A stretch of 38,448 nucleotides of DNA, taken from positions 1 to 38,448 of the forward strand of contig JACOSX010000058.1 of the NCBI GenBank assembly GCA_016178625.1. The letters run 5' to 3'. The position numbers were made by a program, and so were the translations under genes. The stretch is from Ignavibacteria bacterium. Its GTDB lineage: Bacteria; Bacteroidota; Ignavibacteria; UBA10030; SZUA-254. A model generated the notes under the pieces. It ran no database searches and was not told the origin of the DNA. It saw only the letters and a program-made list of their open reading frames with translations. Positions 1 through 38,448 of the stretch are shown piece after piece (the first letter of the stretch is position 1; each line of letters opens with the position of its first letter).

Positions 1-23
1 CCAACAAAAGTAGTGTTACTCAT
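1..23 (-). CDS. 5' end of a truncated CDS (MSNTTFV...), product unknown
   Basis: Minus-strand ATG at 23..21 preceded by AAAGGAG with 7-nt spacing; only 7 codons visible. Confidence 0.45.
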
Positions 24-124
24 GGCTGGACTCCTTTCTGAAATAGTGAATAAAATCTCTCGTATAGCTCTGGTTGGGAAATATAACTCCAAACCAACCT
101 ACGTCAAACGAGAGGGGTCCAGCC
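24..124 (-). promoter_or_regulatory. Candidate structured 5' leader with SD-sequestering stem
   Basis: Nested complementary arms: GGCTGGACCCC/GGAGTCCAGCC (10 of 11 pairs), CTCTCGT/ACGAGAG (7/7), GGTTGG/CCAACC (6/6); outer 3' arm contains the GGAG SD. Confidence 0.5.
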
Positions 125-155
125 GTTTCTATCTAATCTAATAAGAGAGATTCTT

Positions 156-186
156 AGTGCGACGCATGGCGAACGTGCGTCGCACT
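156..186. repeat. Perfect 11-bp inverted repeat, 9-nt loop, just downstream of pepA
   Basis: AGTGCGACGCA-TGGCGAACG-TGCGTCGCACT; no clear U-tract. Confidence 0.75.
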
Positions 187-194
187 CTGATTAT

Positions 195-1712
195 CTACTT
201 ACCCGTCCAGTTCTTCAAGAACTCTATCAGTAGTCGAACGCCGACGCCTGATCCTCCTTTCGGCGCGTAGGGGAGTGCTTCTTCCAGAATTGCTGTCCCA
301 GCGATATCGAGGTGAACCCACTTGTAATCACCAATGAAGTGTTTCAGGAAGAGACCGGCTGTAATAGCTCCTGCCCAACGTCCACCGACATTTTTCACGT
401 CGGCAACATCGCTCTTGATTTGTTTCTCAAATTCTTCATAAAGTGGTAGTTGCCACACACGCTCATACGTTTTTTCTCCAGCAGTCTTAAGCTTTGCCAT
501 GAGGTTCTCGTCATTTCCCATCATCCCGCTTGCCAGATGACCGAGCGCAACCACGCACGCGCCGGTAAGTGTGGCGAGATCAATCACTGCCTTTGGTTTA
601 TATGTTGCAGCATACGCCAACGCATCGGCGAGAATCAATCGTCCCTCTGCATCCGTGTTGTCAACCTCCGACGTCTTCCCACCGTAGTGTGTGATGATGT
701 CCCCGGGTTTCATGGCGGCGCTGCCGAGTAGGTTTTCTGTCGAAGGGATGAGTCCTATAAGATGAATCGGTATGTTCAAGCGTGTTGCAGCTTCAAGCGT
801 TCCAATCACTGCTGCTGCGCCACTCATGTCCATCTTCATTTCAGACATTCCGTTGGCAGGCTTGATCGAGATACCACCCGAATCGAACGTAATACCTTTC
901 CCAACAAGCACGATCGTATCCAGGTCTTTTCGACCGGCGTTGTGTTCGAGGATAATGAATCGCGGAGGCTTTGCACTTCCCGAATTCACAGCGAGTAATC
1001 CGCCGAAGCCTGTTTGCTCAATGCGCTTCTTGTCCCAGATGACGGCACGATACCCATATTGTTCTGCCGATTTACGAGCCGCTTCCGCGAGGGACTCTGG
1101 ATAGATCTCGTTTGCAGGCGCATTCTCCAAGTCTCGTGCAAAACACGTGGCTTCGCATACGATGTGAACCTTGTTTAATTTCTTTTTGAGGGATTTAGTC
1201 GTTGATTCGGTCGGATCAAAAAGGATTAACTCAACAATGTTCTGCTTGTGGTCCTTCTTCTCGGTGAAATATTTATCGTATTTGTACGTTGCGAGATAAG
1301 CGCCTTCTGCAAGTACCTCTCCGATTTCAATTGACGATGCTGAAAAGCCGTTCTTCGATTCCACGGGCGCGGGAAGTGAGAATGCCAAGCGTTTGACGCG
1401 GGCTGCAGTTGCCTGTTTTGTGACCGCTGCAGCAGAGCGCCGGTATTGCTCGAGTGACAGCTTCTTCTGTTCTCCGAGACCGACCAGAAATAACCGAGGT
1501 GCGGCGAGCTTTCTTTCCGTGTAGAATGAGAGAATTTCAGATTCCTTCCCTTTAAAGTCCTCAAGTGTTACGGCTTGATCGATCCTTTTGCCGAAGTGCT
1601 TCCGAAGTTGTTTGATCTCCTGCTGAAAACGATCGCCGTCCTGCTGAATACACACGACTATGGCATCGGCTTTTACTTGGCGTTGCGTCGATTGTAGTGC
1701 TGTAAGTTTCAT
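195..1712 (-). CDS. pepA: Leucyl aminopeptidase (M17 family)
   Basis: NTDAEGRLILADAL and VGKGITFDSGGISIKP motifs; 505 aa; ends at TAG. Confidence 0.97.
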   Translation of the reverse strand: MKLTALQSTQRQVKADAIVVCIQQDGDRFQQEIKQLRKHFGKRIDQAVTLEDFKGKESEILSFYTERKLAAPRLFLVGLGEQKKLSLEQYRRSAAAVTKQATAARVKRLAFSLPAPVESKNGFSASSIEIGEVLAEGAYLATYKYDKYFTEKKDHKQNIVELILFDPTESTTKSLKKKLNKVHIVCEATCFARDLENAPANEIYPESLAEAARKSAEQYGYRAVIWDKKRIEQTGFGGLLAVNSGSAKPPRFIILEHNAGRKDLDTIVLVGKGITFDSGGISIKPANGMSEMKMDMSGAAAVIGTLEAATRLNIPIHLIGLIPSTENLLGSAAMKPGDIITHYGGKTSEVDNTDAEGRLILADALAYAATYKPKAVIDLATLTGACVVALGHLASGMMGNDENLMAKLKTAGEKTYERVWQLPLYEEFEKQIKSDVADVKNVGGRWAGAITAGLFLKHFIGDYKWVHLDIAGTAILEEALPYAPKGGSGVGVRLLIEFLKNWTGK

Positions 1713-1777
1713 GATCGTCCTGCAAATTGTGAAGAGGGTTGAAAAAGAACCGTTAGTTCAATTGCACCAAATGATGG

Positions 1778-2788
1778 TCAGGAATGGCTATTGACATATT
1801 TCGCCGCCCGTTCGATCACCTTCGGAACGATCATATCGAGTGCGACATCGAATAACCGCGCGCCTGCGGCATTCAAGTGACCGTTCCCGCCGAACTCCTT
1901 CGCGAGTTGATTGATCGGGATTGTTCCTTTTGAACGAAAACTGATCTTTACGCCATTCTGTAGTTCGTTGAAGAGAATTCCGATAACAACCCCACTGATA
2001 CTCATTGGATATGTCGTAAAATTATCTGTTTCCACTTCGGTTGTCCCCGTCTCGGAAAACATCTTCTGCGTGCACACGACATAAGCGAGTCTGCCATCGT
2101 AGGCAGTCTTCATCGAATCAAGCACCTCACCAAGGAGACGCATTCGGCCCGGCGTCCATTGTTCATACACATCAACGAAGGTCTGAGTCGGGTCGGCACC
2201 ACACTCTAAGAGGTGAGCGACGATACGGTGAACCTCAGGATCAGTGCGGGGGTATCTGAATGACCCAGTATCCGTCATGATCGCTGTGTATAATGCCGTT
2301 GCGATCTCCCGGTCGATCATAACCGTTTGTATTCCCCTGATGATCTTATAGATAATTTCCCCTGTTGACGTGGCGTCGTCATCGATGACGTAATGGGTGG
2401 CGAAGGGATTGGGTTCGAGGTGATGATCAATCACTATCTTTAGTGCTTTGCTTTGTCGAACGAACGGCTCCAAACTCCGCAAACGATCCGGCTGGTTTGT
2501 ATCCAGCACGAATATAGCATCAGCGTTGAGTATATGATCCCGATGGGTCTCGGGAATGAAGCGTAGAATTTCATGTTCCGGATCCATCCATTGATAGTTT
2601 TCGGGAGTGACACTATGGTTGATGATTGTGGTCCGTTTTCCCATGTGCCGGAGCGCTCGAGCGAGCGCCAGCTCGGACCCTATACCGTCACCATCGGGAT
2701 TCACGTGCGTCGTCAGAACAAAGACGTTGTGTTGCTCGATCAACGCTTGTACTTGACGAATACTTGATTGGATGTTACTTGCCGGCAT
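1778..2788 (-). CDS. nrnA: DHH/DHHA1 phosphoesterase, NrnA-type bifunctional oligoribonuclease/PAP phosphatase
   Basis: HVNPDGDGIGSELAL, DTNQPDR, IDHH and GGNGHLNAAGA motifs. Confidence 0.9.
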   Translation of the reverse strand: MPASNIQSSIRQVQALIEQHNVFVLTTHVNPDGDGIGSELALARALRHMGKRTTIINHSVTPENYQWMDPEHEILRFIPETHRDHILNADAIFVLDTNQPDRLRSLEPFVRQSKALKIVIDHHLEPNPFATHYVIDDDATSTGEIIYKIIRGIQTVMIDREIATALYTAIMTDTGSFRYPRTDPEVHRIVAHLLECGADPTQTFVDVYEQWTPGRMRLLGEVLDSMKTAYDGRLAYVVCTQKMFSETGTTEVETDNFTTYPMSISGVVIGILFNELQNGVKISFRSKGTIPINQLAKEFGGNGHLNAAGARLFDVALDMIVPKVIERAAKYVNSHS

Positions 2789-2809
2789 TTCCTTTTCTGG
2801 GGTGATAAG

Positions 2810-2834
2810 AAAAAGGCGAGAATTTCTTCTCGCC
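2810..2834 (-). terminator. Rho-independent terminator downstream of korB
   Basis: Minus strand GGCGAGAA-GAAA-TTCTCGCC followed by TTTTTC. Confidence 0.75.
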
Positions 2835-2874
2835 CGTGAACTTCACCTACCGAGCGTATGAACACTCTATGGAG

Positions 2875-3936
2875 TTAGTGGATTTCCCAGGTTTCCCCAT
2901 GGTTCAAGAGTTTTTCCAGATTTCCCTCGCCCTGTTTCTCGATCGCCTTCTGGATCTGTTTGGACATTTCCGCTTCGTAGAGCGGGCGATTCACCGCGTA
3001 GATCACTCCCACCGGACGCGGTAGGTCTGCAATGTTTGACATGCGTGCAAGAATGAAGGAAAGCATTGTGTCTGTTTCATTATGAACGATGAGGTCGCTC
3101 GGCGAATATTTCCCATCCTTCAGCGACACAACTGTTGGAGTGAAGCCTTCGAGTTTAATCCCTTTGTCTTTTTCTTTTCCAAAGATCATAGGTTTGCCGT
3201 GTTCAACGAAAAGAACATTATCGTCTTTGGTTTCCTTTTCAGTGAATGTGAAGAATGCTCCATCATTGAAGACATTACAGTTTTGATAGATCTCGACGAA
3301 TGAGGTGCCCTTATGTTCCGCTGCCCGTCGTATCACCGATTGCATATGTTTTGGATCGCGGTCAAGGGTGCGCGAGACGAACGATGCCTCAGCGCCAAGG
3401 GCAACCAGAAGGGGATTAAAGGGATGATCTACTGAGCCATACGGCGTCGATTTGGTTACTTTTCCGAATTCCGATGTCGGGGAGTATTGTCCCTTTGTCA
3501 ATCCATAGATCTGATTGTTGAAGAGGAGAATCTTCACGTCGATGTTCCTTCGACAGATATGGATCAGATGGTTGCCGCCAATACTGAGTCCGTCACCGTC
3601 GCCGGTTGCGACCCATATTGTAAGATCCGGTCGAGCGATCTTCAGTCCTGATGCGATCGCCGGTGCACGACCGTGGATACCATGAAACCCATAGGTATCC
3701 ATGTAATATGGGAAACGGCTCGAGCAGCCAATTCCAGAGACGAAGACCATGTTATGCTTGGGGATATCCAGCTCTGGCATCACCCTTTGGACTTGCGCGA
3801 GAATGGAGTAGTCACCACACCCGGGACACCACCGAACATCCTGATCGGATTGGAAATCTTTCGCGGTGTATTTCTGTGTCGGATTTTTTTTTGTGTCTTT
3901 TATTATTTCCTCAACCAAATTCGTATGCTCGCTCAT
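2875..3936 (-). CDS. korB: 2-oxoacid:ferredoxin oxidoreductase subunit beta
   Basis: CPGCGDYSI, GIGCSSRFPYY, GDGDGLSIGGNH TPP-binding motifs. Confidence 0.93.
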   Translation of the reverse strand: MSEHTNLVEEIIKDTKKNPTQKYTAKDFQSDQDVRWCPGCGDYSILAQVQRVMPELDIPKHNMVFVSGIGCSSRFPYYMDTYGFHGIHGRAPAIASGLKIARPDLTIWVATGDGDGLSIGGNHLIHICRRNIDVKILLFNNQIYGLTKGQYSPTSEFGKVTKSTPYGSVDHPFNPLLVALGAEASFVSRTLDRDPKHMQSVIRRAAEHKGTSFVEIYQNCNVFNDGAFFTFTEKETKDDNVLFVEHGKPMIFGKEKDKGIKLEGFTPTVVSLKDGKYSPSDLIVHNETDTMLSFILARMSNIADLPRPVGVIYAVNRPLYEAEMSKQIQKAIEKQGEGNLEKLLNHGETWEIH

Positions 3937-5774
3937 AAGATTTCATCTATTTTGTTTTCGATCTCGATCGATTTGAATGGCAACCCTTGTACTTTGTTCA
4001 ACGTAATGGCGGGAACAAGATACTTTGCCCGCAACAGCTTGGATAGCTGACCAAGATTGAGCTCCGGGACAAGAACATTCTTGAAGTTGTACAATATCTC
4101 GCCAATGTTTTTTTGGAATGGGCAAATATACTTCAGGTGGAGGTGTGAGACTGATTTCCCTTCGCGACGCTTGTTCTCAACTGCCGTTCTGATTGCGCCA
4201 TATGTGCCGCCCCAGCCGACGACGAGAAGATCACCCTGTTCATCGCCCTCAACGTGGGCAAGAGGAATATCTTCGGCAATGCGATCCACTTTTGCCTGCC
4301 GCATTTTTACCATGAACTCGTGATTTTCAGGATCGTAGCTGACGTTCCCTGTAATGTGTTGTTTCTCCAATCCGCCAATCCGATGTTCCAAGCCGGGCGT
4401 GCCTGGGATTGCCCATGGACGAGAAAGTGTTTTTTCGTCACGGAGGTATGGATAGAATCCCTGAGGATCAGTCCTGAACGTTGGCGAGATGTCAGGCAAT
4501 GAACCGACGTCGGGGATCAACCAGGGTTCCGCGCCGTTAGCGAGATATCCATCAGAGAGGAAGATCACCGGTGTCATGTATTTAAGAGCCAATCGAACTG
4601 CTTCGAACGCCGTGAGGAAACAATCTGCCGGGGTGATTGAGGCAATGACAGGGATGGGTGCCTCACTATTTCTGCCGTAAACAGCCTGAAGCAGATCCGC
4701 TTGTTCGGTTTTCGTCGGCAATCCTGTGCTCGGACCACCGCGCTGGATATCGCAAATAACAAGTGGCAGCTCCAGCATCACGGCGAGGCCCATCGCTTCC
4801 CCTTTTAATGCCATCCCGGGTCCGCTTGTTGTTGTAACACCGATGGCCCCACCATACGCTGCACCGATTGCAGAAGTGATGCCGGCAATCTCATCTTCAG
4901 CCTGGAACGTCTTCACGCGGAAGTTTTTATGCTTCGAAAGCTCGTGGAGGATGTCGCTGGCAGGAGTAATGGGATAACTTCCGAGAAAGAGATCCAGTCC
5001 TGATTTCACTGACCCGGCGATGAGACCCCACGCTGTCGCTTCGTTGCCGGTGATGCTGCGATACTTACCTGGTTTAAGGGCGGCGGGCTTGACTTCATAC
5101 CGTGCAGCAAAAATTTCGGTTGTTTCACCGAATGCGTATCCTGCTTTAAGGACTTTCGTATTTGCCTCGATAATCTCCGGCGTCTTTTTGAACTTTTCTT
5201 GGATCCATTTGATGGTTGGTTCCATTGGACGCGAAAACATCCAGTACATCATCCCTAATGCGAAAAAGTTTTTGCTACGTTCAACAAGCTTGTTTGAAAG
5301 ACCTAATTGCTCGAGAGCATTATGCGTGAGCTTTGTAATATCGACGGCATGGAGTTGATATTTATCAAGCGACCCGTCGTCGAGCGGATTTTTCTCATAC
5401 CCGGCTAACTTTAAGTTCTTATCGTTGAAGCCATCCCTGTTCGCGATAATGATCCCACCATCGCGCAAACTGCGCAAATTGACCTTGAGTGCAGCCGGGT
5501 TCATCGCTACGAGGACGTCACATGAATCACCGGGGGTATTGATCTCCATTGACCCGAAATGGATCTGAAATCCACTGACCCCGAAGAGTGTTCCTGCAGG
5601 AGCTCGGATCTCTGCCGGGAAATCAGGTAGAGTGCTCAAATCGTTACCGAGCAGGGCGGTCGTGCTGGTGAATTGCATGCCGGTCAGTTGCATGCCATCG
5701 CCAGAATCGCCGGCGAACCGTATCGTTACTTCCTCTAAATTTTTCAGTGCCTTGTTCTTTGAATTCTTATTCAT
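3933..5774 (-). CDS. korA: 2-oxoacid:acceptor oxidoreductase subunit alpha (gamma-alpha fusion)
   Basis: N-terminal GDSGDGMQLTG gamma-like domain plus YPITPASDILHEL alpha domain; overlaps korB start. Confidence 0.93.
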   Translation of the reverse strand: MNKNSKNKALKNLEEVTIRFAGDSGDGMQLTGMQFTSTTALLGNDLSTLPDFPAEIRAPAGTLFGVSGFQIHFGSMEINTPGDSCDVLVAMNPAALKVNLRSLRDGGIIIANRDGFNDKNLKLAGYEKNPLDDGSLDKYQLHAVDITKLTHNALEQLGLSNKLVERSKNFFALGMMYWMFSRPMEPTIKWIQEKFKKTPEIIEANTKVLKAGYAFGETTEIFAARYEVKPAALKPGKYRSITGNEATAWGLIAGSVKSGLDLFLGSYPITPASDILHELSKHKNFRVKTFQAEDEIAGITSAIGAAYGGAIGVTTTSGPGMALKGEAMGLAVMLELPLVICDIQRGGPSTGLPTKTEQADLLQAVYGRNSEAPIPVIASITPADCFLTAFEAVRLALKYMTPVIFLSDGYLANGAEPWLIPDVGSLPDISPTFRTDPQGFYPYLRDEKTLSRPWAIPGTPGLEHRIGGLEKQHITGNVSYDPENHEFMVKMRQAKVDRIAEDIPLAHVEGDEQGDLLVVGWGGTYGAIRTAVENKRREGKSVSHLHLKYICPFQKNIGEILYNFKNVLVPELNLGQLSKLLRAKYLVPAITLNKVQGLPFKSIEIENKIDEIL

Positions 5775-5797
5775 TTCATGTTCTGCATGATATTGAT

Positions 5798-6532
5798 CTA
5801 TCCAAGTTCATTTAAGAAGGGGAACCATTTTGCAAGGTAAGCTGAGAGTATGGTGAGATAATTCGTCATGATCAGCACCCCCACGCACACTAACATTACT
5901 CCTCCCACGATTTCGACTGTATGAAGGTAACGCTTAAACTTATTGAAGATGTTATAGAAGGCTGTCAAACTCAATCCGGTGAGCAAGAACGGAATTCCCA
6001 AGCCGAGCGAATATGATGTCAGTAAGATCATGCCCTTCCCAACAGTGTCCTGTTGACTTGCGATTGCAAGGATGGCGGCGAGGATTGGTCCAATGCAGGG
6101 GGTCCATCCGAAGGCAAAGGCAAGTCCTACAACAAACGCACCGATAAATCCCAACTGTTTTCCCCCAGCATGGAAGCGTTTCTCATAATTGAGAAACGGA
6201 ATTTTGTACACTCCCACCATGTGAAGACCGAAGACAATGATGATAACGCCAGCAATCTTGCTGATAAGGTTGATCTGCTCGTGCAAGAACTGACCGATGA
6301 AGGTTGCTGAGGCTCCCAGAGCAATGAAGACCATCGAGAAACCAAGCACAAAGAAGAGGGAATTCGTGAGGATACGGTTTCGGACGCGACGGCGATTATC
6401 GGTGTTCTGCATCTCGTCGAACGAAACACCCGAGATGAACGACAGATATCCGGGAACAATTGGGAGGACACAGGGAGAAATAAATGAAAGCAACCCAAAC
6501 GCAAACGCTGTTAGAATTCCGACGTTTTCCAA
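5798..6532 (-). CDS. ccdA: Cytochrome c biogenesis / thiol-disulfide transmembrane protein CcdA
   Basis: SFISPCVLPIVPGYLSFISG and FGWTPCIGPILAAIL motifs, six hydrophobic segments; TTG start. Confidence 0.93.
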   Translation of the reverse strand: MENVGILTAFAFGLLSFISPCVLPIVPGYLSFISGVSFDEMQNTDNRRRVRNRILTNSLFFVLGFSMVFIALGASATFIGQFLHEQINLISKIAGVIIIVFGLHMVGVYKIPFLNYEKRFHAGGKQLGFIGAFVVGLAFAFGWTPCIGPILAAILAIASQQDTVGKGMILLTSYSLGLGIPFLLTGLSLTAFYNIFNKFKRYLHTVEIVGGVMLVCVGVLIMTNYLTILSAYLAKWFPFLNELG

Positions 6533-6651
6533 ATCCGATCCTTCGTAGTAAGCATGTCACACAACTTTAAAGTACCACATTTTTGCTGAAGAATCAACTG
6601 CCAACATCAGCATTGGGGCAACAACTTCCGGGAACACCCTCACAACTGTTG

Positions 6652-7095
6652 CTATTCGCGCACGACCCAGACCTTGACCTTGCCTATGACGTTTGTGTGG
6701 AGTTTCATGTTTACTGTATAGATACCAAGAGCTTTGATCGGTTCATCGAGCTCGATGATGCGCTTATCGACTGTAATTCCCTTTTCCTGGAGTGCATCAG
6801 CGATCATTTGTGATGTGACGGAACCAAATAATTTTTCGTCTTCACCGACCTTGACTTTTAGTGTGATCGAGAGTTTCTCAAGCTCTAACGCGAGTCTCTC
6901 AGCCTGGTGGAGTTCCTTCGATTGGCGATCCACATGCTGCTTCTTTTCTTCCTCGAGAGCGCGGAGGTTCCCGGGGGATGCCACGAATCCAATGTTCCGT
7001 GGAATCAAATAATTGCGGGCATAGCCGTCTTTGACCTCAATGATATCGCCGAGCTTGCCGAGTTTTTCGTGATCCTGACGTAGAATGATTTTCAT
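6652..7095 (-). CDS. rplI: 50S ribosomal protein L9
   Basis: MKIILRQDHEKLGKLGDIIEVKDGYARNYLIPR. Confidence 0.97.
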   Translation of the reverse strand: MKIILRQDHEKLGKLGDIIEVKDGYARNYLIPRNIGFVASPGNLRALEEEKKQHVDRQSKELHQAERLALELEKLSITLKVKVGEDEKLFGSVTSQMIADALQEKGITVDKRIIELDEPIKALGIYTVNMKLHTNVIGKVKVWVVRE

Positions 7096-7120
7096 AGAAG
7101 TTCTCTTGGAGATTTCTTAG

Positions 7121-7360
7121 TTATCGAATAGTTTCGGAGACAAATGGTATCAGCGCAAGGTGACGAGCGCGTCTGATCGCCTGCACGAGCTGACGTTGGT
7201 GCCTTGCGCACGTTCCCGTTATCCGCTTAGGGATGATTTTACCTTGTTCAGAGACGAAGCGGCCGAGCCGTTTCTCGTCCTTATAATCAATGTAGATTTC
7301 CTTGCTCTCACAGAAGCGGCACGTTCGCCGTTTCTTAATCTGTTGTTCTTGTTTTGCCAT
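7121..7360 (-). CDS. rpsR: 30S ribosomal protein S18
   Basis: [18 protein letters not shown]...[11 protein letters not shown]; start trimmed from the longer ORF to the internal ATG at 7360. Confidence 0.95.
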
Positions 7361-7373
7361 GTGATTGCTATCC

Positions 7374-7877
7374 TTATGATCCTTGTGATTGCGTTGTTGA
7401 GTGCTCTTTGAGAAGTTGTGACTCCTCGCTTGTGAGAAACTTATCGAATGAATCATCCTCAACAGTCGACGGCTCTTCATCGTGCTGCTGACTATGGCTT
7501 GATCCTATCGGTACAATCTCGGTCGTGACGCTCTTCTTGTTCAAAAATTGGATGCGTCGGGCTTTAATCTCGACGATATTGCGGCTGATGCCGTCGTCGT
7601 TCTTGAACAAATGGCTTTGGAGCTCTCCATCGATGAGGACGGCACTTCCTTTCTTCAATCTGTTTGTACAGCTGTCAGCCAGCTTATTCCACGCCACAAC
7701 CCCAACATAGCAAACTTCTTCTTGCCATTGATTGTTGGCGTCACGGTATTTCCGGTTTGAAGCGATGGAAAAGTTTACCACCGGTGTTCCGCTTGTCGTC
7801 TGTCGAAAGACGGGATCTCGCGTCAGATTACCTGCAATGATGATACTGTTAAGTTCGGGCATTTTCAAGTCAGCCAT
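7374..7877 (-). CDS. ssb: Single-stranded DNA-binding protein
   Basis: [36 protein letters not shown]-fold signature; between rpsF and rpsR. Confidence 0.95.
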
Positions 7878-7931
7878 GGAATCGTTCCTTCTCGTTAATA
7901 AACAATGATGGAGGCTCGAGATACCGTTGGA

Positions 7932-8348
7932 CTACCTTTTCGACTGGGATACATCCTGATCACTATCGAAGAGCGGTTCCTTCGTGGGAGCTTCAGGTGG
8001 CGATGAAGCAGCAGTCTTTGTTATGGCTTGCTGTCGAGCCATAACGGCTTTTCCGTCGAGTTGAATCGTGAGGAAACGAAGAATATTTTCATCAAGTGTG
8101 TACACCCGCTCGAGTTGTGCAACCACGGTTCCCGGTGCAACGAATTCCATGTTCGCGTAGAACCCGTTGTTCTTTTTTTGGATGGGATACGCGAGACGCT
8201 TCCTGCCCCATTTATTTGTGGATGTGATTTCACCACCGTTCCTCGTAATGGTTTCACTGATATGAGTGATTGCAGTCTCAATTTGCGTATCTTCGAGCGA
8301 TGCGTTTATGATGAATGTGGTTTCGTAGAGACGTTTTGATTGATCCAT
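7932..8348 (-). CDS. rpsF: 30S ribosomal protein S6
   Basis: YETTFIINASLEDTQIE..., GRKRLAYPIQKKNNGFY. Confidence 0.96.
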   Translation of the reverse strand: MDQSKRLYETTFIINASLEDTQIETAITHISETITRNGGEITSTNKWGRKRLAYPIQKKNNGFYANMEFVAPGTVVAQLERVYTLDENILRFLTIQLDGKAVMARQQAITKTAASSPPEAPTKEPLFDSDQDVSQSKR

Positions 8349-8382
8349 ATATGTTCCCTTTGGACGTTGACGGTTGATCCCC

Positions 8383-8406
8383 GAATAATTATTCCGACGG
8401 AGTCGG
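8383..8406 (-). promoter_or_regulatory. Possible rpsF 5' leader hairpins (S6:S18-type autoregulation candidate)
   Basis: CCGAC-TCC-GTCGG hairpin adjoining the perfect palindrome GAATAATTATTC in the 81-nt pth-rpsF gap. Confidence 0.25.
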
Positions 8407-8429
8407 TCTAAATTCAGAGATAGGGTTAG

Positions 8430-9008
8430 TTAGTGTATTATTGTGTTGAAACGGTTCATCGCCGTTTCCAAACGTTCTGGCAACGTGTGGATAATAGCAT
8501 CACATGCTGCCTGCCTTGCCTTGTTGACCTCGGTGATCTCCTTATCGTCGAACCGACAGAGAACAAAATCTGCCATCTTACTCTTCTCTTTGGGCATCGA
8601 GGGTGCCGCAATTCCAAAACGTAATCTCGGAAACTCATCCGACTGCAAGTGATAGATGATCGAATACAAACCATTGTGACCACCTGAGCTGCCTCTTTGT
8701 CGAAGCCTCAACGTGCCGAGCGGTAGATGGAAATCGTCGACCACAACCAGGGTATGTTTAAGGTCAAGCCCCCGTTCTTCGAGTACTTCTCTTACCGCGA
8801 CCCCTGAATTGTTCATATAGGTTAAGGGCTTCACGAGGATCAGGACTTCTCCTCGAACTTTTTTCTCTCCTATGAGATACTCGCCTCTGCCTTCAACAAC
8901 GTCGATGCCGACCTTTTCTGCTATTGCGTCAACGATAGCGAATCCAATATTATGTCGCGTGCCTTCGTACTCATATCCCGGATTTCCAAGTCCGACAACA
9001 ACTCGCAC
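8430..9008 (-). CDS. pth: Peptidyl-tRNA hydrolase
   Basis: VGLGNPGYEYEGTRHNIGF, LVVVDDFHLPLGTLRLR, GSSGGHNGL motifs. Confidence 0.97.
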   Translation of the reverse strand: MRVVVGLGNPGYEYEGTRHNIGFAIVDAIAEKVGIDVVEGRGEYLIGEKKVRGEVLILVKPLTYMNNSGVAVREVLEERGLDLKHTLVVVDDFHLPLGTLRLRQRGSSGGHNGLYSIIYHLQSDEFPRLRFGIAAPSMPKEKSKMADFVLCRFDDKEITEVNKARQAACDAIIHTLPERLETAMNRFNTIIH

Positions 9009-9032
9009 GATGCAATGAGAATGCTTGACTGG

Positions 9033-9746
9033 CTACTTCTTTTCTTCTTTTGCAGGAGCAGCAGCCTTCGTGGGAACTTCAGGTTTCTTTTCGGCCGCTT
9101 CACCCTCAGCCCCTTCTTCAGGTTTCTTACCCTTCCCGATTACTTCTGGCTCCACTGCCTCTTCTGCGACCGGTGTGCCTGGTGTAGGTTCCTTCTCAAT
9201 GGTTGGCGGTACCACACCAACGATGGAGCTGTTTTCATTTTCCAGAATCGCGATATTCTCAACTTTCAGGTCACGAACATGAACGAAGTGGTTGATCTTC
9301 AGTTCAGCAACGTTCACTTCGATATGATCTGGGATATGTTTGGGCAGACACGATATCTTAAGACGGTGGATGACCTGTTGAAGGACGCCGCCATCGCGAA
9401 CTCCGACTGGTGTTCCACCAGTGATCGTGATGGGGACTTCCAGCGTGATTTCTTCATTCTCGCGTAACCCTTGAAGATCGAAGTGAATAGGTCGGTCGGT
9501 GACGGGATCGAACTGAATTGCACGCAGGATACAGTTTTTGTCGTTACCAGTGTTCAACTTCAAATTGACGATATGAGTTTCGGAGGTGTAGATCAGAGGC
9601 TTCAAGCTCTTCTCTGCTACTGTAATGGGAATATTTTCTTCCCCGTGGATGTAGAATACGCCTGGGATATTTCCGTCTCGTCGCAGAGCACGCGTATGTT
9701 TTCCTTTTTGGGTCCGCACTTCTGCTTGCAATGTTAGTTCACGCAT
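9033..9746 (-). CDS. rplY: 50S ribosomal protein L25/general stress protein Ctc, with low-complexity C-terminal tail
   Basis: KGKHTRALRRDGNIPGVFY...HFDLQGL; Glu/Lys/Ala/Pro-rich tail. Confidence 0.93.
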   Translation of the reverse strand: MRELTLQAEVRTQKGKHTRALRRDGNIPGVFYIHGEENIPITVAEKSLKPLIYTSETHIVNLKLNTGNDKNCILRAIQFDPVTDRPIHFDLQGLRENEEITLEVPITITGGTPVGVRDGGVLQQVIHRLKISCLPKHIPDHIEVNVAELKINHFVHVRDLKVENIAILENENSSIVGVVPPTIEKEPTPGTPVAEEAVEPEVIGKGKKPEEGAEGEAAEKKPEVPTKAAAPAKEEKK

Positions 9747-9760
9747 AGAGAATCCTTTTT

Positions 9761-10708
9761 TTATCCTTTGTCGACATCGAACAATGAACTGATAGACTGA
9801 TTATTAAAACCTCGTTGAATTGCTTCACCGAACAGGTCGGCAACCGATAGTACTTCAATCTTTCCTGAAGCTGTGCACTTTGAGTCCAGGGCTATCGTAT
9901 CAGTGACAAACAACTTTGTCACATCGGCAGCGCTAATTCGTTCGGCTGCCTTGCCTGAAAGCAACGGATGCGTACACGCACCGAAAATCTTATTCGCCCC
10001 TGCTTTCTTGAGTGCTTGAACGGCATTGCAAAACGTCCCACCGGTGTCGATCAAGTCGTCAACGATAAGAATGTTTCGACCCTCGGCATTGCCGATGATA
10101 TTCATGACCTCAACCTGGTTAGGGTTTGGTCTGCGCTTATCTATGAGAATCAAATCGGCGTCCAGTCGCTTTGCAAACGCCCTTGCCATCTTAATTCCAC
10201 CGACATCAGGGGAAACGACGGTCAAGTTTGGTATCTTCTTGTTCGCGAAGAACGAGACGTACACCGCAGACGAATATAAATGATCTACGGGAATATCAAA
10301 GAACCCCTGAATCTGAGGAGCATGAAGATCCATTGTGATCACACGATCCGCTCCAGCCTCTGCAAGAAGATTCGCGACGAGCTTTGCCGTTATTGAGACC
10401 CTCGGCTGATCTTTCCGATCCTGGCGCGCATAGCCGAAGTAGGGTATCACTGCTGTCACGCGACGTGCAGATGCACGCTTAGCAGCATCGACCATGATGA
10501 GCACTTCCAGCAGGTTATCGGCTGGTGGATTGGTCGATTGGATGATGAAAACATCGCTGCCACGGATGTTCTCATTGTACTTTACCCAAATTTCACCGTC
10601 ACTAAAGTTCCGTATCTCACACTTCCCAAGAGGAGTACCAGCGCTTTCGGCAATTCTTTCGGCGAGTCGAGGATTCGACCTGCCCGCGAAAAGTTTCAGT
10701 TCAGGCAT
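9761..10708 (-). CDS. prs: Ribose-phosphate pyrophosphokinase
   Basis: FSDGEIWVKYNENIRGSDVFIIQST, YFGYARQDRKDQPR, ILIVDDLIDTGGTF. Confidence 0.97.
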   Translation of the reverse strand: MPELKLFAGRSNPRLAERIAESAGTPLGKCEIRNFSDGEIWVKYNENIRGSDVFIIQSTNPPADNLLEVLIMVDAAKRASARRVTAVIPYFGYARQDRKDQPRVSITAKLVANLLAEAGADRVITMDLHAPQIQGFFDIPVDHLYSSAVYVSFFANKKIPNLTVVSPDVGGIKMARAFAKRLDADLILIDKRRPNPNQVEVMNIIGNAEGRNILIVDDLIDTGGTFCNAVQALKKAGANKIFGACTHPLLSGKAAERISAADVTKLFVTDTIALDSKCTASGKIEVLSVADLFGEAIQRGFNNQSISSLFDVDKG

Positions 10709-10796
10709 TCAAGAGTTAATGACGGGACAGAAAACATTCAGATCTATTGCTGGAAAGCTCGAAAATCAACTGCTTTCGCGAGAAATTTTGGTACCT

Positions 10797-10825
10797 AATA
10801 TACGCAAATTCTGAAAATCTTGCAA
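10797..10825 (-). promoter_or_regulatory. Predicted sigma70-type promoter of prs
   Basis: Minus strand TTGCAA-17 bp-TATATT, ~85 nt upstream of prs. Confidence 0.55.
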
Positions 10826-10973
10826 GGAGATTTTCGTGTTGATGGGGTAAAGAACATCCTCTAGAAAGGGAGTGTTATTCTTGATGCTTTGCAACCCCGG
10901 AGTGAGTTCATGCCGAACGTTAGGATAAACTCAACTCTAATTGACTGAGATAATAGATGAGTGCTTGGGGGCG

Positions 10974-13900
10974 CTATTTCATGAGTACCATCTTCCGCGT
11001 CTCATGAAATTCATGCTTATCTTCCCCAAGAGCGAAGAATCTATAAAAGTACAGACCGGATGCCAAATTGGAAGCGTTCAGTGTGAGAGCATGTTTTCCT
11101 GCTACATACTCCTGGTGATCGACGAGACTTGCCACTTCCTGACCGAGGATATTGAAAATCTTGATGGTCACAATTGACTGTATTGGTAAATCGAACTCAA
11201 TCCTTGTTATTGGATTGAATGGATTCGGATAATTCTGGTGCAGGGCAAAGTCTCTTGGTACATTTGGGAACGATTCGGTGCTGAGCGTGATTGATTTGAC
11301 CTCGGAATCATACACTTGTACTGAGCCGTCGTGAGTTGACGCGAATGAATGAAGAGACGCGCCGGTTGCAGCATTACTCAACTTGAGTGACCGCAAAGAA
11401 GGTTGACTCATATGCCACCTTATTGTGATCGGATACGAAAATGCCTGAATGTTGATAGACAAAGACTGGTGAGCATCAGTAAGTAATCCGACTAGATTGT
11501 TCGACGTGAACCGGGCGTCAAACCCTCCTTGTGGGGGCAAGGGAGGGAGTTCATATTCCTCTTGGGAGAATGATCGGTTTTCCGGAGTTCCAAAGTAAAG
11601 AGTCTGAGCGTGCCCCTCTCGGTCGGTGATTGTCAGTGTGTTGAATTGCTGCAACTCATTGGTGAATGGTGCAGTTGCCGCTTGCTTCGGTGCATTCGAA
11701 GTGCCATTGAGAACAAGCTTTCCCGTTCCTGATATCTTGATCCAGTAAGCTTTCGCCGATCGGATCGAATCACTAATTGCATAGCTGCCGTTGAAGCTAA
11801 AGTAATTGCTGTGCACGATGCCTGCAGGGATTTGTTGCACACTGCCAGCCGCCACAGGTGAAGAAATAGATCCAATCATATTCCACCCGTCTACCACCGT
11901 AATAGTGTCAGTGAGTCGTGGAAAACCTTCCATAGGAACGTCTTGGGCAGTCGCAAACTTGACCCAGTATCCTCGACCGTTCTTCAACGTATCCGCAACA
12001 AAGTATGTGTTTGAGAATCCAAAGGCATTTGAAATCGCAGAAGGAAATACCTTAACCTTTCTGCTGTTGGTCATGGTTAGAGGAATGGAGACCATGTTCC
12101 AGCTCGCGATGAACGAGTAGTAGTTCGGTGATTTGTGTGAGATCTCAAACGAGGTCACCGACGAATTGGTAATTGCAAACGAGTTCTGGGTTTTCATGTT
12201 GATAGAGAACACGGATCCATGAGTACCGGCGTCCCGGAGGACAAACGTTCCGAGAGGGAAGTAACTGTTGTTCCAAGTAAGCGTAACCGGATATCCCCCA
12301 GGTCCCGCCTGTAGGGAACCCGTATACAGATTCTCTTGATGGGTGGGGGTCACAAGGTCGCGCAAATCAATGAGAGTTCCTCGAGTTGGTGGGATCGACC
12401 AACGACCGTCGAAAGCCCCGGGCGGTGGCGATGAGGGAAGCTCCGTTTCGCCAAACTGGGGATCGATTCCGTCGGTGGCTCCAGAGATCGCTCCGAACTG
12501 TAACGTGTCGATCCCGGACCCATTGTTACGAATGATCAGTGTATCGGTGAATTCGAAAGGATGCTTGTAAATATAATCCATCCTTCCGAGATACCAGCTC
12601 GAGAATCTCTTCACGGAGTCGAGGGAGATCGCAACGAGATCACTGTCGATGTAATCCGTCTTCCCCATATTCGTGATGATGCCACTTGAGTCACGGAATA
12701 GTGCGAGATTGTCAATCGAGATTTGTGTCTCAGCGGTATCGTAACGCAAGGACATCAAGGAGAGATAGTTGCTTCCACCTTTCGCCGTAATTTTATAGGA
12801 CCGTTTCACGGAGATCGAGTCGGGAAGTCGCGGCGGCGGAGAGTTGGGATAGACTGTCATCAGGATAGTATCAGGTTCGGTTCCTGTCGGATAAAACTGG
12901 AGATAGGTAATCGGACTCTCAAACCGATATTGTTGAGTTGACCCCTGACGGATTGCTCGCTTGACGGTTCCGGCTTTCATTATCCCGCTTCCCTGGAATG
13001 CTTGTGGATCCGAATTCAAAATCGTGAGAGTATCAATCGGACGGAGGCTCAAATTCCCGATCGCTGAGAAATTATTCTTCACGTCGATGTTGCCGGCTGA
13101 CGATATGTTTGTGCCATCTGCGATAAAGAGATTATAGAATTTTCCATTGACCTGTCCGGTGTTCGATAACGAGACAGTTGATCGTGAAGGAATCAATATT
13201 CCCGCGGTGCCCACGAGGAAATTTCCGCCCGTGACGATTTCGATACTAGATAATGGATCGATCTCTAATGTCCCATCAATAGCGATGTCGCCCTTCACGA
13301 CGAGCTGGCTTAACCCGATACCGATCGTCAGCTTTGTTCCTGCAGCAATCCGCAATCCCGCGAGATTAATCTGTTGCTGCGTCACGCGCAAGATCGGCTT
13401 ATTTGTAGTGGCTGGGATATATACACTATCGAGCTTTTCCGGTGGACCTGCGGGGCTCCAGTTACTGGGAGTTGTCCAGAGGGTGTCTACCGCGCCCGTC
13501 CACCTACGCACTGGCAAAGGGGAAACACCAGAACAAACTATTGTTCCACCGAGGCCCGCGGCAAAAAGTGCCCCACCGCCTGTGCCTGCTCGAACGAACT
13601 GAACATCCCATAATGTGTGAGTCGTGGCGCTGCTCTGAACGTTCCATGTTGTACCAGCGTCGATTGTTTTGATCACCGTCCCATCGTCACCCACTGCCCA
13701 CCCGGTCGATGGCGAAGCGAACGTTACTCCATAGAAACTTGCGTCGTTGTTGGTGGTCTGCGTTATCCACGTGGTTCCACCATTCGTCGTATAGAGAACC
13801 AGTCCGAAATCTCCGACGACGTACACTTTATTGGCGTCAATGATCTCCAAAGAATAAAGGGTGCGAGTGGTGGTGCTGGTTTGGTTAACCCACGTATGAC

Positions 13901-15326
13901 CGCCATTGGTAGTCTTGATAATTACTCCACCATAGCCGACCGACCATCCTATGTTTCCATCGAGGAATTGAATTTTAAGCAATGATGTGGTTGTATGCGA
14001 GGTCTCGGCGATCCATGAAGAACCACTGTTGGTGGTGCCGAGCACTGTTCCAAAATCTCCAACCGCCCAACCGTTAGTAGTGTTGACGAAATACACTGAA
14101 TACAGTGTTGGATCAGTGTGACTATTTTGTTCAAACCATGACAAGCCACCGTTTGTTGTCTTTACGATGATGGCACTATCTCCGACGGCCCATCCTAAAT
14201 TGCTATTGAGGATATAGATCCCATAGAGCGTCTGAAATACACTGCTTGGTTGTGGAGCCCAGGAAAGTCCCCCATCGGTTGAATGCACGATAGTTCCTTC
14301 TTCGCCGACTGCCCAACCGCCAGTTGTTGTTGGGAAGTGGATGGCGTTTAGAGTGTTCTTGACACCACTTGATTGCAATTGCCATGTTACACCACCATCT
14401 GTTGTTGCTCCAATTGTCCCAAAATCCCCGACGGCCCAACCCACTGACGAGTTGATAAAACGAACACCGAAGAGATCATTGTATGTCTTACTCGATTGGC
14501 TAAACCAGAGAAAGCCGCCGTTTGTGGTTTTAAGAATGGTACCGAAGGCACCGACAGCCCAGCCTGTCAATGACGAAGTAAATTGGACACCATACAGACT
14601 CAAATCAGTGCCGCTGACCTGCGGGGTCCACGTGCTACCGCCGTTACTCGTTCGTAGTATCAGTCCGAACGCTCCAGTTGTGAAGCCTATCATTGGAGAA
14701 GTGAAATTAACGCTATATAAACTCTGAGTTGTTCCGCTGGCTTGAGGAGTCCAAGTTGTTCCGCCGTTTGTCGTGGCCAAGATAGCGCCCGATGTCCCAA
14801 CTGCCCATCCTGTCGTCGCGTTCAGGAAATAAAATCCATAAATGGTTGAAGCTGTTCCAGTGCTTTCCGATGCCCACGTTGTACCGCCATCAGTTGTTTT
14901 GTAAATAGCTCCATCGATCCCCCCAATCCACCCTGTGGTTGACGAAACAAAATTAACTGCAAAGAGATCTTTTACTGACTGGGCATCTTGTGAGAACCAC
15001 GACGCAGCCGCATCTGTTGTTTTCATCACCCTTCCTCCTTCGCCCACTGCCCAGCCAACAGATCCAGAAATAAATTGCGTAGCGAAGAGCTGATCTGTCA
15101 CGCCGCCAGCATTCGTTTCAACCTGCCACGTTTTTCCACCGTTGCTTGTTCGTATTACTGTCCCCACTTCAGCGACTGCGACAACCGTGTCCTGATTGAC
15201 TGCCCACACGGCGTTCAGGATGTTTCCTTGAGGAAGGGGATTGACCCACTGCCACGACGTTTGTTGAGAATATGCGAACGATGTCGCAATCAAAACGAGT
15301 ACAACAAGAAGAGAAAATGTTCTCAT
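10974..15326 (-). CDS. Secreted Ycf48-like beta-propeller repeat protein with C-terminal T9SS type A sorting domain (1450 aa)
   Basis: Signal peptide MRTFSLLVVLVLIATSFAYSQ; GWAVG..G.I..TTNGG.TW repeats; C-terminal FALHQNYPNPFNPITRIEFDLP...KMVLMK. Confidence 0.9.
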   Translation of the reverse strand: MRTFSLLVVLVLIATSFAYSQQTSWQWVNPLPQGNILNAVWAVNQDTVVAVAEVGTVIRTSNGGKTWQVETNAGGVTDQLFATQFISGSVGWAVGEGGRVMKTTDAAASWFSQDAQSVKDLFAVNFVSSTTGWIGGIDGAIYKTTDGGTTWASESTGTASTIYGFYFLNATTGWAVGTSGAILATTNGGTTWTPQASGTTQSLYSVNFTSPMIGFTTGAFGLILRTSNGGSTWTPQVSGTDLSLYGVQFTSSLTGWAVGAFGTILKTTNGGFLWFSQSSKTYNDLFGVRFINSSVGWAVGDFGTIGATTDGGVTWQLQSSGVKNTLNAIHFPTTTGGWAVGEEGTIVHSTDGGLSWAPQPSSVFQTLYGIYILNSNLGWAVGDSAIIVKTTNGGLSWFEQNSHTDPTLYSVYFVNTTNGWAVGDFGTVLGTTNSGSSWIAETSHTTTSLLKIQFLDGNIGWSVGYGGVIIKTTNGGHTWVNQTSTTTRTLYSLEIIDANKVYVVGDFGLVLYTTNGGTTWITQTTNNDASFYGVTFASPSTGWAVGDDGTVIKTIDAGTTWNVQSSATTHTLWDVQFVRAGTGGGALFAAGLGGTIVCSGVSPLPVRRWTGAVDTLWTTPSNWSPAGPPEKLDSVYIPATTNKPILRVTQQQINLAGLRIAAGTKLTIGIGLSQLVVKGDIAIDGTLEIDPLSSIEIVTGGNFLVGTAGILIPSRSTVSLSNTGQVNGKFYNLFIADGTNISSAGNIDVKNNFSAIGNLSLRPIDTLTILNSDPQAFQGSGIMKAGTVKRAIRQGSTQQYRFESPITYLQFYPTGTEPDTILMTVYPNSPPPRLPDSISVKRSYKITAKGGSNYLSLMSLRYDTAETQISIDNLALFRDSSGIITNMGKTDYIDSDLVAISLDSVKRFSSWYLGRMDYIYKHPFEFTDTLIIRNNGSGIDTLQFGAISGATDGIDPQFGETELPSSPPPGAFDGRWSIPPTRGTLIDLRDLVTPTHQENLYTGSLQAGPGGYPVTLTWNNSYFPLGTFVLRDAGTHGSVFSINMKTQNSFAITNSSVTSFEISHKSPNYYSFIASWNMVSIPLTMTNSRKVKVFPSAISNAFGFSNTYFVADTLKNGRGYWVKFATAQDVPMEGFPRLTDTITVVDGWNMIGSISSPVAAGSVQQIPAGIVHSNYFSFNGSYAISDSIRSAKAYWIKISGTGKLVLNGTSNAPKQAATAPFTNELQQFNTLTITDREGHAQTLYFGTPENRSFSQEEYELPPLPPQGGFDARFTSNNLVGLLTDAHQSLSINIQAFSYPITIRWHMSQPSLRSLKLSNAATGASLHSFASTHDGSVQVYDSEVKSITLSTESFPNVPRDFALHQNYPNPFNPITRIEFDLPIQSIVTIKIFNILGQEVASLVDHQEYVAGKHALTLNASNLASGLYFYRFFALGEDKHEFHETRKMVLMK
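13520..15224 (-). repeat. 14 tandem Ycf48/BNR-type coding repeats, mostly 41 aa (123 nt) each
   Basis: Counted in the translation; central units align without gaps at 41 aa. Confidence 0.85.
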
Positions 15327-15400
15327 ACCTATCCTATGATTGATTGGTTATGAAAATGACTTTTGGATCATTCTGTGAATTGTATGACGGTTCGTTAGTA

Positions 15401-15478
15401 ATCGGAATTACCTGGGAGGGACACCGAGGCAGCACCATGACATTGAGCTATGGTGGCAACCTTGCGCAGGTAACCGAT
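15401..15478. other. Candidate structured intergenic element
   Basis: ATCGG(AA)TTACCTG ... CAGGTAACCGAT outer stem (12 bp, 2-nt bulge) enclosing CACCAT/ATGGTG. Confidence 0.35.
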
Positions 15479-15814
15479 TGCATTCTTTAATGTGATATTA
15501 GAGATCACGTTTGAAATTCCAAGAACCACACTGATAAAAGTCATACAGCTTTCGGGACTCCGGGGGTGAGAGAATCCACTCTAATAATATAGAGATTGTA
15601 TTTTATAATCTCAAGAGAATTCTTTCCAACATCACAAAGGGGGCCATCGTCATATTTTGAAGAGATTACGCAATTTTTCCAATTATTGTTGATTACTCAA
15701 TTAGAACATCGGACGAAGTTCGGATTCTGACTGTAAAGTGGGGTGAATAATGGACAAGCATCTCGACCCTTCGCGATGAGTCTACCGCGCGAAGGGAAGG
15801 GCGCGTGTTGATCC

Positions 15815-15843
15815 TTGACAACCGATGAATGATTTTGTATTTT
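15815..15843 (+). promoter_or_regulatory. Predicted sigma70-type promoter of alpha/beta hydrolase gene
   Basis: TTGACA-17 bp-TATTTT, -10 ends 7 nt before the ATG at 15851. Confidence 0.65.
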
Positions 15844-15850
15844 GGTTTCA

Positions 15851-16705
15851 ATGAGTAAGCTCAATGTTATTCGTGAATCGTTCGCGATCCGAAATTCTTT
15901 GGGTGAACTCATTCGAGGGGATCTGCGCTATCATAGTGAAGAAGTTAAGAAGCCTGTCATTCTTATCTGTCATAGCTTCATGTCATTTAAGGATTGGGGG
16001 TTCTTTCCCTATGTAGCAGAACGATTCGCAGAGGCGGGCTTTGCGGCGATCTCGTTCAATTTCTCCCGCAATGGTGTTGAGGACGACAATAACAGGATAA
16101 CCAATTTCAAGAATTTCGAGAGCAATACGTTCTCACAGGAACTTGCTGATCTTGAAACATTAGTATCAGCGGTAGTTCGGCGAGAAGTGGGTACCGATGT
16201 CATCGATCTTAGAAAAGTGGCATTGGTCGGACATTCTCGGGGTGGTGGGATTGCGATAGTGCATGCCTCACTCGACACGCGAGTGAAAGCACTGGTCACA
16301 TGGTCCGCGGTTTCGACGTTTGATCGGTGGACGCCTCATCAGAAAAAGAGATGGAGGGATCTCAGGTATCTACCGCTCGCGAAGGACTCCACGATCAGCC
16401 CCTTGCGCTTGGGGATTGGGCTTCTTGAGGATCTCGAGTTACACCAGGAACGGCTTTCGATACCAGACGCTGCAGCGAACATCAGAGTCCCTTGGCTGAT
16501 CATTCAGGGAAAAGCAGATGTCACTGTGCACAGTCGGGAAGCAGAAATATTATATGCATCGTCGCGGCGGTCGACGACAGAAATGAGATTACTCGACGCG
16601 GTCGGCCATTTGTATAACGCCGCGTCACCGGACGAAGATCACTATCATACACTCGATGGTATCGTCAATCTGACAATAGACTGGATTAGACCAAAACTAT
16701 CATAG
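15851..16705 (+). CDS. Alpha/beta hydrolase (dienelactone hydrolase/prolyl peptidase-like)
   Basis: VALVGHSRGGGIAIVHA nucleophile elbow, VGHLYNA near C-terminus; ORF track starts at an upstream TTG (15842), ATG at 15851 preferred. Confidence 0.88.
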   Translation: MSKLNVIRESFAIRNSLGELIRGDLRYHSEEVKKPVILICHSFMSFKDWGFFPYVAERFAEAGFAAISFNFSRNGVEDDNNRITNFKNFESNTFSQELADLETLVSAVVRREVGTDVIDLRKVALVGHSRGGGIAIVHASLDTRVKALVTWSAVSTFDRWTPHQKKRWRDLRYLPLAKDSTISPLRLGIGLLEDLELHQERLSIPDAAANIRVPWLIIQGKADVTVHSREAEILYASSRRSTTEMRLLDAVGHLYNAASPDEDHYHTLDGIVNLTIDWIRPKLS

Positions 16706-16713
16706 GAGTCTTC

Positions 16714-17277
16714 ATGGGCAACGTCAACATTACAACCCTCACACCAGTTGCGAAAGAGAATGTTCTTGTTCAGGCATTCTGGATGGTCACGTTTGCACTC
16801 TGCACTGCGATCGGCGCGCAGGTAGAAATTCCTCACCAACCCGTTCCCTATACTTTTCAAACGTTCTTCGTGTTGTTGTCTGGTGCATTGCTTGGAAAAC
16901 GTAATGGCGCCATCAGTCAAGCTCTTTACCTCCTTGCCGGCGTACTTGGAGTCCCCGTTTTTGCACACTGGGGATTTGGAGTTGCTCGGCTCCTCGGGCC
17001 AACGGGTGGATATCTGCTAAGTTTTCCTATGGCGTCATTTGCCGTGGGTTATCTCATTCCTCATCGTCACAGTTTGCTGTGGTCTATCATATCAATGATC
17101 ATCGGGTTATTTATCATTTTTAGCCTAGGGACTCTCCAGCTGAATTTTATTTATTTCCACAATCTACCCGAAGCAATTACTAATGGGTTCCTGATCTTCT
17201 CGTGGTGGGATGCCATCAAACTTTTCGCGGCGGCCGCAATTGCTCAACGGTTCATGTGGCGTGTTCCTAAGGTTTAG
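16714..17277 (+). CDS. bioY: Biotin transporter BioY (ECF S component)
   Basis: IGAQVEIPHQPVPYTFQTFFVLLSGALLGKRNGAISQALYLLAGVLGVPVFA; SD AGGAG. Confidence 0.95.
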   Translation: MGNVNITTLTPVAKENVLVQAFWMVTFALCTAIGAQVEIPHQPVPYTFQTFFVLLSGALLGKRNGAISQALYLLAGVLGVPVFAHWGFGVARLLGPTGGYLLSFPMASFAVGYLIPHRHSLLWSIISMIIGLFIIFSLGTLQLNFIYFHNLPEAITNGFLIFSWWDAIKLFAAAAIAQRFMWRVPKV

Positions 17278-17313
17278 CGGCAAGGCCTACGGATTATATG
17301 ATTAAATTCTGAG

Positions 17314-17976
17314 ATGGACGACGAAAATGAAATATGGGATGAATTCAAGTGGGAAGAATTCATGAAGGAACAAGACAAAAAAGTAGACCGGTACATGGAG
17401 CTTTTCTATCGATATCAGGATAATCCGGACCGAGATGAGATCATCGCACGCGAAATGGGGTGGACGTGGCTCCTGAAGGATGAATTGGACGATGAATTTT
17501 CGTCAGCGCTTGACGATCATGAGGACGAAGTTGAGGAGGGAGAATACTGGAAGAAATCCGCCGGCATCAATCAAGATGATACTTTTGACCTCCATGCGTA
17601 TCGAAACCTTCCTGTTTATCAAAAAGCCAAAGAGTTCGCGTTGAAAGCATTTCGGTTTGTGGAACGGCTTCCCGAAGTGGTGCGGGAGGACTCGACTGTT
17701 GTCGATTTTGTCTCGAGCGCGATGATTGCCTCAGCAAAAATTGTCGGCGGTACGTGCATGGGTGAAGACATTGAGGAACTCGGAGCCAACATAGCGTATT
17801 GCAAACGCGGGCTCAATGCTGCCAACGTTGTCATCTCTGCGCTCTATGAGATGCAGCAGAAGAGTATTCTGAAGGAAACAAGCTATTCCGACCTGATCCG
17901 TGATGCCGTCGAAGTTCGTAATGCGATTGCCATTCATATCTTGGATCTGCGTGAGAAATTTAGAAGAGGAGTGTAG
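17314..17976 (+). CDS. Hypothetical protein: acidic N-terminal region plus C-terminal region resembling four-helix-bundle 23S rRNA intervening-sequence proteins
   Basis: AYRNLPVYQKAKEFALKAFRFVERLPE...SAMIASAKIVGGTCMGEDIEELGANIAYCKRGLNAANVVISALYEMQQ resembles the IVP family layout. Confidence 0.6.
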   Translation: MDDENEIWDEFKWEEFMKEQDKKVDRYMELFYRYQDNPDRDEIIAREMGWTWLLKDELDDEFSSALDDHEDEVEEGEYWKKSAGINQDDTFDLHAYRNLPVYQKAKEFALKAFRFVERLPEVVREDSTVVDFVSSAMIASAKIVGGTCMGEDIEELGANIAYCKRGLNAANVVISALYEMQQKSILKETSYSDLIRDAVEVRNAIAIHILDLREKFRRGV

Positions 17977-18052
17977 AGGAAATTCGCAGTCGCCCAACGA
18001 ACAGAATTATGTCTTATCCCAAAGGTTGTAGTGTTTTATGAGTCACCTACCG

Positions 18053-18490
18053 CTATAAAACTTTTCGCATCGGGATAGCGGTTGACGGACACGCACCCCG
18101 AAACTGGTCAGACGTTAGCACTTCACCTGTGATCCCTTCTCTCCTGACCTTCACGAATCTCTTCTTTTCAAAATAATCAGTTGCCGTTGTTGTTAACAAT
18201 ACTAATTCAGATAGTCCTTGACCTCTCGCATATTCTACCAGAGCATCGACGAGTTTCTGACCGACTCCTTTTCCCTGAAAGCTCGGCAGGACGGCTGCCG
18301 ATCGTAACAGACCGATTGGCTTGTAGATTTCTAAGCCGATGGTACCAATGATTGTGCCGTCGGACTCTGCAACGAAAAAGTGTGAAAGATGATTGATAAG
18401 TTCTTCGGTCCCAAGTTTTGTTTTCTGAAGAATGTCCACAATTGCTGATAGATCAGACGCAGTGGCTTTACGAATCGTTAATGCAGACAC
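18053..18490 (-). CDS. arsN2: GNAT N-acetyltransferase, ArsN2-like
   Basis: RSAAVLPSFQGKGVGQKLVDALVEYARGQGLSELVLLTTTATDYFEKKRFVKVRR; adjacent to arsM. Confidence 0.8.
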   Translation of the reverse strand: MSALTIRKATASDLSAIVDILQKTKLGTEELINHLSHFFVAESDGTIIGTIGLEIYKPIGLLRSAAVLPSFQGKGVGQKLVDALVEYARGQGLSELVLLTTTATDYFEKKRFVKVRREGITGEVLTSDQFRGACPSTAIPMRKVL

Positions 18491-19215
18491 TACTTCGTTC
18501 CTTTAACAGTGACGCTTACAATTCCGAATGCTTTCGAAAAAGTCTGGTCGTATGGTTTCTCACTCAGCAACTGAACATCCTTGAAGCCGACTCTTTGTAT
18601 CAATGCCATATACTCTTGTCGATCCATCGCTCCGGCTACGCAGCCAGCCCAAAGCTCCATATCGCTTCGAACTTCTTGAGGTATGGTGCCGGTGGTAACG
18701 AGGTCAGAGATGATGAATGATCCGCCCGGCTTGAGAACTCGATAGATTTCGGCGAATGCTGTTGGCTTGTCCGGAACAAGATTGATCACGCAGTTACTGA
18801 TTACGCGGTCGATGCTGTTGGAATCCACGGGCATGTGTTCGATCTCGCCTAAACGAAATTCAACGTTCGATATATGTAACTTCAATGCATTTTCTCGCGC
18901 GCGTGTAATCATCTGTTCAGTCATATCAAGCCCGATGACTCGACCAGTCACTCCGACACTTTTCGAGGCTATGAACACATCGATCCCTGCTCCAGAGCCT
19001 AAGTCGAGCACGGTCATCCCTTCCTTCACATCGGCGTGGTCTGTTGGAACGCCGCATCCCAGCCCGAGGTTCGCTATCCCGAGGTCACCGAGAGGAGGAT
19101 AGTCGATGGAAGGCGAGGTTTCGCTCCCCGAGCAGGAACAACCGCACGATGTGTTGCCCACTTCGCTCGCGATCTTTCCATATTTCTGTTTGATAGTGTT
19201 CTTCACATCAACCAT
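18490..19215 (-). CDS. arsM: Arsenite methyltransferase ArsM
   Basis: VLDLGSGAGIDVFIAS SAM motif, ISNCVINLVPDK, ELWAGCVAGAM, N-terminal CGCSCSG. Confidence 0.92.
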   Translation of the reverse strand: MVDVKNTIKQKYGKIASEVGNTSCGCSCSGSETSPSIDYPPLGDLGIANLGLGCGVPTDHADVKEGMTVLDLGSGAGIDVFIASKSVGVTGRVIGLDMTEQMITRARENALKLHISNVEFRLGEIEHMPVDSNSIDRVISNCVINLVPDKPTAFAEIYRVLKPGGSFIISDLVTTGTIPQEVRSDMELWAGCVAGAMDRQEYMALIQRVGFKDVQLLSEKPYDQTFSKAFGIVSVTVKGTK

Positions 19216-19228
19216 TGTGGAAATCCTT

Positions 19229-19621
19229 TCATTGTATTGATACTTTTGTTGGCGATCTGTCGGGTTTCACGTGTACGAATGTAGCGCAACATCCGTCTTT
19301 GACGTGTTTCATGAGTCGCTTGGCGTCTCTCTGTGCCTGGGCGTGTGACCCGAGAATTTCCTGAATACTTTTGATAATGAGACGCTGGTGAGAGTTTCGG
19401 GGTTGGGCAATCGAATATAGAATCCACCTTCCGCTTCTTCGATCTTCTACAAGACCTGCCTTCTTCAAATAATTCATGTGGCGTGAGACTTTCGTTTGCG
19501 TAAATCCCAGGATTGATTCAAGATCGCAGACACAGAGTTCTCCCGACTCGAAGAGCAAGTTAAGAAGCCGGAGTCGTGACCCGTCGGCTAAGCAGCGGAA
19601 GAGCGAAACAAGTTCAGTCAT
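19229..19621 (-). CDS. arsR: ArsR/SmtB-family metalloregulator
   Basis: SGELCVCDLESILGFTQTKVSRHMNYLKKAGLVEDRRSGRWILYSI winged helix with CVC site. Confidence 0.92.
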   Translation of the reverse strand: MTELVSLFRCLADGSRLRLLNLLFESGELCVCDLESILGFTQTKVSRHMNYLKKAGLVEDRRSGRWILYSIAQPRNSHQRLIIKSIQEILGSHAQAQRDAKRLMKHVKDGCCATFVHVKPDRSPTKVSIQ

Positions 19622-19626
19622 GGGTG

Positions 19627-19656
19627 ATTATATATTCGCTTACGCAAATATATAAT
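19627..19656. promoter_or_regulatory. Predicted ArsR operator (30-bp imperfect palindrome)
   Basis: ATTATATATTCGCTTACGCAAATATATAAT, 13 of 15 dyad positions symmetric, immediately upstream of arsR. Confidence 0.7.
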
Positions 19657-19675
19657 AATAGTTGCACAATTGCAA
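19647..19675 (-). promoter_or_regulatory. Predicted ars promoter
   Basis: Minus strand TTGCAA-17 bp-TATATT; -10 lies inside the palindrome. Confidence 0.6.
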
Positions 19676-19800
19676 GAACGACTGTATTCTCTTTCATCTA
19701 TAAGGGAACAAGAGATTGGGTCCCTAAGATACGCGAGGCCAGAAGGATGGGGTAAAGCTTCGGCGTGGTTGTGAGATGCTCCTTGAACTCTGAGGGGCTT

Positions 19801-20472
19801 TCAGGAATCTGATTCCTTTGCAAAGACGTGTACTGACCAAGCGAATGTATCCTTACTGTAGATTTCCTTAAAATGTTTTCCATGGATGAATTGGAGGACG
19901 GCATTCCAATCGTGCCAATAGGGACTGAACGACCAACGTAATAGTTTTCCCAAGGTGATGAGTGTGAGGAAGGAGAGTTTTACTAGCCTCGTCGGCTTCG
20001 GAAAAGAGAGTGCGTATATCCTACGTGTCTTTTCGAGCGACGTCACCAATAATTGATTTACATCTTCATAACAACATATAACTTTATCGAGGATGACTAT
20101 ATCTACGACAGGGATTTCTTCCCGTGTTTGTGTGAAGTCGCCACGTATATAGGTTGTGTTTTTTTCGAGTCCAAGCTCGCGGGAAAGTTGACGCGCAGAG
20201 TTCAGCATACCTTCAGCGATGTCAATACCGATAGCAGAAATGGCACCTCGTTTCAATAACGTCATGTGGAGGCCGCCGACCCCGCAGCCGATTTCTAGGA
20301 TGGTTTGCCCTTCAATTGGTGAAGAAAGAATACCTTCAACAAGATAACGTTGTTCTTTTGCAAGCCCGCGGTTCAGAAACCGCTTCAGATATTTTCTGGA
20401 ATTCCTACTGAAGAATTTGTCAGCACCCTGGGTCGCAGAAGTAAGAGTGCAACAGAAAGCTTTCATGACCAT
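19801..20472 (-). CDS. Class I SAM-dependent methyltransferase
   Basis: ILEIGCGVGGLHMTLLKRGAISAIGIDIAEGML SAM-binding motif; possible alternative ATG at 20466. Confidence 0.85.
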   Translation of the reverse strand: MVMKAFCCTLTSATQGADKFFSRNSRKYLKRFLNRGLAKEQRYLVEGILSSPIEGQTILEIGCGVGGLHMTLLKRGAISAIGIDIAEGMLNSARQLSRELGLEKNTTYIRGDFTQTREEIPVVDIVILDKVICCYEDVNQLLVTSLEKTRRIYALSFPKPTRLVKLSFLTLITLGKLLRWSFSPYWHDWNAVLQFIHGKHFKEIYSKDTFAWSVHVFAKESDS

Positions 20473-20473
20473 G

Positions 20474-21349
20474 CTACGCTATCGCTGGTTCGACGAGGCG
20501 GATATCCAAGATACGATCGACACGGAAATTCCTTTCGGCTTGGGCAGAATGACAAAAGGCTTCGAGGTATGTTGTCCCATTTCTACTAGTTGCATCTGTA
20601 TTGCATGTTTTAGGCGTAATGATTCGATCCGTGATCTCAGCGTTAGTGGGAGAGAGATACTTGATCCAGAGGTTTGTGTGGCGTGTGAGGGCTTCGTTCA
20701 CAATTGTCATGCGTCGTGTCAGGAAGGTTTGCGCCAGATCTCGGCGGAGAAGGTCAGCGCACGTGTGACAACCATGTGCTTTGAGGATAGATATGAAGAT
20801 GATAAACAACTGTGCTGTTACCATTGTATCGTCGAACGCCCGATGCTTGACGGGAAAAGGAATGCCCAGAATTCGCGCAACGTTTTCCTGTGGGTATTTG
20901 CCTATGCCCGGAAGGAGTTGACGTGCCAAGGGCAGAGCATCGATAACCGTGTTGTTGATCTCTCGAAAACCGGCCAATCGGAATTCATTTGTCAAAAATG
21001 AGAGATCGAATGGTGCATTGTACGCAACGAGAATACTCGTATCCATCATTCTCTGGAAACGTTCGGCAACCGCCGAAAAGGTTGGTGCATTGAAGAGCAT
21101 CGTCGGGGATATTCGATTCACGGCATAGGCCCCCGCAGATATGGGTCGCTGTGGGTCGATAAGGCTGGTAAACGTATCCACCACTGCTCCGCCACGCAGC
21201 TTCACTGCCCCAAGTTCGCATACTCTATCCCCCGTTTCAACGGCGAGGCCGGTCGTTTCCACGTCGACGACAAGAAAGTCAACGTCGTCGATATGATGAT
21301 TGATGAGGGATTTCTTAGACGGTCTGGGTCTCATCCGTTCTCGGTTCAA
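20474..21349 (-). CDS. DnaQ-family DEDDh 3'-5' exonuclease with C-terminal WYL-like domain
   Basis: FLVVDVETTGL, ILVAYNAPFDLSFL, KHRAFDDTMVTAQL exonuclease motifs; C-term IKYLSPTNAEITDRIITP...GTTYLEAFCHSAQAERNFRVDRILDIRLVE is WYL-like. Confidence 0.85.
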   Translation of the reverse strand: MNRERMRPRPSKKSLINHHIDDVDFLVVDVETTGLAVETGDRVCELGAVKLRGGAVVDTFTSLIDPQRPISAGAYAVNRISPTMLFNAPTFSAVAERFQRMMDTSILVAYNAPFDLSFLTNEFRLAGFREINNTVIDALPLARQLLPGIGKYPQENVARILGIPFPVKHRAFDDTMVTAQLFIIFISILKAHGCHTCADLLRRDLAQTFLTRRMTIVNEALTRHTNLWIKYLSPTNAEITDRIITPKTCNTDATSRNGTTYLEAFCHSAQAERNFRVDRILDIRLVEPAIA

Positions 21350-22020
21350 TTTTTCACGTTCAAAAACTCATTCCAATGTCTAAACAACTCCGCAGTAGCA
21401 ATCACATCTCCCATGCAATAGTCCGCAATCTGTTTGTATTTTCCTTCGCTATAGAGAGGACCCAAATCCAACCCGGTGATGCCTTCACTCTTCGGACTCT
21501 TAATGCCCAACGCCTTACAATAAAAATCCAAGTTAAACTTGCGTGTCGCACCGTAAAACGTCAGTTGATCCAGAAGATCGCAGTGTTCTTTTGTGTCGTA
21601 ACGATACGGCATGAGATTTCGCGTTGGCACGACGCCGAGAATCGCGGATCGCAACATAATAAAAGGGCAATCAAACGTCCGGCCGTTAAATGTAATGAAA
21701 CGATCGTAGCGCTGAATTACCTCCCAGAAACCACGGAGAACATCCTTCTCATCACCGGAGATGTACTCAATCTTGCCATCGTTTGAATAACTCTGTTCGC
21801 GTTTATTCGCTTGATAATAGATCTTGCCAGACATGGTGTCTGGGTTCAGCATTGCCACAGTGATAATGAGTCCCGTTAATGGGGTCAGTGCAAGTTTTTG
21901 GATTTCAGCCTCGCGCTTTTCATCTGTATCAGCAAACTTGAGGAGGTAGTCCTGCTGGATTTGGTCGAACGACTCGATCGGCATTCCAAGGGTCTCAATA
22001 TCGAAAATCACTGAAGACAC
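21346..22020 (-). CDS. Predicted 3'-5' exonuclease, PolB-exonuclease-like / RNase H-like fold
   Basis: SVIFDIETLGMP, FITFNGRTFDCPFIMLRS, DYCMGDVIATAELF motifs. Confidence 0.85.
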   Translation of the reverse strand: MSSVIFDIETLGMPIESFDQIQQDYLLKFADTDEKREAEIQKLALTPLTGLIITVAMLNPDTMSGKIYYQANKREQSYSNDGKIEYISGDEKDVLRGFWEVIQRYDRFITFNGRTFDCPFIMLRSAILGVVPTRNLMPYRYDTKEHCDLLDQLTFYGATRKFNLDFYCKALGIKSPKSEGITGLDLGPLYSEGKYKQIADYCMGDVIATAELFRHWNEFLNVKN

Positions 22021-22021
22021 G

Positions 22022-22684
22022 TCAGGTCTCTCTTTCTGAAGAAGGTTCGTTGTAAAACAGTGTCTGAAGCACAGGTGAAATTATTGACCAGGCAAAACCC
22101 CGGCGAGCAAGAGCTTGGGCCAGTCTTTTTCGCTGCTTATCTTGATCGATCTTTTTACGAGAATTGCCGTATCGTTCGACAAGTTTCTTCGCCGCATCAA
22201 GAGCGGCGTTTTGTTCTGTTTCTTCACTCAGGGTTTCTGTGAGGACGTCACGGATGATGGAGGGGGAAATTCCCTTTTCTCGAAGCCGATGATGAAGGAG
22301 TTTTCGCCCAGAGGCTTTCTTTATTTGCGCATCATGTACAAGGGCGCGTGCAAACTCTTCGTCATTAACGAAGCCGAGAGACTGCAAATGTGCCATTACG
22401 CGGTCAACAACAAGCGGTCGGAATTCCTTCTCAAGAAGCCGTTGACGGAGTTCTTTTTGACTTCGCCTCCGGTAACTGACAAGACGTAGGGCTTTCTGTT
22501 TGGCACGGCTGTACTCCTCCTCAGCCATGATTGCCTCCACCATTGCCTGATCGATGGTATCTCCCTTACGAATTCTAAACTGGGTGAGAACTTCCGGGTG
22601 GATACCGAAAGCAAATTCCCCGTCGAGGAAGAGATTGGCGCGGTTGAGGTGACGCTTTTGTCGAGTAATACTTGTGACGATCAT
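22022..22684 (-). CDS. recX: Regulatory protein RecX
   Basis: ALRLVSYRRRSQKELRQRLLEKEF, SLGFVNDEEFARALVHD; adjacent to recA. Confidence 0.92.
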   Translation of the reverse strand: MIVTSITRQKRHLNRANLFLDGEFAFGIHPEVLTQFRIRKGDTIDQAMVEAIMAEEEYSRAKQKALRLVSYRRRSQKELRQRLLEKEFRPLVVDRVMAHLQSLGFVNDEEFARALVHDAQIKKASGRKLLHHRLREKGISPSIIRDVLTETLSEETEQNAALDAAKKLVERYGNSRKKIDQDKQRKRLAQALARRGFAWSIISPVLQTLFYNEPSSERET

Positions 22685-22702
22685 GGAAGACCATTATATA
22701 CG

Positions 22703-23700
22703 TCACGCTTTGACGAGCTTCTTAGCACCGTCTATCGGTTTTACAGTTGTCTCTACTTTTGGATGTTTTGTTTGGTCATCCTCAATCAAGCCAAGTTTTT
22801 TTCTCAGGGAGTGATCAACCTCCTTTGCGATCTTCTCGTTTTCCTGGAGATAACGTTTGACGGCATCACGACCTTGACCCACACGTTCTCCGCCGTACGC
22901 GAACCATGATCCGCTCTTCGAGATGATATTCTGATCCACTGCAGTATCGATGAGATCTCCAAGTTTAGAGATTCCTTCATTGTAGAGAATGTCGAATTGC
23001 ACTTCCCTAAACGGCGGTGCGACCTTATTCTTCACGACCTTCACCTTCACGCGGTTGCCGACAACGTTATTGCCCTCTTTGATGGCTTCGATGCGCCGGA
23101 CATCAAGCCGGACGGAGGCATAGAACTTGAGCGCGTTGCCACCTGTGGTCGTTTCGGGGTTGCCGAACATGATGCCAATCTTCTGCCGCAGTTGATTCGT
23201 GAACATCACCGATGTCTTCGATTTGCTGATTGCGGCTGTGAGTTTTCGCAACGCTTGCGACATCAACCGAGCCTGAACACCCATCTACGCACTAATGTCT
23301 CGACGATTTCCAACGCCTGTTCTCCGTATTCAGGTTGTGAAAGCATCAGGTTGTTGACGTCGACGCCCAATTTTTTAGCGTAGGCAATATCGAGGGCGTG
23401 TTCCGTATCGATAAACGCGGCGATACCGTGCTTGCGCTGAGCCTCTGCGATGACGTGTAAACAGATTGTCGTTTTGCCGGAGGATTCCGGTCCGAAAATT
23501 TCGATGACGCGTCCGCGAGGAATACCGCCAATGCCAATTGCAGCATCGAGTGAGATTGATCCGGTCGAAATCGAGTCGATCTTTGTAATGGGGCCCTCAT
23601 CGAGCTTCATGATCGCCCCTTTGCCGTGTTGCTTTTCAATCTGCTCAATGGCAATGCGAAGCGCCTGCATTCGCGCTTCTCTATTCATATCTTCTGACAT
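22703..23700 (-). pseudogene. recA: Recombinase RecA, disrupted by internal deletion and frameshift
   Basis: N part (23263..23700) with GPESSGKTT Walker A runs to ETLVR then frame is lost; C part (22703..~23283) resumes at [15 protein letters not shown]; intervening ~29 codons absent. Confidence 0.9.
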
Positions 23701-23767
23701 GCGACCTCCTTTGTTGTGTTATAACGGAAATGAAAGGTGAGTAAAATTCGTGCTATGCCTCCAGCGC

Positions 23768-24172
23768 CTACACTCTCTTAAAACGCATCAACAAATCCAG
23801 AACGATCCTCTTGACATCCTCCGAGTTGATCGGCTTCTCGACGTAATCGTCTGCACCGATCTCGCGTGCGGTACGTTTGGCATCGAGGTCATCAATCGAC
23901 GACATAAAGACGTAAGGTACACTCTTGAGTCGTGGATCGCTCTTGACTTTCTCAAACAGATCGAAACCATTCATGAACGGCATCCGCACATCGCTCATGA
24001 TCAAGTCGGGTTTCTTGCGCTTCAACACCTTTAAGGCTGCCTCGCCGCTGTCTGCGGTGATCACTTTGAACGACGCTTCTTGAACTGCCATTCGGATAGC
24101 GTCCAGCCAGGGAGATTCATCATCGATGAACAGAACCGTTTGCGATTTTGGTTTCGATTTATCCCGTGTCAT
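23768..24172 (-). CDS. Single-domain response regulator (CheY-like REC)
   Basis: VLFIDDESPWL, PDLIMSDVRMPFMNG, YVEKPINSEDV. Confidence 0.93.
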   Translation of the reverse strand: MTRDKSKPKSQTVLFIDDESPWLDAIRMAVQEASFKVITADSGEAALKVLKRKKPDLIMSDVRMPFMNGFDLFEKVKSDPRLKSVPYVFMSSIDDLDAKRTAREIGADDYVEKPINSEDVKRIVLDLLMRFKRV

Positions 24173-24192
24173 CTTTACGTGTGTTCCTATTG

Positions 24193-24753
24193 TTATAGAT
24201 GAATTGATTTTAACACTGAATACTCCGCTCCCTCAGATTTCAACACACTCCGCATCACAAAGATTCCATCGAGATGTGCTTTCCGTGGCTCAAAGGTAAG
24301 CTTTTCCAGCATGGGAGTCAAGTGACGTAGTCGGTTTTCACTTCGCACGCGCCCTAACGTAATATGAGGATGAAACATCCGTTTCTCGATCTCAAAACCA
24401 AACTGCACAAGGTTCTTGTCCAAAGAATCTTTTATTCGCAGAAGTGTTCCATCAGGATTATCGCAGCCAATCCAGATTACCCGAGGATGGCTCTTGTTGG
24501 GAAAAGATCCAAGTGAGTAAAACGTGACCTCAAACGGACGGAAAGGAAGCATAGTGGTCTCGATTGTCGAGAGAATTACTGGCATCATTGATTCCTCAAC
24601 GTCGCCAAGAAATTTAATTGTGGCGTGAAACTTCTCAGCGCACTCCCATTTGACATCGGCACCCGACTTTTTTAGGTTATCTTGCAGCACCTTCATATCG
24701 TTGCGGAGGGGCTCTGGGGCATTGAACGCGATGAATGTCCTGATAAACGCCAT
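24193..24753 (-). CDS. thpR: RNA 2',3'-cyclic phosphodiesterase
   Basis: Two HxT(I/L) motifs: HATIKFLG and HITLGRV. Confidence 0.92.
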   Translation of the reverse strand: MAFIRTFIAFNAPEPLRNDMKVLQDNLKKSGADVKWECAEKFHATIKFLGDVEESMMPVILSTIETTMLPFRPFEVTFYSLGSFPNKSHPRVIWIGCDNPDGTLLRIKDSLDKNLVQFGFEIEKRMFHPHITLGRVRSENRLRHLTPMLEKLTFEPRKAHLDGIFVMRSVLKSEGAEYSVLKSIHL

Positions 24754-24756
24754 ACA

Positions 24757-25998
24757 CTATTCGATTTTCAGAATCATTCTTCTCACCAGTTCCATAGCCG
24801 CTTGTGAAGCGCGTTCCTTAGTACGGAGTCGGTCGTTGCCGAACTGGAATTTCAGTGCGATCGCCTGGCGGCTATCAGAATATCCAATCCAGACCAATCC
24901 GATTGGTTTTTCAGTCGAGCCGCCGGAGGGACCGGCGATCCCCGTTGTCGACATGCCAATATCAACGTTTGCTTGTAGGCGGATGCAGAGTGCCATCGCT
25001 TCCGCAACTTCCCGGCTGACCGCACCATGCTTCTCGATCAATTCTCTTGGGACGCCAAGGAGGTCAATCTTCGATTGGTTGCTGTAGGTAACGAGCGCGC
25101 GATCCAAATAATGAGAGCTCCCCGGGACGTTTGTGATTTTGTGCGCTATCATTCCACCTGTACACGATTCTGCGATAGCGATCCTGAGCTTCCGTTCGGC
25201 GAGAAGTCTACCAAGAACCTCTTCAAGTTCCTCGTCGTTGACGCCGTAAATAAATTTCTCAGCCTCCGCACGGATACGTGATTCAATCCTCAGAAGCTTC
25301 TGCTCACATCGGACACGATCCGAGCCAACTACGGTGATTCTCATCCGTACGCCGGTGGGGGCCGGAAGAAAGGCGAGCTTTTCTCCCTCGAGCAACTCAT
25401 CAAGGTTACCCAAGCGGGTTGCCAACACTGACTCAGAGATGCCAGTAGTCATCAAGGTCTTGTGAAGAATGATCTTACCGGTAGCTTTCTGTTGGAAGAA
25501 TGGAACAACAAATTCATTCACCATCGCTTCCATTTCGTACGGAACACCGGGCATGACAACAACGAACTTATTGTCGCGCTCAAAGAGTTCACCCGGTGCG
25601 GTACCGTGTCGGTTGGAAATCACGGTCGCCCCTCGAGGGATGAGTGTCTGATTTTCGGCAGCTTCGGACCACGGATGATTTCGCGCTTTCATGAACGCCT
25701 CGATATTGTTTCGCGCTTCGTTATCCGATATCAAGTCGGTGTGGAAGAATTTGCAGATCGCACTTCTTGTGATATCATCATGCGTGGGTCCAAGTCCCCC
25801 CGTGACGATGACAACATCGAAACGAGGGTACTCCTCCTCGAGGCTTTTAAGAATTTGGCTCTCGTCGTCTGAAACCGTAACGATCCGGGTTACCTCGATG
25901 CCGATACTATTAAGCTTCCCGGCGATGAGGGAGGCGTTTGTGTTCACTACCTGCCCCATGAGCAGTTCATCGCCGATTGTGATGATTACCGAGTTCAT
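24757..25998 (-). CDS. cinA: CinA family protein (nicotinamide-nucleotide amidase/MoaB-like)
   Basis: MNSVIITIGDELLMGQVVNTNA, VTGGLGPTHDD, IAESCTGGMIAHKIT...GIAGPSGG; start trimmed to ATG at 25998. Confidence 0.94.
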   Translation of the reverse strand: MNSVIITIGDELLMGQVVNTNASLIAGKLNSIGIEVTRIVTVSDDESQILKSLEEEYPRFDVVIVTGGLGPTHDDITRSAICKFFHTDLISDNEARNNIEAFMKARNHPWSEAAENQTLIPRGATVISNRHGTAPGELFERDNKFVVVMPGVPYEMEAMVNEFVVPFFQQKATGKIILHKTLMTTGISESVLATRLGNLDELLEGEKLAFLPAPTGVRMRITVVGSDRVRCEQKLLRIESRIRAEAEKFIYGVNDEELEEVLGRLLAERKLRIAIAESCTGGMIAHKITNVPGSSHYLDRALVTYSNQSKIDLLGVPRELIEKHGAVSREVAEAMALCIRLQANVDIGMSTTGIAGPSGGSTEKPIGLVWIGYSDSRQAIALKFQFGNDRLRTKERASQAAMELVRRMILKIE

Positions 25999-26075
25999 AT
26001 CAAGTTGCTTTTCGTTAAGAAGAGTATACAATCCGAGAACACCCTTACCTCACCATTCCAACTTCATAAGGAGTG

Positions 26076-26585
26076 TTACAATAGTCCGGGAAAAAGTACG
26101 AGTAACAATCGCATAGTGAGGTTCGCATACACCCCGGCGACAACGTCATCTAACATGATGCCCCAACCATTCTTAATCGATTCAAACGTACGCGCAGGTT
26201 GTGGTTTGATGATGTCGTAGATTCTGAAGATGAAGAATGCACCGAGCGCAAGCCAGATCGTCTTCGGCAGAAGCCACAGGGATATCCACATTCCAACGAT
26301 TTCATCGATGACAACAACGGGAGGATCTTCACCAAGCAGTCTTTCCATTTGAGACGAGACGACTGTTCCAAGGAAGAATGTCACAACAATTGCGATGGAG
26401 AAGATAAGCAGGTTATCAGTACCCAACAGGGCATAGAGCGCAAGCCCAACAACGCTGCCGGTTGTCCCCGGTGCAATTGGAGAATACCCTGCAAAAAGTC
26501 CCGTTGCAACAACGCGAGTAAAGAGGGGGATATGCCCTTGCTTACTCTGGCTCTGCTGCACGAAAGTGTTGGAAGTAGAGTTCAC
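26076..26585 (-). CDS. pgpA: Phosphatidylglycerophosphatase A
   Basis: GYSPIAPGTTGSVVGL, VVIDEIVGMWISLWLLP, IKNGWGIMLDDVVAGVYANL. Confidence 0.94.
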   Translation of the reverse strand: MNSTSNTFVQQSQSKQGHIPLFTRVVATGLFAGYSPIAPGTTGSVVGLALYALLGTDNLLIFSIAIVVTFFLGTVVSSQMERLLGEDPPVVVIDEIVGMWISLWLLPKTIWLALGAFFIFRIYDIIKPQPARTFESIKNGWGIMLDDVVAGVYANLTMRLLLVLFPGLL

Positions 26586-27156
26586 GGAGGAGTTTCCTAT
26601 TGTCGAAGACGTACAGTACTGCCGTTCCGATCGTAGAAATCGTTACCAGCAACATCATCCCGAACAAGACCTTCGGATGCATGAGAGATTCGATGAGGTT
26701 TTCAAAATCTTTTTGGATCACAGGAATCTTACTTGCAACGTAGAGGATGAGAATATAGTATATGACGATGAACTCCCCGAACGTCTTTGCCTGCGCTGTC
26801 TTCGATGTGATCACTGGTTCGTTCTTCCATTCGGCATAGGTCCGAAGCGCCGTAATGAACACATCTCTAAGGACGATCACCCACACCATCCATACGTCTA
26901 CCAACCGGAGATAGGCGAATGAGAACAACGCAGCCGCTGAGAGAATTTTGTCAGCGAGGGGATCAAGAAACTTCCCCCACCGAGAGACGTAACCGTACCG
27001 TCGGGCAACCCATCCATCGTAAAAATCGGTGAGTGCTGCAACAATGTAGACAACCAGTGCAATCTGTTTGAGAAATGATGATTCGGAAAAGAGGAGGATG
27101 ATGAAGACAGGTGTCAGCAGGATGCGGAAAATTGTGAGTGAATTCGGAATCGACAT
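26542..27156 (-). CDS. pgsA: CDP-diacylglycerol--glycerol-3-phosphate 3-phosphatidyltransferase
   Basis: IPNSLTIFRILLTPVFI; CDP-alcohol phosphotransferase motif DFYDGWVARRYGYVSRWGKFLDPLADK. Confidence 0.95.
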   Translation of the reverse strand: MSIPNSLTIFRILLTPVFIILLFSESSFLKQIALVVYIVAALTDFYDGWVARRYGYVSRWGKFLDPLADKILSAAALFSFAYLRLVDVWMVWVIVLRDVFITALRTYAEWKNEPVITSKTAQAKTFGEFIVIYYILILYVASKIPVIQKDFENLIESLMHPKVLFGMMLLVTISTIGTAVLYVFDNRKLLRELYFQHFRAAEPE

Positions 27157-27214
27157 GCCGTCTTATGTTTTTGGTAATGTAGTAAAAACTGTGAGATAAT
27201 CAAAGGACATAAAC

Positions 27215-27250
27215 AAAAAGCCTCGCTCCTTCATAACGAGGAGTGAGGCT
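27215..27250 (-). terminator. Rho-independent terminator downstream of the T9SS-domain ORF
   Basis: Minus strand AGCCTCACTCCT-CGTTATGA-AGGAGCGAGGCT followed by TTTTGTTT. Confidence 0.85.
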
Positions 27251-27270
27251 CTGAACTGATACTCTTGTTG

Positions 27271-30172
27271 TCACTTCATAAGCAACATCTTTTTGATGTC
27301 GGAGTAGTTGCCCGCTTGCATGCGGTAGAAGTACATACCGCTGGGGAGAGTGCTAGCATCAAACTGAATTGTCTTGTATCCGGCAGCTTCGAACCCATCA
27401 ACCAATGTTGCTATTTCTTGGCCAAGGACATCGTAGACCTTTAGAGTAACATGAACATCCTCAGCAAGATCGTATTTGATTTCTGTCGTGGGATTGAAAG
27501 GATTCGGATAGTTTGGTAGTAATCTTGTTTCCTGCGGCAATCCTTCCGCAATGTCAGGTCGAATTGCTGTCTTTTGCTGCACCACACTTTTCACGCTCTT
27601 TTTATCAGAATAATTTGCGCGCCTGATCTCGTAAAACTACTCCGTGTTCGGGGGAGGATCGCCTTTTCCCGCTACGATGACATCCACGTCGGTATACGGT
27701 GATGCGGTTACCGTTGCGATCACAGGGTACGGGGTCGATTCTGGATGAGGATTGCAATCACCGCCAGGATACACACAGGAATACCTGCAGATTTTATAGA
27801 GTGCACTGGAGGTTGGATCCGATGTCCAGCTTAAGACAGGATGCTTGTTGGCGTCGGTTGTAATCGTCAGCGTCATCGTCTGTGAAGCAGAAATGGTAAA
27901 GGATGATCCCGTTGCAAAATCAGTTTCGCCTGCGACGTTATTGGCAGCTACTCTCCAATAATATGTAGTGTTGTTGATCAGGTTAGTTGGTGAGTATGAA
28001 GTACCTGTCACGGCAGAGAGATCTGATAATAAATTGGTGAAACCTGAATTATAGGATATTTGGAGATGGTACGCCGTTGCGGTCGAAACTGAACCCCACG
28101 ACAACGAGACGTCGAACTTCGTGCCATTCGTTACAGTGGGCGATGAAGGAGATGCTGCTGGTTCAGCAATTTTAAATGATCCTTTATCCGTTGCAACATA
28201 CATCGTTCCCGTTGTTGATCCCTCACCAAAAACGTTATTGATTGGAGTGGGAAGATTGCCTGTCACGTCGAACCATGTACTCCCTGCATCGGGGGAGTAA
28301 TACAATTTACTTCCGTCATCAGGTATTGCAGCGATGTACGTATTGGCTGAGCCGACGCCCGGACACATGGCTACTTTTTTGTGCGCTCCACCGCGAACGC
28401 TAACCCATGAACCAGATGCACCGTAATTGTTGTTTTTCCATACGCCCAAGGCACCGGCGTTAGCTGCTGCATAGACATTTTGTGCGTTGTTCGGGTTCAA
28501 AGCGAGTGAACGTACGTTAGCAGTGGATGAAAAAAAGACCTGAGACCAGGTGCTTGCTGCATCCGTGGAACGGTAGACACCTTTATTGTTCATAGCAGCG
28601 AGTACGTTCTGGGAAAGTCCGGAAAACTGACTTGAAGGATCGACAACCATATCTTGCACGGTGGTGTACGTTCCACTAATAAGAGGACGATTATGCGTCC
28701 ATGTGCCACCCGCATCATTGCTGTAATCCCAATTTCGTTGACTACCGTCGGTATACGCACAATACATACACCCGATTGTAATTTATGGGATCGATGACTG
28801 TTCCATAAAAATTTGTCCCCGATGTGGTAGACGGCTGGAATTGATTGGGATAGGTGCTTCCGCCATCGAAGCTGCGATAGAGAGTAGCGACATTACTGAC
28901 GGCTCCGGCAGCATAAAGCGTGTCGGCTCCGCCGCCGAGGTCTTTCGCGATCCGTTCGCCGCTAAAGGATCCTTCTCCGAGCGGCACACGGCTCCACGTC
29001 GTTCCGTCATATTTGCTGGCGTAGGTGAAATCTTTTGAGACTGTCCAAGTAAGAGTTGGTGATGCTGCAACTGAGGAGAGTGACATACGACCGAGGCCTG
29101 TTGTTGTCTCAGTCCAGTTTGTTCCTCCATTGGTTGTCTTATACAGAGAAGTTACTGCACCCACATACATCGTGCTCTGGCTGTTCGGTACAATTGTCAG
29201 CGAAAGCAAATTATTGTCCGTCATTCCAGTGCCATTGTCACTTGTCCACGTGGAACCATCATCCGCTGAAAGATAGATGCCGTTATTCGCAGTAGCATAG
29301 AACTGACCGACATCGCTTCTAAATCGGATCGCTGTTATTGACGTTACACCGGTTGCTGGCGTCGTTGGAGTACTCCAAGTATCTCCATTGTCTGTGGATC
29401 GGGATACTTTGCCCGATGCAGTGCCGACGACAAGACGAGGGTTGTTGCCTGAGCCCATATCGCGGACACCGATGGCTTTCACATTGAACGCTCCCATGTT
29501 TTTCTGGCTCCACGTTTGCCCCAGATCGGCTGACCACCACACTCCTCGAGTTACTGCTGAGGCCTGTTGGTTTGTTCCTTCTGCAGTGCCATCCGAGCCG
29601 ACTGCATAGACATACTGGTCATGCCCCACCCCAGATACGAGGTACGGTGCAATATCGTTGACGCTGGTAGCGTAGGTGAAGTTATCCCTCACGAACCATA
29701 TGGCTCCTCCATTCGAGCTATAGTACAAAGATTTACTCCCACTCACAAACTGTCTCCCCAAATACATATTATCGGTAGCCCCTGCAATTGGTGACACTGC
29801 AAGACGAAGGGGAGTGAGGGTTGCATCAATCAAACTTTGACTCCAAGTACTACCACCATCAGTGCTTGAGTACAGATAGCCTGTTACACCTGTTACTACG
29901 ACATTAGCATTATCCGGTTGGCATGTTACAACAAGTGGTGAAGGACGTTCAACAGCAGTTGTCGCCCACGACGAGCCGCTGTTTGTGGATTTGAACAAGA
30001 ATGCTTTATCCGCCGCGTAGAGTGTAGTGCCCGCAGTATTGATTGCGATGTCCTTTTCGTCTCGTGCTTGCCATGGACCGTTGAGGGTGGTATAGGTTTG
30101 GGCTGTTGCTAATGATGTGATTATAGAGATTGCAGCAATAACCCATATCGATATTTTTCTTGCGAGAAACAT
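27271..30172 (-). pseudogene. Secreted BNR/sialidase-like and FN3 protein with T9SS sorting domain, interrupted by a frameshift and an in-frame TAG
   Basis: Three successive ORFs (..28742, 28767..27637, 27594..27271) form one logical protein: signal peptide MFLARKISIWVIAAISIITSLATAQ, BNR repeats, FN3, NYPNPFNPTTEIKYDL. Confidence 0.85.
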
Positions 30173-30337
30173 ATTTGTTTTCCCTTTTGATAAAGGTTTG
30201 AGAAACTGTGAGTTTATTGCTACATTACCGCTGCGCAGGCTGGCAAGACCTATGCACACGGTGAAAAGGAAATTGTCTTTGCGAGACCTCACGAAGTGAC
30301 ATTCAATTCCCTGGGGCGGCTGTAGCATGTGGGTTCA

Positions 30338-30352
30338 CCCGCCTTTGGCGGG
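30338..30352. repeat. GC-rich perfect inverted repeat CCCGCC-TTT-GGCGGG
   Basis: Seen in the intergenic gap between the two secreted-protein genes. Confidence 0.6.
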
Positions 30353-30511
30353 CAAGTCGGCTCCGGTACGTTCTTCGCGGATCAGAGCTTGGAATCGCAC
30401 CACGCCGTCCCTTTTTTTAAGGTAAATTTCTGCCTCGCCTTTGCTCCTTCCATATGGTTACTATGACTTATCGGAAGTCACCGCAATTTGTGACTTTTGA
30501 ATTTTGCATTT

Positions 30512-32440
30512 TTATCTTAGGATCAGTTTCCCCAGTGCCTTCACCTTCACCCAATAGCTCATGCCCGGCAAGAGTGTATCTGCCACGATGTAAGAACTGC
30601 CGCTGAAGGTGAAGAAGCTTGAAGCGATGATCGTGTCGGGGACTGCCGTGATGTTCGTTCGCGCCACAGGCTGCGACACCGTCCCGATCATGTTCCACCC
30701 TTGCTTGACCGAAAAACTATCTTCAAACACTTTGATCCCCTGAAACTCCTTGACCGAGTCAACGGGCTTTGCAAAGTAGCCCACACCGAACTTCATCGTG
30801 TCACGCTTCTGGTACATCGCCCCATCGAAGGAGAACATCTGCGGCAGTTTCTGCACAGGTCCGGGTTTCACCGGGATGGAGACCATGTTCCATTTCCCTT
30901 GTTGGTAACTGATTGTCTCGCTGTTCCACTTGCTTACTCCGGTGACAGCGAAGCAATCGGGAGAGGATTGTCCGTTGTGGTAGAAGATGATTTTTCCCGC
31001 GTGTGTGCCAAACGTCTTGGGTGTATAGCGAACAGCGAACGGATGGCTGCTTGCAGGAGAAATGGTGTCACTGGGAGGCATGACAGAAAAATTCTCGTTA
31101 TCACTAATGGCTGTCCCGACAATAAGTGGGTCGGTCCCTGTGTTACTGACGGTGACGGTATCGGTGGATGTCTCGTTGATCTCGGTGGTGTCCATCTGCA
31201 CAAGCCCTGTCGAGAGTGAGAAGCTCGCATTACTTGGAATAAGCTCTCCCCTTCGATAAAAGATGCGGAAGGTGGAGCCAACCTTTTCCTCATACACAAT
31301 ATGAATAGCATGAGATGAAATTGCGACTTCATTACCTGGGGTATTTCTTAGCGAGAGGATCGTTTTCGGACAGTAATTCGTGATGGAGTTATTGGTAGCA
31401 CGTATAGCCACGCGAAAGGTATCAGGCGGATTAATCTCTTCAGTCCATGCAACAGCACGGTTGTTTCCATGAATAGCGGCTCGTGGCTCAGACCCTGTTG
31501 GCAGTTTTTCGGTAAGGACATTCTCCGGCAGCCACATCTTCCCGTTAGCAAGACCAGCCCGACTGATAATGCTTGCGCCTAAGAAGCAATAGACACAGCC
31601 GTACTTATCATCTCGCCAGGCGACAAGCAGCTCCGTGCTGCACTTGCTCTGGTAACTGGCGATCGTTGGGATATCGGAAAAATAACCATCCGCTGCAGAA
31701 ACGAGCGTATCAAATGCCCATGAGTCGCCAATATTGGTTGATCTCCTGTACACCACTTCCCCAATATCGTTTATCACTTTGTTTTGAACCATATGAAGAC
31801 TTGAAGGAGAGAGGCTGATGCGGTCTTCGAGATCTGATGTGTTTGGATTAGGATTGATGTTCTCGGTGGTTTTAGACCAAGTCAAGCCACCGTTGCTTGA
31901 GCGAAGGATCCTTCTGTAAAGATCAGGTTCAGGCGGATAGATAAGCGCAATGGTGTCACCGCTCATTGTGGCCCAAGTAATCTCACCTGTTATATCCGGA
32001 CTAATATTCTTAACGCTTCCGAATGTAATTCCGCGATCGATGCTTTTAAGCATTCGCACAGGTGATAGATTAATGTTCGACGGAGAGTCAGCGCTCACAA
32101 AGAATAAATAAACATCGTCTCGCTCTGCTACAATTGCCGGACGATTTGAGCCGTAAGGCAAGTGGACACTATCGGGAAGCATCTCCCTTGTTACCTCAAA
32201 ACTACTACCGCCTGTGACGCTTCTAGCGTAGGGCTGTCTCACACCGCCATAAGCCTCCTCCCAGATCACATGGACCGTATCATCACCAGAAAGAGCAATT
32301 CTGGGTTGATAGGCGTTCTGTGTGCTATCCGAGAGTTGTATCGCTGGGTACCAGACGATGCCGCAGGAGGTGTCTTGGGCGTTTGCCGCAACCTGCGATG
32401 CGATGAAAAAAGCCATGAAACAAATCAACCGTCGAATCAT
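30512..32440 (-). CDS. Secreted BNR/sialidase-like protein with choice-of-anchor/Hydin-type Ig-like domain
   Basis: Signal peptide MIRRLICFMAFFIASQVAANAQ, SSNGGLTW-type repeats, DTVTVSNTGTDPLIVG...HPFAVRYTPKTFGTHAGKI; start trimmed to ATG at 32440. Confidence 0.78.
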   Translation of the reverse strand: MIRRLICFMAFFIASQVAANAQDTSCGIVWYPAIQLSDSTQNAYQPRIALSGDDTVHVIWEEAYGGVRQPYARSVTGGSSFEVTREMLPDSVHLPYGSNRPAIVAERDDVYLFFVSADSPSNINLSPVRMLKSIDRGITFGSVKNISPDITGEITWATMSGDTIALIYPPEPDLYRRILRSSNGGLTWSKTTENINPNPNTSDLEDRISLSPSSLHMVQNKVINDIGEVVYRRSTNIGDSWAFDTLVSAADGYFSDIPTIASYQSKCSTELLVAWRDDKYGCVYCFLGASIISRAGLANGKMWLPENVLTEKLPTGSEPRAAIHGNNRAVAWTEEINPPDTFRVAIRATNNSITNYCPKTILSLRNTPGNEVAISSHAIHIVYEEKVGSTFRIFYRRGELIPSNASFSLSTGLVQMDTTEINETSTDTVTVSNTGTDPLIVGTAISDNENFSVMPPSDTISPASSHPFAVRYTPKTFGTHAGKIIFYHNGQSSPDCFAVTGVSKWNSETISYQQGKWNMVSIPVKPGPVQKLPQMFSFDGAMYQKRDTMKFGVGYFAKPVDSVKEFQGIKVFEDSFSVKQGWNMIGTVSQPVARTNITAVPDTIIASSFFTFSGSSYIVADTLLPGMSYWVKVKALGKLILR

Positions 32441-32679
32441 GAAGAGAATCCTTTCAATGAACGCGACGGAAACAATGAACTGAACTTCGGATGCGGTAGA
32501 ACTCGAAGTGCTTGTGGGGGCTCTCTCCTCAAACCCCAATAATTGCTTATGAGATGGTATGCAAGTGAAATAAGAAAGTCAAGTAAAAACGATAAATTTC
32601 TTCACAGAGTGTGGCATTAGTCGATCCGGAGGAAAGAGTAACTCTTCGTGGGGGTATAAATGGAGACGAGATGATAACA

Positions 32680-32707
32680 AAAAAGCCCAACTGAAGGTTG
32701 GGCTTTT
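32680..32707 (-). terminator. Rho-independent terminator downstream of rpmB
   Basis: Minus strand AAAAGCCCAACC-TTCA-GTTGGGCTTTTTTG. Confidence 0.88.
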
Positions 32708-32728
32708 GACGATCGATTCGGAAAACCA

Positions 32729-32920
32729 TTATGTTGCTTTCAAAACTTTGCCTTGTTTGATGCATGTAGCACAGACTCGCATACGTTGAGTGCGACCATT
32801 CACCTGAGCGCGAACACGCTGCAAGTTGGGTAACCATCGTCTGCGCGTTTTGTTATGAGCGTGGCTGATATTATTGCCGCTGACCGGCTGTTTTCCACAA
32901 ATATCACATATTTTTGCCAT
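32729..32920 (-). CDS. rpmB: 50S ribosomal protein L28
   Basis: [30 protein letters not shown]...[12 protein letters not shown]. Confidence 0.96.
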
Positions 32921-32964
32921 GATGATCCTCTATCGAAAAGATTTTCCTTGATACGAACGTGAAC

Positions 32965-32993
32965 AATATACGAAAAAGTTGATTCGTGTGCAA
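32965..32993 (-). promoter_or_regulatory. Predicted sigma70-type promoter of rpmB
   Basis: Minus strand TTGCAC-17 bp-TATATT. Confidence 0.6.
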
Positions 32994-32998
32994 GGGCA

Positions 32999-33463
32999 TC
33001 ACTGGAAAAAGAACCGCGCTCCAAGTCCGACATTCCCCTGTAACTCTGTTGAGGGAGCAAGATCGACGATCGGCGCGACTTCAAAAAATAAATCGACCGG
33101 TGCATTACGGAAGATATACCCTACTCCAACAACAACTCGCAATCCAAGCCGGGTGTCCTGATGTCTACCGGTCTTAATTCTTCCACCAATCCCATAATAG
33201 AGCGGTATCTTCTCACTTGACTTAAAGACATCGAATGAATGCCAGAGGTAGTCGCCATGAATATGGAAGGATGTTTCCCTAACGAACGACCACGCCACGC
33301 CGGCATCGATAGCATTCGTGGCGTTAAGCCATCCTTTCACGCTGACACCCGTGGGCTCGCCAATGAGAATACCGATGCCGAAGCCACGATCCTGACTGAA
33401 CGAAATATTCCACATCCCAATGACTAACAGGGTAGCGACAACGCAAACGCGGGAAGCGGTCAT
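32999..33463 (-). CDS. Putative outer-membrane beta-barrel protein
   Basis: Signal peptide, alternating Gly/aromatic strands, terminal GLGARFFFQ; start trimmed to ATG at 33463. Confidence 0.65.
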   Translation of the reverse strand: MTASRVCVVATLLVIGMWNISFSQDRGFGIGILIGEPTGVSVKGWLNATNAIDAGVAWSFVRETSFHIHGDYLWHSFDVFKSSEKIPLYYGIGGRIKTGRHQDTRLGLRVVVGVGYIFRNAPVDLFFEVAPIVDLAPSTELQGNVGLGARFFFQ

Positions 33464-33491
33464 GTTTTTTTCTCCTTTCGATGGTGATAGT

Positions 33492-34661
33492 TTACGAAGC
33501 ACGTAATGCATTAACGATATTGAGCCTGGCGGCTCGAACCGCCGGCAGGAAACCGCCTATGAAACCTATTCCGAGCGCAAAAATTGCAGTGTACTTGATG
33601 ACGGCTAGCGAGAGAGTGAAGCCGAACGCAAGCTCCGAGAACGTGCCGAAATTTACCGTGGAGATAACGAACAACTGCAGAAACGACGCAGTGAACAACC
33701 CGATAGCAGCGCCGAGACTTGCGATAAGGACCGACTCGATGAGGAACGCAGCAAGAATATTCCTTCGCCGAAAGCCCAGTGAGCGCAGTGTGCCGATTTC
33801 GACCGTTCGGTTTGCCACTGCTGCATACATGGTAATCATTGCGCCGATGGTTGCACCGAAACTGAAGATGATGCTGACAACCGTACCGATCACGCGAATG
33901 AAGATTGCCATCAGGCGGGATTGCTCGGCGTAGTACTCCTTCTCATGCTGTATCTCGAGATAGTTTAGCCTTCGGTCACTCTCAATTTTCGTTTTCAGGG
34001 CATCAAAGTCCGACTGGTTCTTGAGCCGGAACGTCAGCGACGAGAAGACTGGCCGGCCGAACGCGGGCAGCATCTGTTCAACATCCCCCCATATTTCCGA
34101 ATCGAATCCCGTTCCATTGCCGTCAAAGACCCCGACAATTGTCCAGTAATTTCCACCGAACTTCAACCGTTCCCCGATCGTGCAGCCCTGGAAGCGCTTT
34201 GCGATGCTGGAGCCGACGATGATCTCGCTTGTGCCTGCTGTGAACATCTTCCCCTCGAGAATCTTAATCTGGGGGCGCAGCAACATCGACTCGGAAGTAA
34301 TACCGCGGACGGTGACGTTACCCATGTCGCCGCTTCCTTTCTTAAAGATATTGATCAGGACAAACAGTTCGTTCGCCGCAAACGGTTTACCGTCGGGAGT
34401 GGCTGCAAGCTCTGGTAGTGTCTTAATGATGTTCGCTGCATCGCGGTCGATCTGGCTCTGAAGTTCAGCCTGAGCTGCCTTCCGGATGACAATAACGTTC
34501 TCGTCCGAGCCTGTCTCAATGAGCGTCTTCTCCACACCGTAGGCGAGCATCAACACGGCGGCGAAAACGAATACCACCATCGAGATGCCGCCGATGGTCA
34601 AGGTGGTCGTCAGCTTGCGTGTCCAAAGGCTTTTGAGTGTGTAGGTGAGGGGAATTTTCAC
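33492..34661 (-). CDS. ABC transporter permease (MacB/FtsX family)
   Basis: VEIGTLRSLGFRRRNILAAFLIESVLIASLGAAIGL. Confidence 0.9.
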   Translation of the reverse strand: MKIPLTYTLKSLWTRKLTTTLTIGGISMVVFVFAAVLMLAYGVEKTLIETGSDENVIVIRKAAQAELQSQIDRDAANIIKTLPELAATPDGKPFAANELFVLINIFKKGSGDMGNVTVRGITSESMLLRPQIKILEGKMFTAGTSEIIVGSSIAKRFQGCTIGERLKFGGNYWTIVGVFDGNGTGFDSEIWGDVEQMLPAFGRPVFSSLTFRLKNQSDFDALKTKIESDRRLNYLEIQHEKEYYAEQSRLMAIFIRVIGTVVSIIFSFGATIGAMITMYAAVANRTVEIGTLRSLGFRRRNILAAFLIESVLIASLGAAIGLFTASFLQLFVISTVNFGTFSELAFGFTLSLAVIKYTAIFALGIGFIGGFLPAVRAARLNIVNALRAS

Positions 34662-34728
34662 AGTCTTCTCCGTTATCGTGCGTCTAAATGTTGATGAGCT
34701 CGTGTATGTGCCAAGAGGTGTTCTTCCA

Positions 34729-35889
34729 TCATCCGATTTGTCTCAGTCCATCGACGATTTTCGTCTGCACGGCGCGCGTCGCAGGAAATGCTGCAGCCAA
34801 AACGCCGGCGAGGAGCGCCGATGCGGCGGCAAGCACCACTGTCATTGTCTCCAAATTGAAAACAGGGAACCACTGCGGCGGAACCACCTTATGGATTCCA
34901 CTCGTGATAGGAAATGTTATCGCCACGCCAAGCGCACCACCGATGCTGGAAATAAGCAGCGATTCTCCCCCAATCAAGCTCACGAGATGGCTCGACGAGA
35001 AGCCGAGTGTTTTTAATACGGCATACTCCCGAATGCGTTCCCGCGCGGTCATCACCATTGTGTTCATGAGAATCATGAGGATGATGCCAATGATGACGAA
35101 CGACACCACGTCGATTGCCGTCAGGATTGCACCGGACATTGAAACAAAACTTTGATTGAATTCCTTCTCGGTCTGAGTCTTCGTCTCCGCCGGAGAGTTG
35201 GTAAAGAGGTTGTCGATCGCCGCTGAAATCGCAGCGCGCTGGTTGGGATCTCCAATGTCAACGATATACCACCCGACTTGCCCAGCCCTGCCCGGACTGG
35301 CCTGCTTTAGTCCCTCGTCGAGGTAATGCCAGTTGAAGAGCATCCAGGTCTCGTCTGACGTCTCGTCCCGCCCATGATAGATGCCAACGACTTGCATTTG
35401 CCATTGACCGGGGTAAATGTCGCCATCGATGTTCATTAAATCACCGATCTTCAGGTTGTATGTCCGAGCGATCTTCGCGCCGATGATGCAGCCATTGCGC
35501 TGGTTCTTCATCGCTTCCTTTTCTTTGGGAGAGACAACTACTTCGGGATAGAGATCGAAGAAGTTATCCGGATCCACGGCGAATCGCGCGAAAAACTGAT
35601 CCTTGTCCTTGTAAATTCCCTGGAACCAATTTGCGAACGACACCTTGCGTACGCCCGGAACTTTGGCGATCTGGTCTTGATAGGAAAGCGGAAGGGGGTA
35701 AATGAAGGAGACGGCATGGACAGTCACGAGCCGATTCGCAGCCGAGGCTTCCACTCCGGAGTTCCACGAGGAGATCACGGTGCGCATAAGCCCGAATGCC
35801 ATAACAGCGATGGCAATACCAAGGACGGTGAGAAACGATCGCAACTTGTGCCGCAACATATTTTTGAAGATGAGTTTGAGGATGTGCAT
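34729..35889 (-). CDS. ABC transporter permease (MacB/FtsX family)
   Basis: ERIREYAVLKTLGFSSSHLVSLIGGESLLISSIGGALGV. Confidence 0.9.
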   Translation of the reverse strand: MHILKLIFKNMLRHKLRSFLTVLGIAIAVMAFGLMRTVISSWNSGVEASAANRLVTVHAVSFIYPLPLSYQDQIAKVPGVRKVSFANWFQGIYKDKDQFFARFAVDPDNFFDLYPEVVVSPKEKEAMKNQRNGCIIGAKIARTYNLKIGDLMNIDGDIYPGQWQMQVVGIYHGRDETSDETWMLFNWHYLDEGLKQASPGRAGQVGWYIVDIGDPNQRAAISAAIDNLFTNSPAETKTQTEKEFNQSFVSMSGAILTAIDVVSFVIIGIILMILMNTMVMTARERIREYAVLKTLGFSSSHLVSLIGGESLLISSIGGALGVAITFPITSGIHKVVPPQWFPVFNLETMTVVLAAASALLAGVLAAAFPATRAVQTKIVDGLRQIG

Positions 35890-35900
35890 GGCGTATCTCC

Positions 35901-36569
35901 TTACGATAATTCTCCTTTATCGAGATGGCGAATCTTGTGTGCGCGTTCTGCCGCACGAGGATCATGTGTGACCATGATGATCGTTTTCTTGAATTCTGTG
36001 TTCAGCCGCTCGAGGAGTTTTAGAATCTCTTCAGCGGAAACTTTATCGAGATCTCCTGTCGGTTCATCAGCAACCAACACTGTCGGATCGGTGACGATGG
36101 CGCGAGCGATCGCGACGCGCTGCTCTTGCCCACCTGAAAGTTGTTTCGGGTAATGGTGGACACGGTCTCCCAATCCGACAATCTGTAATGCAAACTCAAC
36201 GTGCTCTCTCCGTTCCTTCTTTGAGAGCTTGGAAAGAAGCAGTGGCAGCTCGACGTTCTCGAACGCAGTCAGCACCGGCATCAAGTTATAAAACTGGAAT
36301 ACAAATCCAATATGGCGCGCTCGCCACTTCGCCAGCTCCGACTCATTCAGTTTTGAGATGTCCGTGCTTGAGACGGTAATGCTCCCCTTCGTTGGCTTGT
36401 CGATGCCGGCAATCAGGTTGAGTAAGGTAGTTTTGCCGGAGCCGGACGGACCCATCAGCCCGAGAAAGTCTCCCTCTGCAATGTCGAATGAGATATTGGT
36501 GAGCACGCGGATCTCTTGCGAGTCTCTCCAATATGACTTTGAAATGTTTTGAACTGATACTAGAGACAT
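35901..36569 (-). CDS. ABC transporter ATP-binding protein (LolD/MacB type)
   Basis: GPSGSGKTTLLNLIAG Walker A, LSGGQEQRVAIARA signature, VLVADEPTGDLD Walker B. Confidence 0.95.
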   Translation of the reverse strand: MSLVSVQNISKSYWRDSQEIRVLTNISFDIAEGDFLGLMGPSGSGKTTLLNLIAGIDKPTKGSITVSSTDISKLNESELAKWRARHIGFVFQFYNLMPVLTAFENVELPLLLSKLSKKERREHVEFALQIVGLGDRVHHYPKQLSGGQEQRVAIARAIVTDPTVLVADEPTGDLDKVSAEEILKLLERLNTEFKKTIIMVTHDPRAAERAHKIRHLDKGELS

Positions 36570-36667
36570 GGATTGTGATCGTTAAATTTAGAATAATGGA
36601 TTTTATGTTATGTCGTGCGCCCTGAATGGAGTCACAGCGACGATTGATTGTTAACAATAAACACTTG

Positions 36668-37858
36668 TTATTGTTTCAACTTTACTCTCGACCCCGAACG
36701 TAAACTCTCGGAAGGTTTCAACACGACTTTATCTCCAGCCGAAAGACCCGACGTGATTTCGATGAGTCTTCCCATTGCATTACCGATCGAGACAGGGGTC
36801 TCAACCACGATGTTGTCGTGCATGATGAATGCAACTTTCCCACCATTGCGAGTTGTCAGTGCTAATGGGTCGACTGCCAGCCGTGGTTCACCATCAGTAG
36901 GTTCGCTCGATTGCATCGAGAGAAAGTGAACCTTGGCGCTCATCTCAGGCAGCACACGTTTATCTTGTTCAACAAACCGAATCTTCGTGAGCACAGTAGC
37001 CTTCGCACGATCTGCAGTGGGAATGATTTTGTCGACATTCCCTCGATATCGCTTATCGGGATACGCATCCAATGAAATCTCACATGGCTGTCCAACAGTG
37101 ATACGTTCGATGTTGGATTCAGATACATCCGCCTCGACCTCAAGAGACGACATATCCGCGATCGTTACAACTGCAACACGCGAGCTTGCGCCCGCGGCAA
37201 ACGGAGCAACCACTTCGCCGACATCGGCATTCTTTGAAAGGATCGTTCCGTCAAACGGTGCCCGGATCCGTGTGTTCTCGAGTTGCACCTCGGCTGCCTT
37301 CACCGCGGCTTGGCGGGATGAAATGGAAGCGACCACTCGATCGAAGCGCGCTTTTACGCCGTCGAACTCTGCCTGAGAAATGAGCTGTCGCTCCAAGAGT
37401 TTTTTTGATCGACCGAGGGATTGTTCAGCATCGCTTTTCTCTGCTTTGGCAACATCGAGATCGGCTCTTGCCTGAGCGAGTGCGGCTTCAACATCGGCGC
37501 TCTCGATCCGAGCGATAACGTCACCTTGTTTCACTTTGTCTCCTTCACGAAATCCGAGGTACATTATTCTGCCTGTGGCTTTAGAAGCGATCGAAGCTTT
37601 CCGCTGCGCAACGACGTACCCGCTTGCCGTGAGCAAGGCATTTGCCTGAGTTGGAGACATCATTGTCACGGTTGTGACCTCAACGATTTCCTCTCCGCCG
37701 AACGTGTTTCGCAAGAAAAAGAAAACAGAAAGAATTAAGAAAAGCGTTGCGGCACCATAGACCACGAGCCAATATTTCGGGCGCGATGGTGGCGCGGTTA
37801 GCTCATCATGTTCACGGCGAATTTGCAATTTTGATAGATCAATCTGTTCAGTTGGCAT
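36668..37858 (-). CDS. Efflux RND/MacA-type periplasmic adaptor subunit
   Basis: LTASGYVVAQRKASIASKATGRIMYLGFREGDKVKQGDVIARIES; RIRAPFDGTILSKNADVGEVV. Confidence 0.92.
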   Translation of the reverse strand: MPTEQIDLSKLQIRREHDELTAPPSRPKYWLVVYGAATLFLILSVFFFLRNTFGGEEIVEVTTVTMMSPTQANALLTASGYVVAQRKASIASKATGRIMYLGFREGDKVKQGDVIARIESADVEAALAQARADLDVAKAEKSDAEQSLGRSKKLLERQLISQAEFDGVKARFDRVVASISSRQAAVKAAEVQLENTRIRAPFDGTILSKNADVGEVVAPFAAGASSRVAVVTIADMSSLEVEADVSESNIERITVGQPCEISLDAYPDKRYRGNVDKIIPTADRAKATVLTKIRFVEQDKRVLPEMSAKVHFLSMQSSEPTDGEPRLAVDPLALTTRNGGKVAFIMHDNIVVETPVSIGNAMGRLIEITSGLSAGDKVVLKPSESLRSGSRVKLKQ

Positions 37859-37907
37859 GAACTCCCGTAGTCATGTGCATCGTCAATGGAGGCATTGTTC
37901 GGCTTCA

Positions 37908-37936
37908 AAGATAAAAAAATACCGACACGTTTCCAA
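37908..37936 (-). promoter_or_regulatory. Predicted promoter of the adaptor-ABC operon
   Basis: Minus strand TTGGAA-17 bp-TATCTT. Confidence 0.45.
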
Positions 37937-38004
37937 ATCAAAACGGCGCAATTCTGTCACTGAATGCTTGAAAATAAACGAGAGATTTTGCTTATTGAAT
38001 CACG

Positions 38005-38448
38005 TATGCGCATACTTGGAATTGAAACATCGTGCGATGAAACTTCTGCCGCCGTGATCGATAATGGTGTCCTGAAATCGAACATCATCTCATCCCAACT
38101 GGTTCATCAACGGTATGGGGGGGTGGTTCCCGAGCTCGCTTCGCGTGCCCATCAACAGCTTATTGTTCCTGTGGTTGATGAAGCGTTACGAGTTGCAGCC
38201 ATCCGACAGGAGCAACTCGATGGAATTGCCGTTACCTACGGACCCGGACTCATGGGTGCCCTGCTGGTCGGATTGAATTTTGCAAAAGCGTTCTCGTATG
38301 GTTTACGTATCCCATATATTGGTGTCAATCATATGGAGGCGCATATCTATTCAAACTTTATTGAAGACCCAAAACCTGCCTATCCATTCCTTTGCCTGAT
38401 TGTTTCGGGTGGACACACACAGCTCGTGCTCGTTACCAAGCCATTGAC
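38005..38448 (+). CDS. tsaD: tRNA N6-threonylcarbamoyladenosine synthase TsaD (3' truncated by window)
   Basis: [21 protein letters not shown]...[12 protein letters not shown]...[13 protein letters not shown]. Confidence 0.97.

Follow-up and report, generated by a model that had tools for sequence, protein, structure and literature searches.

An 85-nt out-of-frame deletion in the only recA of an Ignavibacteria genome assembly, probably an assembly or read-level artefact

The stretch of DNA analysed here, referred to below as the window, has a length of 38,448 nucleotides and represents one contig (JACOSX010000058.1, C45 in our numbering) of the metagenome-style genome assembly GCA_016178625.1 of an Ignavibacteria bacterium, which comprises 3,359,549 bases in 177 contigs and has an estimated completeness of 97%. 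The recA gene spans positions 22703-23700 on the minus strand and is present as two adjacent open reading frames (ORFs), 23263-23700 and 22703-23284, surrounded by genes that are also found next to recA in related genomes (Table 1). The upstream ORF is RecA-like up to the residues EIVETLVR (last codon CGT, 23287-23289) and then continues out of frame as RWVFRLG, and the downstream ORF opens at the ATG (23284) of the motif MGVQ, which overlaps the upstream ORF. The N-terminal piece matches the RecA profile with an E value of 1.7e-59 and its Walker A motif reads GPESSGKTT.

Table 1. Features of recA and its neighbourhood in the window
Feature	Coordinates	Strand	Evidence
recX, intact, directly downstream of recA	22022..22684	-	Pfam RecX_HTH1-3; single-frame full-length alignment with family relatives
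recA, C-terminal part, 193 codons, not in frame with the N-terminal part	22703..23284	-	Pfam RecA (PF00154) positions 157-262 and RecA_C (PF21096) positions 1-57
Dinucleotide AG left at the junction (2 nt)	23285..23286	-	85 nt of relatives absent between the flanks
recA, N-terminal part, residues 1-138, Walker A included	23287..23700	-	Pfam RecA (PF00154) positions 1-127; RecA proteins of five family members 86-89% identical
Response regulator receiver protein next to recA on its upstream side, intact	23768..24172	-	Domain match; collinear in relatives
2'-5' RNA ligase/LigT-like phosphoesterase, intact	24193..24753	-	Domain match and alignment with relatives
cinA, intact	24757..26031	-	Domain match and alignment with relatives

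When the intact RecA proteins of five genomes of the same family were used as tblastn queries, each matched the window twice, collinearly but in different frames, at 23700/23712-23287 and at 23284-22709/22736. The identity is 81-89% for both blocks, which leave exactly 29 query residues uncovered; for example, the RecA protein of genome G005 was matched at residues 2-139 and 169-351. The spacing between the two anchors of the junction is 87 nt in all 14 other family genomes (29 residues, in close variants) versus 2 nt here, and the gene is thus 85 nt short and has lost its frame. The junction reads ...GAGACATTAGTGCGT-AG-ATGGGTGTTCAGG or, in a second rendering with its flanks, TTAGTGCGT-AG-ATGGGTGTTCAG. 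An earlier note, made from the sequence of the window, had described recA as lacking about 29 codons (approximately 85 nt) out of frame and had proposed an alignment with the recA genes of relatives as a check; both the size of the loss and the gap of exactly 29 residues are borne out. The absent 85 nt include, by comparison with the 14 family relatives, the Walker B strand VI(V/I)DS with its Asp and the start of loop L1, and 18 of the 29 missing residues are invariant in 46 relatives. The statement that Walker B is lost and that the product encoded here is non-functional also holds. In sum of its domains (PF00154 plus RecA_C), its sequence identity to family members over both halves and its neighbours (recX, response regulator, LigT-like protein and cinA), this is a bacterial RecA locus of the Ignavibacteria-like Bacteroidota branch, which differs from the other family loci in its broken frame and in the absence of these 29 residues. 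The deletion in the deposited sequence cannot be chance.

Given that both halves of recA are open and that the second ATG lies within the first ORF, a functional RecA might be imagined to arise from two separate polypeptides or from recoding across the junction. However, recoding cannot supply 29 residues, among them the invariant positions and the Walker B aspartate, that are not encoded at the junction, which rules it out in practice, and the second ATG is merely the conserved Met of MGVQ; we consider functional expression of this kind extremely improbable. A second recA, which the earlier note had offered as a possible explanation, was not found either. A search of the whole assembly with PF00154 returned only the two pieces described above, no other full-length or partial recA being detected, the missing segment used as a query together with the downstream anchor matched only the downstream piece, and a degenerate Walker B pattern had no match in the assembly.

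With regard to the surroundings, recA is the sole disrupted gene among the conserved genes compared in the window, the others aligning in single frames in tblastn searches. General decay of the window was rejected on this ground, none of the other conserved genes compared being split. The retained part of recA is also well preserved: only one of 151 columns that are invariant over 46 related RecA proteins is changed in the 331 retained codons (Asp to Glu), and in leave-one-out controls 9 of the 46 intact recA genes differ at one or more invariant columns. The GC content at third codon positions is similar, with 0.57 in one half and 0.58 in the other. Judged from these codons, the rest of the gene bears no trace of relaxed constraint or decay, and a very recent loss would likewise show none.

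The distribution of intact recA genes in related organisms was also considered. In a first search of the family and order, a full-length RecA match was found in all 39 relatives, none of which belongs to the same genus, and none of them carries the lesion. In the order, 74 other genomes with a completeness of 90% or more were compared: RecA is matched over its full length in 67 of them, and no internal recA deletion was observed in any; in the remaining seven, the gene is cut by contig ends in three (G045, G063 and G068) and had no match at the threshold used in four. A set of 80 loci, not all of which were parsed by a motif script, gives only partial support against a shared deletion. A deletion common to the relatives was accordingly rejected, as it was seen neither in the 39 relatives nor among the order genomes searched. 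The contig end in G068 (contig C89, at 9350) falls inside the same recA segment that is missing here, indicating that metagenome assemblies of this order do break at this place. As recA is a common marker gene, it is of practical relevance that its most conserved segment is one at which such assemblies can break or, as is likely here, misjoin.

Judged by the deleted segment of the 46 relatives, the breakpoints of the junction share at most 1 nt of microhomology on either side. No long repeat was found near the junction, nor do the breakpoints carry a repeat as long as a k-mer. Without a useful repeat, the assembly graph is unlikely to have collapsed in this way, and collapse on a direct repeat was rejected for this reason. 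The junction is compatible with a chimeric read, with a wrong join of two ends at thin coverage, or with a real short deletion.

Several other genes of the assembly help to assess its quality. The ruvB gene is split between the 3′ end of contig C171 and the 5′ start of contig C102, which overlap by exactly 20 bp, as would be expected of a graph broken at low depth. In addition, recG was not found in the assembly, the best match being a frame of 1245 aa that is evidently Mfd, whereas recG is present in the other genomes of the family that are 90% or more complete. Absent here as well is the gene that accompanies recG in six genomes of the family, only a paralogue with 28% identity being found. 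Because recG and its conserved neighbour are missing together, an assembly gap is indicated, and a missing stretch of the chromosome explains their absence better than selective loss; a selective loss of recombination genes was rejected on the same ground. The split ruvB and the absence of recG and its neighbour suggest thin coverage, and spurious pseudogenes have been documented to arise where read coverage is low (PMC11017572).

Taking this evidence together, the 85-nt loss is probably an assembly or read-level deletion artefact, and the recA of the organism itself is very probably ordinary and complete. This reading is favored by the a priori rarity of a broken recA in a genome of normal size, by the pristine state of the rest of the gene, by the restriction of the lesion to a single assembly, by the breakage of order assemblies at the same segment, and by the fragmentary state of the present assembly in other recombination genes. 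On the other hand, rpoB, dnaK and recN are intact in this assembly, so that such errors are not general in it, and as no repeat could explain a graph collapse, an artefact must assume a junction-bearing read or a misjoin. Where recA is highly conserved and coverage is thin, two sequence ends may have been joined without the intervening 85 nt, either through a chimeric read or through a wrong scaffold or gap join, and a misjoin or chimeric read at such a place fits better than repeat collapse. If so, the reads would be expected to contain the missing segment. Of the two alternatives raised in the earlier note, inactivation or assembly artefact, the latter is thus favored, although a collapse in the literal sense is unlikely. 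The case resembles the spurious pseudogenes of low-coverage assemblies (PMC11017572) in that the assembly is fragmented and a single disrupting event affects a gene that is normal in all other respects; that study counts frameshifts and internal stops generally, whereas the event here is an 85-nt deletion. Should the artefact be confirmed, it would be a caution that even a 97%-complete assembly can carry a false recA knock-out.

A real and recent inactivation of recA by an 85-nt deletion, affecting the sequenced population or one of its strains, appears unlikely. Such an event would take the deposited sequence at face value. The junction resembles a simple short deletion with its minimal microhomology, the assembly yielded no other recA, and there are precedents for natural recA inactivation, such as a recA with a stop codon in Borrelia recurrentis and the lack of the gene in Buchnera (PMC2525819; PMC4285135). 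As in those organisms, the sole recA would be non-functional as deposited. However, known recA losses mostly concern host-restricted lineages with wider decay, while here the genome (3.36 Mb) shows no reduction, recX, recN and ruvB all occur in it, neither the retained recA codons nor the neighbourhood show decay, and the loss has no counterpart in the 39 relatives of other genera. These same features (a genome of free-living size, an intact recX, and the presence of recN and ruvB) leave the RecA-independent lifestyle suggested in the earlier note without support. If real, the deletion would abolish homologous recombination and any RecA-dependent SOS response, as natural recA losses do, and it would be unusual for a lineage with a genome of normal size to be recA-null. 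That an Ignavibacteria-like Bacteroidota bacterium with such a genome very recently lost its only RecA by a small deletion, possibly together with recG, seems quite improbable.

Two further observations were made in the window. A gene at 20474-21349 on the minus strand encodes a DEDDh-type 3′-5′ exonuclease (RNase_T) that carries a WYL domain at its C-terminus (43 bits against a cut-off of 21.8); it adjoins a PolB-like exonuclease and recX and is kept in family relatives. Multi-frame tblastn rows other than those of recA correspond to antisense frames or to a C-terminal module common to several different proteins. In the latter case, the ends of several different large proteins (10977-11264, 27274-27540 and 30515-30892, minus strand) share modules of approximately 90-130 residues, which, from their position, probably represent a C-terminal sorting domain, for instance of the kind used in type IX secretion.
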